NCBI GenBank assembly: GCA_947649625.1
Contig: CANSSJ010000009.1
Location: 1 to 47,769 of the forward strand
Origin: an uncultured Bacillota bacterium
GTDB lineage: Bacteria; Bacillota; Clostridia; Oscillospirales; Oscillospiraceae
Reading direction: 5' to 3'
DNA length: 47,769 nt
Positions 1 to 47,769 of the stretch are shown in pieces. The translations under genes and the position numbers were made by a program. Below the pieces are notes generated by a model. The model saw only the letters and a program-made list of their open reading frames with translations, had not been told where the DNA came from and searched no databases. Every line of letters starts with the position of its first letter. The stretch's first letter is position 1.

Positions 1-166
1 GGCGGATATACTCCTTCAGGGGCACCCCGGCCAGGTAGGAGAACATCCGCTGAAAGTGGTAGGTTGAGCAACCGGCCAGCCGACCCAGCTCCTCCAGCCT
101 GATCTCCCCGTCCAGATGCGCCTCCAGATAGTCCAGCGCCTCGTTCCAATTTTTCAGCCAATCCAT
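1..166 (-). CDS. AraC-family transcriptional regulator, N-terminal part (cut by window edge)
   Basis: The reverse strand opens at an ATG 5 bases downstream of an AAGGAGTGG ribosome binding site and stays open to the window edge, giving about 55 residues. These contain the first helix-turn-helix of the AraC/XylS fold, seen in LDGEIRLEELGRLAGCS followed by YHFQRMF and the conserved G-x-PLKEYIR end of that helix bundle. Having the HTH at the very N-terminus fits the subgroup with an N-terminal AraC DNA-binding pair followed by a GyrI-like or other effector domain; that domain lies outside the window, so the ligand cannot be named. The gene reads away from the aldolase gene and appears to have its own promoter. 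Confidence 0.8.
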   Translation of the reverse strand, partial: MDWLKNWNEALDYLEAHLDGEIRLEELGRLAGCSTYHFQRMFSYLAGVPLKEYIR

Positions 167-187
167 ACAATCCACTCCTTGTCCCAA

Positions 188-216
188 AGTATAGCCCCTC
201 TCCCCCGCCCTGTCCT
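188..216 (-). promoter_or_regulatory. Putative promoter of the AraC-family gene
   Basis: On the reverse strand AGGACA and TATACT are separated by 17 bp. The predicted start falls just upstream of the ribosome binding site at 171-180, giving a very short leader. The -35 is weak. Confidence 0.4.
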
Positions 217-233
217 CGCTTTTCCGGTGCGGA

Positions 234-262
234 AAAAGGGAGCGCCGAAGCGCTCCCTTTTA
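234..262 (-). terminator. Rho-independent terminator after the aldolase gene
   Basis: A hairpin with an AAAAGGGAGCGC-type stem and CGAA loop is followed on the reverse strand by a run of five T. It lies about 12 bases past the aldolase stop codon. Confidence 0.85.
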
Positions 263-274
263 AAAAGCGGGTGA

Positions 275-1243
275 TTAGGCCTTGCCGGCGCAGCCCAGCA
301 CGTCCACCAGCTTGTGACGGACGGTCTCCTTGATATTGGCACGGGCGGGCTTGAGGTACTCGCGGGGGTCGAACTTGTCGGGGTGCTCGTCGAAGAACTG
401 ACGGATGGTCCCGGTCATGGTCAGGCGCAGGTCGGAGTCGATGTTGATCTTGCAGACGGCGCTCTTGGCGGCCTCACGCAGCTGCTCCTCGGGGATACCC
501 ACGGCATCGGGCATCTTGCCGCCATGGGTGTTGACCATCTTCACATACTCCTGGGGCACGCTGGAGGAGCCGTGGAGCACGATGGGGAACTCGGGCAGGC
601 GCTTGACAATCTCTTCCAGGATGTCGAAGCGCAGGGGAGGCGGAACCAGGATGCCCTTCTCGTTGCGGGTGCACTGCTCGGGCCGGAACTTGAAGGCGCC
701 GTGGCTGGTGCCGATGGCGATGGCCAGAGAGTCGCAGCCGGTCTTGGCGACAAACTCCTCCACCTCTTCGGGGCGGGTGTAGTGGGAGTCCTCAGCGGAG
801 ACCTGAACCTCGTCCTCCACGCCGGCCAGAGCGCCCAGCTCGGCCTCGACGACCACGCCGTGGTCGTGGGCGTACTCGACCACCTGCTTGGTGATCTCGA
901 TGTTCTCGGCGAAGGGCTTGGAGGAGGCGTCGATCATGACGGAGGTAAAGCCGTCGTCGATGCAGCTCTTGCAGGTCTCAAAGGTGTCGCCGTGGTCCAG
1001 ATGGAGCACGATGGGGATCTCGGGGCACTCGATGACGGCGGCCTCCACCAGCTTCACCAGATAGGTGCGGTTGGCGTAGGCCCGGGCGCCCTTGGAGACC
1101 TGGAGGATCACAGGGGCCTTCTCCTCGCGGCAGGCCTCGGTGATGCCCTGGACGATCTCCATGTTGTTGACGTTGAAGGCGCCGATGGCGTAACCGCCGT
1201 TATAGGCCTTCTTGAACATTTCGGTAGAAGTAACAAGGGGCAT
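275..1243 (-). CDS. fba: Class II fructose-1,6-bisphosphate aldolase
   Basis: A 322-residue zinc-dependent aldolase that splits fructose-1,6-bisphosphate into glyceraldehyde-3-phosphate and dihydroxyacetone phosphate in cytoplasmic glycolysis and gluconeogenesis. The class II signature is clear: HLDHG near residue 82 supplies the catalytic and zinc-binding residues, GFTSVMIDAS follows, then IAIGTSHGAFKF with a zinc-binding His, and VLHGSSSVP near the C-terminus as the phosphate-binding Gly-Ser loop. The start is fixed by a TAAGGAGGT ribosome binding site at 1251-1259. It is monocistronic, with its own promoter upstream and terminator downstream. The next glycolytic enzyme of the pathway, a PPi-type phosphofructokinase, lies 1.1 kb away on the other strand. 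Confidence 0.96.
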   Translation of the reverse strand: MPLVTSTEMFKKAYNGGYAIGAFNVNNMEIVQGITEACREEKAPVILQVSKGARAYANRTYLVKLVEAAVIECPEIPIVLHLDHGDTFETCKSCIDDGFTSVMIDASSKPFAENIEITKQVVEYAHDHGVVVEAELGALAGVEDEVQVSAEDSHYTRPEEVEEFVAKTGCDSLAIAIGTSHGAFKFRPEQCTRNEKGILVPPPLRFDILEEIVKRLPEFPIVLHGSSSVPQEYVKMVNTHGGKMPDAVGIPEEQLREAAKSAVCKINIDSDLRLTMTGTIRQFFDEHPDKFDPREYLKPARANIKETVRHKLVDVLGCAGKA

Positions 1244-1275
1244 GGGAATAACCTCCTTATAATGATGTCTTCTTT

Positions 1276-1303
1276 ATTTTACCACATTTTCCCCAGATTG
1301 CAA
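1276..1303 (-). promoter_or_regulatory. Putative sigma-A promoter of fba
   Basis: Reverse-strand TTGCAA and TAAAAT are separated by 16 bp, 33 bases upstream of the start codon and just downstream of the terminator of the preceding gene. Confidence 0.55.
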
Positions 1304-1315
1304 CATACCATCGGG

Positions 1316-1345
1316 AAAAAACTCCCGCCGGACAAGCGGGAGTTT
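1316..1345 (-). terminator. Rho-independent terminator of the 4Fe-4S membrane protein gene
   Basis: A perfect CTCCCGC/GCGGGAG stem extended by A/T pairs, followed on the reverse strand by TTTTT. It insulates fba from the upstream gene. Confidence 0.85.
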
Positions 1346-1376
1346 TGTGGGATTTGTGAGAGAGCAGCAATTGAAG

Positions 1377-2195
1377 CTAAAGCGCGCCCTTAGGGCAGTT
1401 TTTCACGCATTCAAAGCACAGGATGCACTCTGTGCCGTTTTTCCGCCTTCTGGAGTTGTCCGTCATATCTACGTCCATGGGACAGACCTGCCTGCACTTG
1501 CCGCAGGAGACACACTTGCCGGTATCACAGGTCACACGGAGCAGGGAAAAATAGCTCATCGGCTTCAGGAACACGGTGATGGGGCATATGTACTTGCAGA
1601 ACGCCCGGTTGTCCTGGAAGGCGAAGGCCAACGCGATCCCCACCCCGTAGTACGCCAGGTTGCCAATGAGGAAGGCCCAGAACATGATCCGCTCCAGATT
1701 ACCCACCTGGGCCAGGAAGAGGGCGGCCACGAATACCAGAGAGGCCGCAAACGTGACATACCGAATCCAGCCGATGGGTTTCCGGGGCTGGCGGGGCGTC
1801 TGATAGGGGAGAAAGTCCAGCACCATGGCCGTCCAGCAGGCGTAGCCGCACCACCCCCGGCCAAAAATCAGCGGTCCGAATATCTTGGCGACTGCATAAT
1901 GGATGGTGGCCGCCTCGAACACCCCGGTAAACAGGTAGTACCAAAAGCCCTCGATCTGCATATTTTCCTGGCAGATCAGCCCCAGGTAAACCAGCATATA
2001 CAGCCCCACCAGCAGTTGGGCTGTCCGCCGGGCGTGGGGGTGCTTCCGGATGAAGAGGAAAATGCCCAGCGAGACGGAACAGCCGATATAGCTGAAATTG
2101 AACAGGTAAAACAGGTTGTCCAGCGTCAGCCAGAGGGTGACCGCCACCACCTCAAAAATCGTCAGCATCATCGCCGGCAGCCAATATTTTCTCAT
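1377..2195 (-). CDS. Membrane 4Fe-4S protein (NapH/YccM-type polyferredoxin)
   Basis: A 272-residue inner-membrane redox protein. The first two thirds contain about five hydrophobic helices, including an N-terminal pair (residues 5-50). The paired signatures GWCGYACW (mid-protein) and CKYICP are the Cys pairs that define the NapH/CcoG/YccM membrane ferredoxin group. The C-terminal 60 residues are a 2[4Fe-4S] ferredoxin domain with CVSCGKCRQVCP and CILCFECVKNCP. Members of this group pass electrons between quinol or another membrane donor and a partner reductase. No partner gene is adjacent, so the substrate is unknown. It has its own promoter and terminator, so it is probably a single-gene unit. 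Confidence 0.85.
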   Translation of the reverse strand: MRKYWLPAMMLTIFEVVAVTLWLTLDNLFYLFNFSYIGCSVSLGIFLFIRKHPHARRTAQLLVGLYMLVYLGLICQENMQIEGFWYYLFTGVFEAATIHYAVAKIFGPLIFGRGWCGYACWTAMVLDFLPYQTPRQPRKPIGWIRYVTFAASLVFVAALFLAQVGNLERIMFWAFLIGNLAYYGVGIALAFAFQDNRAFCKYICPITVFLKPMSYFSLLRVTCDTGKCVSCGKCRQVCPMDVDMTDNSRRRKNGTECILCFECVKNCPKGAL

Positions 2196-2226
2196 CGTAT
2201 CCCCCCAAGTTCACTTTTCATTCCAA

Positions 2227-2255
2227 TTTTACCACCAGCTGCACCAAAATTCAAC
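2227..2255 (-). promoter_or_regulatory. Putative promoter of the 4Fe-4S membrane protein gene
   Basis: Reverse-strand TTGAAT and TAAAAT are separated by 17 bp, about 30 bases upstream of the start codon. Confidence 0.55.
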
Positions 2256-2277
2256 GCAGAGTCGGTGATTCTTCCCG

Positions 2278-2306
2278 TTTACAAGGGCAAAAAACTTTGC
2301 TATAAT
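2278..2306 (+). promoter_or_regulatory. Putative extended -10 promoter of pfk
   Basis: TATAAT at 2301-2306 is preceded by TGC, which makes an extended -10. The -35 GTTACA is weak. It lies 60 bases upstream of the pfk start. Confidence 0.55.
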
Positions 2307-2367
2307 ATTCCCGTTTCAAGCTGCAGCCCATCCCACAAAGGATATTTTGAATTTGGAGGTAATCAAC

Positions 2368-3606
2368 ATGAGCAACACATTGAAGGGCGCCCTGATTATC
2401 GGTCAGTCCGGCGGCCCCACTTCCGTTATCAACGCCAGCGCCTACGGCGTCATCCGCACCGCCCTGGACTGCCCCGACATCACCGCCGTCTACGGCGCGG
2501 CCCACGGCATCAAGGGCGTGCTCAACGACAAGCTGTACGACATGGGCCAGGAGGACGCCAAGGAGCTGGAGCTGCTGCTCAATACCCCCTCCTCCGAGCT
2601 GGGCTCCTGCCGCTACAAGATCGCCGACCCCGACGCCGACGACACCGACTACAAGCGCATCCTGGAGATTTTCAAAAAGTACGACGTGCGCTACTTCTTC
2701 TACAACGGCGGCAACGACTCCATGGACACCTGCAACAAGATCTCCAAGTATATGCAGAAGGTGGGCTACGAGTGCCGCATCATGGGCGTGCCCAAGACCA
2801 TCGACAACGACCTGTTCGGCACCGACCACTGCCCCGGCTTCGCCTCCGCCGCCAAGTATATCGCCACCTCCTGCGCCGAGGTGTATAAGGACGCCCGGGT
2901 GTATGACACCGGCATGGTGACCATCATCGAGATCATGGGCCGTCACGCCGGCTGGCTGGCCGGCGCCGCCGCTCTGGCCGGTGTGGTGGGCTGCGCCCCC
3001 GACCTGGTTTACCTCCCTGAGGTGGACTTCGACATGGACAGGTTCCTGTCCGATGTGGACCGCATCTACAAGGCCAACGGCAACTGCATCGTGGCCGTCT
3101 CCGAGGGCATCCACTACGCCGACGGCTCCTTCGTCTCCGAGGCCAAGACCTCCGCCACCGACGGCTTCGGCCACGCTCAGCTGGGCGGCCTGGCGGCCCT
3201 GCTGGCCAGCGTGGTCAAGGAGAAGACCGGCGCCAAGGTCCGGGGCATCGAGCTGTCCCTGCTCCAGCGCTGCGGCGCCCATGTGGCCTCCCGCACCGAT
3301 ATCGACGAGTCCTTCCTGGCCGGCAAGACCGCCGTAGAGGCCGCCGTGGCCGGCGAGACCGACAAGATGGTTGGCTTTGTCTGCACCCGCGAGGGTGGCT
3401 ATAAGTGCGAGACCAAGCTGTTCAACCTGTCCGAGGTAGCCAACTTCGAGAAGAAGGTCCCCCTGGAGTGGATCAACGCCGAGCACAACGGCGTGACTCA
3501 GGCTTTCATCGACTACGCCCTGCCCCTCATCCAGGGCGCAGCTGAGGCCCCCACCGAGAACTCCCTCCCCCGCTTTGCCCGCCTGAAGAAGGTCCTGGCC
3601 AAATAA
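2368..3606 (+). CDS. pfp: 6-phosphofructokinase, predicted pyrophosphate-dependent
   Basis: A 412-residue phosphofructokinase that phosphorylates fructose-6-phosphate in glycolysis. The start at 2368 is chosen because GGAGGT sits at 2355-2360; an upstream in-frame ATG at 2347 has no such site. IIGQSGGPTSVINAS forms the N-terminal phosphoryl-donor loop. Residues 114-118 read GGNDS, with Asp117 where ATP enzymes have the second Gly of GGDGS. Residues 142-148 read PKTIDND, with Lys143 where ATP enzymes have Gly. This Asp plus Lys pair is the established mark of PPi-dependent enzymes, whose reaction is reversible. MGRHAGWLA and a GGxxAALLA segment follow as expected. The PPi assignment is inference from these residues. 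Confidence 0.93.
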   Translation: MSNTLKGALIIGQSGGPTSVINASAYGVIRTALDCPDITAVYGAAHGIKGVLNDKLYDMGQEDAKELELLLNTPSSELGSCRYKIADPDADDTDYKRILEIFKKYDVRYFFYNGGNDSMDTCNKISKYMQKVGYECRIMGVPKTIDNDLFGTDHCPGFASAAKYIATSCAEVYKDARVYDTGMVTIIEIMGRHAGWLAGAAALAGVVGCAPDLVYLPEVDFDMDRFLSDVDRIYKANGNCIVAVSEGIHYADGSFVSEAKTSATDGFGHAQLGGLAALLASVVKEKTGAKVRGIELSLLQRCGAHVASRTDIDESFLAGKTAVEAAVAGETDKMVGFVCTREGGYKCETKLFNLSEVANFEKKVPLEWINAEHNGVTQAFIDYALPLIQGAAEAPTENSLPRFARLKKVLAK

Positions 3607-3611
3607 GATTG

Positions 3612-3642
3612 ACGGCCCGCCCCATCTGGGGCGGGCCGTTTC
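3612..3642. terminator. Bidirectional terminator between pfk and the glycosyltransferase gene
   Basis: A 12-bp perfect GC-rich stem (ACGGCCCGCCCC with its complement) around an ATCT loop sits between two convergent genes whose stop codons are 40 bases apart. The plus side ends in TTTCG only, so it depends on stem strength. Confidence 0.75.
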
Positions 3643-3645
3643 GAT

Positions 3646-4890
3646 TCATCTCCCCGGCAGCTGGGGGGCCATGGTCCGGGTGTGGCGGATCTCCTCCCAG
3701 ACGGTGGTTTTTTTCCAGAAGCTGGCGGCGGTGATGGGCAGCCAGGTGAGCAGGAACAGCCAGTAGGCGGCCAGCCCCTTCCACAGCCGGCGGTCCCATT
3801 TGCCCTCCAGCGTGATCACAATGCCGGCGGCGACGGTGGCGGTGAGGGCGGCCCAGGCGATGTTGCCGCAGGCCCCCGCCAGCCCCAGAAACAGAGCATG
3901 GGCAAGGCTCCTTCCGCCTAACGCGGCGGTAAAGGCGGTACAGGGCAGACCCGCCAGGGCGGCCAACTGGTAGGCAGGCAGCAGGAGGGTAAATTCAAAG
4001 TCAAAGAGGGTCAGCCGGGGCTGTCTGGCCTGCCGCTCCCCCAGGTCGGGCAGATAGCGCTGGGCGACCTGGAGGGTGCCGCTGGTCCAGCGGCGGCGCT
4101 GGGTGAAGGACTGCTCCCAGGTGAGGGGCTGCTCGTCGTAAGTAACCGCCTTGGGCACATAAGCCACCCGCTCCCCGGCCAGCACGGTCTGGGCGGTGAT
4201 CTCCAGATCCTCGCTGATGGTCTCGGTGCGCCAGCCTCCCAGCCTGTCCAGCAGCCTCTGGGTCACCATAAAGCCGGTGCCCCCGATCATGGCGGACAGG
4301 CCCAGGCCAGCCTTGCCCCCGTTGTGGAAGCGGTCCATCATCCAGTAGTAGATGGAGGAACAGCCGGAGACGGCGGTGTCGTAGGGATTTTTGCTGTCCC
4401 GGTAACCCTGGGCCGCCTGAGCGCCGGCCAGCCGGGCGTTGTTCATCTCCGCCAGGAAACGGGGGTCCACCACGTTGTCGGCGTCAAAGACCAGCCAGGC
4501 GTCGTACCGCCTGCCCCGGAGGCGGTTGTAGGCGAAGCGGAGGACCTCCCCCTTGCTCTTCACCGGCACGGTACACTCCAGCACCCTCGCCCCGAAGGAA
4601 GCGGCCGCCCGGGCGGTGTTGTCGGTGCAGTTGTTGGGGATGACCCAGATGTCGTACAGCTCGGCCGGGTAGTCCTGGGTGAGCAGGCTGTTGATGAGGG
4701 GACCGATCACCAGCTCCTCGTTTCGGGCGGCGATCAACACCGCAAATCTGGTCCGGGCCGGGTGAAACCCGTAGTCGGTGGGCTTGCGCACACAGGCCAG
4801 ACCGGATACCAGGTACCACAGCCCCCACAGCGTCATTAAAATCCCCATGGTTCCCGTCAGGGCCAGGGCGGCAGGAAACAGCCAATCCAT
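3646..4890 (-). CDS. Membrane family 2 glycosyltransferase
   Basis: A 414-residue processive-type GT2 enzyme that transfers sugar from a nucleotide donor at the cytoplasmic face. After one N-terminal membrane helix (residues about 5-30), the catalytic domain shows AARNEE, the DAD of VFDADNVVDPRF for metal and UDP binding, the catalytic acidic pair in ISEDLEIT, and QRRRWTSG, the Q-x-x-RW motif of cellulose and poly-N-acetylglucosamine synthases. Three or four C-terminal membrane helices follow and could form the polymer channel. No partner genes (PilZ, deacetylase or exporter) lie next to it, so the polymer or lipid acceptor cannot be named. The ribosome binding site is GAGGAGGAG. Confidence 0.87.
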   Translation of the reverse strand: MDWLFPAALALTGTMGILMTLWGLWYLVSGLACVRKPTDYGFHPARTRFAVLIAARNEELVIGPLINSLLTQDYPAELYDIWVIPNNCTDNTARAAASFGARVLECTVPVKSKGEVLRFAYNRLRGRRYDAWLVFDADNVVDPRFLAEMNNARLAGAQAAQGYRDSKNPYDTAVSGCSSIYYWMMDRFHNGGKAGLGLSAMIGGTGFMVTQRLLDRLGGWRTETISEDLEITAQTVLAGERVAYVPKAVTYDEQPLTWEQSFTQRRRWTSGTLQVAQRYLPDLGERQARQPRLTLFDFEFTLLLPAYQLAALAGLPCTAFTAALGGRSLAHALFLGLAGACGNIAWAALTATVAAGIVITLEGKWDRRLWKGLAAYWLFLLTWLPITAASFWKKTTVWEEIRHTRTMAPQLPGR

Positions 4891-5092
4891 ATCCCGCTCC
4901 TCCTCTCATTTTTACCTCTCAATAGGATTCGTGATTTCCGCCCCTGCGGAGCGGGAACACGGAAAACGAATGAGAGTTATCTCTGCCCATAAGGATAGCA
5001 GAGCTTCCTTAAGGACAAAGTGGCAGGAAGATTAAGATTTCATGAAGGTTTCCTTAATGCGCCGCCTGTGTCCGGCCGGGACGGCTTCTGAT
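4891..5092. other. Intergenic region without a gene
   Basis: About 200 bases between the glycosyltransferase start and the ylmC promoter hold no convincing ORF. A small hairpin (CTCTGC with GCAGAG, about 4988-5010) and AAGG-rich short repeats are visible. The glycosyltransferase promoter must lie here on the reverse strand, but only a weak match was found (TTGTC and TATCCT around 4998-5025). Confidence 0.5.
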
Positions 5093-5121
5093 TTGACAAC
5101 GATCATGGGATATGTTAAACT
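5093..5121 (+). promoter_or_regulatory. Promoter of the ylmC-like gene and TetR gene
   Basis: TTGACA at 5093-5098 and TAAACT at 5116-5121 are separated by 17 bp, with TGT just before the -10 (extended -10). Confidence 0.65.
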
Positions 5122-5212
5122 GATTATACTCCGTTTTGTCTGAAATACCGCCGTATAGGACATCCTCTCCCCCGCATATCCTGGACCAGGAAACAGTCTG
5201 GAGGGAACGGAT

Positions 5213-5482
5213 ATGGAGACCAGGATCGCGGAACTGAGGTATAAAGAGGTCATCAGCGTGGAGGATGGGACCCGATACGGCTATGTGGGGGATATGGAGA
5301 TCGACCTGGAGACCGGGCGGGTCAAGGCCCTGGTGGTCCCTGGCCGGCGCCGCTTCTTCGGCCTGCTGGGCCGGGAGGAGGACAAATACATCCCCTGGGA
5401 AGCGGTCAGCCGGTTCGGGGAGGATATCATTCTTGTGGCCCGCGCGCGGCCCGCCCAGCCGGAATTGCCGCCGCACGACTGA
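5213..5482 (+). CDS. YlmC/YmxH family PRC-barrel protein
   Basis: An 89-residue single-domain PRC-barrel protein. It matches the YlmC/YmxH family by its short length and the run of conserved segments: LRYKEVISVEDG at the N-terminus, YVGDMEIDLETGRV in the middle, RRFFGLLGREED, then IPWEAVSRFGEDIILV at the end. Family members are annotated as sporulation-associated in Firmicutes, and the biochemical role is not established. A GGAGGG ribosome binding site precedes the start. The downstream TetR gene begins 26 bases after its stop, so the two probably share a transcript, though no functional link is evident. Confidence 0.85.
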   Translation: METRIAELRYKEVISVEDGTRYGYVGDMEIDLETGRVKALVVPGRRRFFGLLGREEDKYIPWEAVSRFGEDIILVARARPAQPELPPHD

Positions 5483-5508
5483 CTTTTGATGCAAGGGAGG
5501 GCGCTCCA

Positions 5509-6042
5509 ATGCCAAACTTTACAAAGAAAGCCATTAAAGAGACCTTCATCGAACTGCTGGATGAACGCCCTCTGAACAAAATCACTGTCAAGGACATTGT
5601 GGAGGCCTGCGGCATCAACCGCAACTCCTTCTACTACCACTATCAGGACCTGCCCGCCCTCCTGGAGGAGATCATCGCTGAGCGGCTGCAGGCGCTGATG
5701 TCTGACCACCCCACCATCGACTCCATCGAGGACAGCTTCGACGCGGCGCTGGACTTTGTTCTGGACCACAAGCGGGCCGTGCTCCACATCTACAACTCTA
5801 TGAGCCGGGACGTCTTTGAACGCTATCTCATGGAGGTTTGCCGCTATGTGGTCGCCACATATATTGAGACCGCCTTCGCCGGTCAGGAGCCGGAAAAAAA
5901 GGATATGCTCATCCGTTACCACAAATGCGCCTGCTTCGGCCACATCATTGACTGGCTGAATACCGGGATGAAAGACGACATGTCCTCCTATTTCCACCAG
6001 GTCGTCCAACACCTGGGCTGGCAGGACGAAGCCCGTATCTAA
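5509..6042 (+). CDS. TetR/AcrR-family transcriptional regulator
   Basis: A 177-residue one-component regulator. Residues 4-50 form the TetR helix-turn-helix: KKAIKETFIELL, then ITVKDIVEACGINRNSFYYHY, the family's most conserved stretch. The rest is an all-helical ligand and dimer domain ending in WLNTGMKDDMSSYFHQVV, similar to the C-terminal domain of DhaS-type and many clostridial TetR proteins. It is convergent with an operon for an MMPL transporter and a large secreted protein, which is the most likely target because TetR proteins usually control nearby exporters. That is inference. A short inverted repeat lies between the -35 and -10 of that operon's promoter. Confidence 0.9.
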   Translation: MPNFTKKAIKETFIELLDERPLNKITVKDIVEACGINRNSFYYHYQDLPALLEEIIAERLQALMSDHPTIDSIEDSFDAALDFVLDHKRAVLHIYNSMSRDVFERYLMEVCRYVVATYIETAFAGQEPEKKDMLIRYHKCACFGHIIDWLNTGMKDDMSSYFHQVVQHLGWQDEARI

Positions 6043-6048
6043 ACAGAC

Positions 6049-6083
6049 GCTCCGTGCCCCAGACCGGGACACGGAGCATTTTC
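6049..6083. terminator. Bidirectional terminator between tetR and the MMPL gene
   Basis: An inverted repeat GCTCCGTG/CACGGAGC extended by CCC/GGG with one bulged A, followed by ATTTT on the plus strand and GTTT on the reverse strand. It sits between convergent stop codons. Confidence 0.75.
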
Positions 6084-6085
6084 TG

Positions 6086-8197
6086 TCAGGAGGCGTGGGC
6101 CGCGCGGCGGAACCGGTGTTCCCGGACCGGAATGGGCTGCCGCCAGCCACGGCTGGTTTTCTGGAACAGGGGCTCGCAGACGCACAACACAGCCGGCATC
6201 AGGAAGATGCTCACCAGGGCGGAGATGAGGGCGCCCCGGGCCAGCATGGTGCAGATGGAGCTGATGATCTCGATCTCCGAGATGAGCCCCACCCCCAGGG
6301 TGGCGCAGAACATGACCAGCGAGCTGGTGATGATGGAGCCGTCGGAGGCGGTGGCGGCAATGGTGATCGCCTCCGTCCGGTCCTTGCCGCTCTGCAGCTC
6401 CTCCCGGAAGCGGGTGGCCAGCAGGATGGCGTAGTCCACCGTGGCTCCCAACTGGACACAGCCGATGATAGTGGGAGAGACAAATGGGATCACCGTTCCT
6501 GTGAAGTAAGGGATCCCCTGATTGATAAAGATAGCCAGCTCGATAGCGGCCACCAGCACCACCGGCATGGACGCCGACCGGAACACCCAGGCCACGATGA
6601 GCAGGATGGCGGCGATGGAGATATAGTTGGTCACCTGGAAGTCCACGGCGGAGGTGGAGATCAGGTCATCGGTGAGGGCGGCCTCGCCGGTGATCAGAGC
6701 GCCCGGGTCATAGGATTTTACGATGGCGTTCAGCTCCTTGAGCTGCCGAGATACCTGGTCGGAGGCGGTGGCGTATTCCGAGTTGACCATCATCATCTGC
6801 CATCCCCCCTGCTTCACCATGTTCCGGACGTCCTCCGGCACAAAGAAGTCGGGGATGCCGGAGCCCAGCATGGAGTGGTAGGACAGCACCGAGGTGACCC
6901 CCTCCACCTCCCTGACGGCCTCCTCCATCCGGTTCATATCGGTGGCGGGCAGGTCGTCCCGGAGGAGGACGAAGTGGGAGACGGCCATGTCAAACTCGTC
7001 CTTCAGCTTGTTGTTAGCCACAATGGAGTCCATATCCTGGGGCAGGGCCTCGTCCAGCTTGTAGTACACCCCGGCGTGGGACTGGGCGTAAAGGGCCGGA
7101 GGGAACAGCAGCAGGAACAGCACGGCCAGCCACCGGCGGCGGCGGACCACCCATCCGTTGACCCGGGAAAAGTCGGGCAGCAGGCTGCGGTGTTTATGCT
7201 TCTCGATCTGCCTGTCAAACAGGAGCAGGAAGGCGGGCAGCACCAGGATCACAGTGGCCACCCCCAGCACAACCCCTTTGGCCATGACGATGCCGATATC
7301 CCGGCCCAGGGTAAGGCGCATGAAACACAGAGCGATAAAGCCGGCGATGGTGGTCAGGCTGGAGCCGGACAGGGAGGTGAAGGCGGCCACAATGGCCTGG
7401 GTCATGGCGTCCCGTTTGTCCTCGTAGCGGGTCTTCTCCTCCTGATAGCGGTGGTAGAGGAAGATGGAGTAGTCCATGGTCACCCCCAGCTGGAGGACGG
7501 CGGCGATGGCCTGGGTGATATAGGAGATCTGCCCCAGGAAGATGTTGGTGCCGAAGTTGTAGACAATGGCCATACCGATGCTGGCCAGGAACACGAAGGG
7601 CAGCACCGTGGACTCCATGGTCAGGGACATGGCGATGAGGGAGAGCAGCACCGCCAGCCCCACATAGACGGGCAGCTCCCGGTCCACCAGGTCCTTGGTG
7701 TCCTTGATGACCACCGAGAAGCCGGCCAGGAAGCACTTCTCATTGCAGATATCCCGGACCGCCTGGATGGCCTCCATGGTCTCCTCGTCGGCGCCGGATT
7801 TGCCGTACTGGACGATCATCATGGTGGCCTCCCCGGCATAGAACATGTCCCGCAAGTTGGCCGGGATGAAGTCAACGGGAATCTGAATGCCCACGGCGTT
7901 GGACAGCCACACGGCGTTGGACACGTTGGGCACTTTTTTGATCTCGTTGACCAGATCGTTGGTGTAGGCCGCCGGCATGTTTTCCACGATGAGCATGCTG
8001 GTGGCCGCCATGTGGAAGGGCTCCTCCAGCAGCCGCTCTCCCTGGGAGGACTCCAGGTCCTGAGGCAGATAGGTAAGGATGTCGTAGTTGACCCGGGTGC
8101 CCACATAGCCCAGAGCGGAGGGGATGAGCAGGAGCAGGGCGATGAGGGCAACCAGCTTGGGCCTTCGGGTCAGCTTATGGGCAATTTTTTCCACCAT
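6086..8197 (-). CDS. MMPL/RND-superfamily transporter
   Basis: A 703-residue inner-membrane exporter with the duplicated MMPL layout. Helix 1 (residues about 15-33) precedes a large extracytoplasmic loop, then five helices; after about residue 350 the pattern repeats. Each half carries the RND proton-relay helix with an acidic residue: GVTMDYSIFLYHRY in the first and GATVDYAILLATRF in the second. Family members move lipids, drugs or siderophores by proton exchange. It starts 17 bases after the stop of the secreted coiled-coil protein gene, so the two are cotranscribed. In Firmicutes, small MMPL exporters are often paired with YhgE/Pip-like proteins and TetR regulators, as here. The substrate is unknown. 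Confidence 0.9.
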   Translation of the reverse strand: MVEKIAHKLTRRPKLVALIALLLLIPSALGYVGTRVNYDILTYLPQDLESSQGERLLEEPFHMAATSMLIVENMPAAYTNDLVNEIKKVPNVSNAVWLSNAVGIQIPVDFIPANLRDMFYAGEATMMIVQYGKSGADEETMEAIQAVRDICNEKCFLAGFSVVIKDTKDLVDRELPVYVGLAVLLSLIAMSLTMESTVLPFVFLASIGMAIVYNFGTNIFLGQISYITQAIAAVLQLGVTMDYSIFLYHRYQEEKTRYEDKRDAMTQAIVAAFTSLSGSSLTTIAGFIALCFMRLTLGRDIGIVMAKGVVLGVATVILVLPAFLLLFDRQIEKHKHRSLLPDFSRVNGWVVRRRRWLAVLFLLLFPPALYAQSHAGVYYKLDEALPQDMDSIVANNKLKDEFDMAVSHFVLLRDDLPATDMNRMEEAVREVEGVTSVLSYHSMLGSGIPDFFVPEDVRNMVKQGGWQMMMVNSEYATASDQVSRQLKELNAIVKSYDPGALITGEAALTDDLISTSAVDFQVTNYISIAAILLIVAWVFRSASMPVVLVAAIELAIFINQGIPYFTGTVIPFVSPTIIGCVQLGATVDYAILLATRFREELQSGKDRTEAITIAATASDGSIITSSLVMFCATLGVGLISEIEIISSICTMLARGALISALVSIFLMPAVLCVCEPLFQKTSRGWRQPIPVREHRFRRAAHAS

Positions 8198-8213
8198 AGG
8201 GGCTCCTCTCCTT

Positions 8214-10820
8214 TCAATGGAAGATGCCGGTTATGGCATTCCAGAAGTCCTTGAACATCTGGGCCACCCGGCCCCAGAAGGTAGTGGGCTGGCTGCTGGC
8301 GGCTGTGACCGCCAGCGTGGTTGCGGTCAACTCGGGCTCCCGCTCTTTGATCTCCTGGGTGCGGATCAGGATCTGAACGCTGGAGGGAGCCGGGTTGCGG
8401 GGGTCGGTGAGAGAGATGGCCTGGGCCTCCGCGTCCATCAGGAGGATGTTGTTGATGTCGCCGGTGTACTCCTGCCAGGTGTCCTCAATGATGCCGTTGA
8501 TGGTGGCCTTGGCGTCCCGCACGTCGCCGGTGGCGGCCAGGGCCTTCGCGGTCTGCCGCAGGGTAGCCGACAGCCCCTGGAGGGCCTGATGGGTGCCGTC
8601 GTCCAGCTGGCTGCCGGAGGTCTTCATCAGTGCCTCGGTGTCGGCCAGCAGGGTCTCCATATCCCGAAGGGCGGTAGCTGCGGAGGTGCTCAGGGCACCC
8701 ATATTGGCAATCCCCTCCTGAAGGGTGGGCTCATACTCGTTCAAAATATCCTGCAAAGCGTCTACATCGCCCAGGATATCCCGGATCTTCCCCGAGGTCT
8801 GCCGCAGGGCGGCCGTCATATCCTCCGCGTCGTCGATCAGGTCCACCAGCTCGTCCACATCGTCACACAGGTCGGCCAGCTCGCCCACCACCCGTCCGGT
8901 GGGACGGGCGATCCCGTTGATGGTACTGTTCAGCTCGCTCTGGATGGCGTTGATCTTCGAGTTCGCGGAATCCAGGCCGCCTACAATCAGGTCCACCGCC
9001 GCGCCTCCCACGGTCTGGCTCTCGTCGGAGGGCGCGCTGGGCGCTGTGGGGGCAGGATCGCCGGCGGGCGCCGTGTCGGCCGCTGGAGCCTCGGCGGCGG
9101 CCTCATGGATCTCCGGGACGATGCCTCCCGCTGCCAGCGCGGCGGATGTCAGCCCTCGGCTCGGCTTGAGGGACATTCCTCCCGGCAGAGCTTCCTCTCC
9201 CTCCGGGAGGACCGCCGCCTCATCCTCCGGCGCATCCGCCTGCACGGCGGGCTCCGAGGCAGTCTTTCCAACCGGCCCGCTGCTGTAGACTGTCCACAGG
9301 TCGTTCATCTGCTTGGCGGTGTCCTTATCCACGCCGGGCAGATTCTCACAGAATTTCTGGAAGCTCATACCGGCACTGACCGCTCCCTCCAGGGCTTTCA
9401 GCTCCTGAGCGCTCTGCCAGTCCGCCTCTGTGGCGGTGCCGACAGCCCCCGCTGCCTGGGCCAGTTTGAACTGCTCCAGGGTGGGGATCCTCTGAAGGTC
9501 TCTCACCTGTTCCACGGTCGCCGTCTTGCCGCCGAGCTTCAGCATCCCGGCAAGAAAGGCGTTCTCCCTGCTTTCATAGACCGCGTGAACGCTCTTTACC
9601 TGGCTTACGGTGGCGCTCATGGAGGTGGAACTGCCGCCGCCGCTGACATGGGTATCTCCCAAAGCCCGCTGGAGGGAGCGCAGACTGCTCTTCATGTCCG
9701 CCAGGCCCCGAACGACCCGGCGCACGTCGCCGGCCCCGTTCTCCAGCTCCTCCAGGGCCTCCTCCAGTTCCTCCAGCTGAGCCCGGAGAGACACTGCCGT
9801 ATCCGCCATCTCATTGAACACCAGCTTGGAACTGGTGATGGTCTGGCTGAGCGTCAGGGTCCGCTGCTCCACCGGCTCCAGCAGGTCAGCGATGCTGGAC
9901 AGGTCGCCCCGCAGGACTCCCGCCTCGTCGTAAAGCTGCCCCTTGCCCCTGGAGATGGTCCCCCGGGCCGTGTCCAGCCGGTCCAGCCCGCTGGCGGATG
10001 CGTTCAGACCGTCCTGCACGTCGTTCAGAGCGTCCAGCAGGGCGTCCAGGCTGCCGGACAGGGCCCGGTAGTCCTCCTCCAGCTCATCCTTGCGCTGGCT
10101 CAGCTTGGCGATCTCCTCCAGCTGCCCCAGGGTGGCGGGCACCATCAGGATGGTCATGCCGTCAAAGGAGAAGCTGTCACTGCCCACCCGGATGGTGAAG
10201 TGCTCCTCCTCCCCCGGCAGGCACATGAACAGCACGGTGCGCAGGTTGCCCACCAGCTGCACCTGGGCGCCGGGGGCCTCCAGAGACAGGATGTCGTCCT
10301 GATTGAACATGGCCATGGCCTCCAGGGTGTAGTTGTACCTGGCATAGGCGCTGGCGTTCCTGTTGGGCACCACGTCCATCTGGATCTCCGCTACGCCCTT
10401 CTGCCCTGCCAGATCCTCCGCTCGAACGGGAACGCCGTTGAGGTTATACCGCAGTGTGATCGTCCAGGGCAGGTTCTGGAAGGGTGCCCCGGTCTTTCCC
10501 TCAAAGTAGAAGTGGCCGGGGGACTGATTGAACTGGAAGCTGGCCGTGCCCTCCCCCAGGGTGACGGGGGCGCCGTCGGTGAGGTTGACCACCTCGTCGT
10601 AGACGCCGTAGTCGGTGAGCCGGTCGGCACCGTTGAGGGCGTAGCTCTTGACCACACTGCCCTCCAGCAGGTTGCCGTAATAGTCCAGGGTGGCATAGTA
10701 CGCCTCATCATAGGTGGGAACAACGCCGCTGTCGATGGGGGCGGCGCTGGCCGGGATGGCGCTGGCCGCCGTCATCATCACAGCCAGGGCCAGAGCCAGG
10801 GTTCGTTTCCGCTTATACAT
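8214..10820 (-). CDS. Large secreted coiled-coil protein (YhgE/Pip-like), partner of the MMPL transporter
   Basis: An 868-residue exported protein. Residues 1-26 are a signal peptide (basic RKR, hydrophobic core, then ASA-AP cleavage site). Residues 30-250 look like a beta-rich domain, with repeated aromatic and acidic segments. From about 250 the protein is mainly helical and carries many heptad stretches, such as LEELEEALEELENGAGDVRR and DDVDELVDLIDDAEDM. A low-complexity Pro/Ala segment lies near residues 535-605. No membrane helix is evident except a weak amphipathic C-terminal end, TTFWGRVAQMFKDFW. YhgE/Pip proteins share the long coiled coil but normally have membrane helices; here they are absent and the MMPL gene follows. 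It may act as a periplasm-like or wall-spanning adaptor for the exporter. Function unknown. Confidence 0.75.
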   Translation of the reverse strand: MYKRKRTLALALAVMMTAASAIPASAAPIDSGVVPTYDEAYYATLDYYGNLLEGSVVKSYALNGADRLTDYGVYDEVVNLTDGAPVTLGEGTASFQFNQSPGHFYFEGKTGAPFQNLPWTITLRYNLNGVPVRAEDLAGQKGVAEIQMDVVPNRNASAYARYNYTLEAMAMFNQDDILSLEAPGAQVQLVGNLRTVLFMCLPGEEEHFTIRVGSDSFSFDGMTILMVPATLGQLEEIAKLSQRKDELEEDYRALSGSLDALLDALNDVQDGLNASASGLDRLDTARGTISRGKGQLYDEAGVLRGDLSSIADLLEPVEQRTLTLSQTITSSKLVFNEMADTAVSLRAQLEELEEALEELENGAGDVRRVVRGLADMKSSLRSLQRALGDTHVSGGGSSTSMSATVSQVKSVHAVYESRENAFLAGMLKLGGKTATVEQVRDLQRIPTLEQFKLAQAAGAVGTATEADWQSAQELKALEGAVSAGMSFQKFCENLPGVDKDTAKQMNDLWTVYSSGPVGKTASEPAVQADAPEDEAAVLPEGEEALPGGMSLKPSRGLTSAALAAGGIVPEIHEAAAEAPAADTAPAGDPAPTAPSAPSDESQTVGGAAVDLIVGGLDSANSKINAIQSELNSTINGIARPTGRVVGELADLCDDVDELVDLIDDAEDMTAALRQTSGKIRDILGDVDALQDILNEYEPTLQEGIANMGALSTSAATALRDMETLLADTEALMKTSGSQLDDGTHQALQGLSATLRQTAKALAATGDVRDAKATINGIIEDTWQEYTGDINNILLMDAEAQAISLTDPRNPAPSSVQILIRTQEIKEREPELTATTLAVTAASSQPTTFWGRVAQMFKDFWNAITGIFH

Positions 10821-10880
10821 AAAGCACTCCTCCTAATTGTTCCGGCGGCCAAATTGTCTGCCGCCCCTTTGATTAAGCCG

Positions 10881-10909
10881 ATTGTAACGGCGGACTCCTC
10901 CACCTTCAA
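10881..10909 (-). promoter_or_regulatory. Promoter of the secreted protein-MMPL operon with possible operator
   Basis: Reverse-strand TTGAAG and TACAAT are separated by 17 bp. The spacer contains an imperfect inverted repeat (GGTGGA, 4 bases, TCCGCC), which is a possible repressor site. Whether the TetR protein at 5.5 kb binds it is a guess. Confidence 0.55.
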
Positions 10910-10986
10910 TAGACACATGGGAGGGAATGCACAAAATTTGATCAGGCAGTCCGTATTGCTGAATATCCGGGCCCACGGGCAGAAGG

Positions 10987-11017
10987 AAAAGGCCCTGAGC
11001 ACTGCTCAGGGCCTTTT
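10987..11017 (-). terminator. Rho-independent terminator of guaB
   Basis: A 14-bp stem (AAAAGGCCCTGAGC and its complement) with a 3-base loop ends on the reverse strand in TTTT CC TT, 20 bases past the guaB stop. Confidence 0.85.
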
Positions 11018-11038
11018 GCCGACATAATATATGGGGCC

Positions 11039-12644
<1,606 letters not shown>

Positions 12645-12673
12645 ATTGTACCTTGCGGCCCCGGGCTTGTCAA
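12645..12673 (-). promoter_or_regulatory. Promoter of guaB
   Basis: Reverse-strand consensus TTGACA and TACAAT separated by 17 bp, 130 bases upstream of the guaB start. Confidence 0.8.
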
Positions 12674-12691
12674 GGCGGAAATTCACCGGTT

Positions 12692-12838
12692 TGGAATCCC
12701 CCCGCCACCGGACTTTGTCCGGCGGCCCTCCCCCCCTTTCACAAGGGGGGCTTTAAACGCTGAACCTCCCAGTTCTCCTCCAAAGGCCCCCTTGTCAAAG
12801 GGGGCTGGCACCGCCGCAGGCGGTGACTGGGGGATTCC
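12692..12838. repeat. Palindromic repeat family A, copy 1 (two inverted halves)
   Basis: Two half-elements in opposite orientation: 12692-12755 and 12782-12838. Outer ends are GGAATCCCCC and GGGGGATTCC; inner ends are GGGGGGCTTT and AAAGGCCCCC. Each half holds a CCCCCTT-AAGGGGG hairpin and a second GC hairpin. The right end is immediately followed by the stop codon of the thioesterase gene. The same half-element recurs at 14.29-14.43 and 31.79-31.91 kb. Confidence 0.75.
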
Positions 12839-13582
12839 CTAAACCGGCGTCTCCCCAAACAGCAAAACAGACTCAAACCGGGCCTTGCCCTCCGTGTCCA
12901 CGCCACGGACGAACCGGCTGTCCCCCTGGCCTCCGGTCTGGATGGACAGCGTCTCCCCCGGGCGGCACTCGGCCAGGTAGCCGATCTGCATCTCGGCCAG
13001 GTAGCGGTCATCGGACAGACGCTCCATCCCCACCGCGTCGCAGGCGAAGTCGGCGTATCGGGTGTTGTTCACGTGGCCGTTCAGGTCGGAGTCGCTGTAC
13101 CGCATGGGGCGGCGCTCCGCCTCCCGGAGGTCTCCCGGCTGACGCAGCTTGGCCAGGGCCATGGTCTTGCACAGTTCCCCTCCCCCGGTGCCCTCCAGCT
13201 CGGGGATGGCGGACAGCCGCACCAGCTTGTGGCTATCCAGGCTGGCCAGCACCCAGGCGGACACCGACTCCCCCACCGGCTGGCCGTTGGCCAGGATGTC
13301 GTAGTCCCGGTACATGATGGCCCCCTTGCCCCCCCGGTGCCAGGTGCGGACGGTCAGCCTGTCCTCATACCGCAGGGGCCGGGCCAGCCGGTACCAGGAC
13401 CGGGCCAGCATCCAGAAGGCCCCGTAGCGCTCCACCAGTACGTCCCGGGAAAACCCTCCGTCCTCCGCCGCCAGGGTGGCGGCGTTCTGCAGGTGGTTCA
13501 GCAGAGCGGAGGCCTTGCACTGGTTCCGACCGTCCACATCCAGGCCGTTCAAACGAATTTCGTACTCATAAAAATTGCTCAT
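12839..13582 (-). CDS. Acyl-ACP thioesterase (FatA/FatB type)
   Basis: A 247-residue double-hotdog thioesterase that releases free fatty acid from acyl-carrier protein. The N-terminal hotdog contains LLNHLQNAATLAAED and ARSWYRLARPLRYED. The second hotdog has YSDSDLNGHVNNTRYADFACDA, whose Asn-x-His segment is the catalytic region in plant and bacterial FatA/FatB enzymes, followed by MQIGYLAECRPGE. It is translationally coupled to the upstream zinc-ribbon gene: its ATG overlaps that gene's TGA as ATGA. The stop codon abuts repeat copy A1, so the 3' untranslated region is repeat sequence. Bacterial members are thought to help adjust membrane lipids or make free acids; the role here is not shown. 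Confidence 0.88.
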   Translation of the reverse strand: MSNFYEYEIRLNGLDVDGRNQCKASALLNHLQNAATLAAEDGGFSRDVLVERYGAFWMLARSWYRLARPLRYEDRLTVRTWHRGGKGAIMYRDYDILANGQPVGESVSAWVLASLDSHKLVRLSAIPELEGTGGGELCKTMALAKLRQPGDLREAERRPMRYSDSDLNGHVNNTRYADFACDAVGMERLSDDRYLAEMQIGYLAECRPGETLSIQTGGQGDSRFVRGVDTEGKARFESVLLFGETPV

Positions 13583-14190
13583 TGTTCTTTGCCTCGAATC
13601 AGAATAGAAGTTTTACAGCACAGGTCGTCGATGTCGTCGGCGGTGGCGGCGGGGATGCGGTATTTCCCGCCGCACTCCTGACAGTACAGGTCCACCGAGC
13701 TGAAATGGACGTCAAAGCCCCATTTTTTACTGCCGCAGGTGCAGGAGATGCCGCCCCGGGCGGCGATGTCCTTCAGCTCGGACAGAATCTCCTCCATGAC
13801 GATCTCGTCCAGGAACGCCCCCTGCTCGGCGGCGTCCTCCCCCAGCTTGTCCACCGCCCCCTCCAGCCGGGCGGTGGCGGCGTACACCGGGCCCTCCTCC
13901 CCCACATAGCAGCAGTCCAGCCCGGAGGCGGCGCAGGAGAAGGCCAGGGCCTTCTCCCGGATGAAGGCGTGGGAGGAACAGCTCACCCTGTGCTCCCGGC
14001 CGCAGAACAGGCAGGGCACCGTCAGCTGGACCCGGTTGGGCAGGAACTCCACCCCCAGCTCCGACTTGCCGCAGGGGCACTTGATGTGGGCGGGTGCCGC
14101 CGCCAGGGAGAACAGGTCCCGCTCCACGATCACCGACTGCATACAGTGGGGGCAGATGTAGGACAAAAACCGCTTCGTCTCTTGTACCAT
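13579..14190 (-). CDS. Conserved zinc-ribbon protein of unknown function
   Basis: A 203-residue protein not recognised as a named family. It contains several Cys pairs typical of zinc ribbons: ICPHCMQ near the start, KCPCGK, VPCLFCGREH, SCTCGSK and LYCQECGGKYRIP near the end. A helical stretch (LDEIVMEEILSELKDIAARG) separates the first three from the last two. The start at 14190 is chosen because AAAGGAG stands 8 bases upstream; an in-frame ATG at 14217 would coincide with the predicted transcription start. It is the first gene of a two-gene operon and its TGA overlaps the thioesterase ATG. The CPHC-x-x-CPC arrangement resembles CpXC-type ribbons. A nucleic-acid or metal-dependent structural role is possible but unproven. 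Confidence 0.75.
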   Translation of the reverse strand: MVQETKRFLSYICPHCMQSVIVERDLFSLAAAPAHIKCPCGKSELGVEFLPNRVQLTVPCLFCGREHRVSCSSHAFIREKALAFSCAASGLDCCYVGEEGPVYAATARLEGAVDKLGEDAAEQGAFLDEIVMEEILSELKDIAARGGISCTCGSKKWGFDVHFSSVDLYCQECGGKYRIPAATADDIDDLCCKTSILIRGKEQ

Positions 14191-14223
14191 CTCGGTCGCT
14201 CCTTTGGGATTTCTCATGGGCCT

Positions 14224-14252
14224 ATTATAGCGCGGTTTCCCGGAAAAAACAA
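14224..14252 (-). promoter_or_regulatory. Promoter of the zinc-ribbon/thioesterase operon
   Basis: Reverse-strand TTGTTT and TATAAT are separated by 17 bp. The -35 overlaps the T-run of the upstream terminator. Confidence 0.65.
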
Positions 14253-14290
14253 GACGGGAGCGCCCCTCCGTCCCGCCCGCGGGCGCTCCC
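14244..14290 (-). terminator. Terminator of the glpK-NlpC operon
   Basis: A 10-bp perfect stem GGGAGCGCCC/GGGCGCTCCC (14256-14265 with 14281-14290) is followed on the reverse strand by GTCTTGTTTTTT. Repeat copy A2 lies between it and the last stop codon. Confidence 0.75.
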
Positions 14291-14432
14291 AAGGCCCCCT
14301 TCGCAAGGGGGCTGGAACGGCGAAGCCGTGACTGGGGGTTTTCTCCGAAAGAACCAGATGTGGTCAAAAGGGGAAAACCCTCCACCACCGCCTGCGGCGG
14401 CGGTCCCCCTCCCTTCAAGAAGGGAGGCTTTG
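14291..14432. repeat. Palindromic repeat family A, copy 2
   Basis: Two inverted half-elements (about 14291-14345 and 14371-14432), here with the AAGGCCCCCTT ends outside and the GGGGGTTTT/AAAACCCTCC ends inside, the opposite arrangement to copy 1. It lies in the 3' untranslated region of the NlpC-like gene. Confidence 0.7.
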
Positions 14433-14453
14433 CCCTGCGGGGGACAGAGATTT

Positions 14454-15461
14454 TTACCCCTCCGGGTAGCGGGTGTAGATGGCCCAGGGCTTGGCGGCAG
14501 TGGGACGCGCTGTATTGAGGCCGTCATCGGTTGGCCATTTGACCTGGGAGTTGTTGTTGCCTTCGCAGCGGGCGACGTAGTTGTACTCGTTCAGGACGCC
14601 GCTCATGGCGATGGAGACGTGGGTGGCGTTGCCGTTCTTGTCCAGGTGGACGATGATGTCGCCGGGACGAATTTCGGTCACGTCGTCGACCTTGCGGCAG
14701 GGAGCGTCGTAGCCGAAGACGCGGTCGCTGACCATCGCGGCGAAGCCGCCGCAGGCGTAGGTGGTATTCACGCCGTACTGGCCGTGGATGATGACGTTGA
14801 AGGCGGCGCTGACCTTGTTGGGGTTGTAGGCAGTTCCTGCGACGGTACGTTCAGCCCACGGAGTCCCGGTGGGATATTCCCGCTCAATCTCCGCCATGAT
14901 GGCGAGGACGTTCTCCTCGGTGACGGGCTTGCCGTTGGCGAGGGTGGCCTCGGTGGGCTGGTCGGGCTCCACCGGCGCGGCGGTCCCGCCGGTCTCGATC
15001 ATCACGCCCTGTCCGGCGGCCCAGTCCACCTGGAAGTCCAGGGCCTTGCCCAGGTCCCGGAGCTTGAAATAGTTGCTCCCGCCGATCTTGTAGACGGTGA
15101 GGCTGGCCTCCGTCCCGTCGATGATGATGGAATCGCTGGAGCGGGAGGCGGTCCGGCTCTCGGAGGGAGCTCCCGCCAGCTCCTTGCCGGTGGCCTCGTA
15201 GGGCTGGCCGGAGGTGACTGTCACCTTGCCGTTGCTGTAGCCCACGGAAAACTGCTTTTCGGTGCCGTTGAGGACGGCGGCCACGTCCCGGATCTTGAAA
15301 TAGTTGCTGCCCCCGATCTTGTACACCGTGGGGGTTTGCTCCACGCCGTCCACCGTCAGCTTGTCGTTGGTGGGATTGGCCGTCTCCGCCGCGAAGGCCC
15401 CAGGGACCGTGGACAGCGCCAGCGTCAGGGCCAGCGCCAGGCTCATCAGTTTCTTTTTCAT
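14454..15461 (-). CDS. Secreted stalk-domain protein with NlpC/P60-like C-terminal domain
   Basis: A 335-residue exported protein. Residues 1-24 are a signal peptide ending AFA-AE. Residues 28-150 hold two copies of the copper-amine-oxidase-N-like stalk module, each with VYKIGGSNYFK(I/L)RD. After a short Pro/Thr linker, the C-terminal 150 residues resemble an NlpC/P60 or CHAP cysteine peptidase: YACGGFAAMVSDRVFG supplies a candidate Cys, and IRPGDIIVHLDKNGNATHVSIAMSG has the usual R-PGD and catalytic His. It would act on peptidoglycan outside the cell, with the stalk module as wall-binding or spacer. It begins 15 bases after the glpK stop, with its GGAGGA site overlapping the glpK end, so it appears cotranscribed with glpK. 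Confidence 0.8.
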   Translation of the reverse strand: MKKKLMSLALALTLALSTVPGAFAAETANPTNDKLTVDGVEQTPTVYKIGGSNYFKIRDVAAVLNGTEKQFSVGYSNGKVTVTSGQPYEATGKELAGAPSESRTASRSSDSIIIDGTEASLTVYKIGGSNYFKLRDLGKALDFQVDWAAGQGVMIETGGTAAPVEPDQPTEATLANGKPVTEENVLAIMAEIEREYPTGTPWAERTVAGTAYNPNKVSAAFNVIIHGQYGVNTTYACGGFAAMVSDRVFGYDAPCRKVDDVTEIRPGDIIVHLDKNGNATHVSIAMSGVLNEYNYVARCEGNNNSQVKWPTDDGLNTARPTAAKPWAIYTRYPEG

Positions 15462-15476
15462 GGTTTATTCCTCCAT

Positions 15477-16967
15477 TTATTTAGAATGGGTCCGCACCCG
15501 ATCTACCGCGTCGTGCCAGCCGGACAGCAGCTTTTCCCGCTGTCCCGCCTCCATAGCGGGCTGATACAGCCGGTCCAGGGTCCAGCTCCCCCGGATGTCG
15601 TCCAGATTTTTCCACACCCCCGTGGCCAGTCCGGCCAGACAGGCGGCCCCCAGGGCGGTAGTCTCCCGGATTTTTGGCCGCTGAATGGCCCGGTCCACGA
15701 TGTCCGCCTGGAACTGCATCAGGAAGTTGTTGGCCGAGGCCCCGCCGTCCACCCGCAGCTCCCGCAGGGGGATGCCGGTGTCCTCCTCCATGGCCTTCAG
15801 CACGTCGGCGGTCTGGTAGGCGATGGACTCCAGGGCCGCCCGGATGATGTGGTTGCGCCCCGCCCCCCGGGTCAGGCCCAGGATGGCTCCCCGGGCGTTC
15901 ATGTCCCAGTGGGGGGCGCCCAGGCCGGTAAAGGCGGGCACCACATACACCCCGGCGGTGTCCTCCACCTTCCCGGCGAAGTACTCGGTGTCGGTCGAGT
16001 CGGAGATGAGCCCCAGCTCGTCCCGGAGCCACTGGACTACCGCCCCGCCCACAAAGATACTGCCCTCCAGGGCGTAGGTCACCCTGCCGCCCAGCCCCAC
16101 GGCGATGGTGGTGAGCAGGCCGTTCTTGCTGACGAAGGGGGTCTCCCCGGTATTCATCAGCAGGAAGCAGCCGGTGCCGTAGGTATTTTTTGCCTCCCCG
16201 GGCTCAAAGCAGGTCTGGCCGAAGAGGGCGGCCTGCTGGTCCCCGGCGATGCCGGCAATGGGCACCTCCACCCCCTGGATGTTCACATAGCCGTAAATCT
16301 CGCTGGACGGCCGCACCTGGGGCAGTATGGACATGGGGATGTTCAGCCGCCTGCAGATGGTCTCGTCCCAGCGCAGGTTTTTGATGTCGTACAGCATGGT
16401 CCGGCTGGCGTTGGTATAATCGGTGACGTGGACCTTGCCCCCCGTCAGCTTCCAGATCAGCCAGCTGTCCACCGTACCGAACAGGAGCTCTCCCGCCTCC
16501 GCCCGCGCCCGGGCCCCGGGGACGTTGTCCAGAATCCACTTGATCTTGGTGGCCGAGAAGTAGGCGTCGATGAGCAGCCCGGTGCGGTCCTTCACGTAGT
16601 CCACAAAGGCGGGGTCGGATTTCAGCTCTTTGCACAGCCCCGCCGTCCGGCGGCACTGCCACACAATGGCGTTGTATACCAGCTTGCCGGTCTCCCGGTC
16701 CCAGACGATGGCGGTCTCCCGCTGGTTGGTGATGCCGACGCCGGCCAGCTCCCGCACGTTGATCCCGCTCTGGGCCAGCGCCTCCATGAGCACCCCGTAC
16801 TGGCTGGACCAGATCTCCATGGGGTCGTGCTCCACCCAGCCGGGCCGGGGGTAGAACTGGGTGAACTCTTTCTGGGCCACCCCCACCATGTTCTGCTCCC
16901 GGTCGAAGAGGATACAGCGGCTGCTGGTGGTGCCCTGGTCCAGGGCGGCGATGTAGCGCTTTTCCAT
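15477..16967 (-). CDS. glpK: Glycerol kinase
   Basis: A 496-residue FGGY-family kinase converting glycerol to sn-glycerol-3-phosphate with ATP. The start at 16967 gives the usual N-terminus [18 protein letters not shown], the phosphate-binding loop. Further signatures include [50 protein letters not shown] and [19 protein letters not shown]. Length and motifs are full. No glpF, glpD or glpT lies nearby, so uptake and oxidation genes must be elsewhere. Unusually, the next gene on the transcript is a secreted stalk/NlpC-like protein. A sigma-A-like promoter lies 29 bases upstream of the start. Confidence 0.96.
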
Positions 16968-16995
16968 AGTGTCCCTCTTTTCTTTCGTTTTCCAT

Positions 16996-17024
16996 ATTAT
17001 ACCGCAGATCAGGGAAGAACACAA
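16996..17024 (-). promoter_or_regulatory. Promoter of glpK
   Basis: Reverse-strand TTGTGT and TATAAT separated by 17 bp, directly downstream of the terminator of the preceding gene. No clear cre-like operator was seen. Confidence 0.65.
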
Positions 17025-17028
17025 GGAA

Positions 17029-17060
17029 AACGGCGGATGACAGCTCTGTCATCCGCCGTT
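17029..17060 (-). terminator. Terminator of the second stalk-domain gene
   Basis: A 14-bp perfect stem (AACGGCGGATGACA and its complement) with GCTC loop, followed on the reverse strand by TTCCTTGTGTT. It ends 5 bases short of the glpK -35. Confidence 0.8.
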
Positions 17061-17079
17061 CCGCGCTGTTATGCGGTTG

Positions 17080-18180
17080 TTACTTCGCGTAGGACCTGCC
17101 GGTGTCGATGGTCACCTTGCCGCCCTCGTAGCCCACATAGAAGTCCAGGGCCTTGCCCAGGTCCCGGAGCTTGAAATAGTTGCTCCCGCCGATCTTGTAG
17201 ACGGTCAGGCTGGCCTCTGTCCCGTCGATGACGATGGAATCGTTGGAACGGGAGGCGGTCTTGCTTTCAGAGGGCGCGCCAGCCAGCTCCTTGCCGGTGG
17301 CTTCGTATGGCTGGCCGGAGGTCACCGTCACCTTGCCGCCGCTGTAACCCACAGCGAACTGCTTCCCGGTGCCGTTGAGGACGGCGGCCACGTCACGGAT
17401 TTTGAAGTAGTTGCTGCCGCCGATCTTGTACACGGTGGGGCTCTGCTCCGCGCCGTTCACCATCAGCTTGTCGTTGGTGGGGTTGGCGGTCTTGACCCCG
17501 GCGGGCTGCTCGGGCTGGGGCGGCGTGGTGGGCTGGGAGGTATTACCTACGAGAATGGCACAGCTCCAGTCATCACCCGATACAACTACAAGAGTATTGG
17601 GGCCAAACATTTCCAGCAACGTGTCAGCGGACAACTTAGCCGCTGTCGTTTCAACTAACTTATAGTTTGAATCCATGTATGGCATATCGAAGCTAATGCC
17701 TGACCCATCAGGCCAGTGATTGAGATAAAATTGGTCGTTCATCCCCGAAGCAGTAACATGTAGGGGACCAGCGGTGTCGGCCGGCCAAAGAACATAATCT
17801 TCCTCGAACGACCACACTCGACCGTCATACACGCCGTCTCCCTCCGGGTCCGACCACGCTTCCAAGCCGAAGAAATGGAACTCCTCTCCGCCCTTGGTAA
17901 ATACCATTGTGTCACCCTTTGAGACTACGTACAAATTTGACACCGTATACGCATGGCTGTCTGTTTTGGTCAAGGACACCATCGAATATCCATCTTCATT
18001 TTCATAGGGATCAGAGAGATTCCAGTCGCGGACGGTAAATGTTCTTTCGCCCACATAAGCGTTGGGCTTGCCAGACACTTCCAGCTTGTAATTTGATTCC
18101 GCCGCAAATGCGGGGGCGGCCAATGCCAGGGAAAGTGCAAACGCCAGGGTCAGGGAAAACGCTTTTTTCAGTTTTCTCAT
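17080..18180 (-). CDS. Secreted protein with C-terminal stalk modules
   Basis: A 366-residue exported protein. Residues 1-27 are a signal peptide (RKLKK, hydrophobic core, AFA-AE). Residues 28-215 form a domain not recognised, rich in aromatic and acidic residues, with FTKGGEEFHFFG and HWPDGSGISFDM. After a TTPPQPEQPAG linker come two stalk modules (about residues 240-366). The stalk part is almost identical to that of the NlpC-like protein at 14.5-15.5 kb, but there it is N-terminal and here C-terminal. A surface-binding or sensor role is likely; no catalytic residues are obvious. The unknown N-terminal half is more A/T-rich in codon choice than its neighbours (for example 17560-17780), which may mean separate origin. 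Confidence 0.78.
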   Translation of the reverse strand: MRKLKKAFSLTLAFALSLALAAPAFAAESNYKLEVSGKPNAYVGERTFTVRDWNLSDPYENEDGYSMVSLTKTDSHAYTVSNLYVVSKGDTMVFTKGGEEFHFFGLEAWSDPEGDGVYDGRVWSFEEDYVLWPADTAGPLHVTASGMNDQFYLNHWPDGSGISFDMPYMDSNYKLVETTAAKLSADTLLEMFGPNTLVVVSGDDWSCAILVGNTSQPTTPPQPEQPAGVKTANPTNDKLMVNGAEQSPTVYKIGGSNYFKIRDVAAVLNGTGKQFAVGYSGGKVTVTSGQPYEATGKELAGAPSESKTASRSNDSIVIDGTEASLTVYKIGGSNYFKLRDLGKALDFYVGYEGGKVTIDTGRSYAK

Positions 18181-18212
18181 GGTTTGTACCTCTCTTTCTT
18201 TCTGAACGCCTT

Positions 18213-18286
18213 ATCCTTTGCATTGCAAAGGATAGAAAGGCGCCTTTCTATCCTTTGCATTGCAAAGGATAGAAAGGCGCCTTTCT
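18213..18286. repeat. Two tandem 37-bp units, each made of two palindromes
   Basis: The unit at 18213-18249 is repeated exactly at 18250-18286. Each contains a 21-bp palindrome (ATCCTTTGCA, one base, TGCAAAGGAT) and a perfect 16-bp palindrome AGAAAGGCGCCTTTCT. The block lies between the predicted promoter and the start codon of the secreted protein gene, so it would be transcribed into a leader of alternating hairpins. Confidence 0.85.
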
Positions 18287-18292
18287 AAATTT

Positions 18293-18321
18293 ATGATATC
18301 ACATTCATCCAATAATTGCAA
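18293..18321 (-). promoter_or_regulatory. Putative promoter of the second stalk-domain gene
   Basis: Reverse-strand TTGCAA and TATCAT separated by 17 bp, directly upstream of the tandem palindromes. Confidence 0.55.
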
Positions 18322-18352
18322 CAATATCATGTGCCAGACCACAGATTTTTTC

Positions 18353-18381
18353 TTGACCCGGCTGTCGAAGCATGGTATATT
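18353..18381 (+). promoter_or_regulatory. Strong promoter of the 20-codon ORF
   Basis: TTGACC at 18353-18358 and TATATT at 18376-18381 are separated by 17 bp, with TGG just before the -10 (extended -10). Predicted start is near 18388. Confidence 0.7.
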
Positions 18382-18423
18382 TTTGTAAGGACGCTGTCCA
18401 ATACAGGCGAGGCGGTTCAGCTA

Positions 18424-18442
18424 CACCACCCGAAAGGGGGTG
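18424..18442 (+). promoter_or_regulatory. Hairpin sequestering the ribosome binding site of the 20-codon ORF
   Basis: CACCACCC pairs with GGGGGTG (one bulged A) around a GAAA tetraloop. The right arm is the Shine-Dalgarno sequence (AAAGGGGGTGA) of the ORF at 18448, so translation would be inhibited when it is folded. Confidence 0.6.
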
Positions 18443-18447
18443 AGCGT

Positions 18448-18510
18448 ATGCCAATCACAGTTACATTCCACATCTTCGGTTGTACTGTGACCATACGTAT
18501 AAAACGCTGA
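18448..18510 (+). CDS. 20-residue peptide, candidate type I toxin (unknown)
   Basis: A 63-base ORF coding MPITVTFHIF followed by GCTVTIRIKR. The peptide alternates polar Thr/His with bulky hydrophobic residues and ends in a basic tail, so it looks like a short amphipathic strand or membrane-active peptide. I do not recognise the family. It is supported by its setting: an extended -10 promoter 66 bases upstream, a very strong ribosome binding site held in a hairpin, a hairpin starting at the stop codon, and a consensus promoter facing it from the other strand. That arrangement resembles type I toxin-antitoxin pairs such as txpA/ratA and bsrG/SR4, where the antisense RNA overlaps the toxin mRNA 3' end. 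Toxicity is inference only. Confidence 0.6.
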   Translation: MPITVTFHIFGCTVTIRIKR

Positions 18511-18592
18511 AAACCGCCACCCCGGAACGGTGACGGTTTTCTCTTGAAAATCTAAACCCCGGGCTGAACCGTCTTGCGGACGGCGTCCCTCT
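18505..18592 (-). ncRNA. Candidate antisense RNA facing the 20-codon ORF
   Basis: The perfect promoter at 18599-18627 reads toward the small ORF. The predicted transcript of about 85 nt would begin near 18592, form a 5' hairpin (CCGTC with GACGG, about 18570-18584) and end at the hairpin of 18510-18543, so it overlaps the 3' end of the ORF transcript. No ORF with a ribosome binding site lies on it. Confidence 0.45.
18510..18543. terminator. Hairpin terminator shared by the small ORF and the facing RNA
   Basis: AAAACCGCCACC pairs with GGTGACGGTTTT (one mismatch). On the plus strand TTTTCTCTT follows; on the reverse strand TTTTCAGCGTTTT follows. The stem begins at the ORF's stop codon. Confidence 0.7.
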
Positions 18593-18598
18593 ATATTT

Positions 18599-18627
18599 AT
18601 TATACCTCCGCCCTGACAGTTTGTCAA
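18599..18627 (-). promoter_or_regulatory. Perfect consensus promoter directed toward the 20-codon ORF
   Basis: Reverse-strand TTGACA, 17 bp, TATAAT: both hexamers match consensus exactly. The -35 box is part of the stem of the plus-strand terminator at 18609-18638. No protein gene lies immediately downstream on this strand, which is why it is taken as an RNA promoter. Confidence 0.75.
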
Positions 18628-18638
18628 GGCGGTTTTTT
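18609..18638 (+). terminator. Second plus-strand terminator after the small ORF
   Basis: CCGCC-TGAC and GTCA-GGCGG arms around a short loop, followed by TTTTTT on the plus strand. It would stop read-through of the small ORF transcript into the antisense of the gamma-glutamyltransferase gene. In the other direction it may help end that gene, though no U-run follows there. Confidence 0.7.
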
Positions 18639-20265
18639 ACCACGCCGCAATGGTCCCGTCGCACCGGGGCTCGGTGCCGCCGATGAGCAGGCCGTTCTCG
18701 GTCCTCCAGATGATCTGCCCCCGGCCCATGTCGATCCGGTCGTCGATGACCTCCACCTGGTGGCCCATTTCGGCCAGAGCTTCGGCGATCTCCGGCCCGG
18801 CCTCCCGCTCCAGCTGGATATGCTTCCCCCCGACCCACTGCACCCGGGGGGCGTCCAGGGCCTCCTGGGGGTTCATATGGTAGTCGATGGTGTTCACCAG
18901 CACCTCCACGTGCCCCTGGGGCTGCATAAAGGCCCCCATCACCCCGAAGGGGCCAACGGCCTCCCCGTCCTTCATCAAAAACCCGGGGACGATGGTGTGG
19001 TAGGACTTCTTCCCCCCGGCAAGGCAGTTGTCGCTCTCCGGGTCCAGGGAGAAGTTGGCCCCCCGGTTTTGCAGGGAGATGCCCGTCCCGGGAATCGCCA
19101 CCCCCGCGCCGAAGGTGGTGTAATTGCTCTGGATCCAGGACACCATGTTGCCCTCAGAATCGGCGGTACACAGGTAGATGGTGCCCCCGCAGGAGGGGTC
19201 CCCCGCCTCGGGGGTGAGGGCTCGGTCGGTGATGAGGCCCCGCCGGCGGGCGGTGTACTCCTCGGACAGCATGTCCTCCACCTTTGTCCGCATGTACCGG
19301 GGGTCGGCCACGTAGGTCTTTGTGTCGGCGAAGGCCAGCTTGATGGCCTCCATGATCTTGTGGTAGGTGTCGGCGCTCTCCCGCTCGGGAGACAGCTCCA
19401 GTCCGTTGAGGATATTCAGCGCCATCAGCACGGTGATCCCGTGGCCGTTGGGCGGGATCTCGCAGACGGTGTACCCCCGGTAATCGGCGGTGATGGGTTC
19501 CACCCACTCCGGGCGGTAATTGCGGAAGTCCTCCTCGGTGAAGTATCCCCCCGTCTCCCGGCTGAACGCCACGATCTTCTCCATCAGCGGCCCCCGGTAG
19601 TAGCTCTCGCAGCCGGTGGCGGCCAGCTCCTCCAGGGTGTCGGCGTACTCCTCCCACCGGAACAGGTCCCCCGCCCCGTAGGGGCTCCCGTCCTCCTTCA
19701 TGAAGGACTTCCACCAATAGGCGTAGGGCGCGGGGTCGGCCTCCATGGCCTTTTTGATCCGCCGGGAGTCCCTGGCCCACTGAAAGGCTACATTAACGGG
19801 GACCGGCGCCCCCTGCCGGGCGTAGCGAACAGCTGGGGCGAACAGCTCATCCAGCGGCTTTGTTCCAAACCGCCGGTTGAGCTCCGCCCATCCGGCGGGA
19901 GCCCCGGGGACCATGGTGGGCAGCCAGCCAGCCTTGGGCATCTCTGTAAAGCCTGATTCCCTTACGGTATCTGCACTGAGGGCCGCCGGGGCCACTCCGC
20001 TGGCGTTGAGGCCATAGAGGCGTTTCTCCTTCTCCACCCACACCAGGGCAAAGGCGTCGGAGCCCAGACCGTTCCCCGTGGGCTCAAAGAGGGGCATCCC
20101 CGCCGCCATCGCCACGGCGGCGTCCATGGCGTTGCCGCCGTTTTTCAGCACCTCCAGCCCCACCTGAGCCCCCAGGGGCACCGAGGTGCAGGCCATCCCG
20201 TTTCTGGCATAGACCACATTTCTCCGGGAAGGGTATGTATACTTGCAGGGGTCAAACCGGGGCAT
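18637..20265 (-). CDS. Gamma-glutamyltransferase family protein
   Basis: A 542-residue member of the Ntn-hydrolase gamma-glutamyltransferase family, which cleaves gamma-glutamyl bonds (glutathione, gamma-glutamyl peptides) after self-cleavage at a conserved Thr. Family landmarks are GGNAMDAAVAMA near residue 45, PTGNGLGSDAF, the proposed nucleophile region CGGTIYLCTADSEGNMVSWIQS with the Thr of GGT as cleavage point, and GGKKSYHTIVPGF with PFGVMGAFMQPQGH. There is no signal peptide, so it is probably cytoplasmic, unlike secreted GGTs; this resembles the YwrD-type branch. The ribosome binding site is TAAGGAGATGAGG. The actual substrate is not known. Confidence 0.88.
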   Translation of the reverse strand: MPRFDPCKYTYPSRRNVVYARNGMACTSVPLGAQVGLEVLKNGGNAMDAAVAMAAGMPLFEPTGNGLGSDAFALVWVEKEKRLYGLNASGVAPAALSADTVRESGFTEMPKAGWLPTMVPGAPAGWAELNRRFGTKPLDELFAPAVRYARQGAPVPVNVAFQWARDSRRIKKAMEADPAPYAYWWKSFMKEDGSPYGAGDLFRWEEYADTLEELAATGCESYYRGPLMEKIVAFSRETGGYFTEEDFRNYRPEWVEPITADYRGYTVCEIPPNGHGITVLMALNILNGLELSPERESADTYHKIMEAIKLAFADTKTYVADPRYMRTKVEDMLSEEYTARRRGLITDRALTPEAGDPSCGGTIYLCTADSEGNMVSWIQSNYTTFGAGVAIPGTGISLQNRGANFSLDPESDNCLAGGKKSYHTIVPGFLMKDGEAVGPFGVMGAFMQPQGHVEVLVNTIDYHMNPQEALDAPRVQWVGGKHIQLEREAGPEIAEALAEMGHQVEVIDDRIDMGRGQIIWRTENGLLIGGTEPRCDGTIAAW

Positions 20266-20299
20266 GTCCTCATCTCCTTAAAGGTATCAATTTGATCTG

Positions 20300-20324
20300 T
20301 TTCCCCGCCCTCCGGGCGGGGAAA
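20300..20324. other. GC hairpin between the J-domain gene and the GGT-like gene
   Basis: TTTCCCCGCCC and GGGCGGGGAAA around a 3-base loop, without a clear U-run on either strand. It could be a weak terminator or a processing/stability hairpin between cotranscribed genes. Confidence 0.5.
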
Positions 20325-20333
20325 CGCTGTGAA

Positions 20334-22355
20334 TTAACCGCTCACCTTCAGCCACGGGTAAAACAGACTGACGATCCCCAGCGGGTTATCGCTCCCGTCC
20401 TTCCAGTGGAGAAGCCGGTAGAAGCTGATCTGCTCCTCTGAGCCGCCGTTTTGCCAGAAGTCCCCGGGGACGCAGTAGACGGAGGTCCCTTTCAGGTTGA
20501 CATAATACTCCAGGGCGGTCCTGCCCTCGCCGTCCAGTCCGTAGAGCTTACAGCACTCCTCCCCCTTTATCTCGGCCATTCCGCCCTTTGTCAGGGTGTA
20601 GGGGGTCTCCCCGTCCTGGAGGAAGTCCCGGTCCAGCTCCAGCTCCTTCAGCAGCTGCCCGCAGCAGGCGTGGGCGAAGTCATTTTCGTACAGGGCGCGG
20701 ACCCCTTCGGAGACGAAGGCTCCGTCGGCGGGCTTCCAGTCGGTGAGGATCAGCCTGCCTTCTTTCATCTGGCGGCTGCACAGCACGATCTCGACCTCTG
20801 GAACACGGGCCTGATACCATTTTTCCCGGGACAGCTCCTCCAGCAGCGCCCCCAGTCCGGTGATGGCCTCCCCCGCCCCATAGGCGGGCAGGGCAACAAG
20901 GAAGGTGCCGCTGGTCTCTCCCCGTTTCAGCCCCCGGTCCGTGTTGTACACTTCGATGGTCGTGTTCGCGTTGGCAAAGTCCTTCAGCGCCCACAGCACC
21001 ATCATCTCGGGGAGATTGGTGCTATAACCCGGTTTTCCGCTCTTCTGATCCCGCGCACCGTCTGGTCCGGCCAAAAATACCTTTGCCGTGTCAGGCTCCA
21101 GGTAAAACAGATTTCCGTTTTCCTCGGTAGCGTACTGGCTGTTCCGGTTGTAGATGGAGCCCACCTCCAGGCCGAAGTCCTCCTGGATATACCGGCACAC
21201 CTGCTCCCGGGGGTCTTTGGTGGGCAGTAGCTTTTTGATATCAAGCCGAGGGGCGGACCGCACCCAGTACATCACCCCGATTAACGCCAGGACGCACACA
21301 GAACCCAGAATAACAGACCGCCGCTCCTGCTTCCTGCTGACCTTCTGGCCTCTGGCCCGCCGCTCCAGATTTCCGGTCTTTACCACCTTCCGGACCACCC
21401 AGAGGACCCAGACTAGGCTTAAACTGACGAAAAGAGCGGGAATCAGCCCCAGGTCCAGCAGCGGGCCAAGGATAAAGGGGAACACAAGGCCCAGGACCAA
21501 ACCTAAAACCATGAGGAACCGCTCGTGGTTCTTCTCCCTGTTTTTTTCCCTCCAAGCGGGCAGGAGCATCTGATACAGGGGCCGCAGCTCGGGCCGGGCC
21601 ACCCCCTTGTCGAAGCCGTAGGCCAGGAACAGGGCCAGCCGCACCTCCTGGGACAGTTGTCTTGTACTGACGAAGTCCTCCAGGCCAAAGACCAGGTCCA
21701 GGCCGCCCTTGGCCTGCTGGAACAGGGGGCTCTGGAAAAACTTCTGCCACTCCTCCGCCCCGGTCCGGGCGTTGTACATCATCTCAATGGTGTGGAGGAT
21801 GGTCTCGGTGCTCTGCCACCGGAACTGCTCCTGGCCGAAGCGGTCCCGCCGCTCCTGTTCATAGGTGTGCCGCTGCTCCCGGCGACGTTCCTCACCCCGG
21901 CGGCGGCGGGCCTCCGCCCGCTCCGCCTCCCCCTCGGCAAAGAGGCGCTCAAAGTCAAAGTCCTGCTCCTCCTCTTGTGGAGGACGGGGCGGCGCATCGT
22001 TCTCCTCCAGCAGCCGGTCGAAATCGAAATCCTGCTCTTCCTCCGCACCTTGGAGCCTGCGCGGGTCCTCTTCCCCGCTCCCCAGAAGCGCGTCAAAGTC
22101 AAAGTCCTCCTCTTCCTCCGGGGGACGGGGCTGCGGAGCGGGACCCTCCGTCTGAGGCTCAGGGGGCTGTTCCCCGGTCTGGCGCTTGCGCTGGCGGGCC
22201 ATGCGGCTGGCCAGCTGATAGGCGGAGTGGAGGCGCTGGAACCCCTCCGGGTCCTCCTCCGGGTGGGTGGTTTTCAGCTTTTCGGCGTAGGCGTGGCGGA
22301 CCTCCGGCAGCTCGGAGGGGCCGGGCAGGCCCAGCTGGCTCCAGGGCCAGCTCAT
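20334..22355 (-). CDS. Membrane-anchored J-domain protein, partner of the Hsp70 homologue
   Basis: A 673-residue protein. Residues 1-52 are a J-like domain (LPEVRHAYAEKLKTTH, then HPEEDPEGFQRLHSAYQLA) with HPE instead of the usual HPD. Residues 53-160 are a disordered acidic linker carrying three copies of an EEE-DFDF-LL motif (about 80-91, 105-116, 128-139). Then come a charged helical stretch, two or three membrane helices (about 285-325 and 350-370) and a C-terminal extracytoplasmic domain of about 290 residues with no recognised fold. Its ATG overlaps the Hsp70 gene's TGA (ATGA). This matches the E. coli HscC and DjlB/DjlC pairing, where a membrane J protein serves a specialised Hsp70. 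The task of the pair is unknown. Confidence 0.8.
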   Translation of the reverse strand: MSWPWSQLGLPGPSELPEVRHAYAEKLKTTHPEEDPEGFQRLHSAYQLASRMARQRKRQTGEQPPEPQTEGPAPQPRPPEEEEDFDFDALLGSGEEDPRRLQGAEEEQDFDFDRLLEENDAPPRPPQEEEQDFDFERLFAEGEAERAEARRRRGEERRREQRHTYEQERRDRFGQEQFRWQSTETILHTIEMMYNARTGAEEWQKFFQSPLFQQAKGGLDLVFGLEDFVSTRQLSQEVRLALFLAYGFDKGVARPELRPLYQMLLPAWREKNREKNHERFLMVLGLVLGLVFPFILGPLLDLGLIPALFVSLSLVWVLWVVRKVVKTGNLERRARGQKVSRKQERRSVILGSVCVLALIGVMYWVRSAPRLDIKKLLPTKDPREQVCRYIQEDFGLEVGSIYNRNSQYATEENGNLFYLEPDTAKVFLAGPDGARDQKSGKPGYSTNLPEMMVLWALKDFANANTTIEVYNTDRGLKRGETSGTFLVALPAYGAGEAITGLGALLEELSREKWYQARVPEVEIVLCSRQMKEGRLILTDWKPADGAFVSEGVRALYENDFAHACCGQLLKELELDRDFLQDGETPYTLTKGGMAEIKGEECCKLYGLDGEGRTALEYYVNLKGTSVYCVPGDFWQNGGSEEQISFYRLLHWKDGSDNPLGIVSLFYPWLKVSG

Positions 22356-24091
22356 AGCTCCTCCTCCTCATCCCGGGCCAGGGGGTCCAGGTCCAGGGGC
22401 GGCAGATCACCCAGCCCGATATAGGCCTCCGCCTGGTCGAAGAAGGCGGCTGTCTTTCGGCTGGCTTTGGCAATGCGCAGGCTCTCCTGGGTGGACAGCT
22501 GCATCTGATACCAGTCCAGGGCGGCGGCCACCTGGTCCCGCATCTGGCCTACCGTCATGGCGTACAGCCGCTCTCCCCGGGCGATGAGGGTACGGGGGCC
22601 CTCCTGATCCCGGGGGTGCATTTTTAACGCCTCCAGTTCCTTCAGGCGCTGCTCCACCTCCTCCTCGGTCATGCCCGAGCCCTGGAGGACCAGACGGGCG
22701 GACTGTCCCTCCTTGGATACCACGTCCACCTCCAGCAGGCCGTTGATGTCGTAGGTAAAGCGCACCCGGACATACTGCTGTCCCCGGGGCCCAGGAGGCA
22801 CTGCGATCTCCAGGTGGCCCAAATAGGTATTGTCGTCACAGTAGCGCTGCTCCCCCTGGTACACCTTCACGTCGATGGCCCGCTGGTTGTCCCGGGCGGT
22901 GTAGTAGGTGCCCTCCTTACTGGTGGGCAGCACGCTGTTGCGCTCGATGATGGGGGACATGAGGGCCTTGTCGGGCTGGGCCTCGTTCAAAACGTTAATG
23001 CCCAGGGTGAAGGGGCACACGTCGGTGAGCACCAGTTCCCGCAGGTCGGCGGCCCGGGCCTTCATGCCGGAGCAGATGCCCGCCCCCACGGCGATTGCGG
23101 TGTCTGGCCGGGTCCCGCCGGCTGGCTCCCGGCCCAGAGCCCTGGCGATGTACCGGCGCACCGCCGGCATGTGGCTGGAGCCCCCCACCATCACCAGCTC
23201 GTCCAGCTCCCCCGCCCCCAGGCCGGCGTCCATGAACACCTTGCGCACCGGGGCCAGCATCCGCTGGAACAGAGCGCCGCTCTTGCGGATGACCCACTCG
23301 TGGGTGAGGGCCAGGGAGGCGGAAATTTCCTCGTCGGACACCGCCATGATCACCGGCTCCTGGCTGGTGAGGGCCATTTTGCAGGTCTCCGCCTGACGGA
23401 TCAGGGTCTCCTGCCGCTGGCGGGACAGGCCGTCGAAATTGAGATTGCAGTCCTGGCAGAAGCCCCGGGCGATGAGCTCGTCGAAGTCCCGGCCCCCCAG
23501 GAAGTTGTCCCCGCTGACGGCGGTGACGCTGACCACGTTGTCAAACCGCTCCACCAGGGAGACGTCCAGGGTGCCGCCGCCGAAGTCGAAGACCAGACAC
23601 ACCTTGTCCTCGTCCCCCTCGCCGATGTGGCCGGCCACCGCGGCGGCGGAGGGCTCGTTGACCAGCCGCTCCACCGTCAGCCCGGCCAGGGCTCCGGCCC
23701 GCTTGGTGGCCGCCCGCTGGGCCTCGGCGAAGTAGGCGGGCACGCTGACCACCGCCTCGTCCACCACCTCGCCTAAATAGGCCTCCGCGTCCTCCCGCAG
23801 GCGGCGCAGGACAAAGGAGGACAGGTCCTCCGCCGTGAAAATCCGGCCTCCCAGCTCGTACCGGCGGCTGGTGCCCATGGCCCGCTTGAAGCCGGCGGCG
23901 GTGCGCTCCGGGTTGGTAATCAGCCGGTCCCGGGCCGCCGCCCCCACCAGGATAGAGCCGTCGTCGTCCACGCTGACCACGCTGGGGGTCAGATACTCCC
24001 CAAGACTGTTGGGGATCAGCTCGCTTTTCCCGCCGCGCCACACAGCCGCCAGGCTGTTGGTGGTGCCCAGATCAATACCTATTATGGCCAT
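22352..24091 (-). CDS. Hsp70-family chaperone (HscC-like)
   Basis: A 579-residue Hsp70, shorter than DnaK (about 610-640) and close to HscC. The ATPase domain shows GIDLGTTNSLAAVW, VVSVPAYFAEAQRAATKRAG, NEPSAAAVAGH, FDFGGGTLDVSLVE and MVGGSSHMPAVRR. The substrate-binding domain follows from about residue 370 (DVCPFTLGINVLN, then IPRNSVLP-like IIERNSVLPTS). The helical lid is short and the acidic end reads DEEEEL without DnaK's EVKD tail. It is the first gene of an operon with the membrane J-domain protein, so it probably works at the membrane on a special client rather than as general DnaK. No CIRCE element was seen upstream. Confidence 0.9.
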   Translation of the reverse strand: MAIIGIDLGTTNSLAAVWRGGKSELIPNSLGEYLTPSVVSVDDDGSILVGAAARDRLITNPERTAAGFKRAMGTSRRYELGGRIFTAEDLSSFVLRRLREDAEAYLGEVVDEAVVSVPAYFAEAQRAATKRAGALAGLTVERLVNEPSAAAVAGHIGEGDEDKVCLVFDFGGGTLDVSLVERFDNVVSVTAVSGDNFLGGRDFDELIARGFCQDCNLNFDGLSRQRQETLIRQAETCKMALTSQEPVIMAVSDEEISASLALTHEWVIRKSGALFQRMLAPVRKVFMDAGLGAGELDELVMVGGSSHMPAVRRYIARALGREPAGGTRPDTAIAVGAGICSGMKARAADLRELVLTDVCPFTLGINVLNEAQPDKALMSPIIERNSVLPTSKEGTYYTARDNQRAIDVKVYQGEQRYCDDNTYLGHLEIAVPPGPRGQQYVRVRFTYDINGLLEVDVVSKEGQSARLVLQGSGMTEEEVEQRLKELEALKMHPRDQEGPRTLIARGERLYAMTVGQMRDQVAAALDWYQMQLSTQESLRIAKASRKTAAFFDQAEAYIGLGDLPPLDLDPLARDEEEEL

Positions 24092-24140
24092 TCCCGCTCA
24101 CCTGCTCACATCGCCCGGAAGGGCGTTTTTTGTCTGCTTT

Positions 24141-24169
24141 ATTATAGCGCCTCATTGGGGAAAAATCAA
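24141..24169 (-). promoter_or_regulatory. Promoter of the Hsp70/J-protein operon
   Basis: Reverse-strand TTGATT and TATAAT separated by 17 bp, 50 bases upstream of the start codon. It is divergent from the aminotransferase promoter beginning 22 bases away. Confidence 0.65.
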
Positions 24170-24191
24170 CAGGAAGGCGGGTACGCGGTGA

Positions 24192-24220
24192 TTGACAGCA
24201 CGCAGAAACGGTGTTAGAGT
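24192..24220 (+). promoter_or_regulatory. Promoter of the MalY/PatB aminotransferase gene
   Basis: TTGACA and TAGAGT separated by 17 bp, with TGT just before the -10 (extended -10). Confidence 0.65.
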
Positions 24221-24257
24221 AGGAACGAGTGATACCGACAGAAAAGGAGCTGCAATC

Positions 24258-25466
24258 ATGAGCTACGATTTTACCACCGTGCTGGACCGCCGCGGGAAGG
24301 ACGCTCTGGCACTCGACGCTCTGGGGAGTGGATCCGGCTTCGCCCCCGCGGCCCCCAAAGAGGGCTTTGACATTATCCCCATGTGGGTGGCCGACATGAA
24401 CTTCCCCGCCTTCCCCGCCATTACAGACGCCATCATCCGCCGGGCCCAGCATCCGGTCTACGGCTACTTCTCCCCCTCCCAGGACTACTACGACGCCATC
24501 ATCCGCTGGCACCGGGACCGCCACGGGGTGACCGGCCTGGAGCCGGCGCACATCGGCTATGAGAACGGCGTCCTGGGGGGCGTGGTCAGCGCGCTGAATG
24601 TATTCTGCTCCCGTGGGGACAGGGTGCTCGTCCACTCCCCCACCTATGTAGGCTTTACCGGCAGCCTGTCCAACTGCGGATACCGCATCGTTCACAGCCC
24701 CCTGACGGTGGACAGCGGCGGCGTCTGGCGGATGGACTATGAGGACATGGAGCGGAAGCTGGCCGGACAGCAGATTCACGCCGCCATCCTCTGTTCTCCC
24801 CACAACCCCTGCGGCCGGGTCTGGGAACATTGGGAGCTGGAGCGGGCCATGGAGCTGTATGCCAAATATGACGTGTCCGTGATCTCTGACGAGATCTGGT
24901 CCGACCTGGTCCTCCCCGGCTTTCAGCACATCCCCACCCAGACCATCTCCCAGGACGCCCGCCGCAGAACGGTGGCCCTGTACGCCCCCTCCAAGACCTT
25001 CAATCTGGCGGGGCTGGTGGGCAGCTACCACGTGGCTTACGACCGCCGCCTGCAGGACCGGCTGAAAAAGGAGAGCTCCCTGTCCCACTACAACGAGATG
25101 AATGTGCTCTCCATGCACGCCCTCATCGCCGCCTACAGTCCGGAGGGGGAGCGGTGGACAAACGAGCTGTGTCAGGTGCTGGAGGGCAACATCGACTACG
25201 CCTGCGGCTATATCCGCAGCCATTTCCCCGGCGTGTGGACCGCCCGGCCCCAGGGGACCTATATGCTCTTCCTGGACTGCGCCCGGTGGTGTGAGGAGCA
25301 CGGCCGGACCATTGAGCAGGTGCTGAAGGCGGGCTGGGACGTGGGGGTGGCCTGGCAGGACGGACGGCCCTTCCACGGCCCCTGTCACATCCGCATGAAT
25401 CTGGCCCTGCCCCTCTCCCGGGTCCAGGAGGCGTTCCGCCGGCTGAGCCAGTATGTCTTTTGCTGA
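24258..25466 (+). CDS. MalY/PatB-type PLP-dependent aminotransferase (putative C-S lyase)
   Basis: A 402-residue fold-type I PLP enzyme. The start at 24258 is set by AAAGGAG 9 bases upstream; an earlier in-frame ATG at 24192 lies within the promoter. MalY/PatB landmarks: IPMWVADMNFPAFPAI near residue 40, YGYFSPSQDYYDAIIRWHRDRHG, LCSPHNPCGRVW (with the Asn-Pro and the characteristic Cys), VISDEIWSDL with the PLP-contact Asp, and APSKTFNLAGL with the Schiff-base Lys. Members act mainly as cystathionine beta-lyases, converting cystathionine or cysteine conjugates to a thiol, pyruvate and ammonia. A role in methionine synthesis or cysteine breakdown fits. It stands alone with its own promoter and terminator. 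Confidence 0.9.
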   Translation: MSYDFTTVLDRRGKDALALDALGSGSGFAPAAPKEGFDIIPMWVADMNFPAFPAITDAIIRRAQHPVYGYFSPSQDYYDAIIRWHRDRHGVTGLEPAHIGYENGVLGGVVSALNVFCSRGDRVLVHSPTYVGFTGSLSNCGYRIVHSPLTVDSGGVWRMDYEDMERKLAGQQIHAAILCSPHNPCGRVWEHWELERAMELYAKYDVSVISDEIWSDLVLPGFQHIPTQTISQDARRRTVALYAPSKTFNLAGLVGSYHVAYDRRLQDRLKKESSLSHYNEMNVLSMHALIAAYSPEGERWTNELCQVLEGNIDYACGYIRSHFPGVWTARPQGTYMLFLDCARWCEEHGRTIEQVLKAGWDVGVAWQDGRPFHGPCHIRMNLALPLSRVQEAFRRLSQYVFC

Positions 25467-25480
25467 ACAAGCTCAAAAGG

Positions 25481-25507
25481 GCGACCCCCGCCGGCGGCGG
25501 GGGTCGC
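25481..25507. terminator. Bidirectional terminator between the aminotransferase gene and spoIVA
   Basis: A GCGACCCCCGCCG stem with its complement. It ends in CTTCCG on the plus strand and CCTTTTGAG on the reverse strand, between two convergent stop codons. Confidence 0.75.
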
Positions 25508-25513
25508 TTCCGT

Positions 25514-26992
25514 TTACAGAATAATGCAGATCAGCCCGCCGGAGCCCTCGTTGATGATGCGCTGGAGGGTCTCCCGCAGCTTGGTGCGGGCGTCCTCGGG
25601 CATCCGGTTGATCTTGGCGTTCAGATCCTCGTTCACCAGCTCGTGGAGGGACTTTCCGAAGATATTGGCCTCCCAGATGCGGCTGGAGTCCCCCTCGTAC
25701 TCCTGGAGCAGGTAGTTGATCATGTCCTCGCTCTGCTTCTCGCCGCCCACGATGGGGGACACCTCGGTCTCGATGTCGGCCCGGATCATGTGGATGGAGG
25801 GGGCGCTGGCCTTGAGCCGGACGCCGTACCGTCCCCCCTGCTTCATGATCTCGGGCTCCTCCAGTATCAAAGAGTCGATAGGAGGCACCACGATGCCATA
25901 GCCCGTCTCCTCCACCTGCCGGAGGGCGTCGGCTACCTTGTCGTAGGACTTCTTCACCCCGGCCAGCTCGGTGAGCAGAGCCATGAGATCGCCGTCGTCC
26001 CCGATCTCAAAGCCCGACTGCTGGGACAGGGTGTTGTAGAACAGCGACCGGGGCAGCTCCAGGCTGGCGGAGGACACGCCGGTGCCCAGGTCGATGCCGG
26101 AGACCTGCGCGCCGCTGACCACCTCGCAGTTCCGGAAGGCCTCCACCGCGCCCTCGATGTCCCGGATGCGGCTGAGCTGGGCGGTGCCCTCCCGGATGGC
26201 GGCGTACAGCGCCGCCTTGATGGGATGCTCCTGGGGCAGGGCGTCCACCCAGGGGGGCAGGAACAGGTCCAGCTCCTTCATGGGGAACTCGTAGAGGACG
26301 CTCTTCAAAATGGAGCCGATCTCCTCCTCCCCCAGCTCCAGGCAGTTGACCGCCACACAGGTGACGTTGTACCGCTGGGCGATATCGGAGCGGATGGCCC
26401 GGGCCCGGTCGGAGTCCGGACTGGCCGAGTTGAGCAGGACCACGAAGGGCTTGCCCAGCTCCTTCAGCTCGGAGATGACCCGCTCCTCCGCCTCCAGGTA
26501 GTCCTCCCGGGGGATGTCGGTGATGGTGCCGTCGGTGGTGACCACCACGCCGATGGTGGAGTGCTCCGAGATCACCTTCCGGGTGCCGATCTCCGCCGCC
26601 TCGGCCATGGGGATCTCGTGGTCAAACCAGGGGGTGGTCACCATCCGCTCGTTCTCCCCCTCCAGCTGGCCCACCGCGCCGGCCACCATGTAACCCACGC
26701 AGTCGATCATCCGCATCTGACAGGCCGCACCCCCGTCCACCGTGACGGCCACAGCCTCTTCGGGGACGAACTTGGGCTCCGCCGTCATGATGGTCCGGCC
26801 AGAGCCGCTCTGGGGCAGCTCGTCCCGGGCCCGCTCCTGGCGGTAGACGTTCTCGATGTTGGGGATCACCAGGGTCTCCATGAATCGTTTGATAAAGGTG
26901 GATTTTCCTGTCCGGACCGGCCCAACCACGCCGATGTAGATATCGCCCTCGGTACGGAGCGCAATATCCTCATAGATTTTGCGATCTTCCAC
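25514..26992 (-). CDS. spoIVA: Stage IV sporulation protein A (coat basement-layer ATPase)
   Basis: A 492-residue ATPase that polymerises on the mother-cell side of the forespore and anchors the spore coat. The N-terminal P-loop GPVRTGKST places the Walker A Lys at residue 30, as in B. subtilis SpoIVA. DCVGYMVAGAVGQLEG, TTPWFDHEIPM, and EHSTIGVVVTTDGTITDIPREDY follow, then VLLNSASPDS. The protein ends in the conserved EGSGGLICIIL. The start is GTG at 26992, supported by AAGGAGG 7 bases upstream. A near-consensus sigma-E promoter lies 45 bases further upstream. The sipL-like and spoVM genes lie just upstream on the same strand, which puts three basement-layer factors in 4 kb. Confidence 0.97.
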   Translation of the reverse strand: MEDRKIYEDIALRTEGDIYIGVVGPVRTGKSTFIKRFMETLVIPNIENVYRQERARDELPQSGSGRTIMTAEPKFVPEEAVAVTVDGGAACQMRMIDCVGYMVAGAVGQLEGENERMVTTPWFDHEIPMAEAAEIGTRKVISEHSTIGVVVTTDGTITDIPREDYLEAEERVISELKELGKPFVVLLNSASPDSDRARAIRSDIAQRYNVTCVAVNCLELGEEEIGSILKSVLYEFPMKELDLFLPPWVDALPQEHPIKAALYAAIREGTAQLSRIRDIEGAVEAFRNCEVVSGAQVSGIDLGTGVSSASLELPRSLFYNTLSQQSGFEIGDDGDLMALLTELAGVKKSYDKVADALRQVEETGYGIVVPPIDSLILEEPEIMKQGGRYGVRLKASAPSIHMIRADIETEVSPIVGGEKQSEDMINYLLQEYEGDSSRIWEANIFGKSLHELVNEDLNAKINRMPEDARTKLRETLQRIINEGSGGLICIIL

Positions 26993-27036
26993 TGCAATTC
27001 CTCCTTCGGCTGTGTGAGCCGGTATTTGTTCCTTAC

Positions 27037-27065
27037 AGTGTATGAGACAGGCTGGGGATTATGAC
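27037..27065 (-). promoter_or_regulatory. Sigma-E-type promoter of spoIVA
   Basis: Reverse-strand GTCATAAT and CATACACT separated by 13 bp. Both boxes closely match the known sigma-E consensus (about G-ATATT and CATACANT). This is expected because spoIVA is a mother-cell gene under sigma-E in B. subtilis and C. difficile. Confidence 0.75.
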
Positions 27066-27100
27066 AGAAGTTAAAAAAGTGTCCAAAAACAAAAAAAACA

Positions 27101-27129
27101 TTGCGTTTCTGGCCGCTTTCCTGTATAAT
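27101..27129 (+). promoter_or_regulatory. Promoter of the small membrane protein gene
   Basis: TTGCGT and TATAAT separated by 17 bp, 27 bases upstream of the start codon. It has vegetative, not sigma-E, character. Confidence 0.65.
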
Positions 27130-27156
27130 AGCGCCACTAACACAGGAGGTGCTATT

Positions 27157-27723
27157 ATGACCGAAACACAGTGCCGTTTTCTGATCGCCGTTTTTCTTCT
27201 TCTGGGGGCATCTGCCCCGATTTTTGCATTGGCTCGGGGCGCCGAACCGGCCCGAAAACGGCTGTGCTGGTCTCTCTTCCTGCTGGGCGGGATGATCCTG
27301 CTCCGCTTCGGCGGCAATTATGTACTCTCCAAACTGGATATGGGCTGGCGTCTTACTCCCCGATATACCATGAACTTCCTGATCTGGGTTCTGTTTCTTG
27401 TGACAATCGCCCGCTGCGTCCAAACATTCGTTTCCCTTCCGGACAAGAACCTCTCCCCGGTCTGGGTGGTCAGCTGTCTTTCCCTCTTCCCGGCCGCAAT
27501 CCTCGTCACCATTCTTATAATTGGTCTGTCCCAGGACCGGCTATATGAGTCCGTCGCCACCATTGACGGACAAACAGTTGTCAGAGAGAGCAAGATGAAC
27601 GGCGGTGCTGTACGGCGTTTTTACCTCCCTGTCAACCTCCTTGTCCACGGCCAGGAGCTGGAATATGACTGGAGGACTGACACAGTAACCCTGCCGGACG
27701 GCCGGGCCGTTTCGATATATTGA
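27157..27723 (+). CDS. Small polytopic membrane protein of unknown function
   Basis: A 188-residue protein. The start at 27157 is chosen because AGGAGGT stands 7 bases upstream; an upstream in-frame ATG at 27061 lies before the promoter. About four hydrophobic helices are visible: residues 7-26, 37-56, 70-87 and 103-125. A C-terminal 60-residue soluble part follows (ESVATIDGQTVVRESKMNGG, then LVHGQELEYDWRTDTVTLPDG) and looks beta-rich. I do not recognise the family. It lies between spoIVA and the sipL-like gene but on the opposite strand and with a vegetative-type promoter, so it need not be a sporulation gene. Confidence 0.75.
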   Translation: MTETQCRFLIAVFLLLGASAPIFALARGAEPARKRLCWSLFLLGGMILLRFGGNYVLSKLDMGWRLTPRYTMNFLIWVLFLVTIARCVQTFVSLPDKNLSPVWVVSCLSLFPAAILVTILIIGLSQDRLYESVATIDGQTVVRESKMNGGAVRRFYLPVNLLVHGQELEYDWRTDTVTLPDGRAVSIY

Positions 27724-27739
27724 CGTTCCATCAAAAAAT

Positions 27740-27769
27740 GAGGCAGGCCCGGACGGGTCTGCCTCCTGG
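27740..27769. terminator. Bidirectional terminator between the membrane protein gene and the sipL-like gene
   Basis: GAGGCAGGCCC and GGGTCTGCCTC (one G-T pair) around a GGAC loop. The reverse strand ends in ATTTTTTG, the plus strand in CTGGTTTT. Confidence 0.8.
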
Positions 27770-27771
27770 TT

Positions 27772-29292
27772 TTATCGGGTGCTGGGGATGAGGAGCATCC
27801 GGCCCATGGGCAGGGCGTCCTCCTCCAGCTCGTTGGCCTGGAGGATCTGCTCCGTGGTAGTACCGTGGGCCTTGGCGATATCCCACAGCTCCTCGCCGGG
27901 GGACGGCATCCGCAGGACTACCGAGGGGCGCGCCCCCTCCCCCGCACTCCGGGCCTCCCCCAGCTGAGCCGAGGTCACAGCCGGAAGGTTGGCCGTCTCA
28001 GTGGTCAGGCAGTGGAACTCCACCGTAAAGCGTACCTCGACCCCGCCGGCGGCCGGAGCTACGAACACCTCTCCGGGGCAGGCGCAATGGCAGGAGCACT
28101 TTGTCCCCTCCGGGCAGTCCAGGCGGCAGGACACCGGGATGGACCGCCGGATGCACTGGACCAATTCATTTTCATCCAGGTAGAGGACGGTGACCCAGCC
28201 CTCCACGGTGAGGACCAGTTCCTTCCCCTCCCGGCTCTGGCGCACCTGCCCCAGAGCCAGCCGGGCATCCACCACAGAGCGGACCATCTCCCCTGTCTCC
28301 AGCAGCTCCCGGACAGCCTGGGGCCGCACCGACTGCTCCACAAGCCGGCACAGCGGCTGGTTCTCCCGCTCAACTTCCATCAGATGGCTGGTACTGTACA
28401 GGTCCTGAAGCAGCACCACCGACCGGTGACAACGGATCTGGGCCTGAGCCAGCAGCTCCAGTTCCACATCCAGCTCCCGCCCATCCGCGGGGTCCTGCTC
28501 ACACCGGAAGGCAGCCACCTCAACATTGACCTGACATTCCCCCTCCTCGGCGGCTCCCGCCGCCTCGATGATCTGGGAGAAGGGCATGGATTCGTGGCCG
28601 GCGGACAGTCCGCCCCCCGCTTCCTGAAGGAGGAAATAGAGCTCCACCGCGCCCTTGAAGATGAGCTTGGAGCCGATGAGCTTGCTCTCGGTGCACATCG
28701 GCTCGGCCCGGGCCGCCAGCAGTACAGGGGTCTCCCCGGAACCTGACTGGAGCCGGACCCGGTCAGAGAATGTAAAGGGCTTTTCCTGTACAGTGCATAG
28801 TAGGTAGTCCTCTCCACTGTACTGCTTCTGGCACAGGTTCTCCGCTCCGCTGTCGGTCACACCGCTGCACACGGGCCGCTCCACCGGCTGACAGGCGGTG
28901 ACGTCCACCGCCAGGTCCACCCGCAGCAGCACCTTCCGGGGATTGAGGACCCGGGCCTCGGCGCAGCGCAGCCGGGGCTCGGCCAGCACCGTCCCCCGTT
29001 CGGTGAGGCCGGGGGCCTCCGCCTGACAGGTGAAGGGCAGCCCCACCTCCATCCGCCGCAGGCCGCCGCCCCCCTCGGGCTGGTAGAGAATCACTGCCCG
29101 CACCATTCCGGTGACCTGAGCCACTCCCTCCCTGGCCTGCTTGCCGCTCAGCGTCGCCTGGCCGCACACGTCTACAATGCGCAGGATATCAGGGCAGGCG
29201 TCGGGCACGATGCTTTCCAGGGTCTCCTCCTGGCAAAGGGTGACCTCCGCCACCGTTTCATAGCTGATGATGGTATCTCGTTCAAATTCCAT
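27772..29292 (-). CDS. sipL: SipL-like spore coat morphogenesis protein (DUF3794 and LysM)
   Basis: A 506-residue protein. The N-terminal 440 residues contain repeated DUF3794-type segments: ESIVPDACPDILRIVDVCGQA near residue 30, KLIGSKLIFKGAVELYFLLQ in the middle, and RSVVDARLALGQVRQ later. The C-terminal 50 residues are a LysM domain (SPGEELWDIAKAHGTTTEQ, then GRMLLIP). DUF3794 plus a C-terminal LysM is the layout of C. difficile SipL, which binds SpoIVA through the LysM domain and is required for coat attachment. Its closeness to spoIVA and spoVM and its own sigma-E-like promoter support the same role. Symbol assigned by architecture and neighbourhood, not by alignment. Confidence 0.82.
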   Translation of the reverse strand: MEFERDTIISYETVAEVTLCQEETLESIVPDACPDILRIVDVCGQATLSGKQAREGVAQVTGMVRAVILYQPEGGGGLRRMEVGLPFTCQAEAPGLTERGTVLAEPRLRCAEARVLNPRKVLLRVDLAVDVTACQPVERPVCSGVTDSGAENLCQKQYSGEDYLLCTVQEKPFTFSDRVRLQSGSGETPVLLAARAEPMCTESKLIGSKLIFKGAVELYFLLQEAGGGLSAGHESMPFSQIIEAAGAAEEGECQVNVEVAAFRCEQDPADGRELDVELELLAQAQIRCHRSVVLLQDLYSTSHLMEVERENQPLCRLVEQSVRPQAVRELLETGEMVRSVVDARLALGQVRQSREGKELVLTVEGWVTVLYLDENELVQCIRRSIPVSCRLDCPEGTKCSCHCACPGEVFVAPAAGGVEVRFTVEFHCLTTETANLPAVTSAQLGEARSAGEGARPSVVLRMPSPGEELWDIAKAHGTTTEQILQANELEEDALPMGRMLLIPSTR

Positions 29293-29335
29293 GGTGTCCT
29301 CTCCCTTGTCATAATGTCAGCCTGGCTTTGTTGAC

Positions 29336-29365
29336 ACTATATGCCTGGGAGTCTGTAAGTATGAC
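29336..29365 (-). promoter_or_regulatory. Sigma-E-type promoter of the sipL-like gene
   Basis: Reverse-strand GTCATACT and CATATAGT separated by 14 bp, between the spoVM stop and the sipL start (44 bases upstream of it). Confidence 0.7.
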
Positions 29366-29368
29366 GGC

Positions 29369-29440
29369 TTATTTCACTTTAAAGATCCTGCGCAGCAGCC
29401 CCCGCAGGCACCGGGGGGAACGTACCACCACGATACCCAT
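29369..29440 (-). CDS. spoVM: Stage V sporulation protein M (23 residues)
   Basis: A 24-codon reading frame (with stop) that ordinary ORF calling misses. It reads MGIVVVRSPRCLRGLLRRI followed by FKVK. SpoVM is a 26-residue amphipathic helix in B. subtilis that recognises the positive curvature of the forespore membrane and recruits SpoIVA; its essential Pro9 is conserved here at position 9, and the hydrophobic start, K/R-S-P and G-LLR-IF pattern fits clostridial SpoVM. GGGAGGGGAGG lies just upstream of the ATG. A sigma-E-like promoter stands further upstream, and the SpoIVA and SipL genes follow on the same strand. The identification is by pattern and context; I ran no search. Confidence 0.85.
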   Translation of the reverse strand: MGIVVVRSPRCLRGLLRRIFKVK

Positions 29441-29485
29441 GAAAACGCCTCCCCTCCCTGTTGGATTTGCCATGACGGCTGTTTC

Positions 29486-29514
29486 ATCCTATGCGGGTCG
29501 GGGGAAAGTGTGAC
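29486..29514 (-). promoter_or_regulatory. Sigma-E-type promoter of spoVM
   Basis: Reverse-strand GTCACACT and CATAGGAT separated by 13 bp, about 45 bases upstream of the spoVM start. Weaker than the spoIVA promoter but with the same spacing. Confidence 0.6.
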
Positions 29515-29515
29515 A

Positions 29516-29541
29516 TAAAAAAGCCGCCCGATTGGGCGGCT
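29516..29541 (-). terminator. Terminator facing spoVM, source transcript unknown
   Basis: AGCCGCCC, GATT, GGGCGGCT followed on the reverse strand by TTTTTT. It ends a reverse-strand transcript from upstream of 29541, but no gene was found on that strand there. It may insulate spoVM from antisense transcription. Confidence 0.7.
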
Positions 29542-29593
29542 CTGCGATTGCGCATATCCTGGTCGATCTCACACACTCAACCATCGGTAGAGC

Positions 29594-29622
29594 TTGTCTC
29601 AACTGCTGGTTCGTGGTATTTT
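29594..29622 (+). promoter_or_regulatory. Putative promoter of the XRE regulator gene
   Basis: TTGTCT and TATTTT separated by 17 bp, with TGG just before the -10. Confidence 0.45.
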
Positions 29623-29666
29623 AAAAGCTGTAATGATAATGTTTACGCAGAAAAGGAGGCTCTATT

Positions 29667-30134
29667 ATGGATCAGAAGCAGATCGGACAGTTTATTGCCT
29701 CGCGCAGAAAAAACGAGGGTCTCACGCAGGTCCAGCTCGCAGAGCGGCTCGGCATTACGGACCGGGCCGTGTCAAAATGGGAGACGGGAAGATCTCTTCC
29801 GGACCCCTCCATTATGCTGGAACTCTGTGGGCTCTTGAACATCAATGTCAATGAACTGCTGACCGGAGAAAAACTGGATATGGAGAATTACAAAGAAAAT
29901 GCGGAAAACAACTTGCTCCGTTTACTGCTTGACAGGAAAAAACTATTTGCCATCAGGTCGATCGGTGAATTGCTGACTATCTGCGGCATCGTTACATTCC
30001 TGGGATTTCCGGATATCTTGGATGTAAATCTGACCCAGGAGATCGTGATGCGAAGCATGGGCGTGTTTATTTTTGGCTGCGGGTCCACAGTTTCCTATTT
30101 TTCTCAGAAATTTTTTAAGGACGGCTCTCACTGA
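29667..30134 (+). CDS. XRE-family regulator with C-terminal membrane segments
   Basis: A 155-residue protein. Residues 5-60 are a Cro/CI-type helix-turn-helix: IASRRKNEGLTQVQLAERLGI, then AVSKWETGRSLPDPSIML, and ELCGLLNINVNELLTGE. Residues 70-150 contain two hydrophobic segments (about 97-115 and 128-146) separated by a short polar loop, so the DNA-binding domain is probably tethered to the membrane. Such small membrane-bound XRE proteins are common in Clostridia and their signals are largely unknown. The ribosome binding site is AAAAGGAGG. The neighbour on the left (spoVM) reads away, and no obvious target gene is adjacent. Confidence 0.85.
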   Translation: MDQKQIGQFIASRRKNEGLTQVQLAERLGITDRAVSKWETGRSLPDPSIMLELCGLLNINVNELLTGEKLDMENYKENAENNLLRLLLDRKKLFAIRSIGELLTICGIVTFLGFPDILDVNLTQEIVMRSMGVFIFGCGSTVSYFSQKFFKDGSH

Positions 30135-30149
30135 AAGGAGCCGTCCTTT
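30117..30149. terminator. Terminator between the XRE gene and the coiled-coil gene
   Basis: AAGGACGGCTC and GAGCCGTCCTT around a loop containing the XRE stop codon. The plus strand continues TTATCCTTT. It lies between convergent stop codons. Confidence 0.75.
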
Positions 30150-30154
30150 ATCCT

Positions 30155-30718
30155 TTAATCCTTTTCCGCATCGAACATAGTCCGGCCGCCTGGGGCGGGC
30201 CCAGTGGGCGCGCCGGGAGCGGCGGGCGCGCCGGGAGCGGCGGGCTTGGCCCCTGCGGTGGCTGCCGCCGCGGCCCGGAAGCGGACCCGGGACTGCTTGA
30301 TCTCATCGTAGGCCTCGGCCACCGCCTCCTCGGTGCGGCGCAGGGCGTCCTCGCAGTACTCGTTGGCCGAGCGCTTCAGCTCCCGGCTGCGCTCCTCCGC
30401 CTGACGCATCATGTCGTTAGCCCGCTGCTTGGCCTGGAGGGCGATGCTGTCGGTGGCCAGCAGCTGTTTGGCCCGGTCCTCGGCGGAGCGGACGATGGAC
30501 TCGGCCTTCCGCTTGGCCTCCGCCTCCATCTCCGCCCGGCGGGCCATCATCTTCCGGGCCTCCGTCAGCTCCATGGGGAACTGGCTGCGGATATCGTCGA
30601 TCAGATCCAGCGCCCGGTCCCGCTCAATGACGCACTTATCGCTGGACAGGGGCGCGTTTTTCGCCTCGTCGATCAGTTCAAAGAGCATATCCAAAAGTTC
30701 TTCCACACCGCTTGCCAT
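30155..30718 (-). CDS. Coiled-coil protein of unknown function downstream of coaD
   Basis: A 187-residue acidic and basic helical protein. Residues 5-145 are almost wholly helical with long heptad runs (ARKMMARRAEMEAEAKRKAE, then ANDMMRQAEERSRELKRSAN), reminiscent of DivIVA-like or V-type ATPase subunit H-like proteins to which such genes are often assigned. The last 40 residues are a flexible Ala/Pro/Gly tail with a short in-frame DNA repeat (two copies of a 15-18 base unit near 30210-30245). The start is 5 bases past the coaD stop, so it is the last gene of the rsmD-coaD transcript. A scaffold role is plausible but unsupported. Confidence 0.78.
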   Translation of the reverse strand: MASGVEELLDMLFELIDEAKNAPLSSDKCVIERDRALDLIDDIRSQFPMELTEARKMMARRAEMEAEAKRKAESIVRSAEDRAKQLLATDSIALQAKQRANDMMRQAEERSRELKRSANEYCEDALRRTEEAVAEAYDEIKQSRVRFRAAAAATAGAKPAAPGAPAAPGAPTGPAPGGRTMFDAEKD

Positions 30719-30722
30719 TGGG

Positions 30723-31220
30723 TCAGCCTTCCTTTCCTTCCATTTCTCTCATGCGCCGGTTCACGTCGTCCACGATCTCTCTGGGGACAAAGTCCGCCAG
30801 ATCGGCCCCATACCGGGCCATCTCCTTGACGATGGTGGAGCTGAGATAGGTGTATTTCTCGCTGGACGCCAGAAACATGGTCTCCAGCTTGGGGTTCAGG
30901 TGCCGGTTGATGACCGCCATCTGGACCTCCTGTTCAAAGTCGGACACCGCCCGCAGACCCTTGACCACCACATGGGCCCGGCGGCGTTTGGCGTAGGCCG
31001 CCAACAGCTCGTTGGAGGAATCCACCTCCACGTTGGGGAACCGGGCGGTGGACCGCTCCAGCAGCTCCACCCGCTCCTCGGGGGTGAACATCCCTGTCTT
31101 TTTGGAGTTCACCATGACGCACACGATCACATTGTCAAAGCAGGCGGCCGCCCGCTTTATGATGTTCAGGTGTCCCAGGGTCACCGGGTCGAAGCTGCCC
31201 GGATAGATGGCTGTGCTCAC
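30723..31220 (-). CDS. coaD: Phosphopantetheine adenylyltransferase
   Basis: A 165-residue nucleotidyltransferase that makes dephospho-CoA from 4'-phosphopantetheine and ATP, the fourth step of CoA synthesis. YPGSFDPVTLGHLNII carries the H-x-x-H-like ATP site (T-LGH), then VVKGLRAVSDFEQEVQMA, and the second ATP motif YTYLSSTIVKEMARYG. Length is typical (about 160). It starts with GTG, which overlaps the rsmD TGA as GTGA, with GGGAGCG upstream. The rsmD-coaD pairing is widely conserved in Firmicutes. Confidence 0.96.
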   Translation of the reverse strand: MSTAIYPGSFDPVTLGHLNIIKRAAACFDNVIVCVMVNSKKTGMFTPEERVELLERSTARFPNVEVDSSNELLAAYAKRRRAHVVVKGLRAVSDFEQEVQMAVINRHLNPKLETMFLASSEKYTYLSSTIVKEMARYGADLADFVPREIVDDVNRRMREMEGKEG

Positions 31221-31774
31221 TGTCTCACGCTCCCGGTCCGGCGGCAGAGGCTCAGCTTGATCTGTCCATACCGGTACTCCCGTCCCGCCTCATAGGGGGG
31301 CGTCAGGGGCGGAACAGACCAATCTGTCCCGCTTTCGCAGACTATTATACCATGTTCCCGCAAAATGTCAAACTGTGTCAGCAATTTTAAGGATTTCTCC
31401 AACAAACCGCTCTGATAGGGCGGGTCCAGGAAGACCACGTCAAATTTTTCCCGGCAGGCGGTCAGAAAGGACAGCGCCTCCTCCTGGACCACCCGGGACT
31501 GAGCCTCAAAACGGCACAACTGGACATTTTCCCGCACCAGGGCGGCGGCCTCCCGCCGCTGGTCCACAAAGGTACAGTGCTCCGCGCCCCGGGACAGGGC
31601 CTCCAAACCCAGCTGGCCGGTCCCCGCGAAGAGGTCCAGCACCTGCCGCCCCTCCAGCTCGAACTGGATAATGTTGAACAGGGACTCCTTCACCTTGTCT
31701 GTGGTGGGCCGGGTGTCCATCCCCTGGGGCTCCTTCAGCTTGCGGCCCCTGGCCGTGCCGGATATAATGCGCAT
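31217..31774 (-). CDS. rsmD: 16S rRNA (guanine966-N2)-methyltransferase
   Basis: A 185-residue class I SAM-dependent methyltransferase acting on the 30S assembly intermediate. The start at 31774 gives MRIISGTARGRKLKEP, the normal RsmD N-terminus, with AAGGAAGG just upstream; the frame continues open into the repeat at 31.8 kb but that is not coding. Motifs: RPTTDKVKESLFNII, VLDLFAGTGQLGLEALSRGA (SAM motif I), and the catalytic FLDPPY. It is coupled to coaD. The upstream repeat element (copy A3) separates it from uvrC. Confidence 0.94.
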   Translation of the reverse strand: MRIISGTARGRKLKEPQGMDTRPTTDKVKESLFNIIQFELEGRQVLDLFAGTGQLGLEALSRGAEHCTFVDQRREAAALVRENVQLCRFEAQSRVVQEEALSFLTACREKFDVVFLDPPYQSGLLEKSLKLLTQFDILREHGIIVCESGTDWSVPPLTPPYEAGREYRYGQIKLSLCRRTGSVRQ

Positions 31775-31790
31775 AGTGACCTTCCTTTCT

Positions 31791-31910
31791 CCAAAGGCCC
31801 CCTTCACAAAGGGGGCTGGCACGGCGGAGCCGTGACTGGGGGTTTTAGGGAGAAAACCCTCCGTCATTTGCTACGCAAATGACACCTCCCTTTGCGAAGG
31901 GAGGCTTTGG
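31791..31910. repeat. Palindromic repeat family A, copy 3 (complete 120-bp element)
   Basis: The clearest copy, with near-perfect terminal inverted repeats CCAAAGGCCCCCTT and AAGGGAGGCTTTGG. Inside are a second hairpin in each half (ACGGCGGAGCCGT; GTCATTTG with CAAATGAC) and a central GGTTTT-AAAACC junction. It lies between the uvrC stop and the rsmD ribosome binding site. Confidence 0.8.
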
Positions 31911-31926
31911 GCGCGCTCCTGAATGC

Positions 31927-33747
31927 TTATTCTTCGTTATGAAAATAGTCGTACACCGCCTGGGCGGTGTTCTTGGGGACGGCCTCCTGGAGCTGCTCCA
32001 GGGAAGCCGCTTTGATGGCCTTCACTGTCTTGAATTGCTTCAGCAGCTGCTGTCTCCGCTTCTCCCCCACTCCGGGTATTTTGTCCAAAACGGAGGTCTT
32101 AACGTGCCCCGCCTGGAGCTGGCGATGGTACTCAATGGCGAAGCGGTGGGTCTCCTCCTGGATCTGCCCGACGAGGGCGAACACCGCCGGAATGGCCTGA
32201 ATCCCGATCTCCCGCCCGTCTGGGTGGACCAGAGCCCGGGTGCGGTGGCGGTCGTCCTTCACCATGCCATAGGCGGGGATGTCCAGATTCAGGCTCTCCA
32301 GCACCCGCCGGGCCACCTTCACATGCTCGTGCCCGCCGTCAATGAGGAGCAGGTCCGGCCTGTCGGAAAACTTCTCGTCCCCCTCCAGATACCGCCGGAA
32401 CCGCCGGGTGAGCACCTGTTCCATAGAGGCGTAGTCGTCGGGGCCGTCCATATCCTTCAGCTTGAACCGCCGGTAGTCCCGTTTCAGCGGCTTGCCGTCC
32501 ACGTAGACCACCATGGAGGCCACAATATCGCTGGCCCCCTGGTTGGAGATGTCGTAGGACTCCATCCGCTTAGGCGGCCCCTCCAGACTGAGCATCTTCC
32601 CCAGGGCCTCCAGCAGCTTGTTCCGCCGCTCCTCGTGGGTGGTGGCCCGCTCCACCTCCTCCCGGGCGTTCTGGTTGGCCATTTTAATCAGGTCCATCTT
32701 GGCCCCCCGCTGGGGGGTGACCAGCTCCACCCGGTATCCCACCTGCTCCGACAGCATCCGTGTCAGGGGCACCTGGTCGGGCAGCCCGCAGGGGATCAAG
32801 ATCTGCCTGGGGAGCCGGGTGCGGCCCACGTAGTATTCCCGCATCAGGGAGGACAGCACCGCCCCCTCCTCCTCCTCTATAGGGGTCTCCAGCAGGTCAA
32901 AATCCTTGGCCGCCAGCTCCCCCTCCACAAAGTGGAGCACCACAAAACAGCTCCTGGCCGTCCCCCGGAAGTAACCGGCCACGTCGGTGTCCGCCAGGGA
33001 GGCGGCGATCACCTTCTGCCGCTTGCCCAGCAGCTCAATGGCCCGGAGCCTGTCCCGGAGCTGAGCCGCCCGCTCAAACCGCAGCTCCTCCGCCGCCCGC
33101 TCCATCTCCTGAGTGAGGTCCTTCTGCACGTCCCTGAACCGGCCCTCCAGCAGAGACACCGCCTGGGCGATGGCCTGATCGTGCTGTTCCCGGAGCTCGT
33201 CCCCCCGGCAGTAGCCGTCACACTTGCCCATGTGGAAGTTGAGGCAGGGCCGCTCCTTCCCGATGTCCCGGGGGAACTTCTTGTTGCAGGAGGGCAGACG
33301 CAGGGCGGTGCGCAGGGCGTCGATAATGCCCTGGGTGCTGTGCCGGCCGGCGTAAGGGCCAAAGTACCGGGCACCGTCCTCCGCCGCCTTGGAGGCCAGA
33401 GAGAATTTGGGATAGGCCTCGTTGGACAGACGGACATAAGGGTAGCCTTTGCTGTCCTTGAGAAGGATGTTGTACCGGGGCTGATGGCGCTTGATGAGGG
33501 AGCACTCCAGCACCAGGGCCTCAAACTCGCTGTCGGCGATAATCACGTCGAAGTGGTCGATCTGGGCCACCATGGCCCGGGTCTTCTCGGTGTGGCTGGC
33601 GGAGTCCTGAAAATACTGGCTCACCCGGTTTTTCAGCGCCTTGGCCTTGCCCACGTAGATGACGGTGCTCTGGGCGTCCTGCATGATGTAGACCCCGGGC
33701 TTTAAAGGCAGGCTGTGGGCCTTTTCCTTCAGTTCGTCAAAGGTCAT
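31927..33747 (-). CDS. uvrC: Excinuclease ABC subunit C
   Basis: A 606-residue nuclease of nucleotide excision repair that cuts DNA on both sides of a lesion after UvrAB loading. The start at 33747 (GGAGGGATACC upstream) gives MTFDELKEKAHSLPLKPGVY. The GIY-YIG domain shows PGVYIMQDAQSTVIYVGKAKAL. A Cys cluster (CNKKFP, CLNFHMGKCDGYC) follows, then a UVR motif near residue 205 (AAEELRFERAAQLRDRL). The RNase H-like endonuclease core contains the acidic LLIDGG. The helix-hairpin-helix end reads KIPGVGEKRRQQLLKQF. Full length. Its 5' side is bordered by repeat copy B2, and no clear promoter was seen upstream. Confidence 0.96.
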   Translation of the reverse strand: MTFDELKEKAHSLPLKPGVYIMQDAQSTVIYVGKAKALKNRVSQYFQDSASHTEKTRAMVAQIDHFDVIIADSEFEALVLECSLIKRHQPRYNILLKDSKGYPYVRLSNEAYPKFSLASKAAEDGARYFGPYAGRHSTQGIIDALRTALRLPSCNKKFPRDIGKERPCLNFHMGKCDGYCRGDELREQHDQAIAQAVSLLEGRFRDVQKDLTQEMERAAEELRFERAAQLRDRLRAIELLGKRQKVIAASLADTDVAGYFRGTARSCFVVLHFVEGELAAKDFDLLETPIEEEEGAVLSSLMREYYVGRTRLPRQILIPCGLPDQVPLTRMLSEQVGYRVELVTPQRGAKMDLIKMANQNAREEVERATTHEERRNKLLEALGKMLSLEGPPKRMESYDISNQGASDIVASMVVYVDGKPLKRDYRRFKLKDMDGPDDYASMEQVLTRRFRRYLEGDEKFSDRPDLLLIDGGHEHVKVARRVLESLNLDIPAYGMVKDDRHRTRALVHPDGREIGIQAIPAVFALVGQIQEETHRFAIEYHRQLQAGHVKTSVLDKIPGVGEKRRQQLLKQFKTVKAIKAASLEQLQEAVPKNTAQAVYDYFHNEE

Positions 33748-33760
33748 GGTATCCCTCCAT

Positions 33761-33846
33761 TGCAGGGGCCGACGACCCCGGCGGCCCGTCTCCCTCAAAT
33801 GTACCATGTATCCGGCGGCGGGGCGCCGGGGTCGTCGCCCCCTACA
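33761..33846. repeat. Palindromic repeat family B, copy 2
   Basis: Inverted arms TGCAGGGGCCGACGACCCCGG and CCGGGGTCGTCGCCCCCTACA around a 40-base centre, located just upstream of the uvrC ribosome binding site. It would give a long hairpin in any transcript entering uvrC. Confidence 0.75.
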
Positions 33847-33862
33847 GTCTCCCCGTGTAACA

Positions 33863-33891
33863 TCAAAAAAGGCGCCGCAGCGCGGCGCCTT
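33863..33891 (-). terminator. Terminator of the HPr gene
   Basis: AAGGCGCCGC and GCGGCGCCTT around AGC, then TTTTTT on the reverse strand. Confidence 0.85.
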
Positions 33892-33906
33892 CCATGATTG
33901 GGGGGT

Positions 33907-34170
33907 TTACTCGGAGAAATCAGAGGAGATCATCTTGTAGAGAGCCTCCACCGCTTCCTTTTCGTCCGCGCCATCAGCGATCAGCTTGATGGGAGTGCCC
34001 TTCACAATGCCAAGAGACAGAACGCCCAGCAGACTCTTCGCGTTGACCTTGCGCTCCTCCTTCTCCACCCAGATGGAGCTCTTGAACTCGTTGGCCTTCT
34101 GGATGAAAAATGTAGCGGGTCTGGCATGGAGACCGACCTGGTTGTTTACGACGGCTTCCTGACTATACAT
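33907..34170 (-). CDS. ptsH: HPr-family phosphocarrier protein
   Basis: An 87-residue HPr-fold protein. The start at 34170 is set by GGAGGTACGCGAT just upstream. VGLHARPATFF carries the active His that takes phosphate from enzyme I in sugar phosphotransferase systems. The regulatory region NAKSLLGVLSLGIVKG contains the Ser that HPr kinase phosphorylates in Firmicutes for carbon catabolite control. Both residues are present, so this is HPr rather than Crh. No ptsI or HPr kinase gene lies nearby. It is monocistronic between its own promoter and terminator. Confidence 0.92.
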   Translation of the reverse strand: MYSQEAVVNNQVGLHARPATFFIQKANEFKSSIWVEKEERKVNAKSLLGVLSLGIVKGTPIKLIADGADEKEAVEALYKMISSDFSE

Positions 34171-34208
34171 ATCGCGTACCTCCGCCCTATTCATTAGGAT
34201 GTGGGATA

Positions 34209-34238
34209 AGCATAGCAGATTTATCCCTGTTTCGTCAA
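34209..34238 (-). promoter_or_regulatory. Promoter of the HPr gene
   Basis: Reverse-strand TTGACG and TATGCT separated by 18 bp, 40 bases upstream of the start codon. Confidence 0.65.
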
Positions 34239-34586
34239 TGGACAATTGCACAAATATTACCGTTATTTTCACTTGCTTTTACGGAATAAATTTCACTTTT
34301 TGCCCTGTTTTTTCCAGTTAACTCAGAAAAACCGCCCTTTTTATCCCATTTCATCTATTTTTCCAAATAAATCCGCATTTGTCACAAACATAAAACTTTT
34401 TAAGGCCCTGACTGGGGAATTTGGTCCGTTCCGGCCCGGCACGCCTATTATTTCCCAAAAATCATCCAGTTCTATTCCCTTTTTCTCTATTCTATGAGAA
34501 AATAGAATGAATATCATAAAAAATTTTCGCCCCAATGTGACCATTTCCCACCCAAAATCGTTTTACCTGTGAAAGGAGGTCAAACG
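34239..34586. other. AT-rich intergenic region upstream of the sigma factor gene
   Basis: About 350 bases much richer in A and T than the rest of the window. No convincing gene. An inverted repeat ATTCTAT-ATAGAAT (about 34489-34508) lies 80 bases before the sigma gene, and TAGAAT at 34503-34508 could be a -10 box with a poor -35. The sigma factor may instead direct its own transcription from a site that cannot be recognised by eye. Confidence 0.45.
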
Positions 34587-35063
34587 ATGAGACAAACAGT
34601 CAGCGCTGACGAATTTGAAACAGCTTATGATACTTACAGCGCGGCGGTCTACCGTCTGGCCCTGGTCTATCTGGGCCAGCGCGCCGACGCGGAGGACGTG
34701 ACCCAGGAGGTCTTTGTCCGCCTGCTCTGCCGCGCCCCCGCCTTTACCGGCGAGGGACACAAAAAACGATGGCTCCTCCGGGTGACGGCCAATCTGTGCC
34801 GGGACCAGCTCCGGGGGCTCTGGCGGAAACAGGTCGCCGTACTGGAAGACACCCTCCCCGCTGCCCCGGCGGAGGAGCGGGAGGCCCTGGACGCGGTCAT
34901 GGCCCTGCCGGAACAGTACAAGCTCCCCATTCACCTCTATTATTATGAGGGCTATTCAGTGGCGGAGATCGCTGAAGTCCTAAAGCTGGGGCAGTCGGCC
35001 GTGAAAATGCGGCTGAAACGAGGCCGGGAGCTGCTGAAGATCGAACTGGAGGGATCACATTGA
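34587..35063 (+). CDS. ECF-type RNA polymerase sigma factor
   Basis: A 158-residue sigma-70 family protein with only regions 2 and 4. Region 2 reads FETAYDTYSAAVYRLALVYLG, then RADAEDVTQEVFVRLL, with the usual DAEDVTQEVF core. Region 4 reads LPEQYKLPIHLYYYEGYSVAEIAEVL, then SAVKMRLKRGRELLK. The start at 34587 follows AAAGGAGGT. The next gene, overlapping by 4 bases, encodes a membrane protein that should be its anti-sigma factor, so the pair probably responds to a signal outside the membrane. The regulon cannot be predicted from this window. Confidence 0.9.
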   Translation: MRQTVSADEFETAYDTYSAAVYRLALVYLGQRADAEDVTQEVFVRLLCRAPAFTGEGHKKRWLLRVTANLCRDQLRGLWRKQVAVLEDTLPAAPAEEREALDAVMALPEQYKLPIHLYYYEGYSVAEIAEVLKLGQSAVKMRLKRGRELLKIELEGSH

Positions 35064-36499
35064 ACATCAACGATTACCGTCAGGCGATGGACAAAATCCT
35101 CCCTGACCCCGCTTTAAAGGAGCGTATTATGAATCAGAAAAATACAAAAAAGAAGTATACCCCGGCCCGCCGGGTACTTACCGTCGCCCTGGCGGCGGCC
35201 CTGTCCGTCACCTGCCTGACCGCCGTGGCCTTCGCCGCCAGCCCGGAGCTGCGCGCGGCGGTGCTCTCCTTCTTCCATATGGAGGAGCGGGAACAGGTGC
35301 CCAACAGCAGCGCCAGTCCGAACGGCCCCGACATCAGCCGGGCGGACATCGGAGAATCGGTGAAAGCGCAATATATCAAAATGGAACAAAATACCTTTGG
35401 CCGGGGCTACAACTATTTTTCCGGACTTCTCGCCGATCTGGAGTGGAGCGAGGACCATCGGACCCTCCTGTCCGCTGAATTTGTGGAAATTCAGGACGGT
35501 CAGCTGGTCCCCATTGAAGTAGAAATGAATACCAACAGGATTGACATCACCTATGACGGTATCCATTATCAGGGGGAGCTGTACTGGTTTGTCCGGGATG
35601 GCCTGTTGTATGTCACCAGAGGCACCCCCCTCGGCATTGAGACCACACCGGAGGACGAGTGGTATATTGAACAGATCCCTGGCCGCACCGACGTGGTGCT
35701 TTTAAATCTGGCCCAGGGCCGGCAGATGGACTATACCGAGTACCCCATGCTCTACCGCCTGGACACCGGCGAGACGGAGGACATACTGGCGGGCACAGGG
35801 GCGGCGGAGCTGGAGCGCGCCTACTCCCACCTCTGGTCCGAGGATATGCGCCGGGTGCTGATCTCATGCGGCGAGGGACCGGATTGGCAGGAGGATTGGC
35901 TGTGCGATTTGGACACCAAGACGCTCACCCCGCTGACGGAGGTCACCGGTCTGGATGGGGATGTTACCGCCAGCTTTATGGACCATGATACGCTGACCCT
36001 CAAGAAGTATTTCAGGGACGCGGACGGCCTCTACCAGAGCGTAAGCTGCTATACCTTTGATCTCTCCTCTAAACAGCTGGTCAAGACTCTGGATAACGTC
36101 CCCTATTACCGTTGGTTTGACGAAAACCCCAGTGGCGCTCAGCTGTTCGGCAGCCGCTGTGTGCTGATTTCGGAGTCAGGGCAGCTCCAGATCGTCGATC
36201 TGGAAACCGGAGAATCGACTGCGGTGGAGGGCTTCACCTTCCAGAAGGGAGACGAATTTTCCATCAGCCCCTCCGGAGACAAGCTGCTGTACTTTTCCAT
36301 GGATTCCGAAACGGAAGGTCTGGGCATCACTCAGCTGGGGGTGGTGGACCTGGAACAGAAAACCTTCATCGCCTTTGACCGGGAGGGCTACGAGAATTTG
36401 GAAGAGGAGGCCATCGGCTGGGAGGACAACAACACTGTGAGCATCAACGCCCACACCCCGGACCGGGAGACCCAGTATCTGCTTCTGTATCAGTTCTGA
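35060..36499 (+). CDS. Membrane anti-sigma-type protein with beta-propeller-like exterior domain
   Basis: A 479-residue protein. Residues 1-37 are a short cytoplasmic part, where DNYRQAMDKILP-like helices (NDYRQAMDKILPDPALKERI) could bind the sigma factor. Residues about 38-60 form the only membrane helix, and the remainder lies outside. This exterior part has repeated beta-strand segments with GTG-, DLETGES- and SPSGDKLLYFS-like turns, as in TolB/WD-type propellers. The start is TTG at 35060, overlapping the sigma gene's TGA by the T-TGA junction, with GGAGGG upstream. The layout fits the DUF4179-like anti-sigma proteins of Clostridia, but no zinc-binding HCC motif is present. Role inferred from position and topology. 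Confidence 0.75.
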   Translation: MNINDYRQAMDKILPDPALKERIMNQKNTKKKYTPARRVLTVALAAALSVTCLTAVAFAASPELRAAVLSFFHMEEREQVPNSSASPNGPDISRADIGESVKAQYIKMEQNTFGRGYNYFSGLLADLEWSEDHRTLLSAEFVEIQDGQLVPIEVEMNTNRIDITYDGIHYQGELYWFVRDGLLYVTRGTPLGIETTPEDEWYIEQIPGRTDVVLLNLAQGRQMDYTEYPMLYRLDTGETEDILAGTGAAELERAYSHLWSEDMRRVLISCGEGPDWQEDWLCDLDTKTLTPLTEVTGLDGDVTASFMDHDTLTLKKYFRDADGLYQSVSCYTFDLSSKQLVKTLDNVPYYRWFDENPSGAQLFGSRCVLISESGQLQIVDLETGESTAVEGFTFQKGDEFSISPSGDKLLYFSMDSETEGLGITQLGVVDLEQKTFIAFDREGYENLEEEAIGWEDNNTVSINAHTPDRETQYLLLYQF

Positions 36500-36505
36500 G
36501 CGCGA

Positions 36506-36540
36506 AAAGGCCGTTATCCCTTGTGGATAACGGCCCTTTT
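36506..36540. terminator. Bidirectional terminator between the anti-sigma gene and the methyltransferase gene
   Basis: AAAAGGCCGTTATCC and GGATAACGGCCCTTTT around a CTTGT loop, with T-runs on both strands. Confidence 0.85.
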
Positions 36541-36541
36541 C

Positions 36542-37300
36542 TTACTTTTCCGCAAGAATCAGATACCGGTGGATGGTGCCCTCGATCTTTCCCTCTCTGT
36601 CGATGGTCTCCTGCATGTTCAGCAGGCGCTCAAAGCATCTGTCCACAGAAAAACCGGGAAATTCCCACTCAATAATCCGGGCGAACCAGACAAACGCCCC
36701 CACGTCATAAAATTGAATGGGGCGGTAAGCCTCCTCCCCCCTGAGAATTTTAAATCCGGTGGCCTCAAAGGCCCTGCGCTGCCTCTCCAGGGTCAGATCG
36801 GGAAAGGGCTTCTCCGTTCCGGGCAGCACCAGCTCCACCAGATCCCTGTCATTGTCGCTCCCCACCTGCTCGGTGAGGAACAGGCCGCCCCGGCGCAGCA
36901 GCCGGTACGCCTCGCCGGCGTGGAACGCGCCGTGGCGGTTCAGCATCAAGTCGAAGGAACCGTCCTCAAAGGGGATATGGGCCGGGTCGCCGCATGCCCG
37001 GAAGTCGATCCCCAGGGGGAGCAGCTTTTCCGCACACAGGGCCACGTTGGGCGGATACCCCTCGGTGGCGGCGGTCCTTTCACAGGGGTGACCAAGGGAC
37101 AGCAGAAACTCGCCGCCCCCGGTGTCGCAGTCCAGGAGCCGCATGTCAGGTTTCAGACGGCCCCTCGCCAGCGCCTCGTAGCTCCAGGGCAGGTCCCGCT
37201 CTACCTCGTACCGGCCCCGGATGTGGGAGAAGTCCCAGCCGTGGATATGCGCCGCCGCCTCTTCCCGCTCCCAGGCGGCTCTCAGCTGATCCCTGTCCAT
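36542..37300 (-). CDS. Class I SAM-dependent methyltransferase
   Basis: A 252-residue Rossmann-fold methyltransferase. Motif I reads MRLLDCDTGGGEFLLSLGHP near residue 53, followed by an acidic motif, SFDLMLNRHGAFHAGEAYRLL and RRGGLFLTEQVG. A short extra N-terminal segment (HIHGWDFSHIRGRYEVE) is typical of clostridial small-molecule or methyltransferase-11 proteins. The substrate is unknown. It starts 25 bases after the mutS2 stop, with AAAGGGGGAAC upstream, and is the last gene of the VOC-mutS2 transcript. Confidence 0.82.
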   Translation of the reverse strand: MDRDQLRAAWEREEAAAHIHGWDFSHIRGRYEVERDLPWSYEALARGRLKPDMRLLDCDTGGGEFLLSLGHPCERTAATEGYPPNVALCAEKLLPLGIDFRACGDPAHIPFEDGSFDLMLNRHGAFHAGEAYRLLRRGGLFLTEQVGSDNDRDLVELVLPGTEKPFPDLTLERQRRAFEATGFKILRGEEAYRPIQFYDVGAFVWFARIIEWEFPGFSVDRCFERLLNMQETIDREGKIEGTIHRYLILAEK

Positions 37301-37325
37301 AAAGTGTTCCCCCTTTACAAGGCTT

Positions 37326-39692
37326 CTATTTCAGCTCGGCCACCGTGACGCCGTCCTCCCCCTCGCCGTAGCGGCCAGGGCGGAAGGTCTTCACATAGCG
37401 GCTGCGTTTCAGGTAGGTCCGCACGGCGGCGCGCACCGCCCCGGTGCCCTTACCGTGGACGATGGTGACGGTCTCTAGCTTGCCCATCATGGCGGTGTCC
37501 AGGAAGCGTTCCAGAACCATGAGGGCCTCGTCGGTCATCATCCCCCGCAGATCCACCTGAGACGGGACAGCGGCGGTGCGGATGGTACGCTCCGCCTTTG
37601 CGATGATGCGCCGGACGTCTTTCTGGGCCTGGGTCTCCCCCTCCACCACCCGGACCTCCTCCTGCTTGGCGGAAATCTTCAAAATCCCCGCCTGGAGCTG
37701 GAGCGTTCCGTCCTTGTTGACGGACAGCACCGTGGCCTTGGTGCCCATGGACACCAGCTCCACCGTGTCGCCCTTCTCCGCCGGGCGGGTGGGGGGCGGG
37801 GCCTCCACCTCCGGAGCTCCCCCGCCGATGTTCCGCTCCGCCTCGTTGAGCAGCCGCCGGGCCTCCGCCCGGCCGTCGTTCACCTGCTGCCAGTCCAGGT
37901 CCTGACGCTTTTTCAGCTCCTTCAGCTCGGAAATCGCCAGGTCGCTGGCCGCGCGGGCCTCCTCAATAATGGCTCTGGCCTCGGCGTTGGCCTTCTCCAC
38001 CACCTTGGCCCGCTCGGCCTCCAGCTTCTCCCGGTACTCCCGGGCCTTCTCCGCACTCTGCTCCATGTCCAGCTTGAGCCGCCGGGCCTCGGCCCGCTCC
38101 TTCTCCATCTCCTGCCGCTGCTGGTCCAGCCGGGTGAGCACGTCCTCAAACCGGACATTCTCCGCGTCCAGCCGGGCGGCGGCCTTCTCGATGATATACT
38201 CCGGGAGCCCCAGCCGCCGGGAGATGGCGAAGGCGTTGGATTTTCCGGGGATGCCCAGCACCAGCCGGTAGGTGGGGGCCAGGGTCTCCACGTTGAACTC
38301 ACAGGAGGCGTTCTCCACCCCCGGGGTGGTCATGGCGTAGACCTTCAGCTCGGCGTAGTGGGTCGTCGCCGCCACCTGGGCCCCGATGCCCCGGGCGGAC
38401 TCAATGATAGCCGCCGCCAGCGCCGCCCCCTCCACCGGGTCGGTGCCCGCCCCCAGCTCGTCGAAGAGGATGAGGGTATTGTCGTCCGCCTCGCCCAGGA
38501 TGCCCACAATGTTGGTCATGTGGGAGGAGAAGGTGGACAGGGACTGGGCGATGGACTGCTCGTCCCCGATGTCGGCCAGCACCCGGGCGTACACCCGGAC
38601 GGTGGAATCATCCCTGGCCGGGATGTGCAGGCCGCACTGGGCCATGAGGGTGATGAGGCCCAGGGTCTTTAAGGTGACCGTCTTGCCGCCGGTGTTGGGG
38701 CCGGTAATCACCAGGGTGTCGAACCGCTCCCCCAGCTCCAGGTCGTTAGCCACGGCCTTATTCTGGTCCAGCAGGGGGTGTCGCGCCCCCCGCAAGTGTA
38801 AATACTTGTCAGACAGCCTGGGCTCGGTACATTCCAGCTTTACCGACAGCTTGGCCCGGGCGAAAATGGCATCCAGCCAGATGAGCAGCTGGTAGTCCTC
38901 AGAAATATCCTCCTTGTGTGCCGCGCACTGGGCGGACAGCTCGGCCAGAATCCGCTCGATCTCCTTCTTCTCCTTGGCCAAAAGCTCCCGCAGTTCGTTG
39001 TTGGCCTTGACGACGCCCATGGGCTCGATGAAGAAGGTGGAGCCCGAGGAGGACACGTCGTGGACCAGGCCGGGGATGGCGTTCTTGTGCTCCGACTTCA
39101 CCGGCACCACGTACCGGTCGGAGCGGATGGTGATGATGGACTCCTGCAAATACTTGGACTGGTTGGAGGAGATCAGCTTTTGCAGGATGTCCCGCACCTT
39201 GGACTCGGTGGCCCGCATGTGCCGGCGGATGGAGGCCAGCTCCGGACTGGCGGAGTCGGCCAGCTCGTCCTCCCCCACGATGGAGTTGGTGATGGTGTCC
39301 TCCAGAAAGCGGTTGGCGGTCAGCGCCCGGAACAGGTGGGAGATGGGGGTCTTCTCCTCCCCCGCCCCGTAGTCGGAGGCGGTCCGCGCCGCCCGGAGGA
39401 CGGCGGCGATCTCCAACAGCTCCCGGGTGTTCAAGCTGCCCCCCATGTCCGCCCGCTGTAAGCTGGCGGCGACAGGGCGTATGCCCGCGAAGCCGGGGGT
39501 GCCCTTCACCACCAGCATTTTGACAGCGGCGGTGGTCTCGTCCTGGGCCCGGCGGACATCGTCCATGTCGTCCATGGGCCGCAGCTCCAGCGCCCGCTCC
39601 CGGCCCTCGTCGGTGACGGCGCACTGAGACAGCAGCTCCAGCACCCGGGGCAGCTCCAGGGTGGCCATGGATTTTTCAAATAATTCGCTCAT
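37326..39692 (-). CDS. mutS2: Endonuclease MutS2
   Basis: A 788-residue protein of the MutS2 family, which in B. subtilis is also a ribosome-collision factor (RqcU) and elsewhere suppresses homologous recombination. It lacks the mismatch-binding domain of MutS1. The ATPase shows LVITGPNTGGKTVTLKTLG (Walker A) near residue 330 and LILFDELGAGTDPVEGAALA (Walker B). A long coiled coil follows (DQQRQEMEKERAEARRLK region). The C-terminal Smr nuclease domain starts VDLRGMMTDEALMVLERFLD and holds TIVHGKGTGAVRAAVRTYL. Full length. Start codon at 39692 after ACAGGAG, 16 bases from the upstream VOC gene. Confidence 0.95.
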   Translation of the reverse strand: MSELFEKSMATLELPRVLELLSQCAVTDEGRERALELRPMDDMDDVRRAQDETTAAVKMLVVKGTPGFAGIRPVAASLQRADMGGSLNTRELLEIAAVLRAARTASDYGAGEEKTPISHLFRALTANRFLEDTITNSIVGEDELADSASPELASIRRHMRATESKVRDILQKLISSNQSKYLQESIITIRSDRYVVPVKSEHKNAIPGLVHDVSSSGSTFFIEPMGVVKANNELRELLAKEKKEIERILAELSAQCAAHKEDISEDYQLLIWLDAIFARAKLSVKLECTEPRLSDKYLHLRGARHPLLDQNKAVANDLELGERFDTLVITGPNTGGKTVTLKTLGLITLMAQCGLHIPARDDSTVRVYARVLADIGDEQSIAQSLSTFSSHMTNIVGILGEADDNTLILFDELGAGTDPVEGAALAAAIIESARGIGAQVAATTHYAELKVYAMTTPGVENASCEFNVETLAPTYRLVLGIPGKSNAFAISRRLGLPEYIIEKAAARLDAENVRFEDVLTRLDQQRQEMEKERAEARRLKLDMEQSAEKAREYREKLEAERAKVVEKANAEARAIIEEARAASDLAISELKELKKRQDLDWQQVNDGRAEARRLLNEAERNIGGGAPEVEAPPPTRPAEKGDTVELVSMGTKATVLSVNKDGTLQLQAGILKISAKQEEVRVVEGETQAQKDVRRIIAKAERTIRTAAVPSQVDLRGMMTDEALMVLERFLDTAMMGKLETVTIVHGKGTGAVRAAVRTYLKRSRYVKTFRPGRYGEGEDGVTVAELK

Positions 39693-39708
39693 AGGTTTTT
39701 CTCCTGTT

Positions 39709-40173
39709 TTAATCGTTCAATAATTTATTCAAATCTTCTATAGATACGTCCATTCGGACGGACACCTCTTCCATGGTCATACCGGTGGAGAGAAACCGCT
39801 CCACCACCATTTTCATGTTCTCGCCCACCTCGATAATGTGCCCATCCGGGTCATAAAACCGGACCACCCGCTGGCCCCAGCTGTGTTCGATGACCTCTCC
39901 TAGGTATTCGATATCGGGATATTCCTTCAGCTTTTCCAAAAAGCTGTCGAGATCCTGCGTCTCAAAGGCCAGCTCCATATTGTGGGACCGCCTCATCACC
40001 TTTTCCTTGGGGATGGACACCAGCCAGTCAAACTCCTGCTGGAGAGACAGACCGCAGGTAAAAAAGATGTTGATTCCATAGTCCTGGTAAAGCTCCAACC
40101 CAAACAAGTCCTGGTAAAACCTTCTGGACACGTTGATATCTGCGACAGAAATTACAGTGCTGGTGTATTTCAT
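39709..40173 (-). CDS. VOC-superfamily (glyoxalase/bleomycin-resistance type) protein
   Basis: A 154-residue protein with two VOC beta-alpha modules. SVADINVSRRFYQDLFGLELYQDYG begins the first; HNMELAFETQDLDSFLEKL and GQRVVRFYDPDGHIIEVGENM form the second, with metal-binding Glu and His candidates. A short C-terminal helical extension (MTMEEVSVRMDVSIEDLNKLL) is extra to the basic fold. VOC proteins include lyases, dioxygenases and sequestering resistance proteins; the activity here cannot be told. The start at 40173 follows AAGGAGGAAC; the frame is open further upstream through the repeat, but without a better start. It is cotranscribed with mutS2. Confidence 0.85.
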   Translation of the reverse strand: MKYTSTVISVADINVSRRFYQDLFGLELYQDYGINIFFTCGLSLQQEFDWLVSIPKEKVMRRSHNMELAFETQDLDSFLEKLKEYPDIEYLGEVIEHSWGQRVVRFYDPDGHIIEVGENMKMVVERFLSTGMTMEEVSVRMDVSIEDLNKLLND

Positions 40174-40185
40174 AGTGTTCCTCCT

Positions 40186-40272
40186 TGCGGGCTGCCACAG
40201 GCCGCCCCTACTGATACGGCGGGCCGGGTCGTCCCGCCCTACAGACTGCGGGCAGATGTTATCTGCCCCTAC
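40186..40272. repeat. Palindromic repeat family B, copy 3 (three short units)
   Basis: Three consecutive small palindromic units, each ending in CCCTAC (about 40186-40211, 40216-40242 and 40246-40272). The last CTAC provides the stop codon of the merR gene on the reverse strand. Confidence 0.65.
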
Positions 40273-40718
40273 TTCTCCGCCTCCCACTCCGCCATCAGGG
40301 GCCGGAACTGCTCCGGCACCTGGTCCAGGGGCATGGTCTCGTGGACGGCGCAGGTGCCCGCCGCCTGGGCGGTCTGGTAATACCACCGCTTGTAGTCCAG
40401 CATGAGGAGAGTCTCCTTCAACTGCCTCTGCTGCTCCAGCACCGACTGGCGCTGCTTTTCGATGAGCTCCAGCCGCCGGTTAATGGTGGCGTCCCCCTGG
40501 CGGGACAGCTCCATGAAAGAGCGAATCTCCTTCAACGGCATCCCCGCCTTTTTCAGGCAGCCCAGCATCCGCAGCCACTCCATATCCTCGTCCTTGAACA
40601 TGCGGATGCCGCCGCTGGACCGCTCCACAAAGGGGAGCAGGCCCTCCTTGTCATAATATCGCAGCGTGGACGGGGCCACATTCAGCCGCTGGGCCATCTC
40701 TCCAATGGTGTAAAACAT
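40269..40718 (-). CDS. MerR-family regulator (AdhR-like)
   Basis: A 149-residue regulator. Residues 1-70 form the MerR winged helix: MFYTIGEMAQRLNVAPSTLRYYDKEG split by the first turn, and GGIRMFKDEDMEWLRMLGCL. A long dimerisation helix follows (residues 75-115) and a short C-terminal part with one Cys (AGTCAVHE). Aldehyde-sensing AdhR and related proteins have this layout and control adjacent aldo/keto reductases. It is divergent from an iron-sulfur aldo/keto reductase whose promoter has a 19-bp spacer with an inverted repeat, strong circumstantial evidence for direct control. Its stop codon lies in a repeat, so the C-terminus may have been changed by the insertion. Confidence 0.9.
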   Translation of the reverse strand: MFYTIGEMAQRLNVAPSTLRYYDKEGLLPFVERSSGGIRMFKDEDMEWLRMLGCLKKAGMPLKEIRSFMELSRQGDATINRRLELIEKQRQSVLEQQRQLKETLLMLDYKRWYYQTAQAAGTCAVHETMPLDQVPEQFRPLMAEWEAEK

Positions 40719-40740
40719 GGCAATCTCTCCCCAAAAAGTC

Positions 40741-40771
40741 TTGACTTACAGTTGGCTTTAAGTTGTATATT
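40741..40771 (+). promoter_or_regulatory. MerR-type promoter of the aldo/keto reductase gene
   Basis: TTGACT and TATATT separated by 19 bp, the unusual spacing that MerR-family activators correct by DNA twisting. An inverted repeat ACTTACAG, TTGG, CTTTAAGT (40744-40763) fills the spacer. Confidence 0.78.
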
Positions 40772-40780
40772 CTTCTTAAC

Positions 40781-40809
40781 ATTATAGCGTCCCGCGGAAT
40801 AAACGTCAA
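40781..40809 (-). promoter_or_regulatory. Promoter of merR, overlapping the divergent promoter
   Basis: Reverse-strand TTGACG and TATAAT separated by 17 bp. The predicted transcript crosses the operator at 40744-40763, so MerR could repress its own gene. Confidence 0.7.
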
Positions 40810-40825
40810 CAGAAAGGAAGATTTT

Positions 40826-41956
40826 ATGATTTACAAGCCGTTTCAAAACCTGAAACTGTCCGCCCTGGGCTTCGGCTGTATGCGCCTGCCCACCGTGGAC
40901 GGAAACGACGCCAACGTCAACGAGGCGGAGGCCGCCAAACTCATCGCCCGGGCTATGGAGGGGGGCGTCAACTACTACGACACCGCCTGGGGCTACCACG
41001 CGGGCAACTCCGAGACCGTCATGGGCCGGATTTTGAAGGCGTACCCCCGGGACAGCTTCTATCTGGCCGACAAATTCCCCGGCTACGACCTGTCCAATAT
41101 GGACAAGGTAGATGAGATTTTTGACCAGCAGCTGGTCAAGTGCCAGGTGGATTACTTCGACTTCTATCTCTTCCACAACGTCTGCGAGATGAACCTCGAC
41201 GCCTACTTAGACCCAAAATTCCGCATCTACGAGTCCCTCATGGCCCGGAAAAAGGCGGGGCAGATCAGACACCTGGGCTTCTCCGCTCACGGTGATCTGG
41301 CCACCATGAAGCGCTTCCTGGAGGCCTATGGCAAAGATATGGAGTTCTGCCAGATTCAGCTCAACTGGCTGGACTGGGAGTTCCAGAACGCCAAAGCCAA
41401 GGTAGAACTGCTCAAAGAGTGGAACATCCCAGTGTGGGTGATGGAGCCGGTTCGGGGCGGCAAGCTGGCCAGCCTGCCCGGCGAGTACGCCGCCCGGCTG
41501 GAGGAGCTGCGGCCCGGCGTGGGCGTTCCCGCTTGGGCTTTCCGGTTCGTCCAGTCCATCCCGTCGGTGACGGTCACCCTGTCAGGCATGTCCTCCATGG
41601 AGCAGGTGGAGGACAACCTGCACACCTTCTCAGAGGAAAAGCCCCTCACTGAGCCGGAAATGAAGGCCCTGCTGGCCATCGCCGACAGCATGACCGGACG
41701 GACGAGCGTCCCCTGCACCGCCTGCCGCTACTGCACCACCCACTGTCCTCAGGGGTTGGATATCCCTATGCTGCTGGAGCTGTACAACGAACATGTTTTC
41801 ACCGGCGGCGGCTTCATTGCCCCCATGCGGATCGCCCAGCTGCCCGAGGACAAGAGGCCCTCCGCCTGCGTGAGCTGCCGCAGCTGCGAGGCGGTGTGCC
41901 CCCAGCAGATCAAGATCTCTGAGGCCCTGGCCGACTTCTCCGCCAGGCTCGGATAA
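40826..41956 (+). CDS. Aldo/keto reductase with C-terminal 4Fe-4S domain
   Basis: A 376-residue enzyme. Residues 1-270 are the AKR barrel: LSALGFGCMRLPT, the catalytic Asp and Tyr in GGVNYYDTAWGYH, the catalytic Lys in YLADKFPGYDL, and the His in DFYLFHNVCEMN. The C-terminal 90 residues carry two ferredoxin-like Cys sets, CTACRYCTTHCPQG and CVSCRSCEAVCPQ. This is the iron-sulfur AKR subfamily common in anaerobes, which reduces unknown carbonyl compounds, with ferredoxin rather than only NADPH as possible electron source. The start at 40826 follows GAAAGGAAG. Control by the divergent MerR protein is likely, so aldehyde stress is one possible signal. Confidence 0.92.
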   Translation: MIYKPFQNLKLSALGFGCMRLPTVDGNDANVNEAEAAKLIARAMEGGVNYYDTAWGYHAGNSETVMGRILKAYPRDSFYLADKFPGYDLSNMDKVDEIFDQQLVKCQVDYFDFYLFHNVCEMNLDAYLDPKFRIYESLMARKKAGQIRHLGFSAHGDLATMKRFLEAYGKDMEFCQIQLNWLDWEFQNAKAKVELLKEWNIPVWVMEPVRGGKLASLPGEYAARLEELRPGVGVPAWAFRFVQSIPSVTVTLSGMSSMEQVEDNLHTFSEEKPLTEPEMKALLAIADSMTGRTSVPCTACRYCTTHCPQGLDIPMLLELYNEHVFTGGGFIAPMRIAQLPEDKRPSACVSCRSCEAVCPQQIKISEALADFSARLG

Positions 41957-41960
41957 CGCA

Positions 41961-41986
41961 AAAAGGCCCCCATATGGGGGCCTTTT
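41961..41986. terminator. Bidirectional terminator between the aldo/keto reductase and ROK genes
   Basis: AAAAGGCCCCC and GGGGGCCTTTT around ATAT, with T-runs on both strands, between convergent genes. Confidence 0.9.
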
Positions 41987-41992
41987 CCGTTT

Positions 41993-43096
41993 TCAGTAGG
42001 TAAGCAGGAAGTCGTCAATAAACCGCAGGGCGGAACCGGCGCAGACGCTGCGGGAACCAAAGCGGTCCAGCTGGAGGAACAGACTGTCCTCCTCAAAAAA
42101 GGTCTTTTCTCCCAACTCCCAGCACAGCTCCGGGAGCAGCCCCTCCAGGTAAGAGGAGAGCTCACCGCCCAGAATGATATCACAGTCAAAACAGGTACGG
42201 AGATTGACCAGCGTATCCACAAGGTGGGTCCGATACTCCTCCCAGACGGCCGCGGCCTGCCTGTCCCCCGCCTGGAGCCGGGTAAAAAATTCTCTCAACG
42301 TGATTCCCAGGTCGTCGCTGAGCCGGGAGATGGAGCAGTAAGCCTCCACGCAGCCCCGCCGGCCGCAGCTGCACAGCCGCCCGTCCGGGACGAGGCGCAT
42401 ATGGCCGAACTCTCCGCCCCGGCCGTGGTCCCCCATATACTGTCCATCCCCCTGGATGATGGCGCCCCCTACTCCCCGGTCCAGGGAGAGATAAATCACA
42501 TTAGTCCTCTCCCGGTTCATCCACCGGGCGGCGTAACCGCTGGCATTGGGGGAATTTTCAATAAAGGTGGGGTAATGAGAGAAATGACTATAAATCTCCT
42601 CCAGAGGCAAATCCCACAGCTCCAGGGTCGGCGACCTCACCAGCCGGCCCGCTGTCTGGTCAATGATAGCCGGTATAGCGATCCCTACTCCCAGCAGCCG
42701 GTCCCGGTCCAGTCCACTGACGTCTATAAACTCCTCCAGGCGCCGGGCGACCGTCTGATAATACTCCGGCGTATGGGCAAAGGGAAGGGACAGCTCCTGA
42801 AACCCCAGCTCTTCCGCCCGCATATCCAGGGCCAAAAGCTGGATGCCGTCGTCCCGGAGGAACATCCCCACCGCCACACGGCCCCGGGGTTCCAGAGCGC
42901 AGGCGGAATCCTTCTCCCGGATGATCATCCCCTCCTCCAGCAGACTGGCCAAGCCCTCTTCTACCGCAGTTTGCTCCAGAGACAGCGCTTCGGCCAGCTC
43001 CGCGGCCGTGACAGCTCCGGACTTTTGATATATGTACTGATAGACCTTCCGGCGGTTTGTCTGCCGCGTCACCGCGGCCGGCATATATCCTTCCAC
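41993..43096 (-). CDS. ROK-family transcriptional regulator or sugar kinase
   Basis: A ROK protein of 367 residues from a GTG at 43096, supported by AAAGGAGG 9 bases upstream; an ATG at 43084 with a weaker site is the alternative. Residues 10-75 form a winged helix (RRKVYQYIYQKSGAVTAAEL, then SLEQTAVEEGLASLLEEGMI) as in XylR/NagC-type regulators. The ROK domain has LLGVGIAIPAIID, the zinc motif CSCGRRGCVEAYCS and DRGVGGAIIQGDGQYMGDHG. With a DNA-binding domain it should be a sugar-responsive repressor rather than a kinase. No sugar gene is adjacent, so its target is unknown. Its neighbour NhaC is a separate unit upstream. Confidence 0.87.
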   Translation of the reverse strand: MEGYMPAAVTRQTNRRKVYQYIYQKSGAVTAAELAEALSLEQTAVEEGLASLLEEGMIIREKDSACALEPRGRVAVGMFLRDDGIQLLALDMRAEELGFQELSLPFAHTPEYYQTVARRLEEFIDVSGLDRDRLLGVGIAIPAIIDQTAGRLVRSPTLELWDLPLEEIYSHFSHYPTFIENSPNASGYAARWMNRERTNVIYLSLDRGVGGAIIQGDGQYMGDHGRGGEFGHMRLVPDGRLCSCGRRGCVEAYCSISRLSDDLGITLREFFTRLQAGDRQAAAVWEEYRTHLVDTLVNLRTCFDCDIILGGELSSYLEGLLPELCWELGEKTFFEEDSLFLQLDRFGSRSVCAGSALRFIDDFLLTY

Positions 43097-43142
43097 CGCT
43101 CCGGCCTCCTTTCCATATTTTCGTGGGCTTTTCGCGGAGTTT

Positions 43143-43171
43143 ATTATACCACGCAAATCTGAAAAAGGCCA
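43143..43171 (-). promoter_or_regulatory. Putative extended -10 promoter of the ROK gene
   Basis: Reverse-strand TGGTATAAT forms an extended -10. The -35 position (TGGCCT) is poor. Confidence 0.45.
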
Positions 43172-43197
43172 GCCCGATTTCATTATTTTGACAAGAT

Positions 43198-43226
43198 CAA
43201 AAGGAGCCCGCCAGCCGGCGGGCTCC
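43198..43226 (-). terminator. Terminator of the nhaC-like gene
   Basis: GGAGCCCGCC and GGCGGGCTCC around AGCC, followed on the reverse strand by TTTTGATCTT. Confidence 0.8.
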
Positions 43227-43262
43227 CCTGTTTCAATTTTCGGTCATGCGTGACGCAGCCGC

Positions 43263-44750
43263 TCAAGCCTTGGCCTTCTGCTTCTTGAAGGGTTTGCCCT
43301 CCAGGTCTTTCAGCGTGACGCCCACATAGGCGCAGGCCAGGTTGATAATCGGCATCAGCCAGTTGAAGAAGGCCCAGGGTCCGTACTGCCCGACGCCCAT
43401 CTTCAGGGTATCGGAAATGAACACGCCGCAGGTGTTCCAGGGGATCAGGGCGGAAGTCACGGTGCCGGCGCCCTCAAGGGCGGAGGACAGCACGGTGGGA
43501 TGCAGGCCCATCTTGCGATACTCGTCGGCATACATGGAGCCGGGCACCACGATGGAGATGTACTGCTCAGGCATAACGGCGTTGGAGACCACGCAGGTGA
43601 CCTCGGTGAGGGTGACCAGACCGGCAGGGCCCTTGACCAGCTTCTTGAGCTGATTGACAATGACCTCCAGCTGGTGGGTGTACTCCATAATGCCGCCGAA
43701 CATCATGGCGATGATGGTCATGGAGACGGAGGACATCATGCCCATGATACCGCCGGTGTCGTGGAGCAGTCGGGTCATGGTGTAGAAGGTGTCGGGGGTG
43801 AGGGTGCTCTCCAGCATGGCCAAGGTGTCGTCGCTGAAGGTGAAGCCGTCCTTACCGAAGGCAAACAGGGAGCCCAAGGTGCAGCTGTCGCCCTGGAAGA
43901 TCAGGCCCAGGACCGCACCGGACAGGATACCTAGAGTGATGCCGGGAATGGCGGGCACCTTCATAGCCACTGCCACAATAACGATAACGGGAGGCAGAAG
44001 CAGGATGGGATTGATGTTGAACACACCGCCGTTGGCCGCGTTCAGGGCGTTGGAGAACTCGACGACGCGGCTCATGTCGGCGTCGCCGCCGTGATACTGC
44101 ATGGCGCCCAGCACACCGAAGATAATTAGGGTAAGCCCGTAGGTGATGGCGGTTGGCACTATCATGGCCTTCACGTGGCTCATCACGTCGGTGCCGGCCA
44201 TGGCGGGGGCCAAGTTGGTGGTATCGGACAGGGGGGACATCTTATCGCCGAAGTAGGCGCCGGACAGGATGGCGCCGGCGGTCATGGCCTGGCTCATGCC
44301 CAGGCCGTAGCCGATGCCCATGAAAGCCACGCCCATGGTGCCCATGGTGCCCCAGGAGGTACCGGTGGCCAGGGAGGTGATGGAGCAGATCAGCACGGTG
44401 GCGATGAAGAAGATGGCGGGATGGAGGATCTTCAGTCCATAGTAAACCATGGCGGGCACCACGCCGGCGTTGATCCACACGCCGATGAGGATACCGACAA
44501 TAATCAGGATACAGACGGACTGGAGGGCCTTGTAGATGCCGTCCATCATGGATTTCTCGATCTCTTCCCACTTATAGCCCAGATACAGGGCCATCAGGGC
44601 GGCGCCGATGACGCCGATAAACATGGGAACATGGGGGTCAACCCCGAAAATAAGGATGCCTACCGCCAGGACGACAACCAGGAAGCCCAGAGAAATCAGG
44701 GCCTCCACCATTTTTGGCATACGACCGGAGGATTTCTTTTCTTCACTCAC
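43263..44750 (-). CDS. nhaC: NhaC-family Na+/H+ antiporter
   Basis: A 495-residue secondary transporter with about 11-12 membrane helices. The GTG at 44750 is chosen because AAGAAAGG lies 12 bases upstream; a TTG at 44762 would touch that site. Family landmarks are GILIGVWINAGVVPAMVYYG, SLATGTSWGTMGTMGVAFMG, GAYFGDKMSPLSDTTNLA, and late in the protein PEQYISIVVPGSMYADEY and LIPWNTCGVFIS. NhaC proteins exchange Na+ for H+, and relatives exchange malate/lactate or amino acids, so the substrate is not certain. It is preceded by a long leader of about 210 nt with several stable hairpins, so expression may be controlled by an RNA structure. Confidence 0.9.
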   Translation of the reverse strand: MSEEKKSSGRMPKMVEALISLGFLVVVLAVGILIFGVDPHVPMFIGVIGAALMALYLGYKWEEIEKSMMDGIYKALQSVCILIIVGILIGVWINAGVVPAMVYYGLKILHPAIFFIATVLICSITSLATGTSWGTMGTMGVAFMGIGYGLGMSQAMTAGAILSGAYFGDKMSPLSDTTNLAPAMAGTDVMSHVKAMIVPTAITYGLTLIIFGVLGAMQYHGGDADMSRVVEFSNALNAANGGVFNINPILLLPPVIVIVAVAMKVPAIPGITLGILSGAVLGLIFQGDSCTLGSLFAFGKDGFTFSDDTLAMLESTLTPDTFYTMTRLLHDTGGIMGMMSSVSMTIIAMMFGGIMEYTHQLEVIVNQLKKLVKGPAGLVTLTEVTCVVSNAVMPEQYISIVVPGSMYADEYRKMGLHPTVLSSALEGAGTVTSALIPWNTCGVFISDTLKMGVGQYGPWAFFNWLMPIINLACAYVGVTLKDLEGKPFKKQKAKA

Positions 44751-44762
44751 TGATTTTACCAA

Positions 44763-44960
44763 CCTTTCTTAATGCACACACTCCCTTGTCCGGGGACCGG
44801 TCCGGCTCCAGGACAAGCAAATGCATTTTTTGGGGAAACGTTACGTTTTCTGGTAATCCGTGGGTATTCCGCGCAGGGTCAATCGCAACACCTCTCCTCC
44901 CCTATTCCTCTCCTCTTTTCGCCGCGTCCGGACGCGGCGGACGGCCCGCACACGGGCCGT
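44763..44960 (-). promoter_or_regulatory. Structured leader of nhaC (candidate cis-regulatory RNA)
   Basis: Between the predicted start (near 44960) and the start codon the leader can form: a 20-base hairpin at 44941-44960 (ACGGCCCG with CGGGCCGT); a perfect 20-base palindrome at 44920-44939; a 13-base palindrome AAACGTTACGTTT at 44836-44848; and a long helix at 44772-44826 (ATGCA with TGCAT outside, CTTGTCC with GGACAAG inside) ending just before the ribosome binding site. No known riboswitch core was recognised. A Na+ or pH-responsive element is one idea. Confidence 0.5.
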
Positions 44961-44966
44961 TAGTTT

Positions 44967-44995
44967 ATTATACTACAGCGTTGACAAAAACGCAA
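44967..44995 (-). promoter_or_regulatory. Promoter of nhaC
   Basis: Reverse-strand TTGCGT and TATAAT separated by 17 bp. An overlapping plus-strand TTGACA (44981-44986) has no matching -10. Confidence 0.65.
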
Positions 44996-45227
44996 GTCTT
45001 TTTCTGGAAGATTTCAGCTTTCTCGGAGAAAAAACAGGATATAATATAAAGTATCGGTTGTTTTTGCCAAAAGGAAGAGGAGCGTTCCCGCCTTTCACTA
45101 TATGTTATCACAACCGCCTGTACACCGCAGAGTAAAACTTGCAGGTTTTCCTGCAGGCAAAAAGGCATACTTATTGCCCTTGACAGGCAGATGCCAGCCG
45201 CATCCGCCCGCCAAGGGCAGAAAAATC
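44996..45227. other. Intergenic region between nhaC promoter and argD
   Basis: No gene found. A plus-strand TATAAT at 45040-45045 has no good -35 and leads to nothing convincing. The only other structure is the hairpin at 45133-45157. Confidence 0.5.
45133..45157 (-). terminator. Putative terminator of the arg operon
   Basis: CCTGCAGG, AAAA, CCTGCAAG (one G-T pair) followed on the reverse strand by TTTTAC, about 70 bases past the argD stop. Confidence 0.55.
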
Positions 45228-46454
<1,227 letters not shown>

Positions 46455-46499
46455 AGAGATGTCCTCCTATAAAATTTTATTGTGCGCTCACGCGCGTTC

Positions 46500-47381
46500 T
46501 CACTTGTTCCACTTGATGCCCACGCTGGGCTGGGCGGTGCCCACAGTGGTGCCGATTCCTTCGGTGGAGAAGGCCTCGTACAGCATACTGTGGGGCTGGC
46601 GGCCGTCGATAATATGTACGCTGGTGACCCCCTCCTCAATGGCCTGCACACAGCAGTCCACCTTGGGGATCATGCCGCCGGCGATGGTGCCCTGGTCCTT
46701 CAGGCCCTGGACGTCGGCCACGTTCAGGTAGGAGATGACGTCCCGGACCTTGATGTCGTTGCACAGGCCCTCGATGTCGGTGAGGATCATCAGCTTCTCC
46801 GCCTTCAGCGCTCCGGCCAGCTTGCTGGCGGCGGTATCGCCGTTGATGTTGAAACTATTCCCCTTGCCGTCGGTGCCCACGGGGGCCACCACGGGAATGA
46901 ACCCGGCGTCCAGCATGGCCAGGACGGGCTCGGCGTTCACCTTTACCACGTCGCCCACGTAGCCCAGCTCCTCGCTGCGCTGGACACACTGGAACAGGTT
47001 GCCGCTGATGCCGGACAGGCCAACGGCCTTGCCCCCCTGGGCGTTGATGCGGCCCACCAGCTCACTGTTCACCTGGCCGATGAGCACCATCTCCACTACT
47101 CGGATGATCTCGGCGGAGGTGTAGCGCAGGCCGTTGATGAATTTCACGGGGATATCCAGCTGCTCCAGCATCTTGTTGATGCCGGGGCCGCCGCCGTGGC
47201 ACAGCACGGGCTTGAGGCCCATGGCCTTGAGGAGGACCACGTCCTTGATGACGTTGGCTTTCAGCTCCTCGTTGATCATGGCGTTGCCGCCGTACTTGAT
47301 GACCACGATCTTACCGGTGTATTTGCTCAGATAGGGCAGGGCCTCCAGCATGGTTTCCACCTTGTTGGCAATTTCGTTCAC
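46500..47381 (-). CDS. argB: Acetylglutamate kinase
   Basis: A kinase of about 293 residues that phosphorylates N-acetylglutamate in arginine synthesis. GKIVVIKYGGNAMINEELK is the N-terminal phosphate-binding lysine loop. VLCHGGGPGINKMLEQLDIP, INAQGGKAVGLSG, and NINGDTAASKLAGALKAEKLMILTDIEGL follow. The start is given as GTG at 47381 because GGGAGG stands 7 bases upstream. The alternative ATG at 47396 overlaps the argJ stop (TGATG) and would add five residues and use coupling. Whether it is feedback-inhibited by arginine cannot be told. It lies between argJ and argD in one operon. Confidence 0.95.
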   Translation of the reverse strand: MNEIANKVETMLEALPYLSKYTGKIVVIKYGGNAMINEELKANVIKDVVLLKAMGLKPVLCHGGGPGINKMLEQLDIPVKFINGLRYTSAEIIRVVEMVLIGQVNSELVGRINAQGGKAVGLSGISGNLFQCVQRSEELGYVGDVVKVNAEPVLAMLDAGFIPVVAPVGTDGKGNSFNINGDTAASKLAGALKAEKLMILTDIEGLCNDIKVRDVISYLNVADVQGLKDQGTIAGGMIPKVDCCVQAIEEGVTSVHIIDGRQPHSMLYEAFSTEGIGTTVGTAQPSVGIKWNK

Positions 47382-47395
47382 GGTATGGCCTCCCA

Positions 47396-47769
47396 TCAAG
47401 AGCGGTAGTCGCCGTTGATCTTCACGTAGTCGTAAGTCAGGTCGCAGCCGAAGGCGGTGGCCTGTCCGTCGCCGCTGTGGAAGTCCACCACGATGGTGAC
47501 GTCGTGCTCGGTGAGCACCTCTTTCGCCAGCTCCTCACTGAAATCGGTGCCGAAGCCGGCTTCCATCACCGCCACCTCGCCGGCGGCGCTCTTCAGGATG
47601 CAGTCGGCCTTGGTGGGATCCACATCGGCGCCCGAGTAGCCGGCGGCGGCCATGATGCGGCCCCAGTTGGCATCCCGGCCGAAGAGGGCGGCCTTGAACA
47701 GGGTAGAACCGGCGATGGACCGGGCCACCAGGCGGGCGTCCTGCTCGGTGGGCAGGCCCTTGGCCTCCA
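47396..47769 (-). CDS. argJ: Glutamate N-acetyltransferase/amino-acid acetyltransferase, C-terminal part (cut by window edge)
   Basis: The last 123 codons of argJ. The visible sequence has AKGLPTEQDARLVARSIAGS, then LFKAALFGRDANWGRIMAAAGYSG, the conserved ArgJ beta-subunit core, and FGTDFSEELAKEVLTEHDVTIVVD with ATAFGCDLTYDYVKINGDY. ArgJ transfers acetyl from acetylornithine to glutamate, recycling the acetyl group in arginine synthesis; some also use acetyl-CoA. The autocatalytic Thr that splits the two subunits is outside the window. Its TGA overlaps the ATG of the possible longer argB start. Confidence 0.93.
   Translation of the reverse strand, partial: EAKGLPTEQDARLVARSIAGSTLFKAALFGRDANWGRIMAAAGYSGADVDPTKADCILKSAAGEVAVMEAGFGTDFSEELAKEVLTEHDVTIVVDFHSGDGQATAFGCDLTYDYVKINGDYRS

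Follow-up and report, generated by a model that had tools for sequence, protein, structure and literature searches.

Elements of the locus

The window, meaning the whole 47,769-nucleotide stretch of DNA analysed here, contains a 20-codon ORF enclosed by two convergent promoter-like sequences. A direct sequence check located every element that the earlier note had listed at this locus. The long 5'-3' helix formed by 18389-18421 and 18563-18588 (P1/P2) was absent from that description. The elements are as follows, with P1 to P4 denoting RNA helices.

18353..18381, plus strand: toxin mRNA promoter, TTGACC-17-TATATT, with TG one base ahead of the -10 box (TG-extended)
18388..18592, plus strand: predicted toxin mRNA, its 5' end placed by the promoter and its 3' end by P1b and the family U-tract
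18389..18399, plus strand: P1a, 5' arm of the 5'-3' terminal helix, from covariation
18406..18421, plus strand: P2a, second 5' arm of the 5'-3' helix, from covariation and the cognate duplex test
18424..18442, plus strand: P3, a hairpin with a GAAA loop that hides the Shine-Dalgarno sequence (SD) AAAGGGGGTGA, from the fold and pair counts
18448..18510, plus strand: 20-codon ORF for the putative toxin MPITVTFHIFGCTVTIRIKR, beta-hairpin-like, with its ATG at 18448 and its stop codon at 18508-18510
18510..18540, minus strand: P4, a hairpin and predicted terminator of the antisense RNA, with a U-tract that continues to about 18498
18563..18577, plus strand: P2b, 3' arm of the 5'-3' helix, from covariation
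18578..18588, plus strand: P1b, outermost 3' arm of the 5'-3' helix, from covariation
18498..18592, minus strand: predicted antisense (antitoxin) RNA of about 90 nt, matched by covariance model R1 at 18509-18595
18599..18627, minus strand: facing promoter of the antitoxin RNA, TTGACA-17-TATAAT, conserved across copies
18608..18638, plus strand: inverted repeat with a T-run, a possible mRNA terminator that overlaps the facing promoter

The region contains five promoter-like sites against 0.5 expected from shuffles, and three terminator-like sites against 0.7. In many copies of the locus, a promoter-like sequence is placed similarly to the toxin mRNA promoter. For the predicted mRNA (18388-18592) the folding energy is -97 kcal/mol, compared with -59.3 +/- 4.7 kcal/mol for shuffled sequences (z -8.06; 0 of 200 shuffles as good). 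This fold joins the two ends of the RNA in one long helix (P1, P2) and places P4 after the stop codon.

The neighbouring gene at 18637-20265, on the minus strand, encodes a gamma-glutamyltranspeptidase (PF01019, E 2.4e-146). At 18212-18285, just upstream of a 366-aa minus-strand ORF (17080-18180), lie two perfect head-to-tail copies of a largely palindromic 37-nt unit, TATCCTTTGCATTGCAAAGGATAGAAAGGCGCCTTTC.

A short ORF followed by a hairpin has the classic look of an attenuator, and the locus might be a leader-peptide attenuator or another cis-regulator of a neighbouring gene. This reading is extremely improbable. The long ORFs on either side in the window both read from the minus strand, which means that a transcript of the ORF meets the gamma-glutamyltranspeptidase gene at its 3' end. 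A consensus promoter also faces the ORF. Copies of the locus also occur in varied contexts, including clusters and phage-like contigs.

The peptide

Relatives of the ORF occur across gut Clostridia. A total of 176 copies of the locus were collected, of which 159 are unique, and 144 distinct 19-codon ORFs were analysed. In copies derived from the search pattern, which covers the ribosome binding site (RBS) and the first eight codons, codons 2-8 are fixed or narrowed by that pattern. Codons 9-19 alone are therefore a free test in these copies, and the conservation of peptide positions 2-8 and of the SD arm of P3 is partly by construction.

Over codons 9-19 the pN/pS ratio is 0.29 (144 distinct ORFs; 775 pairs, which are not phylogenetically independent), and mean entropy rises from 0.61 bits at the second codon position to 1.03 at the first and 1.69 at the third. 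The window ORF and the copy on contig C7 of the same genome differ at 8 of 60 nucleotides, all silent, and their peptides are 100% identical. These values point to protein-level purifying selection on a small ORF (under 60 aa).

The earlier note had called the peptide strand-like, and the alternation of hydrophobic and polar residues across the family agrees with this at the level of sequence. Of the free positions, 9, 12, 14, 16, and 18 hold a hydrophobic residue in 99-100% of ORFs, and 11, 13, 15, 17, and 19 do so in 0-3%. At the positions narrowed by the pattern, the figure is 100% for 3, 5, and 7 and 0% for 4, 6, and 8, which is the opposite phase to that of 9-19. A phase shift at 10-11 fits a two-residue turn, which would place the hydrophobic residues of both strands on one face. 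Peptides found through the RNA alone, with no ORF pattern (MRITLHIGxFTVTIIVK and others), alternate likewise. By its residue pattern, the window peptide fits an amphipathic beta-hairpin with a basic tail. The transmembrane helix that is usual for type I toxins is absent from it, as its residues alternate between hydrophobic and polar.

Searches of Pfam, NCBIfam, and PHROGs gave nothing above cut-off for the four family peptides scanned, the window peptide had no match to Hol_Tox (PF16935), and the peptide profile had no match among PDB sequences. Membership of TFHVFGLTITVT in the YrzI family (PF09501, TIGR02413) was considered and rejected, with E-values of 0.019 and 0.045 that fall far below both cut-offs. 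The PF09501 score was 15.5 bits against a cut-off of 23 in one of the four peptides, with no match for the window peptide, and across the window's own genome this model gave a single chance-level match (E 5.96).

Spread and copies of the family

The earlier note had held that a lack of any peptide conservation would argue against a gene. The peptide is conserved, with 13 of 60 genomes (own included) matching at E <= 0.1, all of the window's own genus. When genomes are drawn evenly, the peptide profile matches 30 of 150 genomes of the family (own included). In the wider draws, 291 genomes from the class and 119 from the phylum, the own genome is the sole match. On these sequence counts, the peptide family is locally common and globally rare. 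At least 119 stretches in named genome contigs match the pattern of RBS and first eight codons, and depositor labels among the matches listed include Lachnospiraceae, Oscillospiraceae, Ruminococcaceae, Lawsonibacter, Evtepia, Faecalibacterium, and Blautia. Two culturable strains carry copies, Evtepia gabavorous KLE1738 (in L073) and Faecalibacterium prausnitzii ATCC 27768 (in L111).

In its own genome, the window copy is accompanied by three others at E < 0.001 in a DNA search, and protein and profile searches likewise give four full-ORF copies, on contigs C9, C7, C12, and C5. A fifth copy in this genome (L179, C81:4523-4603, minus strand) has lost its 5' half, including the mRNA promoter, RBS, and start codon. 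This remnant retains P4, P2b, P1b, and a facing promoter-like sequence scoring 10/12, and is thus an orphan antitoxin-like element. One genome carries nine copies of the peptide locus, including a tandem triplet, and clustered same-strand copies occur in nine places.

Five viral contigs also match the pattern of RBS and first eight codons. In the three of them whose flanking genes were scanned, the beta-peptide cassette lies near a terminase large subunit gene in L173, near a helicase/primase gene in L175, and beside an anti-repressor gene in L176. From these gene contexts, some beta-peptide cassettes ride on phage-like DNA. Phage records gave two matches, both unannotated faecal records, and plasmids gave a single match to the peptide (E 0.02), on an 860-kb Vescimonas replicon.

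RNA structure and transcript ends

Given only the alignment of 45 copies, RNAalifold recovers P2, P4, and some of P3. Over the full structure, 90.6% of cells are paired and 198 cell changes are two-sided, compared with 67.9 in shuffled alignments. Covariation of the full structure is 0.366, compared with 0.210 when shuffled and 0.08-0.14 when slid, and P1 has two-sided changes in eight of its nine pairs. The count of further pair types (59) says less, as 33 of 500 shuffles reach it and it is not clearly above chance. Compared free of any alignment, the leader-tail duplex averages -46.0 kcal/mol for cognate and -31.3 kcal/mol for non-cognate partners; the cognate duplex ranks first in 31 of 64 loci, with a lowest rank of 18th. 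Taken together, covariation supports the predicted SD hairpin, P4, and the long 5'-3' helix.

The earlier note's proposal that the RBS is hidden is supported at the sequence level by P3, in which 93% of cells are paired, the SD arm being partly set by the search pattern. The mean unpaired probability of the SD is 0.06 over 48 copies. Its predicted accessibility is barely altered by the state of the 3' UTR (0.06 / 0.05 / 0.05 with the 3' UTR intact and when it is cut or blocked, over the 48 copies), a result that weighs against the model of a type I module.

In 44 of 45 aligned copies, one mismatch of P4 reads C.A in the sense RNA and G.U in the antisense RNA, and in the family alignment a conserved U-tract follows P4 on the antisense strand only. 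Because of this asymmetry, P4 has the look of an antisense terminator. The earlier assignment of this stop-codon hairpin as the mRNA's own end is probably wrong, since the U-tract and the G.U pair favour the antisense strand. With P4 as the antisense terminator, the mRNA therefore probably reads through it to at least 18588. On the sense strand, 35 of 45 copies have at least three T in the five nucleotides after P1b. The window copy is among the 10 that lack good Us there (CTCTA), so its mRNA may end at 18608-18638 instead. The second terminator of the earlier note is present as an element at those positions, and as the mRNA end it may hold for the window copy; by a plain count, a similar repeat and T-run occurs in 41 of 156 copies.

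The leader and the 3' part of the mRNA are inverted repeats, and the leader therefore approximates the 5' half of the antitoxin in sequence. P1a and P2a resemble the 5' half of the antitoxin RNA, and in the window copy 23 of 26 aligned bases of leader and antitoxin are identical around one 7-nt gap. At gathering score, Rfam had no match for the window and, for 10 further loci, gave two tRNAs only, both outside the cassette. With the threshold relaxed to E <= 10, the window had a single sub-threshold match, to P31 (14.7 bits against 40).

The facing promoter and its RNA

The facing promoter is kept in relatives, with a score of at least 10/12 in 148 of 156 testable unique copies, at least 11 in 139, and 12/12 in 87. 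On the opposite strand of the same stretch a score of 10 is reached in 9 of the 156 copies, and among 4,456 control windows taken from these loci the share scoring at least 10 is 1.3%. Judged by this conservation, the facing promoter is real. The convergent 3' overlap of the mRNA and the facing RNA, as claimed earlier, is likewise borne out by sequence. The locus thus appears to contain an antisense RNA gene, with a promoter and a terminator, that overlaps the toxin mRNA.

Eight copies have a facing promoter below 10/12 (L021, L031, L066, L082, L092_511, L149, L159, and L167). The ORF is recombined or ends early in L066, L092_511, L159, and L167. L082 and L149 have an intact ORF and a facing promoter of 9/12 that keeps TTGACA. 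L021 has an intact ORF with a facing promoter of 7 and an own promoter of merely 8/12, and L031 has an intact ORF with a facing promoter of 8 and a good own promoter. L021 and L031 count against the antitoxin model unless they are decaying.

Covarying inverted repeats and several copies per genome are also what a non-autonomous, MITE-like mobile element would leave, with P1/P2 as transposon ends and the ORF incidental. This explanation is very unlikely. The repeats lie inside a conserved unit that reaches both -35 boxes (window and C7 copies), and the ORF is under purifying selection. Several loci have the same surroundings in different genomes, as expected of inherited loci, and the U-tracts and C.A/G.U asymmetry fit transcripts rather than transposase sites.

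Other peptides in the same cassette

A pattern made from P4 and P2b alone found nine viral contigs, one of which (L175) was already known, and all nine have a facing promoter of at least 11/12. Seven of the nine contigs encode clear beta-type peptides (six short MRIT[LI]HIG... and one MPITLTF), L191 encodes a divergent beta-type peptide, and the reading frame of L186 breaks off.

R1 is a covariance model of the antitoxin built from 33 sequences of beta-peptide loci only, and its E-values are rough. At E <= 1e-4 it matches 42 of the 101 family genomes and 33 of the 245 genomes from the class; at E <= 1e-6 it matches 2 of 149 from the phylum, own included. A set of 76 R1 sites was inspected, comprising 52 in the 48 best-match loci and 24 chosen mainly for an absent beta peptide, so that the following numbers are no census. 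The facing promoter scores at least 10 in 66 of the 76 sites and below 10 in the other 10. The sites contain 24 beta peptides (three of them, of MKRLTL type, assigned by eye), 37 transmembrane-like peptides, 2 other ORFs, and 13 cases with no rule-passing ORF. Among 76 individual R1 matches in the best-match loci, 23 fall on the sense strand of the same loci, 20 of them over the whole model, in part because P4 is near-palindromic.

The own genome has four R1 loci with a transmembrane facing ORF (contigs C4, C113, C17, and C11). Those on C4, C113, and C17 encode MVTYSDLF-like transmembrane peptides. On C11 the peptide is read as MRLDDGRWTKVLRFVVCAIITALLLILTAPNAC, and the automatic choice is an overlapping ORF. 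The automatic ORF choice at L005 is probably wrong as well, and an overlapping transmembrane ORF there has a good RBS. The C113 locus (L241, C113:775-1004, minus strand) has two tandem antitoxin-model matches, the first with a complete MVTYGELFQ... ORF and the second with an ORF tail only and a facing promoter of 12/12.

Among 20 cassette peptides scanned (19 transmembrane), four, all from other genomes, pass the Hol_Tox cut-off of 23.3 bits: L234 at 45.5, L255 at 30.8, L256 at 30.2, and L231 at 27.6 bits. The facing promoter of L231 is weak (8/12). Four more cassette peptides score 11-18 bits, under the cut-off. The Pfam name of Hol_Tox (PF16935) is 'Putative Holin-like Toxin', and its members are presumably type I toxins that group with the TxpA-like ones. 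In 26 transmembrane-peptide loci the leader-tail helix averages -50.7 for cognate compared with -38.5 for non-cognate partners, and the cognate ranks first in 9 of 26. That the antitoxin model R1 also finds transmembrane-peptide loci is the strongest argument for placing the window peptide in a toxin slot.

Alternatively, the same antisense RNA control could have been borrowed by a small peptide with no toxin role, such as a membrane-stress or signalling micropeptide. In its beta-hairpin pattern the window peptide differs from the type I toxins described in the available text of the reviews, and L021, L031, L082, and L149 keep the ORF without a facing promoter of at least 10/12. Such a peptide is nevertheless unlikely, given that Hol_Tox and other transmembrane toxin-like peptides sit in the same cassette. 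The many divergent, partly clustered copies per genome and the layered silencing suit a toxin over a housekeeping peptide.

Relation to known type I systems

The accessible parts of reviews on type I toxins of Clostridia and on toxin structure describe small hydrophobic membrane peptides, with SymE and RalR as cytosolic exceptions. The txpA/RatA and bsrG/SR4 systems of B. subtilis resemble the window locus in having convergent genes and RNAs that overlap and base-pair at the 3' end (PMC4147584, PMC7430163). The long txpA/RatA duplex is decayed by RNase III (PMC4147584), and the SD of bsrG is partly sequestered (PMC4147584, PMC7430163). The txpA and bsrG toxins are hydrophobic membrane peptides of 29-59 residues, whereas the window peptide has 20 residues and is beta-hairpin-like. 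The leader-antitoxin mimicry of the window family goes unmentioned for either system in the available text of these two papers.

The par/Fst system of pAD1 (RNA I and RNA II), as described in the accessible text of PMC7472228, shares several features with the window family. It has convergent promoters, repeats on both RNAs, an SD within a 5' stem-loop, a sequestered 5' end, and a terminator region shared by position. The par repeats are direct, so that the two RNAs are complementary there, whereas those of the window family are inverted, making leader and antitoxin near-identical (PMC7472228). Both par RNAs share a bidirectional terminator. In the window family, the antisense strand is the only one with a conserved U-tract after P4, and P4 may differ in this respect. 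The window peptide is unlike the described features of Fst in a comparison by description alone (PMC7472228).

The aapA/IsoA system of H. pylori and hok/Sok resemble the window family in a stable long-distance 5'-3' pairing of the full-length mRNA (PMC6733600, accessible text), and aapA is multicopy (PMC6733600). Pairing of this class is present in the window family, where it is predicted and covaries. In aapA and hok, a distal 3' element hides the SD and 3' trimming activates the mRNA (PMC6733600). In the window family, by contrast, P3 hides the SD locally regardless of the 3' end, and the 3' element pairs with the leader.

The peptide strings had no match in the full-text literature searched. 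Likewise, no description of the peptide family was found by titles, abstracts, and passages, in a search with subscription papers mostly outside it. Both the peptide class and the design in which the leader mimics the antitoxin appear undescribed in the databases and literature searched.

Proposed mechanism

The earlier reading of the locus as a type I toxin-antitoxin system is supported by the sequence evidence. The window locus is very probably a type I module with a beta-hairpin-like putative toxin and an antisense antitoxin. Its plus-strand RNA (about 205-250 nt) would encode the 20-residue putative toxin. P3 would lock the SD, and P1 and P2 would zip the leader to the 3' part, giving a stable and poorly translated mRNA. 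By analogy with aapA and hok, this closed form may mainly give stability (PMC6733600).

The facing promoter would drive an antisense RNA of roughly 90 nt that ends at P4 and is complementary to the mRNA 3' of the ORF. Because the leader pairs with the same 3' part, the antitoxin has to displace the leader by strand exchange. The antitoxin, a leader copy plus the P4 complement, would invade the 3' part of the mRNA and form a long duplex subject to RNase III decay, as for txpA/RatA. Should the antitoxin disappear or run short, the remaining mRNA would be translated, perhaps once P3 has been processed or has melted, and the peptide would harm its own cell, most likely at the membrane. The sequences themselves show coding conservation, the facing promoter, covarying helices, and a cassette shared with transmembrane peptides, and we infer transcription, decay, toxicity, and target alike; the target and mode of the peptide are inferences from its amphipathic cationic beta pattern.

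A broader model, put forward tentatively and with chances judged slightly short of even, is that of a modular type I cassette of gut Clostridia. Its mRNA leader would be a co-evolving copy of the antitoxin, and regulation would be strand exchange between this internal copy and the external one. Its toxin slot would be swapped between alpha-helical transmembrane peptides and Thr-rich amphipathic beta-hairpin peptides, which possibly form beta-sheets or barrels in or on the membrane.

If the beta-hairpin peptides (20-31 residues) play the same role as the transmembrane ones, they would form a new toxin class. The cassette would also provide a natural experiment in which a single regulatory RNA architecture serves many toxins, with several co-evolved copies per genome and a sequence common to sense leader and antitoxin. 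R1 offers a covariance model for finding candidate toxin-antitoxin loci in gut Clostridia. In other families of the class, its matches are mostly weaker (L223-L239), and some lie beside very short transmembrane ORFs, such as MKQFLRIIFLTILFLVIFTIKAV, which are possibly further unnamed toxin families.
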